A DNA stretch of 64,000 bases. Origin: Phaeobacter sp. 22II1-1F12B. Its GTDB lineage: Bacteria > Pseudomonadota > Alphaproteobacteria > Rhodobacterales > Rhodobacteraceae. The position numbers were made by a program, and so were the translations under genes. How positions within the stretch are numbered: the first letter of the stretch is position 1; each line of letters starts with the position of its first letter. The stretch spans positions 248,001 to 312,000 of the forward strand of contig NZ_AQQP01000007.1 in assembly GCF_002210165.1 (NCBI RefSeq), given 5' to 3'. Shown here one piece after another: positions 1 to 64,000 of the stretch. The notes beneath the pieces were generated by a model. That model searched no databases, was not told the origin of the DNA, and saw nothing but the letters and a program-made list of their open reading frames with translations.

Positions 1-162
1 GATGAGAAGTTCCGGCGCCGAGGTGCCGAAAGCGACGATTGTCAGGCTGACGATCAGGGCCGGGATACCCAGCCGCAACGACAGGTTCACCGCACCGCGC
101 ACAAGCGCGTCGCCAGCCAGAAGCAGAATGACCAGCCCCAGCGCCGTCAGAATCCAAGGCAT
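1..162 (-). CDS. Calcium/sodium antiporter (CaCA family), N-terminal fragment
   Basis: Reverse-strand gene of which only the first 54 codons are in the window; the rest lies beyond the left edge. It begins MPWILTALGLVILLLAGDAL, a hydrophobic first helix, and continues into a second helix ending FGTSAPELL. GTSxPE is the ion-binding alpha-repeat signature of the CaCA exchangers (YrbG/ChaA-like Na+/Ca2+ antiporters of the inner membrane). The ATG lies 2 nt after the stop of the small upstream gene, so it probably belongs to the same reverse-strand operon as the small zinc-ribbon protein and SppA. The family call rests on one motif plus hydrophobicity, because the second alpha-repeat is not visible. 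Confidence 0.75.
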   Translation of the reverse strand, partial: MPWILTALGLVILLLAGDALVRGAVNLSLRLGIPALIVSLTIVAFGTSAPELLI

Positions 163-164
163 GA

Positions 165-335
165 TCAACGTTTCTTACTCCCGCCGCAGGCGCATGGCCA
201 CTTGCCGATCTTGTAGCGCCCGCATGATGGGCATTTCGCGTCACTAAGCCGTTTCGCACCCGGCAGTCGCAACCGCCCGAACATTGCCAGCACGCCCATT
301 GCGATAAGGAAAAGAAGAACAATCTTGAGGATCAC
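165..335 (-). CDS. Small single-pass membrane protein with zinc-ribbon-like cysteines
   Basis: A 56-residue protein if the GTG at 335 is used. That start lies 1 nt after the sppA-like stop codon and directly precedes a hydrophobic helix (VILKIVLLFLIAMGVLAMF). The tail carries CPSCGRY...CACGG, four cysteines in a CxxC...CxC arrangement that could hold zinc, and ends in a basic SKKR. A longer reading from the ATG at 410 would run through the end of sppA and adds a polar, low-quality N-terminus, so I reject it. The function is unknown; tight packing between sppA and the antiporter suggests co-transcription. Confidence 0.6.
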   Translation of the reverse strand: MILKIVLLFLIAMGVLAMFGRLRLPGAKRLSDAKCPSCGRYKIGKWPCACGGSKKR

Positions 336-336
336 G

Positions 337-1134
337 TCAAAGGCCAAAACGGGCGAATTCCGCCCGCTCCTCGATGCTTCCGATAGCGTCCTGCGCCAGT
401 GACGCGCCAAAGCGCGACAGGAAGGGCCGCTTCATCGCATAGCGCCGAAATTTGGTCTTTTCGCCAAACCGGGCCAGCATCTTGGGTTTCAGATGTCCGA
501 TCCCGTCGATCAGGCCAAGTTCGGCCGCACGCCGCGCCAGCCAGATTTCCCCGGTGAAAAGATCATGTTTGGTATCAAGCTTTTCGCCCCGGCGCGATTT
601 CACGTAGGAAATGAAATTCCCGTGCATATCGTCCAGCAGGGTCTTGAGACGCGCCACGTCTTCAGGATTTTCAGGGCTGAACGGGTCGAGCATGGATTTC
701 GATTTTCCGGCCGTATAGACGCGCCGTTCGACCCCCTGCCTCGCAAGGAATACATGTGCACCGAACCCGGCCGAGATCACCCCGATGGACCCGAGCACGG
801 AACAGTCATCGCCATAGATTTCATCCGCCGCCGCGGCGAGCCAGTAGCCGCCCGAGGCTGCAACGTCCTCGACAAAGGCGAAAACCGGAATGTCGTTTTC
901 CTCGGACAGGCGGCGGATGCGCGCGCCGATCAGCGAGGACTGCACCGGCGAGCCGCCGGGCGAATTGATTTCAAGAGCTACGGCGACGGGTTTGCCGCGC
1001 TTGAATGCTTTTTCAAGGATCGGGGCCAATGCCGCGTCGGTCAGCGAGGCACGCCCCGCCATCCCGATAGTTCCGCTCATCCGCACGACCGATACGATCG
1101 GCGGTTTTTTGATAAAGGGCAGCCGTAACATCAT
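337..1134 (-). CDS. sppA: S49 family signal peptide peptidase (SppA/SohB-like)
   Basis: A 265-residue short-form member of the S49 serine peptidases, which cleave leftover signal peptides and membrane protein fragments at the inner membrane. The Ser/Lys dyad is recognisable: the nucleophile is Ser94 in AASGGYW and the general base is Lys144 in TAGKSKSML. The EINSPGGS and GSIGVI stretches are also typical. I place the start at the MM pair (1134), just before the MLRLPFIKKPP segment; a longer reading to 1170 adds 12 residues with no family support. There is no obvious N-terminal transmembrane anchor, so it may be peripheral or anchored by its own hydrophobic face. It is the first gene of a probable operon with the two genes that follow. 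Confidence 0.88.
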   Translation of the reverse strand: MMLRLPFIKKPPIVSVVRMSGTIGMAGRASLTDAALAPILEKAFKRGKPVAVALEINSPGGSPVQSSLIGARIRRLSEENDIPVFAFVEDVAASGGYWLAAAADEIYGDDCSVLGSIGVISAGFGAHVFLARQGVERRVYTAGKSKSMLDPFSPENPEDVARLKTLLDDMHGNFISYVKSRRGEKLDTKHDLFTGEIWLARRAAELGLIDGIGHLKPKMLARFGEKTKFRRYAMKRPFLSRFGASLAQDAIGSIEERAEFARFGL

Positions 1135-1240
1135 GAATACGGATGTAGATTGGCGACTGCCCCTAAACAAGGTGTGAGGTCAACTTGACTTGTGGGCAAG
1201 GCACGAATTCATGCCTCGCCAGCAAAAATACCACGCGGCG

Positions 1241-2002
1241 TCAGCTGCGGATGCGCCAGCCGGTACGGAAGATCAGCCAGATCACGCCAAGGCACAGCCC
1301 GGTAAACAAGGCGATCGCGAACAGGCTAATGCCAATCGGCACATCTGCCATGTCGAAGAACGCCCAGCGAAACCCGGAGATCAAATAAAGAACCGGGTTG
1401 AAATGCGTGACGGTCTGCCAGACCGGCGGCAGCATCGACACCGAATAGAACGACCCGCCCAGAAAGATCAGCGGCGTGACGATCAGCAACGGCACCAGTT
1501 GCAGTTGTTCGAAATTCTTCGCCCAGATGCCGATGATGAATCCGAAAAGCGCAAAACTCAGACAGGTCATGACCAGAAAGGCGACCATCGCCAGCGGGTG
1601 GGCGATATTCAGATCGACGAAGAAATTCGCAGTGATCAGGATCACGACACCGATGAAAAGCGCCTTGGTCGCTGCCGCTCCCACATAGCCAAGCACGATC
1701 TCGAAAAAGCTGATCGGCGCGGACAGATGTTCATAGATCGTGCCGATGAACTTGGGGAAATAGATACCGAAAGCCGCGTTGGAAATCGACTGCGTGATGA
1801 CCGAAAGCATGATCAGCCCCGGCACGATGAAGGCCCCATAGCTGACGCCCTCCACCTGATCGATCCGGCTGCCGATGGCGGCCCCGAAGACCACGAAATA
1901 CAGAGAGGTCGAGATCACCGGCGAGACAAAGCTTTGCATGATCGTCCGGAAGAAGCGCGACATCTCGAACCGGTAGATGGCGGCAATAGCGATCCAGTTC
2001 AT
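1241..2002 (-). CDS. ABC-2 type transporter permease (YadH-like)
   Basis: A 253-residue integral membrane protein with about six hydrophobic segments and the ABC-2 membrane domain layout, including the conserved late block [17 protein letters not shown] followed by [12 protein letters not shown]. Its ATG overlaps the stop of the ATPase gene (TAATG at 2000-2004), so the two are translationally coupled and form one exporter. YadGH-type exporters are widespread and their substrate is generally unknown. The regulated-looking palindrome upstream of the ATPase hints that this pair responds to a specific ligand. Confidence 0.88.
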
Positions 2003-2928
2003 TACGCGTCCTCCTCGACCAGATTGACAAAGATATCCTCGAGGCTGCTCTGTCGTGTCTGCACATCGCGCAGTGTCAGCCCCGCATCCGAAATGGCGTT
2101 CAGCAGCTTGGTGATGCCGGTCCGTTCTGCATGGGTATCGTAGGAATAGATCAGCGTCTCGCCCCCCTGTCCGATCTCAAGACCGAAATCCGCAAGGCTG
2201 GCGGGGAGCGTTTCGATCGGCGCATTCAGCTGCACTTCAAGCTGTTTACGCCCCATCTGCCGCATCAGCTCGGCCTTTTCCTGCACGAGCAGAAGCTCTC
2301 CGCGCGTGATGACACCGATCCGGTCGGCGATGGCTTCGGCCTCTTCGATATAATGGGTCGTCAGAATGATGGTCACGCCATCGGCCTTCATCTCGGCAAC
2401 GATGTCCCACATGTCCTTGCGCAGCGCCACGTCGACGCCAGCGGTCGGCTCATCAAGGAATAGCACGCGCGGCTCGTGTGCCAGCGCCTTGGCGATCAGC
2501 ACCCGGCGCTTCATGCCGCCCGACAGTTCCTTGATCTGGTTGTCGCGCTTGTCCCAGAGCGAGAGCTTGCGCAGGATTTCCTCGACCAGCGCATCGTTGC
2601 GGGGCTTGCCGAACAGACCACGGCTCAGGCGCACGGTATTGCGGACGGTCTCGAACTGCTCCACGACGACTTCCTGCGGCACCAGCCCGATCAGCGACCG
2701 CGCGGCGCGGTAGTCGCGCAGGATGTCATGCCCGCCAACCGTCACCGACCCCGACGACGGTGTCACCAGCCCGCAGACCGTGGAAATGAGCGTCGTTTTC
2801 CCGGCGCCGTTAGGTCCGAGAAGAGCAAGGATTTCACCCTCTTCGATGTCGAGCGACACGCCTTTCAGCGCCTCGAACCCGCCATCATAAACTTTGCGCA
2901 GATCTTTTACGCTTAGAATTGCGGCCAT
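2002..2928 (-). CDS. ABC exporter ATP-binding protein (YadG-like)
   Basis: A 308-residue ATPase with Walker [11 protein letters not shown]-loop region, signature LSGGMKRR, Walker [13 protein letters not shown] and the switch His in TTHYIEEAE. The C-terminal 80 residues after the nucleotide-binding domain are the extension common in DrrA/YadG-type subunits. I chose the ATG at 2928 because an excellent ribosome-binding site (AAGGAGG) lies 6 nt upstream and the family sequence starts there; a 22-residue longer reading lacks support. It pairs with the coupled permease downstream. Confidence 0.92.
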
Positions 2929-2987
2929 ATCTGCCTCCTTTTTCAGCAGCGATCTAAGCTGATCCGGAGCAGAGGCCAATATATTTT

Positions 2988-3009
2988 GCTGCACAGGTAC
3001 CTGTGCAGC
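2988..3009. promoter_or_regulatory. Perfect 22-bp palindrome upstream of the ABC exporter
   Basis: The half-site GCTGCACAGGT is followed directly by its exact reverse complement. It sits 60 bp upstream of the exporter ATPase ATG, between that gene and the end of the CoxG-like gene. No T tract follows on either strand, so it looks like an operator for a dimeric repressor rather than a terminator. No TetR or MarR type gene lies beside it. Confidence 0.6.
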
Positions 3010-3034
3010 CTGTTTTCAAAGGGGGTGACGCGGC

Positions 3035-3544
3035 TCAGGTCTTGCTGAACCAGCCTTTTTTCGCAGGCGCTTCCTCGGCCACGGGCTCGCCATCTTCGGC
3101 GGGGCCTTCGATCTGCTCGACAAAGTTGGAAAAGAACTGGTCGGCCATCTTCTTGGCGAACCCGTCGATCAGCCGGCTGCCAAGCTGCGCGAGCTTGCCG
3201 CCGACCTTGGCCTCGACATCATAGCTCAGCAGCGTGCCACCGGCATCGGTCGGCTCAAGCGTGACCACCGCCCCGCCCTTGGCAAACCCGGCCGCGCCGC
3301 CCTTGCCTTCGCCGGTGATGGTCATCTTTTCGTTCTCGACCATATCGGTCATCGAAACCTGACCTTTGAAGGTGGCTTTGACCGGTCCGACCTTTTGAAC
3401 GACCGTCGCCTCGTAGCCGTCCTGCGGATTGCCGGTGACTTCCTGCGCGCCGGGCACACAGTTCTTCAGCATATCGGGATCAAGAAGGGCCGCGTAAACC
3501 GTTGCTGGGTCTGCCTTGATCTCGCGCTGATCGCTCATCTGCAT
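3035..3544 (-). CDS. CoxG-like SRPBCC domain protein
   Basis: A 169-residue protein related to CoxG (carbon monoxide dehydrogenase subunit G), an SRPBCC/START-like fold with a hydrophobic cavity. Typical landmarks are ADPATVYAALLDPDMLKNCVPG near the N-terminus (residues about 11-32) and the late block VGGKLAQLGSRLIDGFAKKMADQFF. CoxG recruits CO dehydrogenase to the membrane in CO oxidisers, but no cox genes are in this window, so the role here is open. The start at 3544 has a GGAG 7 nt upstream. The C-terminus (about 25 residues, rich in Glu, Ala and Lys, ending KKGWFSKT) looks disordered. Confidence 0.8.
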   Translation of the reverse strand: MQMSDQREIKADPATVYAALLDPDMLKNCVPGAQEVTGNPQDGYEATVVQKVGPVKATFKGQVSMTDMVENEKMTITGEGKGGAAGFAKGGAVVTLEPTDAGGTLLSYDVEAKVGGKLAQLGSRLIDGFAKKMADQFFSNFVEQIEGPAEDGEPVAEEAPAKKGWFSKT

Positions 3545-3722
3545 GGGGTGGCTCCTCTTGATGAATACCCGTGGCCTTGATTTCTAAACGAGAACTTGCC
3601 GACGCGACAATACGAACTCTGCAAGGAAATGTCGGAAACAGACCTTGCAGCAAATACCGACCATGGTAGCACAGAGCCGTACCGGTCGTTGCGACGCGCC
3701 CGAGAGAAGTCGAAGGAACCCC

Positions 3723-4706
3723 ATGAAACTGATGTCGACGAACCATGCTGCCGCGGGCATCTTTTTCATTCTGGCGGGCGTTCTTGCGATGTCGATCAAC
3801 GACCTGCTGATCAAAACCCTGTCCGGCGGCTATCCCCTGCACCAGATCGTGTTCATCCGTTCCGCGATCGGCATCGGGTTCAGCCTGTTTCTTGTGCAGT
3901 TAGAAGGGGGCTGGTCGATCCTCAAGCCCAAGGCGCCATGGTTGCAGCTTTGCCGTGCCTTGCTGGTTGTCGTGTCGAACATGACCTATTTCGTCGCCAT
4001 CGCGGCCCTGCCACTGGCCAATGCGACCGCGCTATTCTTTGTCGCGCCGCTTTTCATCACGGTGCTGTCGATACCCTTGTTGGGCGAGAAAGTCGGCCCG
4101 CTCCGGATCGGGGCTGTTCTCGTCGGCTTTATCGGCGTGGTCATCATGCAGCGCCCTTGGGCGGCGGCCGGATCGCTTGAGGTGAGCCGTATCATCCTGC
4201 TCCTGCCGGTATTCGCCGCCCTTACTTACGCGCTGATGCAGCTTTTGACCCGCAGGCTGGGGGCAACCAGCAAGGCCTCGGCCCTCTCTGTATATATTCA
4301 GGGCACGTTCATGATCGTCTCGATGGGCTTTTACGTCGTCGCAGGCGACGGGCACTTTGTCGAAGGCGTGGACGACCCAAGCCTGCTGTTCCTGCTGCGC
4401 GCCTGGGTCTGGCCACAGGATGGCGACTGGTGGCCACTGATCGGGCTGGGACTCAACTCGGCGATCATCGGCTATTGCGTAAGCCAGGCTTACCGCATGA
4501 CCGACGCGGCGACGCTTGCCCCCTTCGAATACGCGGGCCTGCCGCTTGCCGTGCTCTGGGGCTGGCTCTTCTGGTCCGACCTGCCGGATCTGACGATCTG
4601 GATCGGCATGGCGCTTATCATCGGGTCGGGCCTGTTCGTCTTTCTCCGTGAAAAGCAAAAGTCGCGCGCCATCGCCAGATCCGTCAGGATCAGAACCCGC
4701 GCCTGA
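3723..4706 (+). CDS. DMT superfamily transporter (EamA family)
   Basis: A 327-residue inner membrane protein with about ten hydrophobic helices in two EamA repeats (residues roughly 10-150 and 175-310). The first repeat includes GVLAMSINDLLIKTL and HQIVFIRSAIGIG, features of roseobacter RhaT/RarD-like metabolite exporters. The ATG at 3723 is preceded by AAGGAA and starts the family-like sequence; the longer in-frame reading from 3645 is rejected. It stands alone, between a reverse-strand gene and the Anbu operon. Substrate unknown. Confidence 0.85.
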   Translation: MKLMSTNHAAAGIFFILAGVLAMSINDLLIKTLSGGYPLHQIVFIRSAIGIGFSLFLVQLEGGWSILKPKAPWLQLCRALLVVVSNMTYFVAIAALPLANATALFFVAPLFITVLSIPLLGEKVGPLRIGAVLVGFIGVVIMQRPWAAAGSLEVSRIILLLPVFAALTYALMQLLTRRLGATSKASALSVYIQGTFMIVSMGFYVVAGDGHFVEGVDDPSLLFLLRAWVWPQDGDWWPLIGLGLNSAIIGYCVSQAYRMTDAATLAPFEYAGLPLAVLWGWLFWSDLPDLTIWIGMALIIGSGLFVFLREKQKSRAIARSVRIRTRA

Positions 4707-4788
4707 CGCCCGGTTCATGCCCACAGATCGCCGCTATACTACTTTAGGTTGCGACACCGCGCCCTGCCGTCTAACCTTTTGACTGAAA

Positions 4789-4807
4789 GCCCGGCAGTTG
4801 ACCGGGC
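4789..4807. terminator. Stem-loop downstream of the DMT gene
   Basis: GCCCGG and CCGGGC flank a 7-nt loop, 82 nt after the DMT stop and ahead of the Anbu operon. No T tract follows, so it is at best a weak or Rho-assisted terminator. Confidence 0.3.
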
Positions 4808-4954
4808 AACCGACCAACATGGGTTTCAATCGTTTGAAAACAGACAGGAAATACAAGCCTAAGAAACAGGCAGGCCGCGTCGCGCAAGAGACAGCGGGAT
4901 ATTCGCGATACTGTCTCCTGTTGTCGAAACAAAGAATCCCACTATGGTTAAGTC

Positions 4955-6382
4955 ATGGTTGGTGAAAACAAATTTTTCGACGAGATGAGCGGCCACAACG
5001 GCACTGTCCGGGACGCCTATGCAGCCTATCACGACTGGTTTGCAGAGCAGGACGCCGAACGTCTCACAAAGAAATCGCAGGACGCCGAGACATTCTTCCG
5101 GCGAACCGGCATTACCTTTAACGTCTATGGCCAGAGCGAGGCGCAGGAGCGGCTGATCCCCTTCGATCTGGTGCCGCGCATCCTTGCGCAACGGGAATGG
5201 ACGAAGCTGGCAAAAGGCATCGAGCAGCGGGTCGCCGCGATCAACGCCTTTCTGCATGACATCTATAACCGTCAGGAAATCCTGCGGGCCGGACGCGTCC
5301 CCAAGCACCTGATCGCCGGGAACGAAGCCTTCCTACCGCAAATGCTGGGCTTCAGCCCTCCGGGCCAAGTCTACACCCACATCGTCGGCACCGACATCGT
5401 TCGCACCGGCGAAGGCGATTTCTTCGTTCTCGAAGACAATGCGCGGACACCCTCGGGCGTGTCCTACATGCTGGAAAACCGCGAAACGATGCTCCAGATG
5501 TTCCCGGAGCTGTTCGCCAAGATCAAGGTTCAGCCGGTCAGCGACTACCCCAAGAACCTGCGTCGCTCGCTTGCGGCCTGCGCGCCCAGTTCGGCCGGGT
5601 CGAAGCCGACCATCGCCGTTCTGACACCGGGCATCTACAACTCGGCCTATTTCGAACATTCCTTCCTCGCCGACCAGATGGGCGCGGAACTGGTCGAAGG
5701 CCACGACCTGCGCGTGGTCGACGGCCATATCGCGATGCGCACGACCCAAGGCTACAAGCGGATCGACGTGATCTATCGCCGGATCGACGACGATTTCCTC
5801 GACCCGCTGACCTTCAATCCGGAATCGATGCTGGGTGTCCCCGGCATCATGGATGTCTACCGCGCGGGCAATATCACCATTGCAAACGCACCCGGCGCAG
5901 GCATCGCGGATGACAAGGCGATCTATTCCTACATGCCGGATATCGTCGAATTCTACACCGGCGAAAAAGCCATCCTGAAGAATGTCGAGACATGGCGCTG
6001 CGGCGAACCCGGCGCGCTTCAATACGTGCTCGACAACCTTAAGGATCTGGTTGTCAAAGAGGTGCACGGCTCGGGCGGCTACGGCATGCTCGTCGGCCCT
6101 GCCGCCAGCAAGAAAGAGCTGGCCACCTTTGCCGAAAAGCTCAAGGCTAAGCCGGGCAATTACATCGCTCAGCCTACGCTCTCGCTCTCCACGGTCCCGA
6201 TATTCACGGAATCGGAACTGGCGCCGCGCCACGTCGATTTGCGGCCTTTCGTGCTGGTATCGCCACAGGGCATCAATATCGTCCCAGGCGGCTTGACCCG
6301 CGTCGCGTTGGCCAAAGGATCGCTTGTCGTCAACTCGAGCCAGGGCGGCGGCACCAAGGACACCTGGGTGCTGGAGGACTGA
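4955..6382 (+). CDS. Circularly permuted ATP-grasp protein (COG2308 type)
   Basis: A 475-residue cytosolic protein of the circularly permuted ATP-grasp family. Characteristic blocks are the N-terminal GTVRDAYAAYHDWF, the ARTPSGVSYMLENRE segment, VLTPGIYNSAYFEHSFLADQMG, IDVIYRRIDDDFLDP, and the C-terminal GSGGYGMLVGP that should contact ATP. These proteins are predicted amidoligases that use ATP to form amide or peptide bonds; the substrate is unknown. It opens a four-gene operon (alpha-E protein 4 nt downstream, then transglutaminase, then Anbu). The N-terminal half of the protein at 25123 is its paralogue. The start at 4955 matches the usual family N-terminus although its ribosome-binding site is weak. 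Confidence 0.9.
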   Translation: MVGENKFFDEMSGHNGTVRDAYAAYHDWFAEQDAERLTKKSQDAETFFRRTGITFNVYGQSEAQERLIPFDLVPRILAQREWTKLAKGIEQRVAAINAFLHDIYNRQEILRAGRVPKHLIAGNEAFLPQMLGFSPPGQVYTHIVGTDIVRTGEGDFFVLEDNARTPSGVSYMLENRETMLQMFPELFAKIKVQPVSDYPKNLRRSLAACAPSSAGSKPTIAVLTPGIYNSAYFEHSFLADQMGAELVEGHDLRVVDGHIAMRTTQGYKRIDVIYRRIDDDFLDPLTFNPESMLGVPGIMDVYRAGNITIANAPGAGIADDKAIYSYMPDIVEFYTGEKAILKNVETWRCGEPGALQYVLDNLKDLVVKEVHGSGGYGMLVGPAASKKELATFAEKLKAKPGNYIAQPTLSLSTVPIFTESELAPRHVDLRPFVLVSPQGINIVPGGLTRVALAKGSLVVNSSQGGGTKDTWVLED

Positions 6383-6386
6383 GAAC

Positions 6387-7328
6387 ATGCTAGGAAAGAC
6401 AGCCGGCGGCCTCTACTGGATGTTCCGCTACCTTGAGCGCACGGAAAATATCGCGCGCCTGATCGAAGCCGGTTTCCGCATCGCGCTGACCCGCTCGACA
6501 GACGCGGAATCCGAATGGAAATCGGTCGTGACGACATCGGGCGTTTCTGCCGGATACGCGGCGAAATACGACAATTACACCTCGACCAACGTGGTCGATT
6601 ACCTTTTGCGCGATACTTCCAACCCTTCCAGCGTGATTTCGGTCACCGGGGCAGCCCGGGACAACGCGCGTCTGGTCCGCACCGCGCTGACCACCGAAGT
6701 CTGGGAAGCCGTCAACGAAACATGGATGACCCTTACCGAGCTGCTGGCAAACCCGGTTCGCGAAACCGAACTGCCGTCGGTGCTGAACACGATACGCCAG
6801 CAAAGCGCGCTGGTCCGGGGCGCGCTTCACGGCACCATGCTGCGCAATGACATCTACGATTTCTCGCGCATCGGAACCTTTATCGAACGGGCGGACAACA
6901 CCGCGCGGATCATCGACGTCAAATATTACACCCTCCTGCCGAACACGAGCTTCGTCGGGTCATCGCTCGACAACGTGCAGTGGGAAACCGTGCTTCGGTC
7001 AGTCTCGGCACATCGTTCCTTCCGCTGGCTTGGCGAAAGCGAAATGACCGCCTCTGGCATTGCCGATTTCCTGATTCTAGATCGCCGCCTGCCCCGTTCG
7101 CTTTCCTTCTGCATCAGCCAGATCGTCAGCAATCTGGACTATCTGGCCGAGGATTACGGGGAACGTCATGCGTGCCACGAGATGGCTGAAAAGATCCAGT
7201 CCCGGCTCAAAAACCGTGACATCGAGTCGATTTTCGACGAAGGTCTGCATGAATTCATCACCGCTTTCATTCGGGATATCAATTCGCTCGGCCAGCAGAT
7301 CGAAAGCGATTTCCGGTTTGGCGGCTAG
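6387..7328 (+). CDS. Alpha-E domain protein (COG2307)
   Basis: A 313-residue all-helical alpha-E protein. It starts MLGKTAGGLYWMFRYLERTEN, the family signature in which Arg-Tyr-x-Glu-Arg precedes a run of amphipathic helices, and ends DINSLGQQIESDFRFGG. Alpha-E proteins nearly always accompany circularly permuted ATP-grasp proteins, either fused or next door, and are predicted to assist the ligation step. Here the gene starts 4 nt after the ATP-grasp stop. I chose the ATG at 6387, not the longer in-frame reading from 6324, which overlaps the previous gene. Its paralogue is fused to the second ATP-grasp protein (25123-27519). Confidence 0.9.
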   Translation: MLGKTAGGLYWMFRYLERTENIARLIEAGFRIALTRSTDAESEWKSVVTTSGVSAGYAAKYDNYTSTNVVDYLLRDTSNPSSVISVTGAARDNARLVRTALTTEVWEAVNETWMTLTELLANPVRETELPSVLNTIRQQSALVRGALHGTMLRNDIYDFSRIGTFIERADNTARIIDVKYYTLLPNTSFVGSSLDNVQWETVLRSVSAHRSFRWLGESEMTASGIADFLILDRRLPRSLSFCISQIVSNLDYLAEDYGERHACHEMAEKIQSRLKNRDIESIFDEGLHEFITAFIRDINSLGQQIESDFRFGG

Positions 7329-7343
7329 AACGGAACCGACGTT

Positions 7344-8141
7344 TTGCATCTGACCATCACCCACACAACGCGTTACAGCTACGAAACTCCGGTCCATTAC
7401 GCGCTTCAGAAAATCCGGCTGATTCCGCGCGACACGCCCCAGCAGCGGATCAACGACTGGAAGGTGCAGATCACCGGCGGCAACCGCGAAGTGATCTACC
7501 ACGACCAGCATGGCAACGTGACCGAACTGATGCAGATCGACCCGGGCGCGACCGAGGTGTCGATCACCGCATCCGGCCGGGTGGAAACACGCGACACCGC
7601 CGGGATCCTCGGCAAAGTTTACGGGTCCATCCCGCTCTGGCTGTACCTTCAGGAAAGCAAGCTGACGAAACCCGGCGACGGCATCCGCGAAATCGCTGCC
7701 ACGCTCGAGGCGGCGCAGGACAAGCTGACCGGGCTGCATGACATGTCGGCGCGGATCGCCGAAGCGGTCAAATACGGATCGGGTCAGACCTATGCCGAAA
7801 CTACCGCCGAAGAGGCGCTAAAAGGCGGCAAAGGCGTCTGTCAGGATCACGCCCAGATCTTTATTTCTGCCGCGCGCGCGGCGGGCATCCCCGCCCGCTA
7901 TGTCAGCGGCTACCTGATGATGCCGGACAGGGTCGAGCAAAGCGCGACCCACGCATGGGCCGAGGCGCATCTGGACACGCTTGGCTGGGTCGGTTTCGAC
8001 GTCTCCAACGCCCAGTCGCCTGACGAACACTATGTAAACGTGGCGACCGGCCGGGATTATCTGGACGCCGCGCCGATTTCAGGATTGCGTCAGGGCTCTG
8101 GCGATGAATCAATGATTGTGTCGCTGCAAGTCCAGCAGTAA
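7344..8141 (+). CDS. Transglutaminase-like cysteine protease (Anbu operon)
   Basis: A 265-residue protein with an N-terminal transglutaminase-associated beta domain (residues 1-110) and a transglutaminase-like core. The catalytic triad is visible: Cys166 in GVCQDH, His203 in THAWAE and Asp219 in GFDVSN. Bacterial members of this group are thought to act as peptidases or amide-forming enzymes rather than cross-linkers. The start is TTG (7344), 15 nt after the alpha-E stop; no better ATG fits the family N-terminus HLTITHTTRYSY. Together with the flanking genes it forms the conserved Anbu operon. Confidence 0.88.
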   Translation: MHLTITHTTRYSYETPVHYALQKIRLIPRDTPQQRINDWKVQITGGNREVIYHDQHGNVTELMQIDPGATEVSITASGRVETRDTAGILGKVYGSIPLWLYLQESKLTKPGDGIREIAATLEAAQDKLTGLHDMSARIAEAVKYGSGQTYAETTAEEALKGGKGVCQDHAQIFISAARAAGIPARYVSGYLMMPDRVEQSATHAWAEAHLDTLGWVGFDVSNAQSPDEHYVNVATGRDYLDAAPISGLRQGSGDESMIVSLQVQQ

Positions 8142-8180
8142 TAAACGGTCCACGCGCCTCTAATCCTTGTCGGAAACTCC

Positions 8181-8912
8181 ATGACATACTGCGTTGGCCT
8201 CAGCCTTGATCGGGGACTTGTTTTCATGTCCGACACCCGCACCAACGCGGGCGTCGATAACTTTTCCGTAACACGCAAGATGTTCACCTTCGAGGTCCCG
8301 GGCGAGCGGTTCATCACCATCATGACCGCCGGAAACCTTGCGACCACGCAGGCCCTGATCAGCCTTCTCGAGGAACGCTCCAAGGCGGCCTCGGATCGCG
8401 ACCCGACGATCCTCAAGGTGCCGTCGATGTTTCAGGTCGCCCGGCTGATTGGCGCGACGCTCAAGGAAATCATCAGCGACAGCACCAGCGAGGGCCAGAC
8501 CTCGGATGCAGGCTTCCGCGCCACGCTGATCGTAGGAGGCCAGATCGAAGGCGGCCCTCCCCGGCTGTTCCTGATCTATCCCGAGGGCAATTTCGTCGAA
8601 GCGACCGAGGACACACCATTCTTCCAGATCGGTGAAACCAAGTACGGCAAGCCGATCCTCGTGCGGACCTATGACCGCAGCATGAGCTTTAACGATGCCG
8701 CCAAGCTGTTGCTCGTCTCATTCGATTCGACGGTAAAGGCGAACCTGTCGGTTGGCCTGCCTTTCGACCTGATCACCTATGAAAAGGACACGTTCCAGGT
8801 TCATAAGAAGATCCGGATCGAGCAGGACGACCCGATGTATCACTCGATTTCCACCGGCTGGGGCGATGCCCTCCGCGCGGCCTTCGACCTGCTGCCTTCC
8901 TACGAATTATAA
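8181..8912 (+). CDS. Anbu: proteasome-type (HslV-like) N-terminal nucleophile peptidase
   Basis: A 243-residue beta-proteasome-fold protein of the Anbu/BPH family, the proposed ancestral bacterial proteasome relative. It begins MTYCVGLSLDRGLVFMSDTR, so Thr2 would be the N-terminal nucleophile after Met removal, and the SDTRTNAG segment supplies the conserved Asp/Arg of the Ntn fold. The tail (GLPFDLITYEKD, then SISTGWGDALR) is typical of Anbu. No AAA+ unfoldase gene is nearby, in line with Anbu acting on short or pre-processed substrates. It is the last gene of the operon with ATP-grasp, alpha-E and transglutaminase. Processing and activity are inferred. Confidence 0.9.
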   Translation: MTYCVGLSLDRGLVFMSDTRTNAGVDNFSVTRKMFTFEVPGERFITIMTAGNLATTQALISLLEERSKAASDRDPTILKVPSMFQVARLIGATLKEIISDSTSEGQTSDAGFRATLIVGGQIEGGPPRLFLIYPEGNFVEATEDTPFFQIGETKYGKPILVRTYDRSMSFNDAAKLLLVSFDSTVKANLSVGLPFDLITYEKDTFQVHKKIRIEQDDPMYHSISTGWGDALRAAFDLLPSYEL

Positions 8913-8928
8913 TTTTCGCATTTTCCAC

Positions 8929-8954
8929 GGAACCAAACGCCCGACTTGCGAGTT
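8929..8954 (+). promoter_or_regulatory. EcfG-type promoter ahead of the AI-2E transporter gene
   Basis: GGAAC at 8929-8933, a 17-nt spacer and AGTT at 8951-8954 match the general stress sigma consensus GGAAC-N16/17-cGTT with one -10 mismatch. The downstream gene starts at 9054. Confidence 0.5.
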
Positions 8955-8959
8955 AAGTA

Positions 8960-8985
8960 TGCGGTCACTTTAATCCGTGACCGCA
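8960..8985. repeat. 9-bp inverted repeat between Anbu and AI-2E genes
   Basis: TGCGGTCAC and GTGACCGCA flank an 8-nt AT-rich loop, directly after the EcfG-like -10. No T tract follows. It may end the Anbu operon or act as an operator or leader hairpin for the AI-2E gene. Confidence 0.45.
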
Positions 8986-9053
8986 AAGCGGCTCCCCTCG
9001 CACAATTTCGGCCTTTGGCTAATTGACTGTTTTAAATGGATATTGACCGCTGA

Positions 9054-10157
9054 ATGGACAACGAAACGTCTCCGACCACCGAAAATCCGATCACAGATAA
9101 AACCAGCTTGCTGCGCACCCCTGTCCGGGAAAGTTCGGCTCTTATCCGGTTCACCGTCATTCTCGTATCGGTCGTGACCGTGTTCGCAGTGCTGGATTAC
9201 GCCCAGAACTTCTTCGGCCCCGTGCTGGCGGCCTTTGTTCTGGGCATCGTGCTTTCGCCGGTCTCGCGTCTCTGGATGCGGCTGAACCTGCGCCCGGCGC
9301 TCGCTGCGCTCGCCACGCTGGTCATTGTACTTCTCGCGCTCGCCGCAATCGTACTGGTGCTGGAACCATATGTCAGTCAGGCGCTGGACCGCGCCCCCAT
9401 GATCTGGCGTGAATTCCGTGAAGCCATCGAAGGTGCCCGCCAGATGCTGCGGGGGCTGGATGAGATTTCCAAGGACGTCGCCGCCTCGGTCGATCCGGAA
9501 ACCGCCAGCGAACCTGCCAAGGAAGGCGCGGTTCCCATGCCCAGCGCCTCGGACGCATTGTTCTACGCCCCGCAGGTTCTTGGGCAGGTGATGATCTTTG
9601 CAGGGACGCTCTATTTCTTCCTGCTCGTCCGGGTCGAGGTCTATTCCTGGATCGGCGCCTCGCTCAAAAAGCTGACCGAGCATGACTTTGAATTCGCCGA
9701 ACAGCAGGTCGCCCGCTACGTGCTGACAATCACCTCGATCAACCTTGTTTTCGGCTGTCTCGTCGCAGGGGCCATGCAGCTCTTTGGCATGCCCGCCCCG
9801 ATCTTTTGGGGGATGCTCGCCTTTCTGCTGAATTTTGTCCTCTACCTTGGCCCCATCGTAATGGGCTTTACCCTTTTGGTGACCGGTCTCGTGGTATTCG
9901 ACGGGCCGATCAGCGTGGCGCCCGCCGCGCTTTACATGTTCATGAACATGATGGAGGGCCAGTTCGTAACCCCCGCCTTTGTCGGCCAGCAGATGAAGGT
10001 CAGCCCCCTGCTCGTGTTCCTGTCGCTGGTCTTCTGGCTCTGGCTCTGGGGACCGCTTGGCGGCATCATCGCCCTGCCCCTGATGATCTGGCTGATCACC
10101 ATTGCCGAGGCCTCTCTGGGTCAGACCATTTCTTCGGGGATTCCCGGCAAGGAATGA
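9054..10157 (+). CDS. AI-2E family transporter (PerM/YdiK-like)
   Basis: A 367-residue polytopic membrane protein of the AI-2E/PerM family. Landmarks are the N-terminal helices around FTVILVSVVTVFAVLDYAQNFFGPVLAAFVLGIVL (residues about 35-70), a soluble middle segment (125-180), and the closing helices with EGQFVTPAFVGQQMKVSPLLVFLSLVFW. Some relatives export AI-2, others act in Na+(Li+)/H+ antiport or osmoadaptation, so the function is not fixed. An EcfG-like promoter about 100 bp upstream suggests stress induction. Its 3' end overlaps the convergent phospholipase D gene by 37 nt. Confidence 0.85.
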   Translation: MDNETSPTTENPITDKTSLLRTPVRESSALIRFTVILVSVVTVFAVLDYAQNFFGPVLAAFVLGIVLSPVSRLWMRLNLRPALAALATLVIVLLALAAIVLVLEPYVSQALDRAPMIWREFREAIEGARQMLRGLDEISKDVAASVDPETASEPAKEGAVPMPSASDALFYAPQVLGQVMIFAGTLYFFLLVRVEVYSWIGASLKKLTEHDFEFAEQQVARYVLTITSINLVFGCLVAGAMQLFGMPAPIFWGMLAFLLNFVLYLGPIVMGFTLLVTGLVVFDGPISVAPAALYMFMNMMEGQFVTPAFVGQQMKVSPLLVFLSLVFWLWLWGPLGGIIALPLMIWLITIAEASLGQTISSGIPGKE

Positions 10158-11674
10158 CCAAACCGCCGCGCGGGCGCCGAGGTATAGGGCACGAGGAATC
10201 CCTTGCGATCCTCGGGCTTTGCGCGCGCGTTTTCACGAGCACGGTTGCGCCATGCTTCGACCGCTTGCTCCGGATCGTAAAAGGCGTCGTTCACATCCTC
10301 GACCAGCCAGTGTTCGAAGCATTTCTTCTTCAGATGCGCGATTTCGTCCGCGTCCGAGATTTTCACCCCCGCTTCGGTGTCCCATTTCAGCGACCGTCCA
10401 TTCAGGTTGGCCGAGGAAACGACCGCCTCGCGGTGATCGAAAATCGAAACCTTGGCATGCACATAGATGATCGGCGCCCCGTAAATCTGGCTGCGATCAG
10501 GATCGCTGCTGGAGCGTCGCTGGGCCGGCGAACCGATGAACACCCGTTCGCCAAAGGCTTCGCGCAGAATCTTGACGCTCTTCGCCTGCAGGTATTCGCC
10601 ATACCGCGCATCACCCGATGAGGAATGCTCAAAGGCAACGTCATCCGGCGCCGCTGGAAGGATCAGGATAACCTTAAGCGCGGGATCGTTCTTGGCTGCC
10701 CGCGCAAGGGTGCGGGCCAGTTTCACGTCTCGGAAAAACTGGCTTTCCAGGTAGATCAGCTTTTCCGACCGCCCGACGGCGGCGTGGTGGTAATCCGAAA
10801 GTTCGGTTACGCAAACGCTCGGTGAAAGCCGGAACAGGTTGAGTTTCGGCTTGCGCGAAAGCGTCCGCAGCAGGTTGGGTAGCTTCGGCGGATCGGTCCG
10901 GCGCAGGGTCACATCCTCGAAGGTCTCAAGATGCTTCACCGCATCGGCAACCTCGGGGCCTTTCAGGCTCACCTGCACGTCGTGCCATGTCTCATCCGCC
11001 GCGCGCCCATGCGCGGGCGTGTCATAGCGCCGGTCATTAAGATCCAGACCACCGATATACAGCAGATCGCGGTCGAACACGGCCAGTTTCTGGTGATGCG
11101 TCACTGGAACAAGGAACGGCACCGGCAGCAGCCGGGCCCCCAGCTTGTTGCGTATCTTGCGGAGATTGCGCCGCAGAAACGGGACTTCGGACATGAAGCG
11201 GTCGATATGCACATGCTTGGAGTGGTTGATCTCCGCAGCCGTCTTGCGGATCTCCAAATAAGTGCGCGGCCACAGCGCGATGCTCGTCAAGGTCCCGACA
11301 CGCGCGGGATGCATCGAGGCGTGAACACGCAACAGCTCCGGCCTCGTCGAAAGCTCGCCAGCGGCAGCAATCGCCCGCACCGACGCCCATGTGCCGCGAT
11401 GCAGTTCCGGCCGCAGAACCGGATCGAAATCAGAGATTGTCAGATCAATCGCCACGCCCCGGCTTAGGGTGTGGGCAATCAGGTCCATCCAGTTTTCGCC
11501 GATCTCCAGCGCTTCGGGGGAATGCAGCGTGGTCCACGGGTCAAAAATCCGGAACGCGAGCGTGATTTTCTCACGCGCGTTCAGGAACATACGTTCGAAT
11601 TCGGGGTAAGCCTCGCCAGCGGTTATATAAACCTGAAAATCCCGCGAGGTCGCACTTTGCGGGACGGGTCTCAT
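10121..11674 (-). CDS. Phospholipase D-like protein (cardiolipin synthase-like)
   Basis: A 517-residue protein with two HKD motifs, H194-Q-K196-x4-D201 followed by GGLDLND, and near the C-terminus VHAKVSIFDHREAVVSSANLNGRSL. It therefore has the complete bilobed PLD active site for phosphodiester transfer or hydrolysis. There is no clear N-terminal membrane anchor, unlike classical cardiolipin synthases, so phosphatidyltransfer, phospholipase or nuclease activity are all possible. Its ATG overlaps the stop of the sensor kinase gene (TGATG), making it the fourth gene of the nepR-ecfG-kinase unit and a probable part of the stress regulon. Confidence 0.85.
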   Translation of the reverse strand: MRPVPQSATSRDFQVYITAGEAYPEFERMFLNAREKITLAFRIFDPWTTLHSPEALEIGENWMDLIAHTLSRGVAIDLTISDFDPVLRPELHRGTWASVRAIAAAGELSTRPELLRVHASMHPARVGTLTSIALWPRTYLEIRKTAAEINHSKHVHIDRFMSEVPFLRRNLRKIRNKLGARLLPVPFLVPVTHHQKLAVFDRDLLYIGGLDLNDRRYDTPAHGRAADETWHDVQVSLKGPEVADAVKHLETFEDVTLRRTDPPKLPNLLRTLSRKPKLNLFRLSPSVCVTELSDYHHAAVGRSEKLIYLESQFFRDVKLARTLARAAKNDPALKVILILPAAPDDVAFEHSSSGDARYGEYLQAKSVKILREAFGERVFIGSPAQRRSSSDPDRSQIYGAPIIYVHAKVSIFDHREAVVSSANLNGRSLKWDTEAGVKISDADEIAHLKKKCFEHWLVEDVNDAFYDPEQAVEAWRNRARENARAKPEDRKGFLVPYTSAPARRFGHSLPGIPEEMV

Positions 11675-13404
11675 CAGTAGCTTTCCGCCTGCGCAATGAA
11701 ATCGGCCGCATCGAATGTCACGGTAAGGGAATACTCGTCGGGCTGCTCATCCACGTCCAGCTTGGCGTCAAGCTGAATGGCAAAGGCCTTGATCAGCTTG
11801 GTGCCCATGCCCGTACCTTGCATGGCAGGCGCGTCGCCCACGCAGTTGGACAGGTGGAACACACGGGTCTTGCCCTCGCCTGCAACGAACGACACCTTGA
11901 TCCAGCGGTCACGACCGTTCGCCGCACCGACATATTTCATTGCATTGGTTGCGGCTTCGGCCGCCAAGAGCGACATCGGCACCGCCTGATCCGGGTAAAG
12001 CATGATATCCTCAATATCGGATTCAATCTGAACCGGCTTACTCTGATCCGAGCCTATGTGGACGCTTTTCTCGATCACCTCATTGATGAGGTTCCCGACA
12101 TTCACCAGCCCGGCAGAATTGGACTGGTAAAGGTCACGGTGAATGGTCGCGAGGCTCAGGACACGATCCTGCACCCGCCGAAGGATCTCTTTTGCCTCCG
12201 GGCTGTCCACATTCCGAATCTGCATGTTCACGATCGACGAAATCAGCTGAAGATTGTTCTTCACCCGATGGTGAATCTCGCGGATCAGCACGTTTTTCTC
12301 ACGTACCGCATCTTCGAGATTAGCCTCGTCCTGCATGATTGAATAAGCCATGGTACTGAAACTTGTTTGGATCTCTCTCAGTTCCGTTGGCATTTCATTT
12401 ACTGTTTTTGGCTCCTGCAGGGCCCGGTCGCGCGCAAAGCGGACCATCTGGCGACGCAGGCTGCGCACATGACGCAGCACAAGGTGATGGATGGCCCCGA
12501 TAACAACGGCAAGACTGACCAGCCACATCAGGATTGGAAAGATAAGCTGCGGATAACGCCCGACGATTTGCTCGGCGAGCCCGGATTTCGCGTCCCATAT
12601 ACCCAGCACGAAAAGCTGACCATTCTGTATCGGCACAACGCTATAGATGCGGTCCTGCCCCAAGCGGTTCAGGCTTGAAAACGCGTTGGAGGTATCTGTC
12701 GTCAGCGCCGCAAGGTTCAGCCCCGCCGGAAGCCGTTCGGGGCGAAACTCCTCGCCCCCGCGGAAAGAGAGAACTTCGCCCTTACTGTTGAAGGTCACGA
12801 TATCCTTCAACGCCATCGCCGCTTCCTCGTCCTCCTGCTCGGGTGGCGCAAGCGTGTGATGCGGGATTGAAATCAGCACATGTCCGTCAAGCTGCTCGCC
12901 GCTCAGGATAGGCACCGCAACAGAAATGACCGGAGAGCGCGTGACCGTCGGGCGGGAAACGACACTGATGGTGGGTTCGCTGGACTGGAGAAAGCCGTAA
13001 TAGTTCTCACTGTCCCTGACATTCATCTGCGTGCCGGTCGAAGAGCATTCCATCTCCCCTTCGGTGTCCACGATGCCAATAAAACTGAACCGTTGTGAGC
13101 GTTCTGCGATACCCGCAAGTTGCGCGGTGCACCGTTCGGTATCGCCTTCAAGTTCGGGCGCAATCTCGGCAATGCCGTCTGCCAGACCGAACGCCCGCTG
13201 AATAACCAGCCGTTCCTGCAAAGCCGACTGTTCGACCATCGCCAAAAGCGCAAGCTCGGCGTTGCGCCGCGCCTTGTCAGTCACATTCCGCGTTTGCAGA
13301 ATCGCCATCAACCCAACAGGCAGAAGCGCCAGGGAGATCATCACGATCAACCTGGCGCGGAGACTATTCCACCAACGATGCTCTTTGGGCACTTTTGAAC
13401 TCAC
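11674..13404 (-). CDS. Sensor histidine kinase of the HisKA_2 type, likely PhyR kinase
   Basis: A 576-residue membrane histidine kinase. TM1 spans about residues 18-37, a periplasmic double-Cache-like sensor region follows, and TM2 is about 286-308. After a HAMP-like linker comes the HisKA_2 dimerisation helix with phospho-acceptor His379 in EIHHRVKNNLQ, then an HATPase domain (AAEAATNAMKYVG; GTGMGTKLIKAF). HisKA_2/HWE kinases are the usual phosphodonors of PhyR. The gene overlaps the end of ecfG by 4 nt and is coupled to the PLD gene, so this kinase is very probably the general stress sensor; the stimulus is unknown. Confidence 0.88.
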   Translation of the reverse strand: MSSKVPKEHRWWNSLRARLIVMISLALLPVGLMAILQTRNVTDKARRNAELALLAMVEQSALQERLVIQRAFGLADGIAEIAPELEGDTERCTAQLAGIAERSQRFSFIGIVDTEGEMECSSTGTQMNVRDSENYYGFLQSSEPTISVVSRPTVTRSPVISVAVPILSGEQLDGHVLISIPHHTLAPPEQEDEEAAMALKDIVTFNSKGEVLSFRGGEEFRPERLPAGLNLAALTTDTSNAFSSLNRLGQDRIYSVVPIQNGQLFVLGIWDAKSGLAEQIVGRYPQLIFPILMWLVSLAVVIGAIHHLVLRHVRSLRRQMVRFARDRALQEPKTVNEMPTELREIQTSFSTMAYSIMQDEANLEDAVREKNVLIREIHHRVKNNLQLISSIVNMQIRNVDSPEAKEILRRVQDRVLSLATIHRDLYQSNSAGLVNVGNLINEVIEKSVHIGSDQSKPVQIESDIEDIMLYPDQAVPMSLLAAEAATNAMKYVGAANGRDRWIKVSFVAGEGKTRVFHLSNCVGDAPAMQGTGMGTKLIKAFAIQLDAKLDVDEQPDEYSLTVTFDAADFIAQAESY

Positions 13405-13958
13405 TTGGTGGTGGAACCGGCGCCGGCAACGACGGCCATCGTCGCCTGGTCGGTCAGTTCCATCGGTCCATCTTCTTCCAGTTGCAGCATTTCAGCCAGC
13501 TTGGCCCGACCACGGTTGGCCCGGCTTTTGATCGTGCCAACGGCCACTTGGCACATCGACGCCGCTTCCTCGTAGGAAAAGCCCGAGGCCCCAACCAAGA
13601 TCAGTGCTTCGCGCTGTTCGTCCGGCAGGGTCTCAAATGCCTTCTTGAAGTCCGTCAGCTGCATGCGACCGTCGTGATCCGGCTTGACGGACAGGGTGGA
13701 TGTGAACGCGCCGTCCACATCAGCGACCTCGCGGTTCAGCTTGCGGCGGCTCGAATAGTAAGTGTTGCGAAGAATGGTGAACAGCCAGGCACGCATATTC
13801 GTGCCTTCCTTGAACTTGTCGATGTTGGTCCAGGCCTTGACCACGGTGTCCTGCACCATGTCGTCCGCCGTGGCACCGTTCCGGGTAAGGCTGAGCGCAA
13901 AGGCTCGAAGCGCCGGCAGATGATCGACCAAACCGTCGCGGGGATCAGTTTTGTTCAT
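13401..13958 (-). CDS. ecfG: General stress response ECF sigma factor (EcfG/sigma-EcfG)
   Basis: A 185-residue ECF sigma factor of the ECF15 (EcfG) group. Region 2 contains LPALRAFALSLTRNGATADDMVQDTVVKAWTNIDKF with the NMRAWLFTILRN motif, and region 4 contains LPDEQREALILVGASGFSYEEAASMC...GTIKSRANRGRAKL. It directs RNA polymerase to GGAAC-N16/17-cGTT promoters when freed from NepR. The ATG at 13958 overlaps the nepR stop (ATGA), the standard nepR-ecfG arrangement. A longer in-frame reading to 14141 merely covers nepR in another frame and is rejected. The end overlaps the kinase gene by 4 nt. Confidence 0.95.
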   Translation of the reverse strand: MNKTDPRDGLVDHLPALRAFALSLTRNGATADDMVQDTVVKAWTNIDKFKEGTNMRAWLFTILRNTYYSSRRKLNREVADVDGAFTSTLSVKPDHDGRMQLTDFKKAFETLPDEQREALILVGASGFSYEEAASMCQVAVGTIKSRANRGRAKLAEMLQLEEDGPMELTDQATMAVVAGAGSTTK

Positions 13959-14122
13959 TTTTTGGACTTCTCTTCCGCTTCCTGAGCTTTCAGTACCGCG
14001 AGCAAATCCTTGAACCTGTCCGGCAGGTCTTCTTGCACAAGATCCGAATAGACCAGCTTCAGATTCTGATCGATTATCGCCGCAACCCGATCCGATCCTT
14101 TTTCTTTGTCTGCCGCCATCAT
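13955..14122 (-). CDS. nepR: Anti-sigma factor NepR
   Basis: A 55-residue protein read on the reverse strand between phyR and ecfG. It carries the NepR core IIDQNLKLVYSDLVQEDLPD followed by RFKDLLAVLKAQ, two helices that wrap around the EcfG sigma or, after phosphorylation, the sigma-like domain of PhyR. The N-terminus (MMAADKEKGSDRV) is short and polar, and the C-terminus is rich in Glu and Lys, as usual. The start is a tandem ATG (14122 or 14119). Its stop overlaps the ecfG start. It is easy to miss in automatic annotation because of its length. Confidence 0.93.
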   Translation of the reverse strand: MMAADKEKGSDRVAAIIDQNLKLVYSDLVQEDLPDRFKDLLAVLKAQEAEEKSKK

Positions 14123-14169
14123 ATTTCTCTGCTATTCCCACTGCCGTTCAAAAAACCTATGCTACATCA

Positions 14170-14202
14170 GGAACCAAACGCAATGATCAGACGTTTGGTT
14201 CC
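14170..14202. promoter_or_regulatory. Divergent, palindromic EcfG promoter pair (phyR / nepR-ecfG)
   Basis: The arms GGAACCAAACG (14170-14180) and CGTTTGGTTCC (14192-14202) are exact reverse complements around an 11-nt centre. Read on the plus strand this gives GGAAC (14170-14174), 17 nt and CGTT (14192-14195), pointing at phyR. Read on the minus strand it gives GGAAC (14202-14198), 17 nt and CGTT (14180-14177), pointing at nepR. Both match the EcfG consensus perfectly, so each arm holds the -35 of one promoter and the -10 of the other. Confidence 0.88.
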
Positions 14203-14230
14203 GACTGATATGAAAAAAAGGCGAAATAAT

Positions 14231-15049
14231 ATGTCAGATGCTGACACCACACCTGACCTGTCCGACCAGATAGCCGGTGAGCTTCCATATCTGCGCAGAT
14301 ATGCACGCGCTCTGACGGGCGCTCAGTCGAGCGGTGACAAGTACGCGGTGGCGACGCTCGAGACGATTCTACAGGATCGCTCCGTCTTTGCCGACGATAT
14401 TTCCGTCCGGGTCGGGCTGTTCAAATGTTTCCATGCCATCTGGTCGAGCAGCGGTGCTCCCATGGCCGAGATCGAGCAGGAATCCACCTTTGCCAAGGCT
14501 CAGGCCTACCTCGGAAATCTTGAGAAAAACACGCGCGAGGCGCTGCTGCTGTCGACCGTCGAGGAGTTCTCCATCGCGGACATCAGCACCATCATGCAGA
14601 TCAGCCGTGACGAGGTGCGTCACCTGATAAACGTTGCCCGCATGGACATGCAGAATGCCATCTCCGGGCGTGTTCTGGTCATCGAGGACGAACCGATCAT
14701 CGCAGCAGACATCAGCGCCATCGTGACCGATCTTGGCCACGAAGTAACCGGCGTGGGCCGTACCCGGACAAGCGCCGTGGAACTTGGCAAACAGACGCAG
14801 CCGGACCTGATCCTCGCGGATATCCAGCTGGCGGACAACTCTTCCGGCATTGACGCGGTCAACGACCTGCTCAAGGCAATCGGAGACGTGCCGGTGATCT
14901 TCATCACCGCCTTCCCCGAACGCCTTCTGACAGGCGAACGTCCCGAACCGGCCTTCCTGATCTCCAAACCCTACAAGGAAGACCAGGTTAAATCGGCTGT
15001 GAGTCAGGCAATGTTCTTTGCATCGACCGAGACACTTAAAAACGCCTGA
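14231..15049 (+). CDS. phyR: Response regulator PhyR (anti-anti-sigma factor)
   Basis: A 272-residue PhyR. Residues 1-140 form the sigma-like domain that mimics EcfG (ELPYLRRYARALTG; AEIEQESTFAKAQAYLGNLEKNTREALLLSTVEEFSI), and residues 146-265 form a receiver. The receiver has acidic residues E152-D153-E154, phospho-acceptor Asp197 in LILADIQLAD, FITAFPERLLTGERPEP and Lys246 in ISKPY. Once phosphorylated it releases the sigma-like domain to bind NepR and free EcfG. I chose ATG 14231; the in-frame extension to 14033 runs through the promoter. It is divergent from nepR-ecfG. Confidence 0.96.
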   Translation: MSDADTTPDLSDQIAGELPYLRRYARALTGAQSSGDKYAVATLETILQDRSVFADDISVRVGLFKCFHAIWSSSGAPMAEIEQESTFAKAQAYLGNLEKNTREALLLSTVEEFSIADISTIMQISRDEVRHLINVARMDMQNAISGRVLVIEDEPIIAADISAIVTDLGHEVTGVGRTRTSAVELGKQTQPDLILADIQLADNSSGIDAVNDLLKAIGDVPVIFITAFPERLLTGERPEPAFLISKPYKEDQVKSAVSQAMFFASTETLKNA

Positions 15050-15073
15050 TTTAATTGGCAAAACTTTCTCGAG

Positions 15074-15100
15074 AAACCCGGTCCCTGCGGCCGGGTTTTT
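15074..15100 (+). terminator. Rho-independent terminator of phyR
   Basis: Stem AAACCCGG / CCGGGTTT with a 9-nt loop, running into TTTTT, 25 nt after the phyR stop. Confidence 0.85.
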
Positions 15101-15185
15101 CATTTCGAACTCGGGCCAATGCTGCTCAATACATGCGAATGAAATGCATATTCCAATTTTTCTGGCCAGCCTGCTTAATGTTTGC

Positions 15186-15210
15186 GAAACTTTAATCCAG
15201 TCGGCGCGTT
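15186..15210 (+). promoter_or_regulatory. Weak EcfG-like promoter ahead of the DUF883 gene
   Basis: GAAAC (15186-15190), a 16-nt spacer and CGTT (15207-15210) differ from the EcfG consensus by one -35 base. The gene starts at 15254. Confidence 0.35.
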
Positions 15211-15253
15211 AGCTCATCAAGCTCTAACAGCATTTCCGTAAAAGGAGACCGAA

Positions 15254-15577
15254 ATGGCCAATACCACGACGAAACTGAACCCCGCTTCCGACAGCACTCA
15301 GCAGAAAACCGTCGACGAGTTGAGTGCGCAGATTGAAACGCTGCGCAAGGACTTGTCGTCTCTGACTGAAACGATCACTGAACTCGGCCGCGAGAAAAAA
15401 TCAGAACTGACGGATACCGCGCGCCGCAAGAAAGCCGAAGCCGAAGAGTACATCTCGACTCAGGCACGCGACGCCCGTGATCAGGCAACAGAGTTCGTAT
15501 CGACGCAACCTGCGACCGCACTCGGCATCGCCGCTGGCATCGGCTTTCTTATCGGTTGCCTGACCAGCCGCCGCTAA
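15254..15577 (+). CDS. DUF883 family membrane-anchored protein (ElaB/YqjD-like)
   Basis: A 107-residue protein with a long charged helical region (residues about 18-85, coiled-coil prone, LSAQIETLRKDLSSLTETITELG) and a C-terminal glycine-rich transmembrane segment (ALGIAAGIGFLIGCLTSRR). This is the layout of the E. coli tail-anchored proteins ElaB, YqjD and YgaM, some of which bind ribosomes in stationary phase and are stress induced. AAAGGAGA precedes the ATG. It is followed after 1 nt by a small holin-like membrane protein, forming a two-gene unit resembling yqjD-yqjE. Confidence 0.85.
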   Translation: MANTTTKLNPASDSTQQKTVDELSAQIETLRKDLSSLTETITELGREKKSELTDTARRKKAEAEEYISTQARDARDQATEFVSTQPATALGIAAGIGFLIGCLTSRR

Positions 15578-15578
15578 T

Positions 15579-15938
15579 ATGCTGAATGGTGTAAAGCAAG
15601 CGGCGGCAGATGCCGCCCGAACAGCAGCCCTGCTTTCCGTGGGACTGCTGATTTTATTGATTGGCCTTGGCTTTCTGACGCTCTCGGCCTGGATCTATCT
15701 TTCCATCACATATGACGCGCTCACGGCATCGCTGATCATCGGATGCTGTTACGCGGGCGTCGGCCTGATATTCATCGCGGTCGCGCTGCTGAGCAACGGC
15801 AGCAGGCGACGTCATGCCATACGTCAACAACGGCTTCAGGCTGCTGCCTCATCCGTACCTCCGAAATCTCCCCCGCTCGTGCAGGCATTTCTTTATGGAA
15901 TGCAGGCCGGACTCAACGCCGGGGCGCGCCGAGATTGA
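15579..15938 (+). CDS. Small two-helix membrane protein (YqjE/holin-X-like)
   Basis: A 119-residue protein with an amphipathic N-terminus, two strong transmembrane helices (LLSVGLLILLIGLGFLTLSAW and LIIGCCYAGVGLIFIAVALL) and a basic, cytosolic C-terminal tail. Size and layout match the YqjE/phage holin-like family that usually follows a DUF883 gene. It begins 1 nt after the DUF883 stop, and its last 26 nt overlap the convergent receiver-like gene. Function unknown; envelope stress is the likely context. Confidence 0.75.
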   Translation: MLNGVKQAAADAARTAALLSVGLLILLIGLGFLTLSAWIYLSITYDALTASLIIGCCYAGVGLIFIAVALLSNGSRRRHAIRQQRLQAAASSVPPKSPPLVQAFLYGMQAGLNAGARRD

Positions 15939-16269
15939 CGATCGCGCGCGAGATCATCTCGGTGGTGAACGGCCGTTGAACAAGGATCGAGTTCGGAACG
16001 GCGAGATTGTTGTACTCCGGCTGTTCGGCCACCACTACCGTGTGCTCCGACAGAACGTGCAGGGTTTCTTTCGCTCGCGGGCTGCGCAGTTCGGACGCGG
16101 GTACGCTGACGATGGTCAACCAAGGCTTGGCAATGCGCACCAGTGCGTCATGCGCATCTGCAATCGTCGAAAAAACATGCACGACGCCGTCGGGCACAAA
16201 CTCCGCGAGCGCTTCGGACAGGTCCAAAGCGATCACCGGGTCAGGATCGACTACGAAAAGATTTGGCAT
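15913..16269 (-). CDS. Receiver-like protein lacking the phospho-acceptor aspartate
   Basis: A 118-residue stand-alone protein with the pattern of a response-regulator receiver. Beta1 ends VVDPDP (Asp8, Asp10), alpha1 is LDLSEALAEF, beta4 is HTVVVAEQ, and beta5 ends VQRPF. The third strand reads TIVSVPASEL, where a true receiver has the Asp that is phosphorylated, and the conserved Lys of beta5 is Arg. It is therefore probably a pseudo-receiver that signals by binding. It lies in the stress region and is divergent from a Crp/Fnr regulator with 88 bp between them. No output domain is present. Confidence 0.7.
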   Translation of the reverse strand: MPNLFVVDPDPVIALDLSEALAEFVPDGVVHVFSTIADAHDALVRIAKPWLTIVSVPASELRSPRAKETLHVLSEHTVVVAEQPEYNNLAVPNSILVQRPFTTEMISRAIVNLGAPRR

Positions 16270-16297
16270 CGAGGAAAAGCTCCGTATTTTAGGAGAC

Positions 16298-16330
16298 GTT
16301 TAACGACGCTGCGAATTCTTCGCATTAAAC
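16298..16330. promoter_or_regulatory. Nested inverted repeats between pseudo-receiver and Crp/Fnr genes
   Basis: TGCGAA-TTC-TTCGCA (16310-16324) sits inside GTTTAA (16298-16303) and TTAAAC (16325-16330). It lies in the 88-bp divergent region, 28 bp before the Crp/Fnr gene, and could be an autoregulatory operator. Confidence 0.4.
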
Positions 16331-16357
16331 TGTGACATACAAGGTAAATACAGTCGC

Positions 16358-17086
16358 ATGCCGATCAAGTGTCAAAGATGCCCACTGCGCAACAAGGATG
16401 CCTACATCGATCTCACACCCGAAGAGATCAAGTTCATGGAGCGTTTCAAGGTCGGCGAACTGACCGTCGACGCCGGGGCGCCCATCCTTATGGAGGGATC
16501 GAACAGCCCGCAGCTTTTTACCGTCCTGCGCGGCCTCGGCCTGCGCTACAAAACCACCGAAGACGGCAAGCGCCAGGTCATAAATTTCATTTTTCCCGGT
16601 GATTTCATAGGCTTGCAAGCGGGCATCATGCAGGAAATGGGCCATTCCGTCGAAGCGACGACGAAAATGACCCTCTGTGTCTTTGATCGCTCAGGTATAT
16701 GGACGCTCTTCAAATCACAACCAGAGCGCGCATTCGATCTGACCTGGCTTTCCGCTGTCGAAGAGCATTTCCTTGGCGAAACCCTGCTTTCCCTCGGCCA
16801 GCGCTCGGCTTCTCAGGCCATTGCGTGGGCGCTTCTCAAGATTTTCCTGCGGGGAAAAACGCTCGGTCTGGTGGAAAACGCGGCGATGGAGCTTCCCTAT
16901 CGCCAGCAAGATCTCGCCGATGCGCTGGGGCTGTCGCTGGTTCACACGAACAAGACACTGGCCAAATTGCGGGCGAGTCAGCTGGCCAACTGGTCGAATG
17001 ACAGCCTCAAGGTTTACGACCTCGAGAAGCTCGCCGAGATGGCCAGATCGGATGCGTCGCCGCCCAAGCCACGCCCCCTGCTATAG
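16358..17086 (+). CDS. Crp/Fnr family transcriptional regulator
   Basis: A 242-residue regulator with an N-terminal cNMP-type beta-barrel (residues about 25-140; VINFIFPGDFIGLQAG) and a winged helix (YRQQDLADALGLSLVHTNKTLAKLR). The first residues contain CQRCP, a CxxC pair, but the full cysteine set of the oxygen sensor FNR is not present, so an iron-sulfur sensor is not assured. Similar regulators in roseobacters are poorly characterised. The ATG at 16358 fits the family start. A bidirectional terminator follows immediately. Confidence 0.85.
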   Translation: MPIKCQRCPLRNKDAYIDLTPEEIKFMERFKVGELTVDAGAPILMEGSNSPQLFTVLRGLGLRYKTTEDGKRQVINFIFPGDFIGLQAGIMQEMGHSVEATTKMTLCVFDRSGIWTLFKSQPERAFDLTWLSAVEEHFLGETLLSLGQRSASQAIAWALLKIFLRGKTLGLVENAAMELPYRQQDLADALGLSLVHTNKTLAKLRASQLANWSNDSLKVYDLEKLAEMARSDASPPKPRPLL

Positions 17087-17092
17087 AAAAGA

Positions 17093-17116
17093 AAAACGGG
17101 CCCGATGGCCCGTTTT
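17093..17116. terminator. Bidirectional terminator (crp/fnr and PLDc_N gene)
   Basis: Stem AAAACGGGCC / GGCCCGTTTT around CGAT. The A run on one side and T run on the other let it serve both convergent genes. Confidence 0.85.
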
Positions 17117-17126
17117 CCTTACATCG

Positions 17127-17312
17127 TCACGCGATCTTCTGTCCTGATCTCGGCCCGGCAATAAGCCAGATGATAAAGCCAATGACAGGCAGGATCAGCA
17201 CGAGCAGAACCCACAATACCTTTTTACCCGTGCTTGCGGCCGACCCGATAATCGAGATGATGGCCCAGATGTCGAGCACGAGGATAATTAGTCCGCCAAG
17301 TCCTTCCAGCAT
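17127..17312 (-). CDS. Small PLDc_N domain membrane protein
   Basis: A 61-residue protein with two transmembrane segments (GGLIILVLDIWAIISIIGSA and VLWVLLVLILPVIGFIIWLIAGP), the phospholipase D N-terminal (PLDc_N) domain that often occurs alone as a small membrane protein. AAAAGGAGC lies upstream of the ATG at 17312; a longer reading to 17384 is unsupported. The conserved W-hhhh-P-x-hG-hhhW pattern is clear. Function unknown. Confidence 0.8.
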   Translation of the reverse strand: MLEGLGGLIILVLDIWAIISIIGSAASTGKKVLWVLLVLILPVIGFIIWLIAGPRSGQKIA

Positions 17313-17508
17313 TTCAACGCTCCTTTTTTGGCAATTTACTTGTCCCGTTCCGATACGTTGTGACCGTTGCGGGGCGTCTGCCAATCAACGCCTGAAGGCT
17401 TCTCAGGTTCCCGATTCGCGCCTTTGCATTTGCCTTGCGCCTCACGCGGCTTAATTCTGGGGCGGGGCAAAACCGGGCTGCCCTCAACTTTCTGGAAAGG
17501 GCAAGATT

Positions 17509-18759
17509 TTGGATTCAGGCGCAAAAATCGCCAAGCTGCTTCAGGACATCCGGGCCAGCTACTGGTTTCTTCCAACCTCGATGGTTCTGCTGTCCGTCTT
17601 GCTGGCACTCCTAACGCTTTATGTTGACCGGCACATGGATGACATGCCCTTTTCCCTGCCTGAAACCTTCTCGAACACCCAGGTCGACGGCGCGCGCTCG
17701 CTGATGAGCATCATTTCCCAGTCTGCTTTCGGGGTCGCCGGGGTCATGTTCTCCATGACGATGGTAGCCGTGTCCTTTGCCTCCGGCAATTTCGGCCCGC
17801 GCCTGATCGGGAATTTCATGCGCGACCGGGGCAACCAGCTAAGCCTCGGCACTCTGATCGCCACTTTCGTCTTTGCCCTCATGGTTGCCCGCGCCATTCA
17901 GGACCCTGCGGATGCGGGCGGCGAAGATCCGATCGAAGCCTATGTGCCGCATCTCTCCATCATGGTTTCCATGGGGCTGATGGGCGTTTCGGTCTTTACG
18001 GTTATTTTCTTTGTCCACCACATTCCCGAAACCATCAACGTAGGCAATATCACGGCCGCTCTTGGCAACAAGCTGGTAACTGCCATCAAAGGCCTTATCG
18101 AAGACCGCGAAAAAGACGAGGACAAGGAACACGACTGGCCCGAGCATGACCCGGACACGATCATATACCTCGGCACCAGCGGCTATGTTCAGGCCTTCGA
18201 CAAATCGCTGATGACAGACATCTCGGACGAGAATGACCTGTTGATCTACGTGGTCGCCCCGCCCGGCGATTTCGTCAGTGAAGAGACCCCCGCCCTGCAT
18301 ATCTGGGGCGGCAAACCGGATGAGGAAACTTCTGGCAAGCTGCGCGGTTGCTTTGCCATCGGCCATAGCCGCACCGAGGATCAGAACCTCTTGTTTCTCG
18401 TGGACGAACTGGTCGAGATGTCGGCCCGTGCGCTCTCTCCGGGGGTCAACGACCCGTTTACAGCGATCAACTGCCTGAACTGGATGTTCACTGCCTGCCT
18501 GACCGCAGCCAATTACAAATCAGGTCTGCGCGAAGATCGCAAAGGCCGGGTGAGAACAGGCAGCCTTACTTTTCTTGACCTGCTGGAACAGGGCTTTGGC
18601 AATTCTCGGCCCTACACGGAAACTGATGCGCTTTGCGACGCGCATGTCCACAAGCTTCTGAGCCGGATGCAGAAAGACCTCGAGAACGAGGAAGACCGCG
18701 AAACGCTCCGGCAGTTTCACGCAAGGCTCGACAGCACGCCGCGCAAACTACGCACATAA
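17509..18759 (+). CDS. DUF2254 family membrane protein
   Basis: A 416-residue protein of the DUF2254 family. It has N-terminal transmembrane helices (WFLPTSMVLLSVLLALLTLYV and later segments to about residue 180) and a soluble C-terminal part carrying the family block RALSPGVNDPFTAINCLNWM. The likely start is TTG at 17509, with GGAAAGGG upstream; no in-frame ATG fits better. It is a predicted inner membrane protein of unknown function and sits in the stress and envelope region. A strong terminator hairpin follows 4 nt after the stop. Confidence 0.82.
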   Translation: MDSGAKIAKLLQDIRASYWFLPTSMVLLSVLLALLTLYVDRHMDDMPFSLPETFSNTQVDGARSLMSIISQSAFGVAGVMFSMTMVAVSFASGNFGPRLIGNFMRDRGNQLSLGTLIATFVFALMVARAIQDPADAGGEDPIEAYVPHLSIMVSMGLMGVSVFTVIFFVHHIPETINVGNITAALGNKLVTAIKGLIEDREKDEDKEHDWPEHDPDTIIYLGTSGYVQAFDKSLMTDISDENDLLIYVVAPPGDFVSEETPALHIWGGKPDEETSGKLRGCFAIGHSRTEDQNLLFLVDELVEMSARALSPGVNDPFTAINCLNWMFTACLTAANYKSGLREDRKGRVRTGSLTFLDLLEQGFGNSRPYTETDALCDAHVHKLLSRMQKDLENEEDRETLRQFHARLDSTPRKLRT

Positions 18760-18763
18760 AAAA

Positions 18764-18786
18764 TGGCCCGCCTGAAAGGCGGGCCA
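18764..18786. terminator. Hairpin between the DUF2254 and PRC-barrel genes
   Basis: Perfect 9-bp stem TGGCCCGCC / GGCGGGCCA with a TGAAA loop, preceded by an A6 run that gives a T tract on the minus strand. It probably terminates the PRC-barrel gene and the convergent DUF2254 gene. Confidence 0.8.
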
Positions 18787-18812
18787 AAGTTTGGAGTGTA
18801 CTCAGTTACGAA

Positions 18813-19937
18813 TTAATCTTCGTATTCAGGCAGCGACTCGAGTTGTTCCTTCGTCATGTTGACGCGGACCCGGATGTCGTCGCCATCGTTTTCACGCTGA
18901 ATGTTCAGCTCGTCCGATGCCAGGGCAACCGGCTTTTCGCCAATGCCGAGGAAGCCACCTACATCAACAACCGCACGGTCGATCTTGGAAGAACCGTCCA
19001 TCAGCAGTTCGGAAACTTCACCGATCCACTGGTCGGTCGAGTCGTAAACGCGTGCACCGGTCAGGTCGTCAGCGGTCAGCTCGTCGGCACGAACCATGGT
19101 GTAGCCTTCGTCGGCAACCATTTCGTTGGTCGCAGCGTCGTTATTGGCCATTTCCGCGTCCGAGTTCATGGTCTCGTTTGCGGCCATGCCAGTGGCGGCA
19201 CCGGTTGCAGCCGGATCAACGGCTTCGTCACTTGCAACGTCGTCGGTCATCGGCTGAAGCTCGGCTTCGGCGCTATCGACAGCTTCGTCGGTTTCTTCAG
19301 CAACATTCGAAGCGGCCTGCTCGATTTCGTTGCCGGCTTCTTCTGCGCTGCTCTCAATCGCATCGCCTGCGTTGTCAGCAGCAACGGCGACGTCATCAGC
19401 GGTGTTTTCTGCCGCGTTTTCAGCATCGTTCATAGCCATTTCAGCGTCGTTCTCGGCGCGGTCCCAGCTATATTCCGGCGCTTCTTCAAGGTTCGCGCGG
19501 CTAGCGTTCATCACGAGGAAGAAATCACCTTCGTCTTCGGCGGTCGCATCGTCAGACACGAATTTGATTGCGTCCATGTCGACCGAAATCTGGCGCTCGC
19601 CAATGCCGAGGAAGCCGCCGATGTCGACGAGGATGGCATCCACGCCACCGTCACGGTTCAGCACGACGTCGTTGATTTCGCCGATGTCTTCCCAGTTGTC
19701 CTGAAGACCCTCATAGCCTTCCTGATCAACTTCGTTTTCGCTGGTGTAAACACGCATGCCGATAAAGTTCGACGCGTGGATTTCCATCGGGCCCGGTTCG
19801 CTGCGGAACATGCTGTCTGAACCGCTCTGCATCGATGCAGCAGCATCGGATTCAGCAGCGGCTTCGGTGTTCGTCTGGGCGTAGACACCGGTTGCGCTCG
19901 CCGCAATAAGGGCAGTAGTCATCAAAAGGCGTTTCAT
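18813..19937 (-). CDS. Secreted protein with two PRC-barrel domains and an Ala/Glu/Asp-rich linker
   Basis: A 374-residue exported protein. A signal peptide (KRLLMTTALIAASATGVYAQ) is followed by a PRC-barrel-like domain (GMRVYTSENE...VDIGGFLGIGE), a linker of about 150 residues made almost only of Ala, Glu, Asp, Asn and Met in heptad-like repeats, and a second PRC-barrel (GARVYDSTDQ...VDVGGFLGIGE). The repeated V-D-x-GGFLGIGE marks the internal duplication. PRC-barrel periplasmic proteins are frequent members of the alphaproteobacterial general stress regulon, and an EcfG-like promoter lies upstream. The start is ATG 19937 with GGAG 7 nt away (19940 is an alternative). Confidence 0.85.
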   Translation of the reverse strand: MKRLLMTTALIAASATGVYAQTNTEAAAESDAAASMQSGSDSMFRSEPGPMEIHASNFIGMRVYTSENEVDQEGYEGLQDNWEDIGEINDVVLNRDGGVDAILVDIGGFLGIGERQISVDMDAIKFVSDDATAEDEGDFFLVMNASRANLEEAPEYSWDRAENDAEMAMNDAENAAENTADDVAVAADNAGDAIESSAEEAGNEIEQAASNVAEETDEAVDSAEAELQPMTDDVASDEAVDPAATGAATGMAANETMNSDAEMANNDAATNEMVADEGYTMVRADELTADDLTGARVYDSTDQWIGEVSELLMDGSSKIDRAVVDVGGFLGIGEKPVALASDELNIQRENDGDDIRVRVNMTKEQLESLPEYED

Positions 19938-19992
19938 CATTTCTCTCCTACCAATTACTCGGCCAGAACTCCCATCTGGCTCTCGGGTAGAA

Positions 19993-20018
19993 AACAGCGC
20001 AACCTCGCTTCCGGTTCC
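19993..20018 (-). promoter_or_regulatory. EcfG-type promoter of the PRC-barrel gene
   Basis: On the minus strand GGAAC (20018-20014), a 17-nt spacer and TGTT (19996-19993) match the EcfG consensus with one -10 mismatch, 56 bp before the start codon. Confidence 0.55.
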
Positions 20019-20197
20019 TTTAGGTTTCTCAAAGTTGCGAAATTTTTTGGCGCTCGGCCAAGTCCCGCCGATGCGAATATTGCGCCAAAACCCGTGATTA
20101 CAGGGGTCTCGCGGCACAGGAAATCCCGGCAAAGGGATGGTTGATCGGCCGCGAATCCCGTAGGTGTCACCCGGAATTCGCAAGAAAAGGACCCGAT

Positions 20198-21571
20198 ATG
20201 CTGAAGAACGATCAACTGGATCAATGGGATAGAGAAAACTTTTCCCACCCCTCGACTCATCTTGCCCAGCACGCGCGCGGCGAAAGCGCCAACCGGGTGA
20301 TCCGGACTGCATCGGGTGTCCATATCGAAGATCGCGACGGCACGAAGCTGCTCGATGCCTTTGCCGGGCTTTACTGCGTGAACGTCGGCTATGGACGTCA
20401 GGAAATCGCCCAAGCCATTTCCGATCAGGCCAGCGAACTGGCATACTACCATTCCTATGTCGGCCACGGCACCGAAGCGTCGATCACCCTCTCCAAGATG
20501 ATCCTCGACCGCGCGCCCGATAACATGTCCAAGGTCTATTTCGGCCTCGGCGGGTCGGATGCGAACGAAACCAACGTCAAGCTGGTCTGGTATTACAACA
20601 ACATCCGCGGCCTGCCGAAAAAGAAAAAGATCATCTCGCGCTGGCGCGGCTATCACGGCTCGGGGCTGGTAACCGGCTCACTGACCGGCCTCGAACTCTT
20701 CCACAAGAAATTCGACCTGCCGGTCGAGCAGGTTACCCACACCATCGCCCCGGACTATTTCCGCCGCGAAGACCTCAGCCAGAGCGAATCCGAATTCGTC
20801 GCTCATTGCGCGTCCGAGCTTGAGGCGCTGATCGAGCGTGAAGGCGCGGACACCATCGCCGCCTTCATCGGCGAACCGGTCCTCGGCACCGGCGGCATCG
20901 TTCCGCCCCCCGCCGGTTACTGGGAAGCCATTCAGGCGGTTCTGAACAAGCATGACATCCTGCTCATCGCGGATGAGGTCGTGACCGGTTTTGGCCGTCT
21001 CGGCTCCATGTTCGGCTCAGATCACTACGGACTGAAACCCGATCTCATCACCATTGCCAAGGGTCTCACCTCGGCCTATGCGCCGCTTTCCGGATCAATC
21101 GTCGGTGAAAAGATGTGGAAGGTTCTCGAACAGGGCACCGATGAAAACGGACCCATCGGCCACGGTTGGACCTATTCCGCCCATCCGATCGGCGCTGCCG
21201 CGGGCGTGGCCAACCTCAATTTGCTCGACAAGCTGGGTCTGGTGGCGAATGCGGGCAATGTCGGCACCTACCTGAACCAGCAGATGAAGGCCGCGCTTGG
21301 CGATCACCCCAACGTCGGCGACATCCGGGGCGAAGGCATGCTCTGCGCTGTGGAATTCGTCGAAAACCGCGACGGACGCAAATTCTTCGACCCCGCCAAA
21401 AAGATCGGCCCGCAGGTCTCGGCCAAGATGCTGGAACAGGACCGGGTCATCGCCCGCGCCATGCCGCAGGGCGACATCATCGGCTTTGCACCGCCTTTCT
21501 GCCTGACCCGCGAAGAGGCCGACAAGATCGTTGGCGCAACCCAGCGCGCGGTCGAAACCGTCCTCAGCTGA
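20198..21571 (+). CDS. Class III PLP-dependent aminotransferase (omega-amino acid:pyruvate type)
   Basis: A 457-residue class III aminotransferase. The PLP lysine is in [15 protein letters not shown], the cofactor Asp in [15 protein letters not shown], and the [12 protein letters not shown] and RWRGYHGSG blocks are typical of omega-transaminases acting on diamines, beta-alanine, taurine or similar amines. The ATG at 20198 has AAAAGGA upstream; the longer frame from 20141 is rejected. It is a single gene; a 10-bp stem-loop follows. The substrate cannot be read from the sequence, though polyamine-type genes lie further downstream. Confidence 0.88.
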
Positions 21572-21581
21572 CAAACACCAC

Positions 21582-21607
21582 CGCCGTGCCCGCAAAGTCG
21601 GGCACGG
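21582..21607 (+). terminator. 10-bp stem-loop after the aminotransferase gene
   Basis: Stem GCCGTGCCCG / CGGGCACGGC with a CAAAGT loop, 10 nt after the stop. There is no T run, so termination may be Rho-assisted. Confidence 0.6.
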
Positions 21608-21762
21608 CACCCCTATCTGGGGCGCAATCCGTCGCGCCGTTTTCCCGCGCATCCGCCGCACAGGCTGGGCCGCGCTGGCCCCGCTTCGGGCGTTTCCCTT
21701 TACATGTGATCCCAAACCGTCTTTGCTGCATCGCAGCTTTCCAACGAGGAAAAGACAGTTAC

Positions 21763-24700
21763 ATGGCCATCACTGCAAGCATCCGTCACCTGACCCATTA
21801 CAAGTATGACCGGCCCGTGACGCTGGGCCCGCAGGTCATCCGGCTGCGGCCCGCACCGCACAGCCGGACACGGGTGATTTCGCACTCGCTCAAAGTCAGC
21901 CCGGAGAACCATTTCGTCAATCACCAGCAGGATCCCTACGGCAACTGGCTGTCGCGCTTTGTTTTTCCCGAACCCGTCACCGAGTTCCGTATCGAGGTCG
22001 ATCTCGTCGCGGATATGACTGTCTACAATCCGTTCGACTTCTTCGTCGATGAAACCGCACAGGAATGGCCCTTCGACTACCCCGCCGAACTGGTCGAAGA
22101 CCTCTCGATCTATCGCAAGACCGAAACGCCGGGGCCGCTGCTGACCGAGTTCATGAAATCGATCTCCCGCGACAAGACCGGCACCGTCGATTTCCTCGTC
22201 GGCCTGAACGCGCGGCTCTCGAATGAGATCAACTACGTCATCCGGATGGAGCCGGGCGTGCAGACGCCCGAAGAAACCCTCGGCTCCGAACGCGGCTCGT
22301 GCCGCGACACAAGCTGGCTGCTGGTGCAGATCCTGCGCAACCTCGGCTTTGCCGCGCGTTTTGTCTCGGGCTACCTGATCCAGCTGAAACCCGATCTGGT
22401 CGCGCTCGACGGTCCCGCCGGCACCGATCACGATTTCACCGATCTCCACGCATGGTGCGAAGTCTACCTGCCGGGCGCAGGCTGGATCGGGCTCGACCCG
22501 ACCTCGGGCCTTCTGACCGGCGAAAGCCATATCCCGCTGGCCGCGACACCGCATTATTCCAACGCCGCGCCCATCGTCGGCGGTTTTTCTTCCGCTGGCG
22601 CACCCGAAGTCGATTTCGATTTCGACATGACGGTCACGCGCACCGCCGAACACCCGCGCATCACCAAACCCTTCTCCGAAGAAGCATGGGAGGCGCTCGA
22701 CGAACTCGGCCACAAGGTCGACGCAGTGCTCAAGAAAGAAGACGTACGCCTGACCATGGGTGGCGAGCCGACATTCGTCTCCATCGACGATTTCGAATCC
22801 CCCGAATGGAACACCGCCGCCGTCGGGCCGATGAAACGCGGCCTTGCCGATGACCTGATCCGACGCCTGCGCGACCGCTTCGCCCCGGGCGGGTTCCTGC
22901 ATTACGGTCAGGGCAAGTGGTACCCGGGCGAAACCCTGCCCCGCTGGACCTTCTCCCTCTACTGGCGCAAGGACGGCAAGCCGATCTGGAAAGACGACGC
23001 CCTCATCGCCCGCGAAGGCGCCAAGACCGGTGCCAGCAAGGAAGACGCCAGCAAGCTGCTCGGCGAAATCGCCAGCGGTCTCGGCATCGAACCTGATTAC
23101 GTGGTCCCCGCCTATGAGGATCCCGCCGAATGGATCATCAAGGAAGGCAACCTGCCCGAAAACGTCACGCCCGAGAATTCCAAGCTGAAAGACCCCGAGG
23201 AACGTCACCGCATCGCCCGCGTATTCGAGCGTGGTCTGACCGAACCCTCGGGCTATATCCTGCCAGTGCAGGCATGGCAGTCCAAGGCCAGCGGCCATCG
23301 CTGGCGCTCCGAGAAATGGAAGCTGCGGCGCGGCCACGTCTACCTTGTGCCCGGCGACAGCCCGGTTGGTTACCGCATCCCGCTAGGAACGCTGCCCTAC
23401 GTGCCGCCCGCGCAATTTCCCTATACCTACCCGACCGATCCGACCGAGCCGCGCGGCCCGCTGCCCGAATTCGCCGAGGAAGCCTCGGATTTCGGCGGCC
23501 CCGAAACCACCGAAGGCCGCAGCCAGCCGGTCAGCGCGCCCAACGCGACCGGCTCGACGCAGGAGCTTATCCCACAAGAACTGCACGCGGTCGGCGGCGC
23601 CGTCCGCACCGCGCTCTCGGTCGAACCCCGCGACGGGCGGCTCTGCGTTTTCATGCCCCCGGTTGAATCGCTCGAAGATTACCTCGAACTGATCCACGTT
23701 GCCGAAGCAGCGGCGAAAAAGTTGAACCTTCCCGTCCATATCGAAGGCTATGCCCCGCCGCATGATCCGCGCATGAACGTGATCCGCGTCGCGCCCGACC
23801 CGGGCGTGATCGAGGTGAACATCCATCCCGCCGACAACTGGGACGATTGTGTCGCCACCACCAAGGCCGTTTACGAAGAGGCCAAGCTCTGCCGCCTTGG
23901 TGCCGACAAGTTCATGATCGACGGCAAGCATACCGGCACCGGCGGCGGCAACCACGTGGTCGTCGGCGGCGAGACCCCGAATGACTCGCCCTTCCTGCGT
24001 CGCCCCGACCTGATGCGCTCGCTGGTGCTCCACTGGCTGCGCCACCCCTCGCTCTCCTACCTGTTCTCGGGCCTCTTCATCGGCCCCACCAGTCAGGCCC
24101 CGCGCATCGACGAGGCCCGCCATGACAGCCTTTACGAGCTTGAAATCGCACTGAACCAGATCCACGCGCCGGGCGAAGGCACGCCCCCCGCGCCATGGCT
24201 CACCGACCGGCTGCTACGCAACATCCTCGTCGACGTTACCGGCAACACCCACCGGGCCGAGATCTGTATCGACAAGATGTTTTCGCCCGATGGCCCCACC
24301 GGCCGCCTTGGCCTTGTCGAATTCCGCGGCTTCGAAATGCCACCCGACGCCCAGATGAGCCTTGCCCAGCAGGTGCTCATCCGCGCCCTGATCGCGCGGT
24401 TCTGGACATCGCCGGTGAAAGGCAAACCGGTGCGCTGGGGCACCACGCTGCACGACCGTTTCATGCTGCCGCATTTCGTCTGGGAAGACCTGATGGACGT
24501 GCTCCGCGATCTTGGCGATCACGGTTTCACCTTCCGCCCCGAATGGTTCGAGGCGCAGGCCGAGTTCCGCTTCCCCTTCTGCGGCGAAGTCGAATACGAA
24601 GGTGTCCACCTCGAACTGCGACAGGCGCTCGAACCTTGGCACGTGATGGGCGAACGCGGCGCAATCGGCGGTACCGTGCGCTACACCGACAGCTCGGTGG

Positions 24701-25119
24701 AACGGATGCAGGTCAAGCTCTCGGGCGGCGATCCGTCCCGCTATATCGTGACCTGCAACAAGCGCGCCGTGCCCCTTACCGCCACCGGCACCAATGGCGT
24801 CAGCGTCGCGGGCGTGCGGTTCAAGGCATGGCAGGCGGCGGAATCCATGCATCCCGTATTGCCGGTCAACGCGCCCCTGACCTTTGACATCTTCGACACT
24901 TGGACGGGCCACGCAATTGGCGGCTGCACCTATCACGTCGCCCACCCGGGCGGTCGGAATTACGAAACCTTCCCGGTCAACGGCAACGAGGCCGAGGCAC
25001 GCCGACTTGCGCGGTTCGAAAAGATGGGGCACACCCCCGGCAGCTTCTGGCCCGAGCCGGAACATCCCCATCCTGAATTCCCCCTGACCCTCGATCTCAG
25101 GCGGCCTCCCGGACTTTGA
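21763..25119 (+). CDS. Large transglutaminase-DUF2126 protein
   Basis: A 1118-residue protein. The N-terminal 300 residues are a transglutaminase-like unit with Cys180 in GSCRDTSW, His229 in DLHAWCE and Asp245 in GLDPTSG. The remaining 800 residues form the DUF2126 (COG4196) region, starting around [16 protein letters not shown] and containing the [12 protein letters not shown] and [10 protein letters not shown] blocks. DUF2126 is found almost only beside circularly permuted ATP-grasp and alpha-E genes; a ligase-like role has been predicted. The ATG at 21763 has GAGGAAAAG upstream. The next gene starts 3 nt after the stop. GC and codon use match the neighbours. Confidence 0.9.
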
Positions 25120-25122
25120 TAC

Positions 25123-27519
25123 ATGAACGACGCCGCCCATTCCCGCAAAACAGGAGATCTCCTCGCAGGCTACCACCCGCAAGACGGCATTGCCGATGAG
25201 CTGATGCAGGCCGATGGCCGGATTCGTCCGGTCTGGGAACCCTTCATCAACTTCCTTGCCGGGCTCGGGCCACAGGATCTTGCGCGGCGTTTTGCACGGG
25301 GCGATCAGTATCTGCAGGATGCGGGCGTCTATTTCCGGCAATATACCGATACCGGCTCGACCGAACGCAACTGGCCGCTCAGCCATATCCCGGTGGTCAT
25401 CGGTCCCGACGAATGGAAAACCCTAAGCGAAGGCATCGTGCAGCGCGCCGAGCTGCTCGAACGGGTGATGGCCGATCTTTATGGCCCCGGCGAACTGGTC
25501 AGCTCCGGCCTCCTCCCGCCAGAACTGATCACCCGCAACCCCGAATGGCTACGCCCCGTCGTCGGCACAAAACCCCGCTCGGGCCATTTCCTGCACCTGC
25601 TCGCCTTTGAAATCGGTCGCTCGCCCGATGGCAGCTGGCTCGTGCTGGGCGACCGGGCGCAGGCGCCTTCCGGACCCGGTTTCGCGCTGGAAAACCGCAT
25701 GGCCGCCAGCCGGGTGTTCTTCGATCACTTCCCGACCGCCAACGTGGCGCGGCTGGCCAGCTTCTTCCGAAGCTTCCGCGACGCGCTGAATGACCTGCGC
25801 GGTACCAGCGAAGGCCGCGTCGCGATCCTCACCCCCGGCCAGCACACCGACACCTATTTCGAACACGCCTATATCGCCCGCTATCTTGGCCTCATGCTGC
25901 TCGAAAGCGAGGACCTGCGCGTCGAAAAGGGCGAACTGATGGTGCGCACGATCCATGGCCCTCAGCCGGTCAGCGTGATCTGGCGTCGGCTCGACAGCCG
26001 GTTCTCCGATCCGCTCGAACTTGACGAAGGCTCGGCGCTCGGCACCCCCGGCATGGTCGCCGCACTCAGGAACGAGGCGCTGACCATGCTGAACTGCCTC
26101 GGCTCCGGCGTACTCGAAGCCCGCGCCCTCATGGCCTTCCTGCCCCGCATCGCCCGCAACTGGACGGGCGAACCGCTCAAGCTGCCCAATATCGCCACAT
26201 GGTGGTGCGGCCAGCAGAACGAATTGAACCACGTACGCAACAACCTTTCCGAGATGATGATCGGCCCGGCCCTGTCCACAAGCCTCCCCTTCGACATGGA
26301 TGCCGCCACCGCGCTTGGCGGCTCATTCCGCGACGGCGCGCAGGGGCCGGTCGAGGATTGGCTGAAAGAGGACGCGGCAAACCTCGTCGGGCAAGAGGCC
26401 GTGTCGCTCTCGACCACGCCTGCGATGATCGACGGCCAGCTTGTACCGCGCCCGATGGTGGTGCGAGTCTTTGCCGCCCGCACCGCCGACGGCTGGACGG
26501 TGATGCCCGGCGGCTATGCCCGGATCGGACGCACCGAGGACCCGACCGCGCTTGCCATGCAAAGCGGCGGATCGGTGGCCGATGTCTGGGTCATTGGCGA
26601 CGAACCCGTGGTGGCCGACAGCCTGACCGCACAAACCGCAGGCCCCTTCGTCCGCCGCACCCCCGGAGAGCTGCCGACCCGCGCCGCCGACAACCTGTTC
26701 TGGCTCGGTCGCTACATGGAACGCGCCGAAAGCCAGGTGCGCAAGCTGCGCGCCTATCACCTGCGGCTCGAAGATGCGGGCGACAAGACCAACCCGCTTG
26801 TGGCGTACCTTGGTGACTTCATCGGACGGCAGGGCATGGACGTGGACCACCCCGTTCCACGCCAGTTGCTCAGCCTGTTCCAGCTTGCACGCGGCTGCGC
26901 GGGCAAGGTGCGCGACCGGTTCTCGACCGATGGCTGGCACGCGGTGGCCGATCTCGAAACCTCGGTCCGCGAGATGAGCGATCTGCAACAGGCGGGCGAC
27001 GAAACTGTGCGCGCCATGACCGTGCTGTTGCGCAAGCTCGCCGGGTTCTCGGGCCTTGTGCATGAAAACATGTTCCGCTCTGCCGGTTGGCGCTTCCTCA
27101 CCATGGGCCGCGCCATCGAACGGGCGGAAAACATCGCGGCGTTGCTGATAGATTTCGCCGATACCCGCGCCCCGGCTGGCAGTTTCGACATCGCTGTCGA
27201 GGTGGGCGACAGCACCATGACCCATCGCCGCCGTTATTCGGTCAGTTCGAACCGCAACACGGTGATCGACATGATGGTGCTCGACAAGGCCAACCCTCGC
27301 TCGATCCTTGCCCAGCTCGAACAGCTCTGCGAGCAAGAGGCCGAGATCCGTGCCCCCGACAGCGCCGACCAGATGACCACCCTGTCACGCCGCATCCTGC
27401 GGCTGCACACGGAAATCACCACTGCCATCCCCGAGGAAATCGACCGCAAGAGGCTGGAAGCCATCCGCAAGAAGATCATCGGTATTTCCGACGCGATGAC
27501 CACAGAGTATCTGAACTGA
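25123..27519 (+). CDS. Fusion of circularly permuted ATP-grasp and alpha-E domains
   Basis: A 798-residue protein. Residues 1-480 are a circularly permuted ATP-grasp domain (VAILTPGQHTDTYFEHAYIA, VSVIWRRLDSRFSDP, APSGPGFALENRM). Residues 500-798 are an alpha-E domain starting RAADNLFWLGRYMERAESQVRK. It is a one-chain version of the two adjacent proteins at 4955-7328. It overlaps the next gene (TGATG at 27517-27521) and follows the DUF2126 gene by 3 nt, so the three genes form one operon. Predicted role: ATP-dependent formation of amide or peptide bonds on an unknown substrate. Confidence 0.9.
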   Translation: MNDAAHSRKTGDLLAGYHPQDGIADELMQADGRIRPVWEPFINFLAGLGPQDLARRFARGDQYLQDAGVYFRQYTDTGSTERNWPLSHIPVVIGPDEWKTLSEGIVQRAELLERVMADLYGPGELVSSGLLPPELITRNPEWLRPVVGTKPRSGHFLHLLAFEIGRSPDGSWLVLGDRAQAPSGPGFALENRMAASRVFFDHFPTANVARLASFFRSFRDALNDLRGTSEGRVAILTPGQHTDTYFEHAYIARYLGLMLLESEDLRVEKGELMVRTIHGPQPVSVIWRRLDSRFSDPLELDEGSALGTPGMVAALRNEALTMLNCLGSGVLEARALMAFLPRIARNWTGEPLKLPNIATWWCGQQNELNHVRNNLSEMMIGPALSTSLPFDMDAATALGGSFRDGAQGPVEDWLKEDAANLVGQEAVSLSTTPAMIDGQLVPRPMVVRVFAARTADGWTVMPGGYARIGRTEDPTALAMQSGGSVADVWVIGDEPVVADSLTAQTAGPFVRRTPGELPTRAADNLFWLGRYMERAESQVRKLRAYHLRLEDAGDKTNPLVAYLGDFIGRQGMDVDHPVPRQLLSLFQLARGCAGKVRDRFSTDGWHAVADLETSVREMSDLQQAGDETVRAMTVLLRKLAGFSGLVHENMFRSAGWRFLTMGRAIERAENIAALLIDFADTRAPAGSFDIAVEVGDSTMTHRRRYSVSSNRNTVIDMMVLDKANPRSILAQLEQLCEQEAEIRAPDSADQMTTLSRRILRLHTEITTAIPEEIDRKRLEAIRKKIIGISDAMTTEYLN

Positions 27520-28415
27520 TGAGCACCCTTTACGACATCAAGCTCAAGATCAGCTACCGCTACGAATACCCCGCCGCTGCGGGCCGCAGCCTGCTGCGTA
27601 TCATGCCGCTGAACCTGCCCGACCAGCAGTTGATCTCCGGCGCGGTCTCCTGCGACCCACCCGGCGATTTCCGCCGCGATTCCACCGATTTCTTTGGCAA
27701 CCGCACCACCGAACTGGCTCATGACCGGCCGCTTTCGCGGATCACCTTCCGCTTTGACGGGCGGGTGCGGCGCAGCGCCGATCTGGTGTCCTTCGACCTC
27801 TCGCGCGGCCTGTCAGCGATCCGGCAGGAAACCGACGCGATCCGCTCGATCGACCCGACCTCGCCGCATCATTTCCTCGGCCCCAGCGAAAGGGTCACCC
27901 CCGGCGCCGAGATTTCAGATTTCGCCCGCGATACCGTACGCTCCGACATGTCGACGCTGGCCGCCGTGCAGGCCATCGCCCACGCCCTGCATCGCACGAT
28001 GAAATTCGACCCGGAGTCGACCGAGGTCTCGACCAACCCGTTCGATGCTTTCCGCAAGCGGCGCGGCGTCTGTCAGGATTTCACCCATATCATGATAGCC
28101 GCGCTTCGGGCCGTCGATATCCCGGCGGGCTATGTCAGCGGTTTCATCCGGACGATCCCGCCCGAGGGCAAGGAACGGCTCGAAGGGGCGGACGCGATGC
28201 ACGCCTGGGTCAGGGCATGGTGCGGCGCCGACGCGGGCTGGGTCCAGATCGACCCGACCAACGACATGATGGCGGGCAATGACCATGTCATCGTCGCCAT
28301 CGGGCGCGACTATGCCGATGTCTCGCCGGTCAAGGGCTCGATGCGCGCCTTTGGCCGCCAGACCACCCGACACGAGGTCGACATGGTCTCGGTCAGCCCG
28401 GCACCCGCGCGCTAG
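27519..28415 (+). CDS. Transglutaminase-like cysteine protease (second amidoligase locus)
   Basis: A 298-residue protein with an N-terminal beta domain (YDIKLKISYRYEYPA) and a transglutaminase core with Cys185 in GVCQDFTH, His228 in DAMHAWVRAW and Asp245 in QIDPTND. It is related to, but clearly different from, the transglutaminase of the Anbu operon. Its ATG overlaps the upstream stop, so translation is coupled. Its 3' end overlaps the convergent ABC permease gene by 4 nt. Together the three genes give a ligase plus two papain-like enzymes. Confidence 0.88.
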   Translation: MSTLYDIKLKISYRYEYPAAAGRSLLRIMPLNLPDQQLISGAVSCDPPGDFRRDSTDFFGNRTTELAHDRPLSRITFRFDGRVRRSADLVSFDLSRGLSAIRQETDAIRSIDPTSPHHFLGPSERVTPGAEISDFARDTVRSDMSTLAAVQAIAHALHRTMKFDPESTEVSTNPFDAFRKRRGVCQDFTHIMIAALRAVDIPAGYVSGFIRTIPPEGKERLEGADAMHAWVRAWCGADAGWVQIDPTNDMMAGNDHVIVAIGRDYADVSPVKGSMRAFGRQTTRHEVDMVSVSPAPAR

Positions 28416-29272
28416 GCATCTTCCTTGTTGCGCTGCACCACGACACTCAGCAGCGCCAGCAAACCGGACCCGATCATCAGGAACACCGAAACCGCGTTCA
28501 GCACCGGAGTCGAGCCGACCTTGACCATGCGGTCATACATGGTGATCGTCAGCGGCGCGTCCGATCCCACCAACATCAGCGTCGTGTTGAAGTTCTCGAA
28601 CGACACAAGGAACGCGACCACAAAGGCCGAGAACAGCGCTGGCACCAGATAGGGCAGCGTCACCGTCGCGAGCACCCGCCCCCGGCTTGCCCCAAGGTTC
28701 AGCGCCGCCTCTTCCAGCGATTCATCGAACTTCTGAAGCCGCGCGGCAATGACCAACGAGGTGATCGTCGTCAGAAAGGAAAACTGCCCCAGAACGATCA
28801 GCGGAATACCGGGGCGCAGCCATGTCGGGTTGAAATCGAACACGTTGTCGATCCCGTTCGCGATCATGCTTGCAAAGACAAGGATCGCGATGCCAAGGAT
28901 CACACCGGGGATCACCAGCGGCACCACCATAAGCACATACAGCGCGTTCTTGAACGGAAATTCCTTGCGCACGAAAAGGAACGCGTTGCAGGTCCCCGCG
29001 ATCACCGCCAGCGCCGACACGATCACCCCGATGTAAAGCGAATTGCCAAGGCCACGCAGCAACCGGTCATCGTGGAACATGCCCAGCTTCGGCTCGGTAT
29101 CGTTAAAGAACCAGTCCAGCGTGAACCCCTGCCACGGCAGCGACGGGAACATGGAATCGTTGAAGGCAAAGACACCCGCCGCCAGCAGCGGCGCGACAAG
29201 ATAGATGAAAAAGATCACCACATAGGCGCGGTAGACGAACCCGAGAAACGGAGAGCGGTTGGCAGAATTCAT
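28412..29272 (-). CDS. ABC transporter permease, polyamine type (PotC-like)
   Basis: A 286-residue permease with six predicted helices and the EAA loop EEAALNLGASRGRVLATVTLP. It follows the first permease by 5 nt and closes the binding protein-ATPase-permease-permease unit typical of spermidine/putrescine importers (PotABCD/PotFGHI). The exact ligand is not decided by sequence. It ends in a 4-nt overlap with the convergent transglutaminase gene. Confidence 0.87.
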   Translation of the reverse strand: MNSANRSPFLGFVYRAYVVIFFIYLVAPLLAAGVFAFNDSMFPSLPWQGFTLDWFFNDTEPKLGMFHDDRLLRGLGNSLYIGVIVSALAVIAGTCNAFLFVRKEFPFKNALYVLMVVPLVIPGVILGIAILVFASMIANGIDNVFDFNPTWLRPGIPLIVLGQFSFLTTITSLVIAARLQKFDESLEEAALNLGASRGRVLATVTLPYLVPALFSAFVVAFLVSFENFNTTLMLVGSDAPLTITMYDRMVKVGSTPVLNAVSVFLMIGSGLLALLSVVVQRNKEDA

Positions 29273-29277
29273 CGCGC

Positions 29278-30144
29278 CTACTCCTTTGCCACTGTGGTCG
29301 CAAGGCTCTGCCCCGTGAGCCGCAAGCCAGCCCAGACCACGAATGAGGTGAACAAAAGCAGAAGCACGCCAAAGGTCGCCCCCGCCTCCCAGTTATAGCG
29401 GGTGATGAACTGGTTATAGATCTGCTCGGTGAACCAGCTTGAATTCTTGCCGCCCAGCAGGATCGGCGTCAGGTAGCTGCCCGCCGTCAGCATGAAGGTG
29501 ATGATGCAGCCCGACACGATGCCCGGCATGGCATAAGGCACGATGATCCGGCGGAACACGGTGAACCGGCTGCCGCCAAGGTTATACCCCGCCTCAAGCA
29601 GCGCATCGTCCATGCCGTCCAGCGTCGAGACCAGCGGCACGATCATGAAAAGCACGACCGTATAGACCAGCCCGATGATCACCGTCATGTCGTTATACAG
29701 CATCTCTACCGGCTCACCGATGATGCCCAGCCATTGCAATGCGCCGGAAATGATCCCGGTCTCGCGCAGCAGCACGATCCAGCCAAAGGCGCGCACAAGG
29801 TCGCTTACCCACAGCGGGATCAGGCACAACAGGAACAGTCCCGCCCGCGCCTGCTTCTTGGCGATCTTAGCGATGTAATAGGCAACCGGAAACCCGATCA
29901 TCAGCGCCAGTATCGTCACCAGAATGGACATCCAAGCCGTGCGCAGCAGCGTGTTCCAGTAGATCGGCTCGCCAAGAAAATCCATGTAGTTCTTGAAACC
30001 GAACTCGTACTGGCGCGGCCCGACCTTTTCCTGCAAGGAAACATAGCCGATCCCCGCCTGCGGCAGGATGATCAGCAGCACGATCCATAACGCGAATGGC
30101 GTCATCAACAGGATCAGCGACAGCTTGCCTGTATCGCTGCGCAT
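29278..30144 (-). CDS. ABC transporter permease, polyamine type (PotB-like)
   Basis: A 288-residue permease with the EAA loop DDALLEAGYNLGGSRFTVFRRIIVP and six helices, starting with a hydrophobic segment after MRSDTGK. Its ATG overlaps the ATPase stop (TGATG), giving translational coupling. It forms the transmembrane heterodimer with the PotC-like subunit downstream. Confidence 0.87.
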   Translation of the reverse strand: MRSDTGKLSLILLMTPFALWIVLLIILPQAGIGYVSLQEKVGPRQYEFGFKNYMDFLGEPIYWNTLLRTAWMSILVTILALMIGFPVAYYIAKIAKKQARAGLFLLCLIPLWVSDLVRAFGWIVLLRETGIISGALQWLGIIGEPVEMLYNDMTVIIGLVYTVVLFMIVPLVSTLDGMDDALLEAGYNLGGSRFTVFRRIIVPYAMPGIVSGCIITFMLTAGSYLTPILLGGKNSSWFTEQIYNQFITRYNWEAGATFGVLLLLFTSFVVWAGLRLTGQSLATTVAKE

Positions 30145-31211
30145 CAGGCCGCCTCGCCGGGAAAGGCCAGCGCGCGTTTCGGATCCCAGTGGATCTGCAC
30201 TTCATCGCCTTCGGCCAGCGTGCTCGCGCCCGACGGGTCCGCGACTTCGATCAGCTTGCCCGACGGTGTCTTGACCAGCACCCGGCTGTTCGCCCCGTTG
30301 AACAGCAGGCTGTCCACCTTGCCACTCAGGGTCGATCCCTCGGGGCCCGCGCCGATCTTGATGACCTCGGGGCGCACGAACACCTCGACCGAGGCGCCAT
30401 CGCCGCCGCCTTCGGCCGAGGCGACAACCGTATCGCCACCCTCAAGCTGCACCCGCGCCATGCCGTCCGACACCCGGTCGACCCGGCCCGCCCAGCGGTT
30501 GCTGTCGCCGACAAACCCGGCGACAAACCCCGACACCGGTCGGTCGTACAGTTCTTTCGGAGAGCCGATCTGCTCGAACCGGCCCGCGTTCATCACCGCC
30601 ACGTTGTCGGACATGACAAGCGCCTCGGACTGGTCGTGGGTGATGTAAAGGAATGTCGTCTCGAACTGGTGCTGCAACTGCTTCAGCTCGATCTTCATAT
30701 GTTCGCGCAGCTTCAGGTCCAGCGCGCCAAGCGGCTCGTCCAGCAAAAGAACATCCGGCTCAAGCACCATGCAGCGCGCAATCGCGATCCGCTGCTTCTG
30801 CCCGCCCGACAGCTGCGACACCTGCTTTTCCTCGACGCCCGGCAGGCCGACACGATCCAGCACGGCCTTCACCTTGTCCCCGATCGAGGATTTCGCATCG
30901 CCCCGGCAGCGCAGCCCATAGGCGATATTCTCACCCACGTTCATCATCGGGAACAGCGCGAGGTGCTGGAACACCATCTTGACGTTGCGCTTGTTGGGCG
31001 GGTCGTTCAGTACGGAGCGATCCTTGATCAGGATATCTCCCTCGCTCGGGTTCTCGAACCCCGCGATCATGCGCATCAGCGTGGTCTTACCGCAGCCCGA
31101 CGGCCCGAGGATCGAAAAGAAAGACCCGCTGGGCACCCCGAAAGACACCGAATCCACCGCGGTGAAACTTCCGAACCGCTTGGTTACGCTTTTGCTCTCA
31201 AGATCGTACAC
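30144..31211 (-). CDS. ABC transporter ATP-binding protein, polyamine type (PotA-like)
   Basis: A 355-residue ATPase with Walker A GPSGCGKTTLMRM, signature LSGGQKQR, Walker B VLLLDEPLGALD and a C-terminal TOBE-type regulatory domain (from about residue 240; FVRPEVIKIG). The layout is that of PotA/PotG. It is separated from the binding protein gene by about 90 nt containing a stem-loop, which may set the ratio of binding protein to transporter. Confidence 0.9.
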   Translation of the reverse strand: MYDLESKSVTKRFGSFTAVDSVSFGVPSGSFFSILGPSGCGKTTLMRMIAGFENPSEGDILIKDRSVLNDPPNKRNVKMVFQHLALFPMMNVGENIAYGLRCRGDAKSSIGDKVKAVLDRVGLPGVEEKQVSQLSGGQKQRIAIARCMVLEPDVLLLDEPLGALDLKLREHMKIELKQLQHQFETTFLYITHDQSEALVMSDNVAVMNAGRFEQIGSPKELYDRPVSGFVAGFVGDSNRWAGRVDRVSDGMARVQLEGGDTVVASAEGGGDGASVEVFVRPEVIKIGAGPEGSTLSGKVDSLLFNGANSRVLVKTPSGKLIEVADPSGASTLAEGDEVQIHWDPKRALAFPGEAA

Positions 31212-31240
31212 GCTCTGCCCCTGTTTAATATGTCATCTTG

Positions 31241-31269
31241 GACAGGGCCGCGTCACGCGCGCCCCTGTC
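31241..31269 (-). other. Intercistronic stem-loop between binding-protein and ATPase genes
   Basis: GACAGGG and CCCTGTC enclose a 15-nt GC-rich loop that can itself pair GCG/CGC. It lies directly after the binding protein gene and before the PotA-like gene, a usual place for a 3'-stabilising or partially terminating hairpin. Confidence 0.45.
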
Positions 31270-31300
31270 TTTGTTACGTGTCCCGAAAGGGTGGGCAACC

Positions 31301-32374
31301 TTACTCGGTCGCGGCCTTGATCCGCTCAAGCGCCAGACCTTCCATGTCTTCAAGACCCGGAGGGATGTTGGCAAAGAACTTGAGGTTGTCGAGATCGCTC
31401 TGGTCGAACGCCGCCTGCACGGCCGAGCGCTTGTCGTCGGGCAGCAGCTCGATGCCGTTCGGCACGGCAGCGATTGCACCGGTCGACGAGGACATGATCG
31501 TTACGTTCTCTGGGCGCAGCACAAAGTTGATCCACTTGTAAGCCGCGTCATCCGCCTCGCCGCCCTTCGGGATGGCAAAGGTGTCGATCCACGCCAGCGC
31601 GCCGGTTTCTGGCGGCACGAATACGATGTCCGGGTTCTCGTTATAGAGTTTATAGGCAGTCGAATCCCACGTTTCCGACAGGATCACTTCGCCCGACAGC
31701 ATCAGGCCCGACAGGTCGTCGCCGCCGCTCCAGTAGGTCTTGATGTTGGATTTGCACTCGATCAGCTTGGCAGTCACCTGATCCAGCATGTCCTGATAGG
31801 CGTCCATGTCGGAATAAAGCTCGAACGGGTTCATCCCCATGCCGAACGCGGTGCCCAGCAGGATCGTGCGGCGCAGACGCATCGAGGTCTTGCCCTGATA
31901 GGCCGGATCGCAAAGATCGGCCCAGCCGCTGGCATCGGGCGCTTCCTTGATGTTGGCCATGATGCCCGAGGTGCCCCACTGGTGCGGCACGGCATAGACT
32001 TCGCCGTCGATGGTGGTGTTTGCCTTGACGCCGTCCAGCAGGTTCGGCGACAGGGCCGAGGTATCGATCTGGCTCAGATCGAGCGGCTTGTAGATGTCGT
32101 ATTCCAGCTGCGCCGCGTAAATACGGTCGTGGCTCGGCTGGGCAAGGTCATAGCCCGACCCGCCAGTGGCGCGCAGCTTGGCGATCATTTCCTCGTTGTT
32201 GGAAAAGGTCACTTCGACGTCGATATCGGGGTATTCTTCCTCGAACTTCTGGATCAGCTCATCGGGTGCGTAGCTGCCCCATGTAAGCAGGCGCAGCGTT
32301 TCCGCCGAGGCCATCGACCCTGCGGTCAGGCCCATCGCCGTGCCCGCAAGCATCAGTTTCAACGAAGTTTTCAT
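31301..32374 (-). CDS. Periplasmic polyamine-type substrate-binding protein (PotD/PotF-like)
   Basis: A 357-residue exported protein. The signal peptide (MKTSLKLMLAGTAMGLTAGSMASA) is followed by LRLLTWGSYAPDELIQKFEEEYPDIDVEV, the standard opening of PotD/PotF-type binding proteins. It supplies substrate to the downstream permease. A nearby FAD amine oxidase suggests that polyamines or related amines are taken up and oxidised. It is preceded by a 129-nt gap with no convincing operator. Confidence 0.88.
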   Translation of the reverse strand: MKTSLKLMLAGTAMGLTAGSMASAETLRLLTWGSYAPDELIQKFEEEYPDIDVEVTFSNNEEMIAKLRATGGSGYDLAQPSHDRIYAAQLEYDIYKPLDLSQIDTSALSPNLLDGVKANTTIDGEVYAVPHQWGTSGIMANIKEAPDASGWADLCDPAYQGKTSMRLRRTILLGTAFGMGMNPFELYSDMDAYQDMLDQVTAKLIECKSNIKTYWSGGDDLSGLMLSGEVILSETWDSTAYKLYNENPDIVFVPPETGALAWIDTFAIPKGGEADDAAYKWINFVLRPENVTIMSSSTGAIAAVPNGIELLPDDKRSAVQAAFDQSDLDNLKFFANIPPGLEDMEGLALERIKAATE

Positions 32375-32503
32375 GTGTCGTCTCCCTTGGGTGAATTTAT
32401 TCTTGCTCTGTTATGTTTGTTTTATGGCAGTTCGATTACAACCCTCATTTGGTTTGCCAGAAAGGTCCATTTCCGTACGAATAGAAAGCCAATTAGGGGC
32501 CAA

Positions 32504-33799
32504 TCACAGACCCATGCGGTCTTTCATACGATAAAACTCAACCGCAGCGGGCAAAAACCACGGCTTGCCCCGGTACATCGGACGCGTGCTGAAATCCCCG
32601 TGCTCCAGCCCCGTGGCCGAACCCGCATCGCCGATCACCCGCAGCCCGGTTTTCATGCCGAGATAGCTCGCCATGCCCACGCCCGACCCGCAATAGCCCA
32701 TCGCGTGATGCACCCGGTCGCGCTGCCCGGTGTGGGCCAGTTGGTTGAAGGTATAACCGACGAAACCCATCCACGAATGGCTGACCTTGTGGCCTTCGAT
32801 CTGCGGAAAGATCCGCACCAGATCCTCGTACAGCCGTTTGGCGCTAAAGGTCGTGTCGGTCTCGCCCGCGCTGACCCGGCCCCCGAACAGGATGCGCTTC
32901 CGGTCGGGCGAGGAGCGATAATAGTAAACCACCTTGCGACTGTCCGATGCGATCCGGTCGGTCGGGAACAGCTCGTCCATCAGCGCCTCGGGAAGCTCCT
33001 CGGTCGCGATGATATAGCTGCCGATGGGAATGATCCGCCGCTGATGCCAGGGCGAGGCCGCGTCCGTGTAGCCATTCGTCGCCATCACCACGTCGCGGCA
33101 GGTAATCGTCCCGCGCGAGGTGTTCACCGTTGCCCCGTTCGCGTCCGAGCTGATCCCCGTCGCGCGCGTCTGCGGCACCAGCACCGCGCCCGCCTCGCGC
33201 ACCAGCTTCAAAAGCCCCGCGTGATACCGCCCCGGATCAAGCACCGCGTGATCCTCGAACACCGCGCCGCCGTGATAGAAATCGGACCCCAACTCGCTCC
33301 GCTGCTCGGAGCGTGGCACGATCCGCACCGGCACTTCCAGCCCGACCGGCTGGTTGGCCGTGTCATGTTCCAGCTCGGCAAAAGCCTTGTCGCTATGGGC
33401 CGCATGGAACCGCCCGCAGACCCGGAAATCGCATTCGATCCCTTCGGTGCGGACGAAATCCTCCACATAGGCGCGCGAGGCATGACCGTCGCCCAGAATA
33501 CGCTGCGCGATATCCTTGCCGTATTTGCGCACCAGTGAATCGAACCCCGGTTTGATCGACTGGCTGACCTGCCCGCCATTCTTGGTCGAACATCCCTGCC
33601 CCAGCGCTTCCGCCTCGATCACAACGACCGAACGTCCGCCCCGCGCGATCCGCAGCGCCGCGTGAAGCCCGGTATAGCCCGCCCCGATCACCACCGCATC
33701 GGCCTTGGCCGGGAGGTCGGGCACCGGATCGTCCGCAAGAGGTGAGCGATCCCACCAGTAGGATGCCGCTTTGAAATCCGTCGTGAAGATGTCGCTCAT
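32504..33799 (-). CDS. FAD-dependent oxidoreductase (DadA/PuuB-like amine oxidase)
   Basis: A 431-residue flavoprotein. The dinucleotide-binding motif is ADAVVIGAGYTGLHAALRIARGG (GxGxxG), followed by VIEAEALGQGCSTKNGGQVS, typical of gamma-glutamylputrescine oxidase (PuuB) and D-amino acid dehydrogenase-like enzymes that oxidise secondary amines. The start is ATG 33799; the longer frame to 33907 is not supported. It lies upstream of the polyamine-type importer in the same orientation, so a role in polyamine or related amine oxidation is likely, but the substrate is inferred. Confidence 0.85.
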   Translation of the reverse strand: MSDIFTTDFKAASYWWDRSPLADDPVPDLPAKADAVVIGAGYTGLHAALRIARGGRSVVVIEAEALGQGCSTKNGGQVSQSIKPGFDSLVRKYGKDIAQRILGDGHASRAYVEDFVRTEGIECDFRVCGRFHAAHSDKAFAELEHDTANQPVGLEVPVRIVPRSEQRSELGSDFYHGGAVFEDHAVLDPGRYHAGLLKLVREAGAVLVPQTRATGISSDANGATVNTSRGTITCRDVVMATNGYTDAASPWHQRRIIPIGSYIIATEELPEALMDELFPTDRIASDSRKVVYYYRSSPDRKRILFGGRVSAGETDTTFSAKRLYEDLVRIFPQIEGHKVSHSWMGFVGYTFNQLAHTGQRDRVHHAMGYCGSGVGMASYLGMKTGLRVIGDAGSATGLEHGDFSTRPMYRGKPWFLPAAVEFYRMKDRMGL

Positions 33800-33827
33800 G
33801 CTCTTATGATCCGTGTGATCTTTCAGA

Positions 33828-34937
33828 TCAGCGGTCGATCTCGCTGATCTGGTATATTGATTTTGCCAGCCATTCGGGATTGACCTCGACACCCCAGCCC
33901 GGTGCATCGGTCACTTCGGCCTGACCGTCGGTAATGGTGTAAGGATCTTTCACGAACAGATCGCGCTGCCACGGATAGTAGTCATCCCCTTCGATGGCGA
34001 ATTCAAGATATTTGCCCGCATTCGGGATCGCACGCAGCACATGCATCGTGAAAAGCGTCACCAGCGAAAGATTCGCGCAATGCGGCGTCACCGGCAGCCC
34101 GGCCGCGTCGGCAAGCCGCGCGACCTCCATCGTGCGTCCGATACCCCCCATGTACATCACGTCGGGCTGCACGATATCGACCGCACGCATGTCGATCATC
34201 CGCTTCCAGATCGGCATCTGGCAATCCTGCTCCCCACCGGTCACGTCGATATCCAGCGCCTCGGTGACCTCCTGGGTCTGCTCCAGCTCCCAATAGGGGC
34301 ATGGCTCCTCGTAATGGCTGATCCCGTTCGCCTCGAGCATCCGCCCGACCTCGATCGCCTGCTGCGGCGCATAGCAGGAGTTGGCATCGACCAGCAGCGC
34401 CACGTCCGCGGATTTGAAGGCATTGGCAATAGTCGGCACGATCTCTTCGGTGCGCCCCTCCCATTCGTCCTTGCCGCGCCCGGCCTCGGACCCGATCCGG
34501 AACTTGAAGGCGTCGAACCCGAACTCCCCGCGCAGCTTGCGAAACCGTTCTGCCTCGTCCTTGGGGGTGATGTCGCGCTTCATCGAGGACGCATAGGCGC
34601 GGATCTTGCCTGGTGTCCCGCCCAGCAACTCGACCACCGGCTTGCCCGCCAGCTTGCCCCGCATGTCCCAAACGGCGGTTTCCAGCCCGCCCATCGCGCG
34701 GCAGACATAAGAGCCGGGGAATTTATGCTCGCGCTCCTGAATGAAATTCAGGTGATCGTCCATGTCCTCGATCTCGCGCCCCAGCGTCCAGGGCGCCACC
34801 TGCCGGTGCAGCACCTGCGCGGTGATGTCCGAATGATAGGTCGACATCTGCCCCCACCCCTGTGCGCCGGATTCATCCGTAATGCGGACGAACCCGACAA
34901 AGGCATTGCTGAAGGTTTCGATGCTTCTGAGTTTCAT
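33828..34937 (-). CDS. Enolase superfamily enzyme (mandelate racemase/muconate lactonizing type)
   Basis: A 369-residue (beta/alpha)7-beta barrel enzyme with capping domain. Metal ligands are visible in ALLVDANS (Asp), HYEEPCP (Glu) and VTGGEQD (Glu). The catalytic bases are the K-x-R of FKFRIGS and the His of PVTPHCANL, with DIVQPDVMYMGG preceding. That set suggests an acid-sugar dehydratase or racemase-type reaction through an enolate. The start is ATG 34937. It is divergent from a MocR-type regulator that likely controls it. Substrate unknown. Confidence 0.82.
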   Translation of the reverse strand: MKLRSIETFSNAFVGFVRITDESGAQGWGQMSTYHSDITAQVLHRQVAPWTLGREIEDMDDHLNFIQEREHKFPGSYVCRAMGGLETAVWDMRGKLAGKPVVELLGGTPGKIRAYASSMKRDITPKDEAERFRKLRGEFGFDAFKFRIGSEAGRGKDEWEGRTEEIVPTIANAFKSADVALLVDANSCYAPQQAIEVGRMLEANGISHYEEPCPYWELEQTQEVTEALDIDVTGGEQDCQMPIWKRMIDMRAVDIVQPDVMYMGGIGRTMEVARLADAAGLPVTPHCANLSLVTLFTMHVLRAIPNAGKYLEFAIEGDDYYPWQRDLFVKDPYTITDGQAEVTDAPGWGVEVNPEWLAKSIYQISEIDR

Positions 34938-34986
34938 GCGTGCGGCGCCCCTGATCCGTGAGTGTTTGGCATAAAAGTGATTGCAA

Positions 34987-35010
34987 AGTGGTCCGTTGAT
35001 AAGGTCCACT
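34987..35010. promoter_or_regulatory. Repeat element in the enolase/MocR divergent region
   Basis: AGTGGTCC and GGTCCACT enclose 8 nt. The element can be read as an imperfect inverted repeat or as the direct repeat GGTCC-N8-GGTCC, either of which is usual for MocR operators. A shorter palindrome GTCTGGCAGAC lies just downstream (35018-35028). Confidence 0.4.
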
Positions 35011-35049
35011 CTGTTATGTCTGGCAGACCAATCAACGGAGTCGCGGAAT

Positions 35050-36528
35050 TTGACCAAATATGCGGGCGGCGCCCTGATCCCGACGCTGAGTATCGACCGC
35101 AAGGACAGCGCCACCATCACCGTCCAGCTTGTCACCGCCCTGCGTGAATTGATCCTGTCGGGACAATTGCGCGCCGGCGAACGCCTGCCCGCCTCGCGCA
35201 CGCTGGCGCAGGATCAGGCCGTGTCGCGCACCACCGCGATCAACGCCTATGAACAGCTCACGGCCGAGGGCCTGATCCACAGTCAGGTCGGCTCTGGCAC
35301 TTATGTAAGCGATACCGTTCCCATCCCCGCCCCGACCCCGCCCGAGCCGCGCGGAGACCTGCCGATGCCGCGTCTCGCCAATCTCAGCAGCAGCGCCTCG
35401 GACCAGTATTTCACCCGTCTCGCCCACCCGGACGCGCCCCGCGCCTTTGTCACCGGGATGCCCGCGTTCGACGTCTTTCCGATGGCGCTCTGGTCGCGAC
35501 TCGCCGCGCGCCACTGGCGCAACTCCCGCGCCGATGTGATGCGCTATCCCGATCCCTCGGGCCTGCTCGAACTGCGCCAGGCCGTCGCGCAACACCTGCG
35601 CGCCAACCGGGGCCTGCGCTGCACCGCGGACGAGGTTTTCATCTTCAACGGCGCGCAGGATGCCTTCAACCGGATCGGCGCGACACTGATTGACCCGGGC
35701 AACCTCGTCTGGTTCGAAAACCCCGGCGCCATCGGCGCGCGCAACAGCCTGATTTCCAGCGGTGCGAAACTGGTCCCCGTCCCGGTCGACGCTCAGGGCA
35801 TGGACGTGCAGGCCGGGTTGCACCGCGCCCCCGATGTCCGGCTCGCCTTTGTCACGCCCGCGCACCAGCACCCGCTCGGCACAACCATGAGCGTCTCTCG
35901 CCGTTTCGACCTCTTGCAAGCGGCCGAGAACGCAAGCGCCTGGATCATCGAAGATGATTACGTGGGCGAATTTCACTACGGCCCCCATGCCCCGCCCCCG
36001 CTCAAGAGCATGGATACCTCGGGCCGCGTGATCTATGTCGGCACGTTCTCCAAATCCATGTTCCCGGCCCTGCGGCTTGGCTATGTGGTGGCGCCGCCGA
36101 AACTCGCGCCCATGTTCCACCGCATCGCCGGGGCCACCATGCAGGGCGCGCCGACATCGATGCAGGCGATCATGGCAGATTTCATAAACGAGGGCCATTT
36201 CGCAGCCCATATCCGCCGGATGCGCGATGTCTATGCCGAACGGCGCGATTGCCTGATGCGTGAATCCGCCCGCCATCTTGACGGGCTGCTTGCGGTCGAG
36301 GCCACCGATACCGGGTTTCACACCGTGGCCGACCTGCTGGACCCTGATCTGAAAGACACCACGCTGGCGCAGGCGGCCAAGGCGGCGGGCATCGCCACCG
36401 AACCGCTCAGCCGTTTCACCATCGACCCGGTCCGCCGACAAGCCATCACCCTCGGCTTCAGCGCCGTGCCCCCCGCGCAAATCTCACGCAGCGTCGCGGC
36501 GCTCGCCGATTGTCTCAGGTCGCTCTAG
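35050..36528 (+). CDS. MocR family regulator (GntR HTH fused to aminotransferase fold)
   Basis: A 492-residue regulator from the likely TTG start at 35050. The N-terminal GntR winged helix (residues about 20-85; LRAGERLPASRTLAQDQAVSRTTAINAYEQL) is followed by a class I aminotransferase-like domain with the PLP lysine region VIYVGTFSKSMFPALRLGYV and WIIEDDYVGEFHY. MocR proteins such as PdxR and GabR sense PLP or an amine-PLP adduct. It is divergent from the enolase-superfamily gene and overlaps the convergent GMC gene by 4 nt. An upstream TTG (34981) is a possible alternative start. Confidence 0.87.
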   Translation: MTKYAGGALIPTLSIDRKDSATITVQLVTALRELILSGQLRAGERLPASRTLAQDQAVSRTTAINAYEQLTAEGLIHSQVGSGTYVSDTVPIPAPTPPEPRGDLPMPRLANLSSSASDQYFTRLAHPDAPRAFVTGMPAFDVFPMALWSRLAARHWRNSRADVMRYPDPSGLLELRQAVAQHLRANRGLRCTADEVFIFNGAQDAFNRIGATLIDPGNLVWFENPGAIGARNSLISSGAKLVPVPVDAQGMDVQAGLHRAPDVRLAFVTPAHQHPLGTTMSVSRRFDLLQAAENASAWIIEDDYVGEFHYGPHAPPPLKSMDTSGRVIYVGTFSKSMFPALRLGYVVAPPKLAPMFHRIAGATMQGAPTSMQAIMADFINEGHFAAHIRRMRDVYAERRDCLMRESARHLDGLLAVEATDTGFHTVADLLDPDLKDTTLAQAAKAAGIATEPLSRFTIDPVRRQAITLGFSAVPPAQISRSVAALADCLRSL

Positions 36529-38144
36529 GCTTTTGCATCCTCAAGGATCATGTCCGAGGCTTTCTCTCCCACCATCATTACCGGCGCGTTAAGGTTGCCC
36601 GAGGTGATGCGCGGGAAGATCGACGCATCCACAACCCGCAGCCCCTCGACCCCTTTGACCCGCAGCCGGTCATCGACGACGGCGCTGTCCTCCGGCCCCA
36701 TCGCGCAGGTGCCGCAAGCGTGGAAAATCGTGCCGCAACGCTTGCGCATATCTTCGCGCAGCGCATCGCGATCCGTCACCTCTGCCCCCGGCAGGACCTC
36801 ACGCTTAACCGACGAGGCTATCGGCTCTTGCGCCATGATATCGCGCAGAATCTGCACGCCGTCGACCAGTTCCTCAAGGTCCTCGGGCGCGCTCAGATAG
36901 CCCGGATGGATTTCCGGCGTGTCCATCGGATCGCCCGAGCGCAGACCGATATAGCCCCGGCTCTTGGGATGGCAGTTCGACAAACCGATCAGCACACCGG
37001 GGAAGGTGTCGGGCGACATCAGCCGCCGTTTGCCGGGTGTCGCCTTGGTATAGCTCATCGGCGAGAAATACAGCTGCAGGTTCGGCCGGTCGCGCTCGGG
37101 CGAGGTGCGGATGAACCCGCCACCCTGATTGACGCTCAGCGACAGCGGCCCCTTGCGCGTCATCGCATAAGTCATCCCCAGCCGGATCCGTCCCATCCAC
37201 GGCCCCAGCACGTTGTTCAGCGTCGGACACGTGGTCTCATAGATCAGGTCCCAGCCGATATGGTCCTGAAGATTGCGCCCCACTTCGGGCGCGTCATGCA
37301 GCACCTCGATCCCCTTGTCGCGCAGCATCGCCCCGTCGCCGATCCCCGACAGTTGCAGGATCTGCGGCGAATTCACCGCCCCCGCCGACAGGATCACCTC
37401 GCGCTTGGCCATCATCCGTTTGACCGCATCGCCCTGACGGTACTCCACGCCCACCGCGCGGCGGCCCTCAAAGATCAGCCGCATCACCTGCGCGTTCTTG
37501 TGCAGCTCAAGGTTTGACCGGTTCATCGCCGGGTTCAGATAGCCCGTCGCCGCCGAACAACGGAAACCGTTGCGCGTGTTGATCTGGTAAAGCCCCACGC
37601 CTTCCTGCGTCGCCCCGTTGAAATCCGGGTTCGCAGGCCAGCCCGCCGCCACGGCGGATTTGACATAGTCATGGCTCAGCGGATGCACCCCGTCGTCGAT
37701 CCGCGACACGGTGATCGGCCCGCCCGTCCCGCGCCATTCATCCGCCCCGGCAAGGTTGTTTTCCAGCTTCTTGAAATAGGGCAGCAGATCGCCGTGGGAC
37801 CAACCCGCGTTGCCCATCGACGCCCAGCCATCGTAATCCTCTTTCTGCCCGCGGATGAACACCATCGCGTTGATCGAGCTTGACCCGCCCACGACCTTGC
37901 CGCGCGGCCAGTAATGGGCGCGGCCGGTCTCGGCATCCATCTCGGACTGGTAGCGCCAGTTCAGACGCGGGTGGTAGAACGCCCCGCCATAGCCAATAGG
38001 CATCCGCACCCAAAAGTTGAGATCCGATCCCCCGGCCTCAAGCACCGCGACCTTGTTGCGCGCGTCCGCCGAGAGGCGATTGGCCAGCACGCAGCCCGCC
38101 GATCCGGCCCCGATGATGATATAATCCGCTGTCGCGCCCTGCAT
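36525..38144 (-). CDS. GMC family oxidoreductase (choline dehydrogenase-like)
   Basis: A 539-residue FAD enzyme. The N-terminal ADP-binding motif ADYIIIGAGSAGCVLANRL is followed by the GMC signatures YWPRGKVVGGSSSINAM and LSAGAVNSPQILQLSGIGD, and the C-terminal VVDASIFPRITSGNLNAPVMMVGEKASD. Choline dehydrogenase (BetA) and various alcohol dehydrogenases share this layout; no betB lies beside it, so the alcohol substrate is open. The ATG at 38144 is chosen over a longer frame to 38216. It converges on the MocR regulator gene. Confidence 0.85.
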   Translation of the reverse strand: MQGATADYIIIGAGSAGCVLANRLSADARNKVAVLEAGGSDLNFWVRMPIGYGGAFYHPRLNWRYQSEMDAETGRAHYWPRGKVVGGSSSINAMVFIRGQKEDYDGWASMGNAGWSHGDLLPYFKKLENNLAGADEWRGTGGPITVSRIDDGVHPLSHDYVKSAVAAGWPANPDFNGATQEGVGLYQINTRNGFRCSAATGYLNPAMNRSNLELHKNAQVMRLIFEGRRAVGVEYRQGDAVKRMMAKREVILSAGAVNSPQILQLSGIGDGAMLRDKGIEVLHDAPEVGRNLQDHIGWDLIYETTCPTLNNVLGPWMGRIRLGMTYAMTRKGPLSLSVNQGGGFIRTSPERDRPNLQLYFSPMSYTKATPGKRRLMSPDTFPGVLIGLSNCHPKSRGYIGLRSGDPMDTPEIHPGYLSAPEDLEELVDGVQILRDIMAQEPIASSVKREVLPGAEVTDRDALREDMRKRCGTIFHACGTCAMGPEDSAVVDDRLRVKGVEGLRVVDASIFPRITSGNLNAPVMMVGEKASDMILEDAKA

Positions 38145-38314
38145 GCCTGCCACCGATGGAATCTTGTTTTGTAGCGGCCCGTCTAAAACAGGTTCACGGC
38201 CTTTGCACGGGTCCATTTTTTGCGAAATGTGATACCATTATGACAAGCGGTTGTGGCAGGCTCTCGCGAAAACCGGATAGCATGTAAGACAGTGAAACAG
38301 CCGCCGAGGCCCCC

Positions 38315-38914
38315 ATGATCACGCCCCTGTCTGACGAGACCCTGATCCTCGATACCGACCGCCTGCGCCTGACGCCGTTTTCCTCAGAGGATGCGGATAT
38401 CGCACATCGCCTGCTCGGCGATCCGGAGGTGATGCGCTACGTGGCCGACCCGCTCACCCGTGACGAGGTCGAGGATCACATGGTCAACGCCATCCGGCGC
38501 GGCGCGGGCGGGCGCATCGGCATCTGGTGCGTGTCCCGCAAGGACACGGGCGAAAAGATCGGCGATTGCGTTCTGACCCCGCTGCCCATCGATTCCGGCG
38601 ATATCGACTGGGAGCAGGTCACCCCCGACAGCTACCCGCGTGACGAGATCGAAATCGGCTATCTGCTGGTGCCCGAAGTCTGGGGACAGGGCTTTGCCAC
38701 CGAACTCTGCGCCCGCCTCTTGCGCTTCGCCTTCGAGCAAACCGCCCTGCCCCGCGTCATCGCCGTCACCGACCCCGGTAACGCCAACTCCCAGCACGTC
38801 CTGCAAAAATGCGGCCTCCGCCCCACCGGCCCACGCCGCGCCTATGCCGAGGACGATTGCAGCGGGTTCGAAATCACGCGCGAGGAATGGGCGGCGCGTA
38901 AAGAACCTATCTAA
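38315..38914 (+). CDS. GNAT family N-acetyltransferase (RimJ/RimL-like)
   Basis: A 199-residue acetyltransferase. The opening LILDTDRLRLTPFSSEDADIAHRLLGDPEVMRYV and the acetyl-CoA-binding stretch EIGYLLVPEVWGQGFATELCARLLRFAFE are diagnostic of the RimJ/RimL group, which acetylates N-terminal amines of proteins or small substrates. It is a single gene divergent from the GMC oxidoreductase, with a 170-bp gap. Substrate unknown. Confidence 0.85.
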   Translation: MITPLSDETLILDTDRLRLTPFSSEDADIAHRLLGDPEVMRYVADPLTRDEVEDHMVNAIRRGAGGRIGIWCVSRKDTGEKIGDCVLTPLPIDSGDIDWEQVTPDSYPRDEIEIGYLLVPEVWGQGFATELCARLLRFAFEQTALPRVIAVTDPGNANSQHVLQKCGLRPTGPRRAYAEDDCSGFEITREEWAARKEPI

Positions 38915-38955
38915 GACTAGACAACCTACCCAACGGTTGGAGTATCTGCATCTAC

Positions 38956-39663
38956 TCAGAGTTGGTGGTACAAGGACACTTTCATTTTGCCCCAGCGCTC
39001 ACAGAAGATTTTGCAACGCTCAGCGATTTCTTCATCTGCATTAATGACGAAAAATGTTCGGGGACTGTGTGCCTTAGCTCGGATCGCAAAACTTGGCAGC
39101 GCAATTTCGCTTAGCAAATGATTCACTTCTGCATCGTGGCCGCCGGGCCTGCGTGTATTGTGATGATAGATGATGGCGCAGCGACCTTCTGCTAGCCGCC
39201 TGATTTCATCAATCGGAATTTGTTTCCCAAACTTTGCCGATCCTTTTCGGCGATCATCATCATCTACGATACCATTATCGGGGTCAGCGAATACAATATC
39301 GCACTCGGCAAGCTTCTCTAAAGCGCCTGCAAACCAAGCCTTTCGAAAGCGGCGTCTCTCACTGATTGGACACGAGGCAACGTTAAGACTTTCTTCATAA
39401 AACTCCGCGTTTTCTAGCATCGGTAATAGAGAACTGATTGATCTCGCGCTTCTTACAACCTCCTTTAGATGGTGAAAGAGAGGTGGATCAAGGGCAGCGT
39501 ACCATTCCGGGCGTTCGAGATAAGAAATATGCCGTCCATCGTTGTTGTGGTTTTCATTGGGAAACCGATACCAAGCAATACCAAGCTTTCTTTCAACAGA
39601 CAGCATCCTTAATAATCCCAACTTGACGAAATCTCCGACATCGCCTGCATATCGATCTTGCAA
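38956..39663 (-). CDS. Low-GC orphan protein of unknown function, possible methyltransferase-like fold
   Basis: A 235-residue cytosolic protein without signal peptide or membrane helix. It starts (TTG at 39663, GGGAG upstream) MQDRYAGDVGDFVKLGLLRM, has WYRFPNENHNNDGRH near residue 32, and CDIVFADPDNGI near residue 125, which resembles motif IV (DPPY-type) of Rossmann methyltransferases. The stretch AIIYHHNTRRPGGH is also distinctive. I recognise no named family. The gene and its flanks are visibly AT-richer than the surrounding DNA, and codon use differs, pointing to recent transfer. The TcmP-like or nuclease-associated methyltransferase guess is weak. Confidence 0.55.
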   Translation of the reverse strand: MQDRYAGDVGDFVKLGLLRMLSVERKLGIAWYRFPNENHNNDGRHISYLERPEWYAALDPPLFHHLKEVVRSARSISSLLPMLENAEFYEESLNVASCPISERRRFRKAWFAGALEKLAECDIVFADPDNGIVDDDDRRKGSAKFGKQIPIDEIRRLAEGRCAIIYHHNTRRPGGHDAEVNHLLSEIALPSFAIRAKAHSPRTFFVINADEEIAERCKIFCERWGKMKVSLYHQL

Positions 39664-39782
39664 AGTTTAAAGTCTCCCTAACGTCAGCCTCCACCCCAAA
39701 AATTTGCGAAGAGCTTCAAGCTAGTTGGCTTCATAATACCCTGAGAGGCGGGATAACATAAATTCCCCCAAATACATAAAAA

Positions 39783-39802
39783 AGGCGGCCCGCAGGCCGC
39801 CT
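39783..39802 (-). terminator. Rho-independent terminator of the GST gene
   Basis: Stem AGGCGGCC / GGCCGCCT with a CGCA loop; the A run at 39777-39783 gives a T tract on the minus strand, 9 nt after the GST stop. Confidence 0.85.
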
Positions 39803-39811
39803 CTCTCGAAC

Positions 39812-40684
39812 TTACCCCGCTTCGGGTTCAAGCTTGTCCTGCGTCTTGGTTTCGAAATCGCCCGCGTCGTGGCGTTCGCGCAGCTGCGTCTTCGGATCGC
39901 CAAAGGCGCGGTTGACCATGCGTCCGCGCTGCACAGGTTCGCGCGCGTCGAGCTCTTTGGCCCAGCGCTGCACGTTCTCGTAGCTTTCCACGTCAAGGAA
40001 TTCGCCCGCGTCGTACAGGCGACCCAGCGCAAGCTGGCCGTACCAAGCCCAGTTCGCCATATCGGCAATCGTGTATTCCTCGCCCGCGAGATAGGTTTTC
40101 TCGGACAGGCGACGGTCCAGCACGTCAAGCTGGCGCTTCACTTCCATCGCGAAACGGTCGATCGGGTATTCCCATTTCTCCGGCGCATAGGCGTAGAAAT
40201 GGCCAAACCCGCCGCCCAGATAGGGCGCGCTTCCCATCTGCCAGAACAGCCACGACAGCATCTCGGGCCGGGCGCTGGCATCGGTGGGCAGGAAAGATCC
40301 GAACTTTTCCGCGAGGTACAGCAGGATCGCGCCGGATTCGAACACCCGCGTCGGCGCGCCGGTCGAATGGTCCATCAGCGCCGGAATCTTGGAGTTCGGA
40401 TTCACATCGACAAACCCGCTGCCGAACTGATCGCCATCGCCGATGTTGATCAGCCATGCGTCGTATTCCGCGTCCGGATGACCGGCGGCCAGCAGCTCTT
40501 CGAACAGCACCGTGACCTTCACGCCATTGGGCGTGGCCAGCGAATAAAGCTGGTGCGGATGCTTGCCGACCGGCAATTCCTTGTCATGGGTCGGACCGGC
40601 GATGGGGCGGTTGATGCTGGCGAATTTGCCCCCGCTCTCCTTGTTCCATGTCCATTTCTTCGGCGGCGTATAGGTATCGGTCAT
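39812..40684 (-). CDS. yghU: YghU-like glutathione S-transferase / disulfide-bond oxidoreductase
   Basis: A 290-residue Nu-class GST. It opens with the long N-terminal segment seen in YghU (KKWTWNKESGGKFASINRPIAGPTHDKELPVGKHPHQLYSLATPNG) before the thioredoxin fold, where the Thr-Pro-Asn of ATPNG replaces a catalytic cysteine. The all-helical C-terminal domain contains YTIADMANWAWYG. YghU reduces disulfides with two glutathiones per active site. ATG 40684 is chosen over a start 10 codons upstream. It is a single gene with its own terminator. Confidence 0.88.
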   Translation of the reverse strand: MTDTYTPPKKWTWNKESGGKFASINRPIAGPTHDKELPVGKHPHQLYSLATPNGVKVTVLFEELLAAGHPDAEYDAWLINIGDGDQFGSGFVDVNPNSKIPALMDHSTGAPTRVFESGAILLYLAEKFGSFLPTDASARPEMLSWLFWQMGSAPYLGGGFGHFYAYAPEKWEYPIDRFAMEVKRQLDVLDRRLSEKTYLAGEEYTIADMANWAWYGQLALGRLYDAGEFLDVESYENVQRWAKELDAREPVQRGRMVNRAFGDPKTQLRERHDAGDFETKTQDKLEPEAG

Positions 40685-40776
40685 AGGCTCTCTCTTTATG
40701 CTGAGGCCGCGCACCCAATGGTCACGCGTTGCCGCTCAAGCTATGCGCCCTGCCGCCGCCGTCAACCCGTCGCCCT

Positions 40777-42030
40777 TCACTGAAGTGCGAGCGCGATGCC
40801 CCCTGCCTCGCGCGCGACCTGAAACCAGGCAGCGATCTTGTCGCGCTCTTCCTCGGTGATGAAAGACACGTTCGCAGGCGGCATCGCCGAGGATATCCCC
40901 GCCTGCATATAGATCATTCGCGCGTGCGCCGTGATGTCCGCGTCAGTCTCAAGGTAAACGTGTTTCGGCGCCCAGAGCATGCCTTCCCAGAAGGGTTCGC
41001 GCGAATGGCACATGGAACAGCGCCCCAGCACGATGTCGCGCACCTCATCATAGCCCTCGGCGCTGGCAAAGACCTGCTGGCTCCGGCTCAGCGCCGCCTC
41101 CTCCTCGGGCACTTCCTGACGGTAGCCCGCGCTCGACAGCCAGATGATCCCGATAAAGAGCAGCGCGGTCACGCACCACGTCCAGTGCGGCGCCGGTTTG
41201 CGCGCATGGGTGGTGTTGAAATAATGCCGGATTGTGACCCCCATCAGGAACACCAGCGCCGCGATCAGCCAGTTGTACTGGGTGCCAAAGGCCAGCGGGT
41301 AATGGTTCGACAGCATCAGGAAGATGACCGGCAATGTGAGGTAGTTGTTATGGGTCGACCGCAGCTTGGCGATCTTGCCGTATTTCGGATCGGGCGTGCG
41401 CCCGGCCTTGAGGTCCGCCACAACGATGCGCTGGTTCGGCATGATGATGAAGAAAACATTCGCCGTCATGATCGTCGCGGTGAACGCGCCCAAATGCAGC
41501 ATCATCGCCCGCCCGGTGAAGATCTGGTTGTATCCCCAGCCCATCACCACCAGCAGCACGAACAACAGCACCATCAGCACGGTCGGCCGCTCGCCCAGTG
41601 GCGATTTGCAAAGAAAATCGTAGACCAGCCAGCCAATGCTCAGCGACGCGGCCGAGATCAGCACCCCCTGCCAAAGCGCCAGATCCGCCTTGTTCGCGTC
41701 GATCAGGTAAAGCTCTCCGCCTACCCAGTAGACGATCATCAACATCGCCGCGCCCGACAGCCACGTCGCGTAGCTCTCCCATTTGAACCACGTAAGGTGC
41801 TCGGGCATCATCTCGGGCGCGACAAGATATTTCTGGATGTGGTAGAACCCGCCCCCGTGCACCTGCCATTCCTCGCCATGCGCGCCCTTGGGCAGATGCG
41901 GCGCCTTTTGCAGCCCCAGATCCAGCGCGATGAAATAGAACGAAGACCCGATCCACGCGATGGCCGTGATCACATGCAGCCAGCGTACGGCAAAGGCGAT
42001 CCACTCCCAGGTAATGGCTAGGTCAAGCAT
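40777..42030 (-). CDS. puuD: Membrane urate hydroxylase PuuD with C-terminal cytochrome c domain
   Basis: A 417-residue protein with eight hydrophobic helices (first: VRWLHVITAIAWIGSSFYFIALDLG) and a C-terminal cytochrome c domain whose heme motif CSMCH lies near residue 345, with a distal Met in SSAMPPANV. PuuD converts urate to 5-hydroxyisourate and feeds electrons to the respiratory chain, replacing soluble uricase in many alphaproteobacteria. The start is ATG 42030; the reading to 42063 is not needed. No other purine genes (HIU hydrolase, OHCU decarboxylase, xanthine dehydrogenase) lie in the window. Confidence 0.9.
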   Translation of the reverse strand: MLDLAITWEWIAFAVRWLHVITAIAWIGSSFYFIALDLGLQKAPHLPKGAHGEEWQVHGGGFYHIQKYLVAPEMMPEHLTWFKWESYATWLSGAAMLMIVYWVGGELYLIDANKADLALWQGVLISAASLSIGWLVYDFLCKSPLGERPTVLMVLLFVLLVVMGWGYNQIFTGRAMMLHLGAFTATIMTANVFFIIMPNQRIVVADLKAGRTPDPKYGKIAKLRSTHNNYLTLPVIFLMLSNHYPLAFGTQYNWLIAALVFLMGVTIRHYFNTTHARKPAPHWTWCVTALLFIGIIWLSSAGYRQEVPEEEAALSRSQQVFASAEGYDEVRDIVLGRCSMCHSREPFWEGMLWAPKHVYLETDADITAHARMIYMQAGISSAMPPANVSFITEEERDKIAAWFQVAREAGGIALALQ

Positions 42031-42349
42031 GTGTTTCTCCGCTCGGATGCTATTCGGCGCCACCCTATCGCGCCGCCCCGCATTTCATCCATTGAGAAAA
42101 TCCCCCGGCAGTTTCAAAAATCCCCAGACAATCGCGCACAACCATGGCGCGATCCATCCGGCGAACACCCGCCGAAATCCAGTAAATGCGTTTGCAAACA
42201 ATAAGATACCAAAGATATTTGCTTGGTGAAATAATCCTGTGGATGGCCGGAATTTGTCACCGGCCTGTCACAGAACCCATACAGTTTGCGAGAATCGCAT
42301 AGGCATGCCTATGCTTAATAATTCAGCAGAATGTGAATCGGAGATGAAC
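42031..42349. other. 319-bp intergenic region between puuD and ugpB
   Basis: No coding region is evident. It holds a GTTTGCAAAC palindrome (42190-42199, LacI-operator-like) and the 18-bp palindrome described separately. Both divergent promoters (puuD and ugpB) should lie here. Confidence 0.5.
42287..42319 (+). promoter_or_regulatory. Candidate promoter and 18-bp palindromic operator of the ugp operon
   Basis: A perfect palindrome, GCATAGGCA followed by TGCCTATGC (42297-42314), sits between a -35-like TTGCGA and a -10-like TATGCT about 18 nt apart. It lies about 36 bp upstream of the ugpB start, in the right place for a repressor that blocks transcription. Confidence 0.55.
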
Positions 42350-43657
42350 ATGACAATCAGAACCCTTCTGGGCGGTGCGGCAATTTCGCTGGCACTTGGC
42401 ACAAGCGCTTATGCGCAAACGGAAATCCAGTTCTGGCATGCCTTTACCGGACGCCTTGGCGAACTCGTCGCCGAGCAGGTCGAAACCTTCAATGGTGCCC
42501 AGTCCGACTATACCGTTGTCGCCACGCACAAGGGCAACTACTCCGAAACGCTGAACGCCGGGATCGCCGCTTTCCGTGCCGGTGAACAGCCCGACATCCT
42601 GATGGTCTTCGAAGTCGGCACCGCCACGATGATGGCTGCCAAGGGCGCGATCAAGCCGGTCTACGAAGTGATGGCCGACGCGGGCGCCGATTTTGACCCC
42701 GATGCCTTCATCGGCGCGGTCAAAGGCTATTACACCACCACCGAGGGCGAGATGCTCTCGATGCCCTTCAACTCCTCGACTCCGGTGCTCTGGGTCAACC
42801 GCGACGCCCTGTCCGAGGCCGGCATCGACCCCGATACCGATCTCTCCACCTGGCAGAACGTCGGCGCCGTGCTCGACCAGCTGAAAGAGGCTGGCAACGA
42901 ATGCCCGCTGACCACCGCGTGGCAAAGCTGGATCCATCTCGAAAACCTCTCGGCCTATCACAACGTCCCCTTCGCGACGCAGGACAACGGTTTTGCCGGT
43001 TTCGACACCGAACTGGCGCTGAACGGCCCGGTGCAGGTCAAGCATATCGAAACCATGGGTGAATGGGCGCAGGACGGCAAATTCATCTACGCCGGTCGCC
43101 GCAACGAAGGCGGTGCCAACTTCCGCGCCGGTGAATGCGCGCTCTTCACCGAAAGCTCCGCCGGCTACGCGGGCATCAAGTCCGAAGCCAGCTTCGACTT
43201 CGACGTACGCCCGCTGCCCTATTGGGAAGGTGTCGAAGGCGCCCCGCAGAACACCATCATCGGTGGCGCGTCGCTCTGGGTCATGGAAGGCCAGTCGGAC
43301 GAGGAATACAAAGGCGTTGCCGAATTCCTGAACTTCCTCTCCTCGCCGGAAATCCAGGCGAAATGGCACCAGGACACCGGCTATCTGCCGATCACCGCCG
43401 CCGCCGGTGAGCTGACCCGCGAACAGGGTTTCTATGACGAAAACCCGGGCACCGACGTGGCCGTCAAGCAGATGACCACCAACGAGCCGACCGCCAACTC
43501 CAAGGGTCTGCGCCTTGGCTCCTTCGACCAGATCCGCGGCATCATCGACGAAGAGCTCGAAGCCGTATGGTCCGGTGACAAATCGGCCCAGGCCGCGCTC
43601 GACAGCGCGAAAGAGCGGGGCGACCAGCTGCTGCGCCGCTTCGAAGCCGCGAACTAA
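42350..43657 (+). CDS. ugpB: Glycerol-3-phosphate-binding periplasmic protein UgpB
   Basis: A 435-residue exported protein. A signal peptide ending SAYAQ is followed by TEIQFWHAFTGRLGELVAEQVETFN, then HKGNYSETLNAGIAAFRAGEQPDI and EVGTATMMAAKGAIKPVYEV, all closely UgpB-like. It binds sn-glycerol-3-phosphate or glycerophosphodiesters for import. GGAG at 42340-42343 has proper spacing to ATG 42350, so I prefer it to the ATG at 42344. It is the first gene of ugpBAEC. Confidence 0.92.
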   Translation: MTIRTLLGGAAISLALGTSAYAQTEIQFWHAFTGRLGELVAEQVETFNGAQSDYTVVATHKGNYSETLNAGIAAFRAGEQPDILMVFEVGTATMMAAKGAIKPVYEVMADAGADFDPDAFIGAVKGYYTTTEGEMLSMPFNSSTPVLWVNRDALSEAGIDPDTDLSTWQNVGAVLDQLKEAGNECPLTTAWQSWIHLENLSAYHNVPFATQDNGFAGFDTELALNGPVQVKHIETMGEWAQDGKFIYAGRRNEGGANFRAGECALFTESSAGYAGIKSEASFDFDVRPLPYWEGVEGAPQNTIIGGASLWVMEGQSDEEYKGVAEFLNFLSSPEIQAKWHQDTGYLPITAAAGELTREQGFYDENPGTDVAVKQMTTNEPTANSKGLRLGSFDQIRGIIDEELEAVWSGDKSAQAALDSAKERGDQLLRRFEAAN

Positions 43658-43671
43658 GACTGAAAGACCAA

Positions 43672-43695
43672 GGCCGGGAGCCCGCGTTCCCGGCC
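43672..43695 (+). other. Stem-loop between ugpB and ugpA
   Basis: GGCCGGGA and TCCCGGCC are separated by 8 nt, 14 nt after the ugpB stop and 10 nt before the ugpA start. Such hairpins often stabilise the binding protein mRNA or cause partial termination, giving more binding protein than permease. Confidence 0.6.
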
Positions 43696-43705
43696 GCATT
43701 GTTTC

Positions 43706-44587
43706 ATGGAAAAACGCGTCACGTTCAAAGGCTGGCTGCTGCCGATGCTGCTCCTGCTGCCGCAGGTGTTCATCACGGCTGCCTTTTTCTTTTACCCCGC
43801 CGGGCAGGCGATCTACCAGTCGCTGTTCATCCCCGACCCGTTCGGACTCTCGATGCAATATGTCGGGCTTGGCAATTTCGAATATCTCGCTAAAGACCCG
43901 TATTACCGCGCCTCCTTCGTCACGACCGCCGTGTTTTCCGGGCTCGTCACCCTCGTCTCGATGGGCATGGCGCTGTATCTCGCTGTCCTCGCCGACCGCC
44001 TGATCAAGGGATCGGGCACCTATCGCACCCTGCTGATCTGGCCCTATGCGGTCGCCCCAGCCGTGGCCGGTGTGCTCTGGATGTTCATGTTCAACACCCG
44101 CGTCGGCGTCATCTCGTGGTATCTCGGCCTGCTGGGCTATGACTGGAACCACGTGCTGAACGAAACCGAGGCGATGGGCCTCGTCGTGGTCGCCTCCAGC
44201 TGGGGCCGCGTCAGCTACAACTTCCTGTTCTTCCTCGCCGGGCTGCAGGCGATCCCGCGCTCGGTGATCGAAGCCGCCGCCATCGACGGCGCCCGCTTCT
44301 GGACCCGCTTCCGCACCATCGTCTTCCCGCTGCTCTCACCCACCACCTTTTTTCTGCTGGTGGTCAATATCGTCTACGCCTTCTTCGAAACTTTCGGCGT
44401 AATCCACACGATTACCTCGGGCGGCCCGCAGCAGGCCACCACGATCCTCGTCTACAAGGTCTACAAGGACGGCTTCGTCGGGCAGGATCTCGGCAGCTCC
44501 GCCGCCCAGTCGGTCGTACTCTTGCTGGTCGTCGGCCTGCTCACCGTGATCCAGTTCAAATACATCGAACGGAGGGTGCACTATTGA
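43706..44587 (+). CDS. ugpA: Glycerol-3-phosphate ABC transporter permease UgpA
   Basis: A 293-residue permease with six helices, the N-terminal [25 protein letters not shown], and the EAA loop [24 protein letters not shown]. It pairs with UgpE, whose TTG start overlaps the end of this gene by 4 nt. Confidence 0.9.
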
Positions 44588-45489
44588 CCGCCCGTGACGC
44601 GCTCGCCGCAGAAACCGCCCCGGTGAAATCCGCCCGCATCCCCGCCGAGGGCATGGTCGAGAAACGCGGCATCGGCATCTGGTTCACCCATGCCGGCCTG
44701 ATCCTCGGCGTGATCGTGATCTTCTTTCCGATCTGGCTCGCCTTTATCGCCTCGACGGTCAGCCAACCCGAAATCGTGCGCCCGCCGATGCCCCTGCTGC
44801 CCGGCGACCAGTTCATCGAGAATTATACCAAGGCGCTGTTTTCCGGCGTCAATGCGCCGGTCGCCTGGATGCTCTTCAACTCGCTGGTCATGGCGCTTGG
44901 CATTTCCATCGGCAAGATCATCATCTCGCTGCTCTCGGCCTTTGCCATCGTCTATTTCCGCTTTCCGGGGCGCAAGCTGTTCTTCTGGCTGATCTTCCTC
45001 ACCCTGATGCTCCCTGTCGAGGTGCGCATCGTGCCCACCTATGAGGTCATCGCCAATTTCGGCATGCTCAACAGCTACTCCGGGCTGATCTTTCCCCTGA
45101 TCGCCTCGGCCACCGCCACCTTCCTGTTCCGCCAGTTCTTCATGACCGTGCCGGACGAACTGGCCGAGGCCGCCCGCGTCGACGGCGCCCGACCGATGCG
45201 GTTCTTCTGGGACATCCTCCTGCCGATGAGCCGCACCAACATGGCCGCGCTCTTCGTGATCCTCTTCATCTACGGCTGGAACCAGTATCTCTGGCCGCTG
45301 CTGATCACCACCGACCCGTCGATGAACACCATCGTCATGGGGCTGAAACAGATGTTCCCCAGCGGCGACGACATCGCCGACTGGCCGGTGATCATGGCCA
45401 CCTCGATCCTCGCGATGATCCCGCCGGTCATCGTGGTCATCTCGATGCAGAAACTCTTTATCCGCGGCCTCGTGGACAGCGAAAAATGA
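44584..45489 (+). CDS. ugpE: Glycerol-3-phosphate ABC transporter permease UgpE
   Basis: A 301-residue permease of the UgpE/MalG type with the EAA loop [23 protein letters not shown] and the [14 protein letters not shown]-like segment near the end. The N-terminus has a 30-residue polar extension before the first helix. It starts at TTG 44584, inside the ugpA stop region, so the two are co-translated. Confidence 0.9.
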
Positions 45490-45556
45490 GGCCCCGCACC
45501 CTCCCTGCCCCGACCGATCCGCAATCCATCAGACTTCAAGAATGTGAACCGACCCA

Positions 45557-46567
45557 ATGGCAACCCTGACCCTGAACCAGATCCGCAAGACCTTCGGCAA
45601 GACAGAGGTCATCCACGGGGTCGATATCGACGTGAAGGACGGCGAATTCATCGTCATCGTCGGCCCCTCGGGCTGCGGCAAATCCACCCTGCTGCGCATG
45701 GTCGCCGGTCTGGAAACCGTCACCTCGGGCGAAATCCTGATCGACGGCCGCCGGGTCAACGAAGAGGAACCGATGGACCGCGACATCGCGATGGTGTTCC
45801 AGAACTACGCGCTCTACCCGCATATGACGGTCTTCGACAATATGGCCTATGGCCTCAAGATCGCCAAGACGCCCAAGTCGGAAATCGAGGACCGCGTCGC
45901 CACCGCCGCGAAAATGCTGCAACTGGATCCCTACCTCGCCCGTAAACCGCGCGAGCTTTCCGGCGGCCAGCGCCAGCGCGTCGCCATGGGCCGCGCCATC
46001 GTGCGCAAACCCAGCCTGTTCCTCTTCGACGAACCCCTCTCCAATCTCGACGCCAAGCTGCGCGTGCAGATGCGGCTTGAAATCAAGGACCTGCAGAAAC
46101 AGCTTGGCATCACCTCGCTCTACGTCACCCATGACCAGGTCGAGGCGATGACCCTCGCCGACCGCATGATCGTGATGAACGGCGGCGTTGCCGACCAGAT
46201 CGGCGCCCCGCTCGAGGTCTACGAAAACCCGGCCACCGAATTCGTCGCAGGCTTCATCGGCTCACCGGCCACGAACTTCCTGCCCGCAAGCCTGTTCTCT
46301 CCCCGCGACGCCCGCATCAAGACCATCGGCATCCGTCCCGAACATGCCACCCTCACCGCAGCAGGCAGCGGCCGCCTGGCCGCCAAGATCCTCTTTACCG
46401 AGGCACTGGGCGCGGAAACCCTGCTCCACCTGCGCCTCGAAACCGGTGAAAGCTTCACCATCCGGCAGGACGGCACCGCCCCGGTCCCCGCCGAGGGCAC
46501 CGCCTGCGGCATTGACTGGCCCGACAGCCGAGAACTCGACTTCGACGAGGCCGGCAAACGCCTCTGA
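45557..46567 (+). CDS. ugpC: Glycerol-3-phosphate ABC transporter ATP-binding protein UgpC
   Basis: A 336-residue ATPase with Walker [14 protein letters not shown], signature [21 protein letters not shown] and a C-terminal TOBE domain ([26 protein letters not shown]). The ATG at 45557 follows GTGAACCGACCCA. It lies 67 nt after ugpE and completes the operon. In E. coli the C-terminal part senses phosphate; whether that holds here cannot be read. Confidence 0.9.
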
Positions 46568-46604
46568 CCAGCCCCACAAGCCACCCCACCTCAAAAGCGC
46601 CGCC

Positions 46605-46684
46605 GCCCCCCTTTTCCTCTTGCCCAAAATACTCCGGGGGAGTCGGCCAAAGGCCGATGGGGGGCAGCGCCCCCTAAAACCCCA
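46605..46684. repeat. GC-rich intergenic element, likely dispersed (REP-like)
   Basis: The stretch includes CCTCTTGCCCAAAATACTCC, followed by GGGGGAGT, then GGGGGGCAGCGCCCCC. It has no reading frame and sits between convergent ugpC and the COG0523 gene. A very similar CTTGCCCAAAATACTCC-GGGGG phrase is familiar from between genes of many roseobacters, so it is probably a dispersed repeat with terminator potential. Confidence 0.5.
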
Positions 46685-46694
46685 TAAACCCCAA

Positions 46695-47564
46695 TCACCC
46701 GACCAGCGTTGCCAGCCCGTCCCGCCGCAACTGCCCTTTCAACCCGATACAGACCAGCCCCGGCGCGCCTTGTCCCGGCGTCACCGCCCAGCGCTGGCCG
46801 ACCACGTGGATGAGCCAACTGCCAACCCAGCCCTTCGCTCGAACCACGCCATAGCCCCCGGTCGCGATCGCCTCGGCAAGCGCCGCCGCATCGAAATCCC
46901 CCGGCACCTTCAGCACCATGCTCTCGAACAAACCGTCCGCATGGCCCAGCGCGGAACCACTCCCTTGCGTGCCCCCGATGCCCAGCACCAGATCAACCGG
47001 CGCCGCGCCGCCCGTGACCGGCAGCACCGCCGCGCCCGGCCATTCTCCGGCCACCCAGTCCAAAAGCACTCCCCGCGACGCCTCCGCGACAAGGTCCATC
47101 TTGTTCAAAACGATGATATCCGCCCCCGTCACCTGCGCGCGGACCGTGTCCCCGACGTAAGGATCGTCGATACTGCGCCGCAGACCGGCTGCGTCCGCAA
47201 GGATCACCACCCCGTCCGCGCGATAGCCCTCCAACAGCGACACGCTCGACAGGATCGCCCCCGGGATCGCCACCCCCGAGGCTTCGATCACCACGTGATC
47301 GGGTCGGGGCTCCAGCGCCGCGAGCCGCAGCAGCGCCGCCGTCAGATCGCTGCCAAAGGAACAGCAAACGCACCCGCCCGAGATTGAAATCAGGTCGTCG
47401 CCCTCGGCCTCGATCAGGTCCGCATCAATGGGCAGTTCGCCGAATTCATTGACCAGCACCGCCAGCCGTCGCCCCTCGGCGTGGCGCAGCAGATGGTTCA
47501 CCAGCGTCGTCTTGCCCGCCCCAAGGTAGCCGCCGATCACCGTGACAGGCAGCGCCGCGCTCAC
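46695..47564 (-). CDS. COG0523 (CobW/YciC/ZigA-like) metallochaperone GTPase
   Basis: A 289-residue GTPase with Walker [19 protein letters not shown], the family metal motif GCVCC (CxCC) after ISGG, switch [11 protein letters not shown], and NKMD. The C-terminal domain (from about residue 190) is short. COG0523 proteins insert metals into target enzymes using GTP. Its start overlaps the stop of the amidohydrolase gene (ATGA, 47561-47564), so the client may well be that metal-dependent amidohydrolase; this is an inference from coupling. Confidence 0.85.
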
Positions 47565-49204
47565 TGTTCCGAGGCGGCAAAGACGCGACCGCCCTGCACC
47601 GTCCCCCAGACAGGCACATCCTTCAGCGCCATGCCATCAACGGCTGTCGGGTCCTCTTCCAGAACCGCGAAATCCGCCCGTTTGCCGGTTTCGATCGATC
47701 CGACCTCGCCATCCAGATGCAGCGTATAGGCCGCGCCCAAAGTCACCGCGTAAAGCGCCTCATCCACGGAAATCCGCTCGGCCTCCCCCTGCACCCGGCC
47801 CGAGGCGGTCAGCCGGTTCACCGCACACCATGCGGTGAACAGCGGCGCAAGCGGCGTGATCGGCGCATCCGAATGCATCGCCATCGGCACACCGGATTCC
47901 AGCGCCGTGCGGCAGGCGTTCATCCGCTCCGCCCGTTCCGGACCGACCGTGAGGTTGTAATGCGCGTCCCCCCAGTAAAAATGATGGTTCGCGAACAGGT
48001 TCACGCACATGCCCAGCGCCGCGATCTTGCGGAACTGCGCCGCATCGGCAAGCTGACAATGCTGCAGCGTGAACCGGTGATCGCGACGGGGATGACGCGC
48101 CAGCGCCGCCTCCATCTTCTCCAGCGCAAGTTCCGTCGCCTGATCGCCATTGGTATGGGTGTGAATCTGCACCCCGGCCTCCAGCGCGCGTTCGAAAATC
48201 TCTTCCATCTGCTCAGGCGCGATATACCACATGCCGTTCGGCGCGCCGTTGTAATAACCGGGCCAACGCATCCGCGCCGAGAACCCTTGGATCGAGCCAT
48301 CGGCCACCACCTTGATCCGCCCCATGCGCAGCCGGTCGGTCGACATCTCGCGCAGCCGCACCACCTCGGCCACCAGATCAGCGGGCGACAACCCCATGAA
48401 ATAGCGCAAGGGAACTACCCGCGCCGGATATCTCTCTTCCCCGGTGACCCGCAGCATCATCTCGACCGACTCCGGCGACAACCCGGCGGCGAGATCCGTC
48501 ACCGTCGTCACCCCCTGCCGCACGCAAAGCTTGGCAAAGGCGCGCAAGCCCGGTTCATCGCAATCGGTCAGCGCCTGCGCATAACCCACATGCGCCCCGA
48601 CCTGCCCCATCACCTCGGGGCCTTTCAGCTCTCCCGTGGGATAACCGTCCTCGCCCAGCGGAATGCCGGGATGCTCAATGCCCTTCCGCATCAGCCCGGC
48701 CAGTTCCAGCGCGCGGGTGTTCACGTTCATGATATGGACCGAGGCATGCAGCACCCCGATGGGCCGTGTCGCCGATACCGCATCCAGCTGGGCGCGATTG
48801 ACCCGCTGGTTGTCCATGTAGATCGGATCAAGCTGCCATGCCGACAGCGGCGCCTCCGGATCGCTCAGCACCGCCTCGGCCTCGGCCAGCCGCGCCAGAA
48901 CCGCGTCGATCGACTTCAGCCCCGGCCAGACCGTCCCATCCGGGTCCATCCGGTCGAAATAGCCCACGTAGACATTGCGCCAAAGCGTGCCTTCCATCGT
49001 ATGCGCATGCCCCTCGACCATGCCCGGCATCAGCACCTTGTCGGCAAAGCGTTCGTCAAGCTCATAGGCCCCCCAGCCTTCCAGCTCTTTCAACGTGCCC
49101 GCCCCAAGGATGCGCCCGTCACGCACGGCCACGTGGGTCGCCTCGGGCCGGGCCGGGTTCATCGTGATGATCTTGCGCGCTGGATAGATGGTAATGTCTG
49201 ACAT
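47561..49204 (-). CDS. Metal-dependent amidohydrolase family protein (YtcJ-like)
   Basis: A 547-residue amidohydrolase of the YtcJ group (COG1574). It opens with a beta-sandwich segment (DITIYPARKIITMNPARPEATHVAVRDGRI), followed by the metal-site strand VLMPGMVEGHAHTMEG with HxH. Later blocks include IQIHTHTNGDQATELALE and the final active-site part MHSDAPITPLAPLFTAWCAVNR. ATG 49204 has AGGA upstream. Substrate unknown; the coupled GTPase suggests metal delivery. The 540-bp gap upstream holds possible regulatory repeats. Confidence 0.86.
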   Translation of the reverse strand: MSDITIYPARKIITMNPARPEATHVAVRDGRILGAGTLKELEGWGAYELDERFADKVLMPGMVEGHAHTMEGTLWRNVYVGYFDRMDPDGTVWPGLKSIDAVLARLAEAEAVLSDPEAPLSAWQLDPIYMDNQRVNRAQLDAVSATRPIGVLHASVHIMNVNTRALELAGLMRKGIEHPGIPLGEDGYPTGELKGPEVMGQVGAHVGYAQALTDCDEPGLRAFAKLCVRQGVTTVTDLAAGLSPESVEMMLRVTGEERYPARVVPLRYFMGLSPADLVAEVVRLREMSTDRLRMGRIKVVADGSIQGFSARMRWPGYYNGAPNGMWYIAPEQMEEIFERALEAGVQIHTHTNGDQATELALEKMEAALARHPRRDHRFTLQHCQLADAAQFRKIAALGMCVNLFANHHFYWGDAHYNLTVGPERAERMNACRTALESGVPMAMHSDAPITPLAPLFTAWCAVNRLTASGRVQGEAERISVDEALYAVTLGAAYTLHLDGEVGSIETGKRADFAVLEEDPTAVDGMALKDVPVWGTVQGGRVFAASEQ

Positions 49205-49744
49205 GCGCCTGTCCTTTCAGGTATTCATTCGCGCCGAACCTAGGCGAATTCCTCCTGCACTGGAAACCGCAAAGGCACCGGCGCTGCGCGGAAAACAGAC
49301 ACATACCGCCCCATTGATTACCTCGGCGGCGACAGCTTTGCCCCGTTCGCGCAGGAAACCTTTTGCTAACCTTTCCCCGGCATCGTGCCCGGTTGCCCGC
49401 AAGCCCTGCCCGATGCGCTCCAGACCGGTTTTCCGCCAATGGTGCACGTGCCGATGTACGGGGGGTGTACAGGGGGTGCACAGCCTGTGCATCCCCTTGG
49501 GACTGCCCCATATCGCACCAGGCATGGGCGCAAAACGCTGAAAATAAAGGATATAAAAGCCACCAAGATACCAACTGCCACGCTAAAATGGATGAAATCG
49601 CTGAAAAAACCGCTGCAACACGAACCGCAGAACAACAGCAATCCGCAACGCCCGCTCACCCGGGCAGTAAAACGCCCAAAAGGGAACTTTTCCCCCGACT
49701 GCACGTAAACGAATGGTGAACCGGGTATCAATGAAAGCAACAAG
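49205..49744. other. 540-bp intergenic region with repeats, no convincing gene
   Basis: Short frames exist here (for example 49188-49541 and 49385-49708) but their translations are Pro/Arg/Cys-rich and show no domain. The region contains the 11-bp iteron-like repeats and palindrome at 49441-49491, and a GGGAA-CTT-TTCCC element at 49682-49694, 50 bp before the flavoprotein gene. Promoters of the divergent genes must lie here. Confidence 0.5.
49453..49491. repeat. Three 11-bp iteron-like repeats plus a 15-bp palindrome
   Basis: TGTAC at 49455, TGTAC at 49466 and TGCAC at 49477 recur every 11 bp with G-rich spacers (GGGGGG, AGGGGG). The last one is half of the palindrome TGCACAG-C-CTGTGCA (49477-49491). 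Another GTGCAC lies at 49442-49447. Confidence 0.6.
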
Positions 49745-51400
49745 ATGAAAACCGACCACCCCGCCCTGCGTATCGCGGTTATCGGCGCAGGCCCTCGCAG
49801 CCTTGGCGCACTCGAAGCCCTTGCCGCCGACCTGCGCGAGGAAAAGCGCGCGGTGCAGATCGACACGTTCGACCCGTTCCCGGCCAATGCCGCCGGCCCG
49901 AATTTCGATCCCGAGGAAAGCCCGCTCTGCCTACTGAACACGGCCATGCGCGACATCGACATCCGCGCGCCGGAACAATCGAACTGCGGCGGTTTCGCCG
50001 ACTGGCTTGCCCATGATCCCGACCCCGACAGCTTTCCGCTCCGCGCCGATCTGGGGCGCTATCTCGAAGCGCGTCACAGCGATCTCGCCGCACAGGGCTA
50101 CCCGACGATCACCCGGGTCTTTGGTCGGGCGGACGACCTGCGGCCCAAAGGTGACGGATGGAAAATCAGTCTTCACGGCCAATGGCTTGGCCCCTATGAC
50201 GAAGTTCTGCTGACACCCGGACAACCCGCCAGCGCCCCCGACAACCAGCTGTCCGACTGGCAGGACCACGCCGCGCGCAGCGGGGCGATCCTCGCCAACG
50301 CCTACCCGGCCCGCAACCTTGCCCGCGCGGCTGAGCAATGGGGCGACAAGACCGTCGCGATCCGTGGCATGGGCCTCTCGGTCTTCGACGTTCTGCGGGT
50401 GCTGACAACCGGCCTTGGCGGGCGTTTCGAGAATGACCAGTATATCGCTTCGGGCCGCGAACCCGCCCGCATCCTGCCGTTTTCGCTCGACGGGAAACCG
50501 CCCTTCCCCAAGCCCGAAACAAGCGAACTCGACGCGCTCTACACCCCGCCGAAAGCCGATACCGAAGCCTTTTCCAAGGCGATGGCACAGGCCGCCAGCA
50601 CCACCCCCGACAGGGCGAGAGAACTGCTCGACGCCGCCATCATCCCTGCCGTCCGACACGTGCTTGACCAGCATGGCGTGACGGTATCCGACAAGGATAT
50701 CGCCGACTGGCTCGACAAGGAATGGGACGATCCCGGATCGCAATCATCGGACGGCCCACGTGAAACCCTGCAGGCAGGCATCGAGCTCGCCTCGGGCCAG
50801 CGCGCGCCGGACATCGGCTTTGCCTTCGGGCAGATCTGGCGCAAGTGGCAGGACGAAATCCGCGCCGCCTATAACCCCGCTGAGACGCCCCCCGACACCG
50901 CCGAGAAGATCGTCGGTTTCGACGAGGGGCTCAAACGCTACTCCTACGGCCAGCCGATCAGTTCGGCCCGTGAAATGGAGGCGCTGATCAAGGCCGGTGT
51001 CGTCGATCTTGGCCATGCGGCCGACCCGGATATCGAGCTTGCCAAATCGGGCTGGCAACTGTCCTCCGGTGAGCGGGAAACCGAAGTGTCGGTCATGGTG
51101 GATTCGGTCCTGCCCTCGCCCAACCTCTCGATCGTGACCGATCCGCTGATCTGCGACCTGATCGACAAGGGCAGTCTTTGCGAAACCGCCAAGGGCATGG
51201 GCGCCCGCACCACGCCAGACGGCACAGTGATCGGCCGCGACGGCACCCCGATCCCGCACCTCTGCCTGCTGGGCCGGATGTCGCTGGGCAGCGTGATCGC
51301 GGTGGATTCGCTGCATGACTGTTTCGGCGAGGCCGCCAAACGCTGGGCCAAGGGCGTGGCAGAGCGGCTGAAACAGAAATCGGACATAGAACCGGCATGA
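49745..51400 (+). CDS. FAD/NAD(P)-binding protein (COG4529-like)
   Basis: A 551-residue flavoprotein. The N-terminal FAD motif is RIAVIGAGPRSLGALEAL (GxGxxx), then DTFDPFPANAAGPNF and the ESPLCLLNTAMRDIDI block, like the FAD-NAD(P)-binding proteins of the HI0933/COG4529 group, which resemble N-hydroxylating monooxygenases. The C-terminal third contains LGRMSLGSVIAVDSLHDCFG. It is a single gene on the plus strand, convergent with the ProX-like gene through a shared hairpin. The reaction is unknown. Confidence 0.7.
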   Translation: MKTDHPALRIAVIGAGPRSLGALEALAADLREEKRAVQIDTFDPFPANAAGPNFDPEESPLCLLNTAMRDIDIRAPEQSNCGGFADWLAHDPDPDSFPLRADLGRYLEARHSDLAAQGYPTITRVFGRADDLRPKGDGWKISLHGQWLGPYDEVLLTPGQPASAPDNQLSDWQDHAARSGAILANAYPARNLARAAEQWGDKTVAIRGMGLSVFDVLRVLTTGLGGRFENDQYIASGREPARILPFSLDGKPPFPKPETSELDALYTPPKADTEAFSKAMAQAASTTPDRARELLDAAIIPAVRHVLDQHGVTVSDKDIADWLDKEWDDPGSQSSDGPRETLQAGIELASGQRAPDIGFAFGQIWRKWQDEIRAAYNPAETPPDTAEKIVGFDEGLKRYSYGQPISSAREMEALIKAGVVDLGHAADPDIELAKSGWQLSSGERETEVSVMVDSVLPSPNLSIVTDPLICDLIDKGSLCETAKGMGARTTPDGTVIGRDGTPIPHLCLLGRMSLGSVIAVDSLHDCFGEAAKRWAKGVAERLKQKSDIEPA

Positions 51401-51428
51401 AAAAACGGGCCGCGACAGGCGCGGCCCG
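51400..51428 (-). terminator. Terminator of the proVWX-like operon
   Basis: Stem CGGGCCGCG / CGCGGCCCG with a 5-nt loop. A6 on its left side becomes T6 on the minus strand. It lies 22 nt after the ProX stop and also sits at the end of the flavoprotein gene. Confidence 0.85.
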
Positions 51429-51450
51429 GTCCGTCATCCAGTCAAAGGGC

Positions 51451-52476
51451 TTACTCGCCCGCAGCAGCCGTTGCCGTGGCAAGCCAGCCTTCATAGGTCT
51501 CGCGGTTCTCTTCGATCCACGTGGCGGCAATGCTCTCGATGGCGCGGTCAGAATTGTCTTCCTTCATCGCACCTTCCCAGTTCGACCAAGTCTGAAGCGG
51601 CCATTGAACGGTGGAAACCAGCGTTTCGACAACCGGGTTCTCGGCAAGGAAGTCACGGTTCGCAGCGATCTCCCAGTTCCACGAACCGGTTGCCATGCGG
51701 CAGGACGGCGCGTCCCCGGCACAGCCGACCACGCCTTCGACAAGGTGGCCGTTCGGCACGCTGACGCTCTCGGGCGCAGAGTCATGCGGGATCGGCAGCC
51801 AGACCACGTCCTCTCCCGGTACCAGAACCTGCGTCACGAAAGAGGGGCTCCACGTGTAGAACAGGATCGGTTCACCCTGACGATAGCGGCTGAAGGTCTC
51901 GGCCAGCAGCGGTTCGTACTTGGCGCGCACCGACTGAACCGTGTCCATCAGGCCGAAATCCTCAAGCTGATAGTCCACCACGTCGCCGCAGCTCCAGCCC
52001 GGATCGCAGTTCATCAGGTTTGCCTTGCCATCGCCGTCCGAGTCGAACAGCGCCGCGATTTCGGGATCTTTCAGCTGGCTGACATCGGTGATGCCGTATT
52101 CCTCGGCGGTCGCCTTATCGATCATGTAGCCATTGATGCCACCGCCCTGAATCGTGCCTTCGCCCAGCAGCGCGACGTCATCTTCGACGGTGATATACTG
52201 CATCTGGCGCTGGGGCATGTTCACGTCGCCCGAAACATCCAGATCGCCCTGCATCGCTGCCTGAAGAAAGGCCGCCGTGCCAACAGTGGTCAGTTCGACG
52301 TCATAGCCAAGATCGGTCAGCGCCTGCATCAGGATCGCGTCCTGAATATATTGCGCGCCAAGACTGTCGCTACGCGAAAAGCGCACCGTGGTGCCTTCGC
52401 CCGGCAGGGACTGGGCAAGCACCGGGGCAGCAGCCATGCAGGCCGCGCCAAGGGATAAGAGGAATTTCCGTTTCAT
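51451..52476 (-). CDS. proX: Quaternary-amine ABC substrate-binding protein (ProX-like)
   Basis: A 341-residue exported protein (signal peptide ending PVLAQ) of the ProX/OpuAC family: GTTVRFSRSDSLGAQYIQDAIL at the start, MNCDPGWSC containing the cysteine pair seen in E. coli ProX, and FYTWSPSFVTQVLVPGEDVVWLPIPH. Several Trp residues could form the aromatic cage for a quaternary ammonium group. It ends the proV-proW-proX operon. The ligand could be proline betaine, glycine betaine, choline or, given the neighbouring catabolic genes, trigonelline. Confidence 0.88.
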   Translation of the reverse strand: MKRKFLLSLGAACMAAAPVLAQSLPGEGTTVRFSRSDSLGAQYIQDAILMQALTDLGYDVELTTVGTAAFLQAAMQGDLDVSGDVNMPQRQMQYITVEDDVALLGEGTIQGGGINGYMIDKATAEEYGITDVSQLKDPEIAALFDSDGDGKANLMNCDPGWSCGDVVDYQLEDFGLMDTVQSVRAKYEPLLAETFSRYRQGEPILFYTWSPSFVTQVLVPGEDVVWLPIPHDSAPESVSVPNGHLVEGVVGCAGDAPSCRMATGSWNWEIAANRDFLAENPVVETLVSTVQWPLQTWSNWEGAMKEDNSDRAIESIAATWIEENRETYEGWLATATAAAGE

Positions 52477-52571
52477 TTCATGGTTCTCCTTCTGTTGGTT
52501 CGACGCGGCCATAGAGGGACGCGGCCGCATTATCTCCCTGCCGCCGACACGGCAGAGTGTTAGGTTTTCGG

Positions 52572-53519
52572 TCAGTTCTTGCTATCGGCAGGCGTGCTTG
52601 TCGCGGTGTCGGCACCCCGGCCCCTGCCGCCCATGATCATCCGCCCGGCCCCCGCAAGCCGCGCAAAGGGCGAGCCCTTCTTGGGATCACGCTCGGCCAC
52701 GGCCTGTGTCAGCCGGTCGAGGATGATCGCCATCAGCACGATACCGATGCCCCCGATGGCGGCGCGGCCCACGTCGAGCCGGCCAAGACCCTGAAGCACC
52801 ACAAGCCCCAGACCTTCGGCCCCGATCATCGCCACGATCACCGACATCACCATCGCCATCAGAACCGTCTGGTTGAGACCGCCAAGAATGGTCGGCAGCG
52901 CCTGCGGCAACTGGATCTCCCAAAGCAGCTGCCGATCCGTCGCGCCAAAAGCAATGCCTGCCTCGATCAGCTCACGGTCGACGCCACGGATGCCGATATT
53001 GGTGAACCGGATCAGCGGCGGCACGGCAACCACGATCACCGCCACCGCGCCCGGCACGGTGCCCACGCCGAACAGCATCACCACCGGGATCAGGTAGACA
53101 AAGCTGGGCGTGGTTTGCATCACGTCAAGGATCGGTCGCACGATGCGCCATGCCCTGTCACTGCGGGCACAAAGGATCCCGATGGGGATACCGATGATCA
53201 CGCAGATCACGATGGCCGTCGCGATCAGCGCCAGCGTCGTCATCGTCGGCTCCCAGATGCCAAGCAGCAGGATCACGAAGAGAGCGACGACAGTGAACAC
53301 ACCGGTGCGCCTGCCCGCCAGCCACAGCGAGAGCAGCGCAAAGATCAGGATGAACAGCAGCGGCGGCGTTGCCTGCAAGCCGCCTTCGATCAGGTTCAGA
53401 AGTTCGTCAATCGGCCAGCGCACGGTGCGAAAGGCCGGACGGAAATGCAGGGCGATCCATTCGATGGCAGTCTGAATCCACCGGTCCAGCGGGATGTAAA
53501 CTGTATCGGCATCAAGCAT
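52572..53519 (-). CDS. proW: Quaternary-amine ABC permease (ProW-like)
   Basis: A 315-residue permease with the ProW pattern: an N-terminal amphipathic part (DRWIQTAIEWIALHF), six or seven helices and the EAA-type loop ELIEAGIAFGATDRQLLWEIQLPQALPTILGGLNQ. ATG 53519 overlaps the ATPase gene by 8 nt and starts the recognisable family N-terminus LDADTVYIPLDRWI; a longer frame to 53612 is rejected. Confidence 0.9.
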   Translation of the reverse strand: MLDADTVYIPLDRWIQTAIEWIALHFRPAFRTVRWPIDELLNLIEGGLQATPPLLFILIFALLSLWLAGRRTGVFTVVALFVILLLGIWEPTMTTLALIATAIVICVIIGIPIGILCARSDRAWRIVRPILDVMQTTPSFVYLIPVVMLFGVGTVPGAVAVIVVAVPPLIRFTNIGIRGVDRELIEAGIAFGATDRQLLWEIQLPQALPTILGGLNQTVLMAMVMSVIVAMIGAEGLGLVVLQGLGRLDVGRAAIGGIGIVLMAIILDRLTQAVAERDPKKGSPFARLAGAGRMIMGGRGRGADTATSTPADSKN

Positions 53520-54639
53520 GAGCGCGGCCTTTATTCTGGGGTTCCGACGTACCGGCGATCCCCGCAAGCAACGCGGATTCCGTAATTTTTCCCTGGAAGC
53601 GACCGCTGTCATCGACGACGGCCACCGGGCCTTTACGACCTGCCGCCTTGGCCGCGATGTCCAGAAGCACCGTGTCCGGGCTGACGCTGATGAAATCAGG
53701 TGAGGGCGGATCGCTCTCGTTTCCGCGCCAGCCGGTCACCCGCCCATCGCCATCGATGACGAAACCGGCGCCGCCCGGATGATCGACAGGCTCCGCCGTC
53801 ATCACCGAGCTAGCATCGAAGAGCCGCGCCCGGTCGACATTGCGGGTAAAGGCGGCCACGTATTCATGCTGCGGATCAAGCACGATTTCCTGCGGGGTGC
53901 CGTCACGGATCACCGCGCCATCGGCCATGATCGCGATCTTGCTTCCCAGTCGCAGCGCTTCCTGGAAGTCATGTGTGATGAACAGCACCGTTTTGTGCAG
54001 CGAATGCTGAAGCCGCAGCAGTTCGTCCTGCATGTCGGTACGGATCAGCGGGTCGAGCGCGCTGAATGCCTCGTCCATGATCAGCACATCCGCCTCGGTC
54101 GCCAGCGCCCGTGCCAGCCCGACCCGCTGGCGCATCCCGCCCGAAAGCTCTCCCGGCAGGTGCGAGCCCCATGACGACAGCCCGACGGTTTCAAGCATCT
54201 CTCCGGCCTTCCTGTAGCGCTCGGCCTGCGGTACCTTGCGCAGCTTTAGGCCAAAGGACACGTTGTCGATCACCGTCTGGTTGGGCAGCAGGCCAAAGTT
54301 CTGGAACACCATCGACATCCGCCGACGACGGATTTCACGCAGCGTGCTCTGGTCGCATGTGGTGATGTCCTCGCCATCGAGCAGAATCTGCCCCGCATCG
54401 GGTTCAAGGATGCGGTTGACGCAGCGCGCCAGCGTCGATTTGCCGGACCCCGACAGACCCATGATGACCGAGATCGACCCCTTGGGGATGCTCAGCGATA
54501 CGTTGTTGACCCCCAGAACGGCACTGGCCTCGTCCAGTATCTCGGCCTTGCTCTTGCCCTCGCGCACCAGCTTGAGCGCCTCTTGCGGATGGCTGCCGAA
54601 AATCTTGTACAGATCCCTGATTTCGATCCTGTTGGTCAC
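53512..54639 (-). CDS. proV: Quaternary-amine ABC ATPase (ProV-like)
   Basis: A 375-residue ATPase starting MTNRIEIRDLYKIFGSHPQEAL, with Walker A GLSGSGKST, signature LSGGMRQR, LIMDEAFSALDPLIR, and a C-terminal CBS-like regulatory region (DISVSPDTVLL-type strand; GPVAVVDDSGRFQGKITESALL). ProV/OpuAA ATPases use CBS domains to sense ionic strength. It is the first gene of proVWX and is divergent from the hydrolase-pucR unit; the region between holds a TTCCTAT-N7-AGGAAA site. Confidence 0.9.
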   Translation of the reverse strand: MTNRIEIRDLYKIFGSHPQEALKLVREGKSKAEILDEASAVLGVNNVSLSIPKGSISVIMGLSGSGKSTLARCVNRILEPDAGQILLDGEDITTCDQSTLREIRRRRMSMVFQNFGLLPNQTVIDNVSFGLKLRKVPQAERYRKAGEMLETVGLSSWGSHLPGELSGGMRQRVGLARALATEADVLIMDEAFSALDPLIRTDMQDELLRLQHSLHKTVLFITHDFQEALRLGSKIAIMADGAVIRDGTPQEIVLDPQHEYVAAFTRNVDRARLFDASSVMTAEPVDHPGGAGFVIDGDGRVTGWRGNESDPPSPDFISVSPDTVLLDIAAKAAGRKGPVAVVDDSGRFQGKITESALLAGIAGTSEPQNKGRAHA

Positions 54640-54642
54640 GCT

Positions 54643-54694
54643 GCATTAACCCCTGTCAGTTCAGTTCATCGCGGATACTGCAATTGATTAATGC
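54643..54694. promoter_or_regulatory. Long-spaced inverted repeat GCATTAA/TTAATGC upstream of proV
   Basis: GCATTAA (54643-54649) and TTAATGC (54688-54694) are exact reverse complements 38 nt apart, starting 4 nt upstream of the proV ATG. It may be a looped operator, but the AT-rich promoter region makes chance occurrence possible. Confidence 0.3.
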
Positions 54695-54713
54695 GAGGTG
54701 CGTCTTTTCTGTC

Positions 54714-54733
54714 TTCCTATGTTTCGAAGGAAA
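54714..54733. promoter_or_regulatory. Operator-like site A (TTCCTAT-N7-AGGAAA)
   Basis: TTCCTAT, seven bases and AGGAAA, centred on the inverted repeat TTCCT-N9-AGGAA. It lies 65 bp upstream of the cysteine hydrolase ATG and 74 bp upstream of the divergent proV ATG. The same bipartite sequence recurs at 57220-57239. Confidence 0.7.
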
Positions 54734-54798
54734 GCCGGTTGGTATTCTCCGACTATTTGCATCATGATCCGCGCAGAATGCGCCGGTAGCGAGAACAG

Positions 54799-55452
54799 AT
54801 GACACCACCCCAAAACCCCCTGCCCTTGCTGCCTGAACCGGCGCTGATCGTCGTGGATATGCAGAACGATTTCGTCCATCCGGGCGCGCCGATGGAGGTC
54901 GTCGGCGCGCGCGCTATCCTGCCCGGTCTGGGCCGTTTGATCGCCGCCTTTCGCGCCGCCCGCAGACCCGTTGTTTTCCTGCGTTACATGGGTAATCGGC
55001 GCTATGATCACCTGGCCGAAAAGTTCAGCTGGATCACCACGATGGCGCCCCCGGTTCGGGCCTGTGAACCCGGCCACCTCCGCCACTTTGACGACGGGGT
55101 AGAACGTGAAGGGTTTGCCATCGTCGAAAACCTTGCCCCGGCGGCGGGCGAGATCGTGATCGACAAGACCTATTACAGCGGCTTTCACGAAACCGCTCTG
55201 CACACGCGTTTGCAACAGACCGGTGTTCAATCCTTGTGCATCACCGGGCTGATCACCGAGATGTGCGTCGAGGACACCGCCCGTCACGCGGTCCATCACG
55301 GCTATCCAACGGTGATCCTGCGCGACCTTGTCGCCAGCAGCGATCCTCAGGCCGCCGCTGCCGCACTGGGGGCCTTCGACAAGAACTTTGGCTGGGTTGC
55401 GGGTTCCGATGACGTGGTTGCGAAACTGCAAGCGCCCGCGGCCGGGGAATGA
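54799..55452 (+). CDS. Cysteine hydrolase family protein (isochorismatase fold, RutB-like)
   Basis: A 217-residue isochorismatase-fold amidase. The catalytic Asp is in ALIVVDMQNDFVHPGAPM, Lys in VIDKTYYSGF and Cys in ITEMCVEDTARHA, the standard Asp-Lys-Cys triad; GLITEMCVEDT is typical. Relatives hydrolyse amide bonds, such as RutB in pyrimidine breakdown and various formamide or carbamoyl hydrolases. It starts the transcription unit with the PucR regulator (4-nt gap) and is preceded by operator-like site A. Confidence 0.85.
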   Translation: MTPPQNPLPLLPEPALIVVDMQNDFVHPGAPMEVVGARAILPGLGRLIAAFRAARRPVVFLRYMGNRRYDHLAEKFSWITTMAPPVRACEPGHLRHFDDGVEREGFAIVENLAPAAGEIVIDKTYYSGFHETALHTRLQQTGVQSLCITGLITEMCVEDTARHAVHHGYPTVILRDLVASSDPQAAAAALGAFDKNFGWVAGSDDVVAKLQAPAAGE

Positions 55453-55456
55453 CAGG

Positions 55457-57235
55457 ATGACCGACACGCTACAGTCTGATGGCGAGATCAAGCAGGGCCT
55501 CGACCGGTTTCGCCAGATCTCGGAAATCTCGAAACTGATTAACGAGGGGATCGACCTCAACGACCTGCTGACCCGCCTGACCGAAGCCGTCTGCCGCCAT
55601 TCCGACTGGTCGATCAGCAGTGTTCTGGTGATGGACGAGGCGCGGCAGATGTCGGTCTCGGCGGCGCGCTACGATCCGCTCTTGACCTTCAAGCGGGAAG
55701 GCGCGGGTTTTGAATGGGACCTGATGGGCAGCCCGATCCTCGAGATCGTCTCCAAGGGGCGTCCGATGATCATGCAGGATGCCTCGGAACAGGAAAAATA
55801 CCCCGCATTCCAGAGAGATGCGCAACTGCGCGGCTATCGCACCGTTGTCCTTGTGCCCCTGCGGTTTCCCGATGAACAGGGGCGACCCATCGTGTTTTGC
55901 GTACTGGCGGACGAGGTGGTGGATGTTTCAGAGACCGAGCTGAGCTTTCTGCAATGTCTCGCCGATCTCGCCGATATCGCGGTACGCCGGATGCAGATCC
56001 TGCGTCAGGAAACGGCCGAGGCGGAGCGGCTGCGCGAGATCACCGTCAACCTCACCTCGGCCTTGACCACCACGCTCGATCCCGACCATGCCAGCGACCT
56101 TTACGGCGGCTTGTCGCGGTTGTTCACGACCGGTTGGTTCGCCATCGACCTGACCACAGGGCAGATGCTGTTCGACCGGGCCGGGGCGTCGCCACTGTTG
56201 CAGAAGATGTGCGACCGTCTGCCCGAATCCGTGGTGCGCACCGCGATGAAAGCGGATGCCGCGCGGGGCGATCAGACCGTGCGCCTGCTGGTCGAGGACG
56301 AAACCCTCTCGGCCCTGATGCGCCCGCTGGTGATTGATGGCACCCGCGTCGGCGCGCTCTTCCTGCTGAACGTCGAAACGCTCGCCGCAAGCGAGCAGGT
56401 CGCCGCGGATGCCGGGCGGCTGGCGCTTTCCTCGCTGATCCTGCGCAATTACATGGCCTTCAAGACCCGCGAACATGCCTCGCGTCGGCTGATCGGCCAG
56501 CTTTGCCAAGGTGACCTTCGGGATCTGGGAGAGCTGCGCGAAGAAGCGCGGCTTCTTGGCTTTGACCTCGACCGTCCGATGTACCTGATCGGCCTGCGCA
56601 GCCTTGGCGAGGACCCGCTCGAAGAGGATTCGCACAGTTTCGTCCAGCGCAGTGCGCAGACGCTTTTTGGGCAGGTGCTGTCCTACAAGGACGGGCGCGA
56701 GGTCTATCTGCTGGTGCTGGATGACGACACGATCCGCGATGGCAAGCTCCGCGACCGGTTTCTGCAACGTATCCGCCCGATCATGCCGGAAACCGTGGCT
56801 GTCATGTCCGACCGGATCGACCGGTTGCAAGAGGTCGCCCCCGCCCGTGAAGCCTGCCGCTGGAACCTGCAGGTGGCCGAGGCGATGGGCGCCCGCGACT
56901 GGGTTACCCGGCGCACGGTGGGATCCTTTCCCTCGCTCATGGCCTCGGTAAGCCACCGGGTCGCGGACCAGTTCCTCAGCGATACAATCGCCCGCGTGGC
57001 CGAAAACGGATCGGGCAAGGGCGACACGGTTCTGGAAACGCTCGAAGCCTATCTTGCAACCGGACGGAGACCGCAGGAAACGGCCGACCTGCTTGGGATT
57101 CATGTGTCGACCCTTCGCTACCGTCTGGGCCGCATCGCCGAGAAATCCGGCATCGATCTGAACGATCCGGACGAATGTTTCGAGCTGGAACTGGCTTTGC
57201 GCATCCACAAGTTCAGAATTTCCTATCAAAAGTAG
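55457..57235 (+). CDS. PucR family transcriptional regulator with GAF domain
   Basis: A 592-residue regulator. The N-terminal half has a GAF-like sensory domain (LNDLLTRLTEAVCRHSDWSISSVLVMDEARQM to about residue 200). A second, CdaR/PucR-type central region follows. The C-terminal HTH_30 is ETADLLGIHVSTLRYRLGRIAEKSG. PucR proteins activate purine, amine or sugar-acid catabolic genes. It sits between the two groups of catabolic genes, each with the same operator-like site, and so is the best candidate regulator. ATG 55457 is 4 nt after the hydrolase stop. Confidence 0.85.
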   Translation: MTDTLQSDGEIKQGLDRFRQISEISKLINEGIDLNDLLTRLTEAVCRHSDWSISSVLVMDEARQMSVSAARYDPLLTFKREGAGFEWDLMGSPILEIVSKGRPMIMQDASEQEKYPAFQRDAQLRGYRTVVLVPLRFPDEQGRPIVFCVLADEVVDVSETELSFLQCLADLADIAVRRMQILRQETAEAERLREITVNLTSALTTTLDPDHASDLYGGLSRLFTTGWFAIDLTTGQMLFDRAGASPLLQKMCDRLPESVVRTAMKADAARGDQTVRLLVEDETLSALMRPLVIDGTRVGALFLLNVETLAASEQVAADAGRLALSSLILRNYMAFKTREHASRRLIGQLCQGDLRDLGELREEARLLGFDLDRPMYLIGLRSLGEDPLEEDSHSFVQRSAQTLFGQVLSYKDGREVYLLVLDDDTIRDGKLRDRFLQRIRPIMPETVAVMSDRIDRLQEVAPAREACRWNLQVAEAMGARDWVTRRTVGSFPSLMASVSHRVADQFLSDTIARVAENGSGKGDTVLETLEAYLATGRRPQETADLLGIHVSTLRYRLGRIAEKSGIDLNDPDECFELELALRIHKFRISYQK

Positions 57236-57239
57236 GAAA
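57220..57239. promoter_or_regulatory. Operator-like site B (TTCCTAT-N7-AGGAAA)
   Basis: TTCCTAT, seven bases and AGGAAA, overlapping the end of the PucR gene, 66 bp before the flavin reductase ATG. The core is again TTCCT-N9-AGGAA. A further half-site TTTCCT (57242-57247) follows after CA, giving AGGAAA-CA-TTTCCT. Confidence 0.7.
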
Positions 57240-57305
57240 CATTTCCTGCGGCCTCGCAGCTTTCACGGGAGGACCGGGCCAGGCGACCGCCCCTAAGGTC
57301 GATCC

Positions 57306-58343
57306 ATGTCCAATGTGCAATCAGACCGCAGGTCCCCCGTGAGCCCCACCGACGCCGCCCCTTTCGACCCAAAGGCCCTGCGCGCCGCCTTTGGCAGCTT
57401 TGCCACCGGCGTCACGGTCGTGACCACCTATGACAAATCAGGAAGCGCGGTCGGTTTCACGGCAAATTCCTTTACCTCGGTTTCGCTCGACCCGGCGCTA
57501 TTGCTGGTTTGCCTTGGCAAAACATCATCGAATTACGAAACCTTCACTTCTGCCGACCGGTTCGGTGTGAATATCCTGTCTTCCGATCAGACCGACATCT
57601 CGACCCGGTTCGCGACCCGGGGTCTCAAGGACCGGTTTGCCGGGATCGACTGGCAGGCCGTGCCTGATGGCGCGCCACTGATCGAAGGCTGCGCGGCGCG
57701 GTTCGACTGCACGGTACACGAATGTATCGACGCAGGCGATCACGTGATCCTCATGGGCCGGATCGAACGGTTCGACAGCCATGAACGCCACCCGCTGATC
57801 TTCGCCGAGGGCCGCTATCTCGCGCCGATTGACCTCGATACGCCGCAGGTGCGCGGCTCGGTTCGGCTGGGCGCGATTATCACCCATGATGAAGAGATCC
57901 TGCTACGCTCTGACGGCAAGGGAAACTGGCACCTGCCGCTTTCCGGCGCGAAACCGGGCCTGCGCAGCGCGCGGGCCGACCTTGACGGGTTCTTCGCCGC
58001 CGGAGGGGCCGCCATCGACTGGGGGTTCCTGTTTGCGATCTTCGATGGCGACAGCGACGCGGTGCCCGGCAATGCCGATACGCTCGCCTTCTTCCACGGC
58101 GCGCTCGAAGCAGGGGAAGAGCTCCCAAGCCAGTGCCGGCTGTTTCCGATGGATGAGCTGCCGATGGAGGACGTTCCGATTTCGGCCCATCGCGCCATGC
58201 TGCGCCGCTATGTCGATGAACACCGGCAGCAACGGTTCGGGATCTACGTCGATTCCCCCGGGCCCCGTGGCACCGTGCAGCCACTTGCCCTGCGCCCTGC
58301 CCCCTATGCCCGCAATATTCAGGACAAGGAAATCATGCAATGA
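57306..58343 (+). CDS. Flavin reductase fused to a Nudix-like C-terminal domain
   Basis: A 345-residue protein. Residues 20-170 are a flavin reductase of the FMN-binding split-barrel type (LRAAFGSFATGVTVVTTYDKSG; GFTANSFTSVSLDPALLLVCLGKTSSNYETF; HERHPLIFAEGRY), which supplies reduced flavin to a partner oxygenase. Residues 180-330 look like a degenerate Nudix fold (GSVRLGAIITHDEEILLRSDGKGNWHLPLSG) without the REUxEE catalytic box, so it probably binds rather than hydrolyses a nucleotide. Its stop overlaps the aldehyde dehydrogenase start (ATGA). The partner is most likely the luciferase-like enzyme at 59889. Confidence 0.78.
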   Translation: MSNVQSDRRSPVSPTDAAPFDPKALRAAFGSFATGVTVVTTYDKSGSAVGFTANSFTSVSLDPALLLVCLGKTSSNYETFTSADRFGVNILSSDQTDISTRFATRGLKDRFAGIDWQAVPDGAPLIEGCAARFDCTVHECIDAGDHVILMGRIERFDSHERHPLIFAEGRYLAPIDLDTPQVRGSVRLGAIITHDEEILLRSDGKGNWHLPLSGAKPGLRSARADLDGFFAAGGAAIDWGFLFAIFDGDSDAVPGNADTLAFFHGALEAGEELPSQCRLFPMDELPMEDVPISAHRAMLRRYVDEHRQQRFGIYVDSPGPRGTVQPLALRPAPYARNIQDKEIMQ

Positions 58344-59848
58344 CGCGGTTCACCCCCGAGGCGCTGGAAAACACCTGCCTTCCGATCTTTATCGACAACG
58401 AATTTGTCACCTCTCAGGGTAAGCCCTTTGCCAGCTACGATCCGGCGACCGGCCAGCAATGGTCGGAAATCGCGGATGCCACCAGCGATGAGGTTGACCG
58501 CGCCGTGCGTTCGGCCCGCCGCGCGATGGAGAACCCTGCGTGGCGCAACATGTCGCAAAGCGACCGGGGCGCGCTGCTGTACAAGCTTTCGGAACTGATC
58601 CAGCGCGACACGGATCGCCTGTCGCGGCTTGAAACCCGCGACAATGGCAAGCTGCTCAAGGAAATGACGGCGCTCACGCAAGCGGTGGCGACCGGCATGC
58701 GTTATTTCGCAGGCATGGCCGACAAGATCGAAGGCACCACGATCCCGGTCAACAAGCCCGATATGCTGAATTTCACCCTGCGCGAACCGATTGGCGTGAT
58801 CGCCGCCATCGTGCCGTGGAATTCCCCGCTGTTGCTGCTGAACCGCGCCTTTTCTCCGGCCATCGCTGCAGGCAATGCGATGGTGGTCAAGCCGTCGGAA
58901 CATGCCTCGGCCTCGCTTCTGGCCTTTGCGGAACTGGTAGCCGAAGCGGGCTTTCCCGCCGGTGTTTTCAACGTGGTCACCGGGCACGGCCAAAGCGTCG
59001 GCGACGCGCTGGTGCGTCATCCCGAGGTGGACAAGATCGACTTTACCGGCGGGCCGGAGACAGGCCGCATCATCGCCGGAAGCGCGGCGGACAACCTGAC
59101 GCCCTCCATCCTCGAGCTTGGAGGAAAATCGCCCAATATCATCTGCGCCGATGCCGATCTGGATCGCGCCGTGACCGGCGTGATTTCGGGCATTTTCGCC
59201 GCCGGGGGACAGACCTGCGTCGCAGGTTCACGCTGCCTTGTGCATGACAGCATCTATGATGAGGTGATCGACCGCCTTGTCGCCCGCACCGCCGAAATCC
59301 GGATCGGTGCGCCCGACGATGACGCGACCCAGCTTGGCCCGCTCGCGCTCTGGTCGCAGGTGGAAAAGGTCGGCCGCTTTGTCGAAGGCGCCAAGACCGG
59401 CGGCGCAGAGCTGCTGGCAGGCGGTGACCGGGCACCCGGCATGGGCGACGGCTGGTATGTTCAACCGACGATTTTCGGCAATGTCAGCAACGAAATGGAT
59501 ATCGCACGCAACGAGATCTTTGGCCCCGTGCTGGGCGTTATGCGCTACAGCGACGACGAGGACATGATCGCCAAGGCCAATGACACCCGCTATGGGCTGG
59601 CCGCCGGTCTCTGGACCAATGACATGGAGCGCGCGATGCGCTTCATGGGCCGGATCAATGCCGGGATGGTCTGGGTCAACACCTATCGCAGCCCCTCGGT
59701 CATGGCCCCTTCGGGCGGCTACAAGGACTCGGGCTACGGCAAGCACAACGGCTTTGCCGCGATCAACGAATTCACCCGGATCAAGACCGTGGTGATCGAC
59801 TACTCCGGCAAGACCCACGATCCTTTCGTGATGCGGGTCCAGAAGTGA
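58340..59848 (+). CDS. Aldehyde dehydrogenase family protein
   Basis: A 502-residue ALDH with IVPWNSPLLLLNRAFSPAIAAGNAMVVKPSEH (Asn and Lys of the active site), the catalytic Glu in LELGGKSPNI and Cys in GGQTCVAGSRCL, and EIFGPVLGVMRYSD. The start overlaps the flavin reductase stop, so it belongs to the same operon. In a trigonelline-type pathway it would oxidise the cyclic hydroxybutyrolactone (hemiacetal) ring-cleavage product to the succinate derivative (TgnC role); this assignment is inferred from the gene set. Confidence 0.87.
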   Translation: MTRFTPEALENTCLPIFIDNEFVTSQGKPFASYDPATGQQWSEIADATSDEVDRAVRSARRAMENPAWRNMSQSDRGALLYKLSELIQRDTDRLSRLETRDNGKLLKEMTALTQAVATGMRYFAGMADKIEGTTIPVNKPDMLNFTLREPIGVIAAIVPWNSPLLLLNRAFSPAIAAGNAMVVKPSEHASASLLAFAELVAEAGFPAGVFNVVTGHGQSVGDALVRHPEVDKIDFTGGPETGRIIAGSAADNLTPSILELGGKSPNIICADADLDRAVTGVISGIFAAGGQTCVAGSRCLVHDSIYDEVIDRLVARTAEIRIGAPDDDATQLGPLALWSQVEKVGRFVEGAKTGGAELLAGGDRAPGMGDGWYVQPTIFGNVSNEMDIARNEIFGPVLGVMRYSDDEDMIAKANDTRYGLAAGLWTNDMERAMRFMGRINAGMVWVNTYRSPSVMAPSGGYKDSGYGKHNGFAAINEFTRIKTVVIDYSGKTHDPFVMRVQK

Positions 59849-59888
59849 TCAGTCGGACAGGTATAGAATTTCAGGACAGGAGCAGGTG

Positions 59889-60962
59889 ATGAGGTTTTCC
59901 ATCGCAGTGAACATGGGTCGTCTCGACCCGACGACGGATATGCGCCAGATCGCGGACGAAGCGCTGGAGCTGGTGAAAATCGCCGATCAGGGCGGGTTCG
60001 ACATCGTCTGGACCGCCGAGCACCACACGATCGAGCTGACCGTTTCCCCGAACCCGTTCCAGTTGCTCAGCCACTGGGGCGCGCATACCAAGAACATCCG
60101 CCTTGGTACGGCGGTTGTCGCCGCGCCGTACTGGAACCCGATCCGGCTGGCCGGTGAGGCCGCGCTTTGCGACATCCTGACCGATGGCCGCCTTGAACTC
60201 GGGCTTGGCCGGGGCGCCTACCAGTATGAATTCGACCGCATGGCGGGCGGCATGCCCCAGCAGGAAGGCGGCAAGCACCTGCGCGAGATCATCCCCGTGG
60301 TCAAGGCGCTCTGGGCCGGGGAATATGCGCATGAGGGCGAGCTATGGAATTTCCCGGCCACCACCAGCGTGCCGAAACCGTTGCAGAAATCGGTGCCCAT
60401 GTGGATCGCCGCGCGGGATGAGAATACGTTCCAGTTCGCCGCCGACAATGGCTGCAACATCATGTCCACCGCGCTGCGCAAACCCTTTGCCGAGGTCGTG
60501 GACCTGCAACGCAAGTTCGACGCGGTGACTAAGGATCTGCCCAAAGGCCAGTTGCAGCACGCAACCCTGCGCAGCACCTGCCTGTTCGAAGACAAGGCCG
60601 GCGAGGATACCGCCTATGAATCCGTCATCAACTATGGCCGCGCCTTCGAGAACCTCTTCAAGGGCACCGGCGAGGTCAAGGACGGCTATCCCGAGGCGGT
60701 GGATTTCGAGACGGTTGCCAACCGTGACGAATATGACCGCGAAAGCCTCTTGGAAAACATGATGCTTGGCAGCCCGGAGCAGGTGATCGAAAAGCTCGAA
60801 CGCTACAAGGCAGCGGGCGTCGATCAGTTCATCTACGGCGCGTCCTTCTTCGTGCCGCACCAGAACGCGCGCCGCTCGCTGGAGCTGTTCTGCGACAAGG
60901 TGATCCCGCATTTCCGCAAGCAGGAAAACGCTGCCAGCCCCGAAATGGCAGGCGCGAAATAA
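59889..60962 (+). CDS. LLM class flavin-dependent oxygenase (luciferase-like)
   Basis: A 357-residue bacterial-luciferase-fold enzyme: MRFSIAVNMGRLDPTTD, IVWTAEHHTIE, NIRLGTAVVAAPYWNPIRLAGEAALCDILTDGRLELGLGRG and GSPEQVIEKLERYKAAG. Such enzymes use reduced flavin from a separate reductase and cleave C-C, C-N or C-H bonds with O2, as in RutA, TgnA and pyridine degradation. ATG 59889 has GGAG 6 nt upstream and is preferred to the GTG at 59886. With the reductase at 57306 it forms a probable two-component oxygenase. Confidence 0.87.
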   Translation: MRFSIAVNMGRLDPTTDMRQIADEALELVKIADQGGFDIVWTAEHHTIELTVSPNPFQLLSHWGAHTKNIRLGTAVVAAPYWNPIRLAGEAALCDILTDGRLELGLGRGAYQYEFDRMAGGMPQQEGGKHLREIIPVVKALWAGEYAHEGELWNFPATTSVPKPLQKSVPMWIAARDENTFQFAADNGCNIMSTALRKPFAEVVDLQRKFDAVTKDLPKGQLQHATLRSTCLFEDKAGEDTAYESVINYGRAFENLFKGTGEVKDGYPEAVDFETVANRDEYDRESLLENMMLGSPEQVIEKLERYKAAGVDQFIYGASFFVPHQNARRSLELFCDKVIPHFRKQENAASPEMAGAK

Positions 60963-61019
60963 CAGGCAGACGGGCCGGAGCCGAGAGGCCCCGGCCTTTG
61001 CCCTTATAAGGAGACAAGT

Positions 61020-61799
61020 TTGCGGACAACCGACGACCTGATACATTACACGCGCGAAGGCACCGGCGATCCGCTGGTGCTTGTTCATGGTGTGGGGGCC
61101 AATCTAGCAAGCTGGGACGGGGTCGCCGAAAGGCTGAAGGGTGAGTTCGACATCCTGCGATCCGACCTGCGCGGCCACGGAGAGTCCGCCCGCATCGACA
61201 GCCCGATCACAATCGACACATTTGCCGAAGACATCCTGCGGGTCATGGACGAACAAGGTGTCGAGAGCGCGCATCTCGCTGGATTTTCACTTGGCGGGCT
61301 TATCACGCAGCGGCTGGCCGTGGGCTGGCCCGACCGGTTCCGGCGGATCGTGATCCTTTCGGCGGTCGCTGGCCGCACGCCCGAGGAACGTGCCAAGGTG
61401 ACAGACCGGCTCGGCATGATCCGCGACGGCGGCATGAAAGCGATCACCGGGGCCGCACGCGATCGCTGGTTCACCGAAGGTTTCGCCCGCGACAATCCCG
61501 ATCTCATCACCCGCCGCATCGCCGAGATGGAAGCCGCCCATGTGCCCTCCTACCTCGAGGCCTACCGCGTGTTCGGGCAGACCGAACTGGTCGACACGCT
61601 TCACCAGATCAAACATCCGGCGCTTATCATGACCGGCGAGTTGGATCAGGGTTCCAACCCGCGTATGGCGCGGACCATGCACGAATTGATTGACGGATCA
61701 GAGCTAGAGATCCTCCCCGGGCTCAAGCACAGCGTTTTGCTCGAAGCATCCGACCTGATCGCGGAACGCATTGCCGCGTTCCTCAAGAAACCACTCTGA
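61020..61799 (+). CDS. Alpha/beta hydrolase
   Basis: A 259-residue alpha/beta hydrolase. The oxyanion-hole region is LVHGVGANLASWD, the nucleophile Ser is in GFSLGG, the acidic residue is in TGELDQGSN and the catalytic His in GLKHSVLLE. The start is TTG (61020) with AAGGAGA 6 nt upstream. In the trigonelline pathway the fourth enzyme (TgnD) is such a hydrolase, which splits the N-methylformamido-methylene succinate; here the role is inferred from the company it keeps. Confidence 0.85.
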   Translation: MRTTDDLIHYTREGTGDPLVLVHGVGANLASWDGVAERLKGEFDILRSDLRGHGESARIDSPITIDTFAEDILRVMDEQGVESAHLAGFSLGGLITQRLAVGWPDRFRRIVILSAVAGRTPEERAKVTDRLGMIRDGGMKAITGAARDRWFTEGFARDNPDLITRRIAEMEAAHVPSYLEAYRVFGQTELVDTLHQIKHPALIMTGELDQGSNPRMARTMHELIDGSELEILPGLKHSVLLEASDLIAERIAAFLKKPL

Positions 61800-61817
61800 A
61801 ACAAGGAAGAAACGCCA

Positions 61818-62201
61818 ATGGACAAGGCGCTCTACGACAAGGGACTGGCGCAGCGAAAGGCCACGCTCGGGGCCGAATACGTGGAAAAGTCGCTGGGCAA
61901 TGCGACGGAGTTCTCCAAGGACTTTCAAAGCTTCATCACCGAATACTGCTGGGGTGCTGGCTGGGGCGATGAAACCCTGCCGCCCAAGACGCGGAGCATG
62001 CTCAACATCGTGATGATCGCGGCGCTGAACCGGATGCATGAATGGGAGCTGCATTTCCGTGGCGCACTGCGCAATGGCGTGACGCTGGATGAAATGAAGG
62101 CGATGATCACCCAGATCACCATCTATTGCGGCGTGCCGGTGGGCGTCGAATGTCATCGCATCGCCAACCGCGTGCTGACCGAACAGGGCGACGAGATATG
62201 A
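61818..62201 (+). CDS. Carboxymuconolactone decarboxylase family protein (PcaC-like)
   Basis: A 127-residue all-helical protein with the PcaC pattern: MDKALYDKGLAQRKATLGAEYVEKSL at the start, PPKTRSMLNIVMIAALNRMHEWELHFRGALRNGVTLDEM. It has no CxxC motif, so it is not an AhpD peroxidase. It is translated just after the hydrolase (18-nt gap), and its stop overlaps the next gene (ATGA). In this operon a decarboxylase or a substrate-binding role is possible. Confidence 0.8.
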   Translation: MDKALYDKGLAQRKATLGAEYVEKSLGNATEFSKDFQSFITEYCWGAGWGDETLPPKTRSMLNIVMIAALNRMHEWELHFRGALRNGVTLDEMKAMITQITIYCGVPVGVECHRIANRVLTEQGDEI

Positions 62202-62809
62202 GCGACGTCCATATCCGCAAGATCGTCGACTATACCGAAGACACGCTGATCGAAGGTGGCCGCGAGGTCGCGACACCGGTCCGCATGGCCGCCTGCGCCG
62301 CGGTCATCCGCAACCCGTGGGGAACCGATTATGTCGAGGATCTTCAGCCGCAGATCATGGCCCATGCAGTCGCGCTCGCCGATGTGCTGGTGCCGCGCCT
62401 GATCGCACTGATGGGCGGACCCGACCGGATCGAAGCCTTTGGCAAGGCCGCCGTCACCGGCACCTCGGGCGAGGTGGAACACGCCGCCGGGCTGATCCAC
62501 ACGCTGCACTTCGGCAATGCCTACCGGATCGCGGCCGAGGCGGATTCCTTCCTGCCTTTCACCAACAAACGCGCCGGGGCGGGCACGGCCATCACCATCC
62601 CGATGACCCACAAGTCGCTGGAAAACAAAGGCGCGAGAACGCATTTCGTGACGCTGGAATTCTCGATCCCCGATGCGCCCGCCCATGACGAAATCGTCGT
62701 GGCCCTTGGAGCGTCAAGCGGCGGTCGCCCGCATTCCCGCATCGGCGACCGTTTTCAGGACATGAAACTTATGGGAGTCGATCAGGCGGGTCGTCCCCTT
62801 CCCGCGTGA
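62198..62809 (+). CDS. DUF1185 (amino acid synthesis family) protein
   Basis: A 203-residue protein of the DUF1185/AA_synth family (PF06684 type): IRKIVDYTEDTLIEGGREVATPVRMAACAAVIRNPW at the start, GTSGEVEHAAGLIHTLHFGNAYR, and IPMTHKSLENKGARTHFVTLEFSI. These are conserved proteins of unclear enzymology, commonly beside flavin-dependent oxygenase and amidohydrolase genes. The ATG overlaps the CMD gene stop. It ends the operon; a 9-bp stem-loop follows. Confidence 0.8.
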   Translation: MSDVHIRKIVDYTEDTLIEGGREVATPVRMAACAAVIRNPWGTDYVEDLQPQIMAHAVALADVLVPRLIALMGGPDRIEAFGKAAVTGTSGEVEHAAGLIHTLHFGNAYRIAAEADSFLPFTNKRAGAGTAITIPMTHKSLENKGARTHFVTLEFSIPDAPAHDEIVVALGASSGGRPHSRIGDRFQDMKLMGVDQAGRPLPA

Positions 62810-62815
62810 TCCCCT

Positions 62816-62848
62816 GCCCGGCGCTGATAGTCCCATGAGGCGCCGGGC
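62816..62848 (+). terminator. Stem-loop after the catabolic operon
   Basis: GCCCGGCGC and GCGCCGGGC enclose a 15-nt loop 6 nt after the DUF1185 stop. No T run follows. Confidence 0.55.
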
Positions 62849-62977
62849 GACAGTTCCCTGGCCGAGGCGGGCCAGCAATACTGTCGCGAACCCGTTTCGG
62901 CCTCGCACCTAACTTGGGACAGCAGATCGACGGGTTCAGGATACGTGGTTCAGACGACATCCGGTCATCTGGCCAAC

Positions 62978-63442
62978 TTACAATCCCATCTCGCTCAACG
63001 AGAGATGGTTGTCCGGACGCCTGCCTTGCGGCCAGAGGAACAAACGGTCGACGTCGCTGATCGGCTGGTCGTTGATGCTGGCGTGGCGCTCGGCCATCAG
63101 CCCGTCCTCGTCGAACCGCCAGTTCTCATTGCCATGAGATCGGAACCACTGCCCCGCCGCGTCGTGCCATTCATAGGCAAAACGAACGACAATGCGGTCG
63201 CCCGAAAAGGCCCATAACTCTTTAACGAGCCGGTATTCTTGCTCGCGTTCCCATTTCGCGGTGAGAAAGGCGACGATGGCCTCGCGCCCGGTGAGAAAGC
63301 TGTCGCGGTTACGCCAGCGGCTGTCGGGCGTATAGGCCAGCGAAACGGCGCTTGGGTCGCGGGAGTTCCATCCGTCCTCGGCCTTGCGGACCTTGAGCGC
63401 CGCAGTGTCGGCAGTGAACGGGGGAAGCGGCGGTCGGGTCAT
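62978..63442 (-). CDS. DUF1348 (nuclear transport factor 2-like) protein
   Basis: A 154-residue protein of the DUF1348 family with an NTF2-like fold: [53 protein letters not shown], then [29 protein letters not shown] and the closing [13 protein letters not shown]. The ATG at 63442 has AAGGAGAT upstream; a longer frame to 63556 is rejected. It is likely co-transcribed with the AhpD-like gene upstream (58-nt gap). Function unknown. Confidence 0.85.
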
Positions 63443-63500
63443 ATCGATCTCCTTAAGAGGGGGCGACGGCAGCCCGGGGCCGCCGCCGCGATTTGCTGGA

Positions 63501-64000
63501 TCAGGCCGCGACACCTGTCGCGACGGGGAAATCGATTTCTGTCCGCGCGACCTCATTCAGGTAGTTCGTGTAGACGTTCAGCGCGATGTGCTGAACGATC
63601 TCGACGATCTGCGCCTCGTCATAGCCGGCCTCACGGACAGCGGCGAGATCGGCGTCGGTCACGCGCCCGCGCAGCTCTGCAACTTTCAGCGCGAAAACAA
63701 CGGCGGCATCGGCTTTTGCATCCGTCGAGCGGCCACTGCGATTGGCGGCGATTTCTTCCGGGGAAAGCCCGGCGAGGTTGGCCGCAACATAGGTGTGGGC
63801 AGAAAGACAATAGCCGCAACCGTTGAATTCAGCGATCGCCAGCGCGATGCGTTCCCGCGTCGCGGCAGGCAGGCGGCCCTTGGCAAGCGCGCCGGACAGC
63901 CCAAGATGCCCTTCAAGCGCGGCGGTGCTTTGCGCTTCCAGCCGGAACATGTTGGGGACGCTGCCCAGTTGCTTGGAAACCTGCTCCAGCAGCGGTCTCG
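63501..64000 (-). CDS. AhpD-like carboxymuconolactone decarboxylase family protein, 5' truncated
   Basis: At least 165 residues in the window; the reading frame stays open to the right edge, so the N-terminus is missing. It shows the CMD opening [22 protein letters not shown], the AhpD-type active site [12 protein letters not shown] (CxxC) and a long helical C-terminus with [26 protein letters not shown]. CxxC members reduce peroxides or act as thiol-dependent carriers. It is followed by the DUF1348 gene on the same strand. Confidence 0.85.

Follow-up and report, generated by a model that had tools for sequence, protein, structure and literature searches.

The window analysed here, a stretch of 64,000 nucleotides from Phaeobacter sp. 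22II1-1F12B, contains a PucR-family regulator gene (55457–57235, plus strand) among genes for transport and catabolism. Three genes of a betaine-type transporter lie on the minus strand: a ProV-like ATPase (53512–54639), which scores above the proV subfamily cut-off TIGR01186 and under the ProV equivalog cut-off, a ProW-like permease (52572–53612), which is 59% identical to an Azospirillum gene annotated as a proline/glycine betaine permease, and a ProX-like substrate-binding protein (51451–52476), which scores 351.8 bits where the ProX equivalog cut-off is 215. On the plus strand, an isochorismatase-family cysteine hydrolase gene (54799–55452; assigned by family scan, RutB cut-off not reached) ends 4 bp before pucR. 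Downstream of pucR on the same strand follow a flavin reductase (57306–58343) that has a C-terminal extension without Pfam coverage, and then, all assigned by family scan, an aldehyde dehydrogenase (58340–59848), a luciferase-like flavin monooxygenase (59886–60962), an alpha/beta hydrolase (61020–61799), a carboxymuconolactone decarboxylase-family protein (61818–62201) and an AA_synth (PF06684) protein (62198–62809).

According to Pfam, the PucR protein has an N-terminal GAF domain, a GGDEF-like domain (PF17853, 28 bits, cut-off 24.5) and, behind it, a C-terminal HTH_30 domain (PF13556, 78.2 bits, cut-off 27). Pfam gave no match to PF07905 in this protein, GAF_2/GAF being present instead, and the regulator is therefore a PucR of the HTH_30 type and not of the PF07905 type.

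Two matching sites in the window and in the genome

According to the earlier note, the pattern TTCCTAT-N7-AGGAAA occurs twice, at 54714–54733 (site 1) and 57220–57239 (site 2). Both copies are present letter for letter, site 1 reading TTCCTATGTTTCGAAGGAAA and site 2 reading TTCCTATCAAAAGTAGGAAA. The distances of 65 and 66 bp that it gave agreed with our measurements, 65 bp to the ATG at 54799 and 66 bp to the ATG at 57306, and site 1 also lies before the divergent proVWX genes as it had claimed, with the GTG start codon of proV at 54639 being 74 bp away on the other side. Its statement that the sites flank pucR needs to be qualified: the gene does lie between them, but site 1 directly precedes the isochorismatase-family gene, which is itself upstream of pucR. 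Site 2 stands before the flavin reductase gene, with the correction that it also takes in the final codons of pucR, including the stop codon (57233–57235). Candidate operator site 1 (core 54714–54732) is thus placed between the divergent proVWX genes and the hydrolase-pucR unit, and candidate operator site 2 (core 57220–57238) lies over the pucR stop and before the operon that runs from flavin reductase to AA_synth; neither site is given a strand.

With up to two mismatches the pattern has four matches in the window, one of them site 2 read on the opposite strand, against 0.39 expected, and none of 100 shuffled sequences reached four. The earlier note had raised the question of many such sites elsewhere; in the Phaeobacter genome (5,533,619 bases) the full 13-base pattern occurs exactly only at these two places. 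The core that is common to relatives is an inverted repeat of 19 bp, TTCCT-N9-AGGAA, and both window sites fit it. Exact copies of the core are found at 9 places in this genome (9 per strand), whereas the reversed control gives 3 per strand. The other 7 copies lie within frames of at least 342 codons that are open from stop to stop (frames, not gene calls).

The core recurs in homologous clusters

We collected homologous clusters using the PucR protein of the window as the query, so that PucR is present in all of them by design. The search in the same family found one genome besides the own one (39% identity; 2 of 295 genomes matched, own included), the search in the class five (30–31%; 6 of 385, own included) and the search in the phylum two (30%; 3 of 398, own included). 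Among plasmid records 60 matched (24–31%), and 20 of these were analysed. The sample comprises 28 clusters outside the genus, with PucR proteins about 24–39% identical to that of the window; the clusters are not fully independent. The two ends of one Azospirillum cluster (L021 and L027) were counted once, and removal of redundant regions before counting reduced the flavin-reductase regions from 24 to 22 and the pucR regions from 26 to 25. A contig of Heliomarina baculiformis (L009), whose PucR is 96% identical, keeps both sites. Since identity is 97% all along the aligned stretches, this conservation carries little weight; we rejected sister-species conservation by itself as evidence and excluded L009 from all counts.

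Homologues of the flavin reductase, aldehyde dehydrogenase, monooxygenase and hydrolase stand beside pucR in 24 of the 28 clusters, and fewer of them in L042, L043, L045 and L046. Of 11 window proteins, L042 and L043 have only PucR and the monooxygenase, and L045 and L046 only PucR and the flavin reductase (plus a similarity to the transporter ATPase); the operator is nonetheless present in all four. In many relatives the AA_synth gene is divergent from pucR, and there the same operator often stands ahead of AA_synth.

Missing conservation in orthologous clusters was another point that the earlier note had singled out, and we found the opposite: 27 of the 28 clusters have the core in equivalent promoters. 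This figure counts sites with at most one mismatch (19 clusters) and sites with two mismatches only where they have the -10 described below (8 clusters). At up to one mismatch there were 31 sites in 18,783 bases of promoter DNA, taken as the 280 bp surrounding the starts of pucR, flavin reductase and AA_synth (monooxygenase in L042 and L043), against 13 in 538,857 other bases of the same loci. Within 200 bp upstream of the gene, such a site was present in 12 of 22 non-redundant flavin-reductase regions (5 exact) and in 11 of 25 pucR regions (5 exact); dinucleotide shuffles gave means of 0.12 and 0.13, with a maximum of 2 in 300 shuffles for each. Because the core had been cut down from the 13-base pattern after six clusters were inspected, we also give the counts without these six, which are 9 of 18 for flavin reductase and 8 of 20 for pucR, where 300 shuffles averaged 0.08 and 0.07 and reached at most 1 and 2, respectively.

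A gap of 9 is the peak among gaps of 0–20 over all regions. A spacer of 12 is also high at two mismatches (19 of 22 flavin-reductase and 17 of 25 pucR regions), and we read this as the same sites displaced by three bases, with right halves such as AGGAAGAA. In a de novo test, all palindromic dyads with 5-base halves and gaps of 0–20 were ranked in 38 regions, with the window and the six first-seen clusters excluded. TTCCT-N9-AGGAA came first of 21,504 dyads, being found in 17 regions where the 99.9th percentile was 6, and the dyads ranked next (CTTCC-N11, TCCTC-N10 and TCCTC-N7) overlap it. The fullest form of the operator observed is TTCCTATGATTCATAGGAA. The existence, recurrence and position of the operator are established by sequence.

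The one cluster of the 28 without an operator by this count is L015, which has no clean site; it counts against our reading because its PucR is the closest relative outside the genus (39%). The best match to the full palindrome in 15.5 kb of L015 has 15 of 19 positions and lies across the pucR stop before the flavin reductase gene, a position that parallels site 2. When the 300-bp region was shuffled 5000 times, a match this good came up 3 times; the consensus used had been picked after the other loci were inspected.

Operator models built without the window

An operator model (R1) drew on 37 sites, all from loci other than the window; some dependence on the window remains, because these sites were picked using the core. 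With 150 of the 1291 first-look candidates scored, the best own-genome match reported for R1 was site 1 (14.2 bits, E 0.42) and the next was on contig C27 (12.5 bits), inside a frame of 429 codons; site 2 was absent from this own-genome list (E up to 10, on the same 150 candidates). Within the window site 1 was the top match of R1, followed by site 2 at 8.5 bits (E 0.39). Site 2 fits the motif of the relatives poorly. R1 also detected the operator before the flavin reductase gene of L062 (11.2 bits), a locus that was not in its training set. The degenerate match of L015 was not listed by R1, which prefers a place upstream of a transporter gene there (9.3 bits, position 2276). A second model (R2) comprised the operator plus the -10. 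In the window its best match was elsewhere (5075–5108), site 1 was matched in its operator part only, and site 2 was not listed. The absence of site 2 from the genome-wide list and the failure of R2 leave our estimate unchanged, being offset by the de novo test.

Two mundane explanations deserve mention at this point, namely that both matches arose by chance or that site 2 is a transcription terminator ending pucR. The pattern had been spotted by eye, and site 2, a palindrome at a stop codon, is weak in the relatives' model. We give these explanations hardly any credence: the core is found in 27 of 28 clusters and ranked first de novo, and the degenerate L015 match straddles the pucR stop in the same way. 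A terminator-like structure was looked for at site 2 and none was found, and we rejected the terminator reading; moreover, site 1 precedes genes and ends none. Together the two sites very probably represent one instance of a conserved switch, found again beside related regulator genes in distant bacteria.

Spacing between the operator and the promoter

Within a -10 box, TAnnnT is the part that is conserved best. It starts exactly 21 nt after the operator (at most two mismatches) in 20 of 25 flavin-reductase regions, a set that includes the window, which is among the five without it; shuffled regions gave a mean of 0.055 and a maximum of 1 in 200 shuffles. The cluster of Rhizobium etli CFN 42 is an example, with an operator of two mismatches and the -10 at 21 nt in its flavin-reductase promoter. 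On the AA_synth side TAnnnT stands at 20–22 nt for 9 of 12 sites, and on the pucR side at 30 nt for 11 of 19. If TAnnnT is taken as positions -12 to -7, the centre of the operator falls near -43 and its right end over the -35 in the flavin-reductase promoters, which would be laid out in the relatives as for class II activator promoters. In the window, no promoter has TAnnnT at 21 nt: site 1 has TATTTG toward the hydrolase and ATTAAT toward proV, and site 2 has none. Because R2 missed the window promoters, the class II layout is proposed for the relatives and carries less than full weight for the window. Of 14 annotated relatives, 13 have the end of the operator 53–62 bp ahead of the flavin reductase start codon, and in Azospirillum this distance is 117 bp; the distance in the window is 66–67 bp, and the spacing that was noticed at first is therefore roughly conserved.

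This geometry also bears on the sign of regulation. PucR might bind as a repressor that is freed by an inducer, since B. subtilis PucR both activates and represses according to PMC7652997, and the different geometry on the pucR side, with TAnnnT 30 nt away in 11 sites, could serve autoregulation. We consider a repressor unlikely, because the fixed spacing from operator to -10 and the operator lying over the -35 (20 of 25) are the usual picture of an activator-dependent promoter, and a sigma-70 consensus promoter was looked for at 54600–57400 and none was found.

PucR as the candidate binder of both sites

The earlier note had proposed one regulator behind both sites, most simply the PucR protein, and the recurrence of the operator in distant clusters supports this proposal. 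The segment HV[ST]TLRYR (HVSTLRYR or HVTTLRYR), the recognition segment, is present in the PucR of all 28 clusters, whereas overall identity to the protein of the window is 26–38% in the 26 clusters aligned (L037 and L062 not included). PucR was the only strong HTH_30 match found in the own genome (81 bits); three other matches scored 22.6–25.2 bits, and one of these reaches the cut-off only together with its neighbours (27.8). PucR is the inferred binder of both sites because it was the query for every cluster, its recognition segment is constant and it is the sole strong HTH_30 protein found.

The operators could be real and belong to another regulator, such as an Lrp/AsnC protein, whose gene neighbours several of the rhizobial clusters, or a distant global regulator. 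Of the 28 clusters 14 carry annotation, and in 6 of these the annotation places an Lrp/AsnC gene next to the cluster (L022, L025, L031, L032, L038 and L039), but none is annotated near the other 8 (L021/L027, L023, L028, L029, L035, L036, L037 and L040), where the operator is present all the same. In addition, the sites adjoin pucR, often within its own promoter, and PucR occurs in 28 of 28 clusters, though by design. We consider another regulator improbable.

The earlier reading of the locus was right for the most part, and the two sites are very probably real operators. We hold with good confidence that they serve the PucR-family protein whose gene lies between them and that this protein would activate the nearby units. 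We infer PucR binding, activation, the nature of what is sensed and proVWX as a target as follows. A PucR oligomer would bind the 19-bp inverted repeat TTCCT-N9-AGGAA, sense a substrate or metabolite, possibly via its GAF domain, and then activate transcription. Site 1 would serve two divergent units, proVWX for uptake and hydrolase-pucR for catabolism plus the regulator itself, and site 2 would serve the operon of flavin reductase, aldehyde dehydrogenase, monooxygenase and hydrolase. The centre of the operator would lie, for most relatives, some 43 bp ahead of the point where transcription is expected to start, with the operator covering the -35 as a class II activator site does. The genes behind the operator seem to serve the breakdown, and here also the import, of a small nutrient.

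Discussion

The B. subtilis PucR site is not palindromic. Like the members of the PucR family (B. subtilis PucR, PutR and AdeR and C. glutamicum GabR), the protein of the window has a C-terminal HTH_30; it also has a GGDEF-like domain, which GabR lacks. Its gene adjoins likely catabolic targets, as those of PucR-family regulators do. PMC7652997 describes the PucR-type regulators studied so far as mostly activators, with inverted repeats of 17–24 bp (PutR 17, AdeR 24 and GabR 21 bp), places the GGDEF-like domain in about half of the family and names PF07905, the N-terminal PucR domain, as the family's Pfam entry. Compared by length and form with the operators of PutR, AdeR and GabR, the predicted operator here is an inverted repeat of similar length. 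The protein differs from the family in its N-terminal GAF domain and in having no PF07905 match.

The enzymes recall two known pathways. The isochorismatase-family protein, alpha/beta hydrolase and flavin reductase match the RutB, RutD and RutF models of the Rut operon. We rejected the Rut pathway of pyrimidine-ring cleavage, since the scores are far below the equivalog cut-offs (RutB 87.5 of 378, RutD 56.4 of 238.5 and RutF 95.4 of 254.8 bits); for the monooxygenase, no RutA was found among the 25 of 31 families listed. In the other pathway, TgnA/TgnB opens the ring of the pyridine betaine trigonelline, as stated in PMC8269262. Likened by enzyme type, both systems have a two-component flavin oxygenase, but the window additionally encodes a PucR regulator and proteins of the carboxymuconolactone decarboxylase-like, AA_synth and isochorismatase types. 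The tgn genes further include those for a dehydrogenase and a hydrolase. Among the matches listed for the window proteins there was no family with a Tgn name.

ProVWX-like genes are also found in the clusters of Azospirillum oryzae, Caballeronia SBC2 (L030) and, from the phylum search, L062, and a ProX gene lies near the cluster of Agrobacterium fabrum C58. Among the loci compared, a divergent proVWX that shares the site was seen only in the genus of the window. Because site 1 lies in the shared divergent gap and betaine-transporter genes recur in other clusters, we read proVWX as probably under the same control. Of the 12 Hyphomicrobiales clusters with annotation, 10 have an amino acid ABC transporter after the operon instead, the exceptions being L028 and L035, and succinate-semialdehyde dehydrogenase and aminotransferase genes stand nearby in four clusters (L025, L031, L035 and L036). 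The two-component flavin oxygenase together with the transporter and neighbouring genes suggests the opening of a betaine-type N-heterocycle by a logic similar to that of trigonelline breakdown. A homarine gene cluster of such a kind was not found among the titles and abstracts of the literature searched.

The locus is most likely a PucR-family activator regulon for the uptake and flavin-dependent breakdown of a betaine-like compound, as judged from the sequence comparisons above. With less assurance, though we lean toward it, we propose that a GAF-containing subfamily of PucR-type regulators in Alpha- and Betaproteobacteria, marked by HV[ST]TLRYR, may use one undescribed operator, with TTCCTATGATTCATAGGAA as its fullest form, in a class II layout before flavin reductase, and would control a widespread and uncharacterised pathway in which a betaine-type compound undergoes flavin-dependent ring opening, with a ProVWX importer in several lineages. 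Among the titles and abstracts of the open-licence PubMed Central papers searched, no report of this operator or cluster was found. The finding supplies an operator that can be put to the test for a whole group of PucR-type regulators, whose regulons would thus become predictable from sequence. It also concerns a catabolic cluster that is often carried on plasmids, occurs in rhizobia, agrobacteria and marine bacteria and seems not to have been characterised; its tie to betaine importers in several lineages narrows the search for its substrate.

The flavin reductase and genes of related clusters

At its C-terminus, the flavin reductase is extended by about 170 residues (57825-58343), and a Pfam scan gave no match above the cut-off in this extension. 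By eye, the extension has what we take to be a Nudix-like appearance. In the alignments of the flavin reductase, most of the homologues from the clusters reach residue 317 or further, and those of loci L044-L046 end near residue 172-183.

In Shinella, a second set of genes (locus L023, 562-3994), consisting of a flavin reductase, an LLM monooxygenase and an aldehyde dehydrogenase, adjoins the main cluster. Genes for a ProVWX-like betaine transporter were found within the same catabolic cluster in Caballeronia (L030), Azospirillum (L021) and a genome from the phylum search (L062), in an arrangement that differs from that in the window.

The core motif and the region upstream of pucR

Among the copies of the core motif TTCCT-N9-AGGAA elsewhere in the Phaeobacter genome, those at C27:2210 (L050) and C60:4156 (L053) are related to each other and have similar flanks. 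Both copies lie within open frames of 429 codons, and they perhaps represent a repeated gene.

Among loci L022-L041, many of the rhizobial ones showed a second common element between the operator and pucR, for example TCC...GAAAA...GTAGA. The -10-like sequence TAnnnT was present 30 nt past the operator, on the pucR side, at 11 of the 19 sites. This second element may be the promoter of pucR or an additional half-site.
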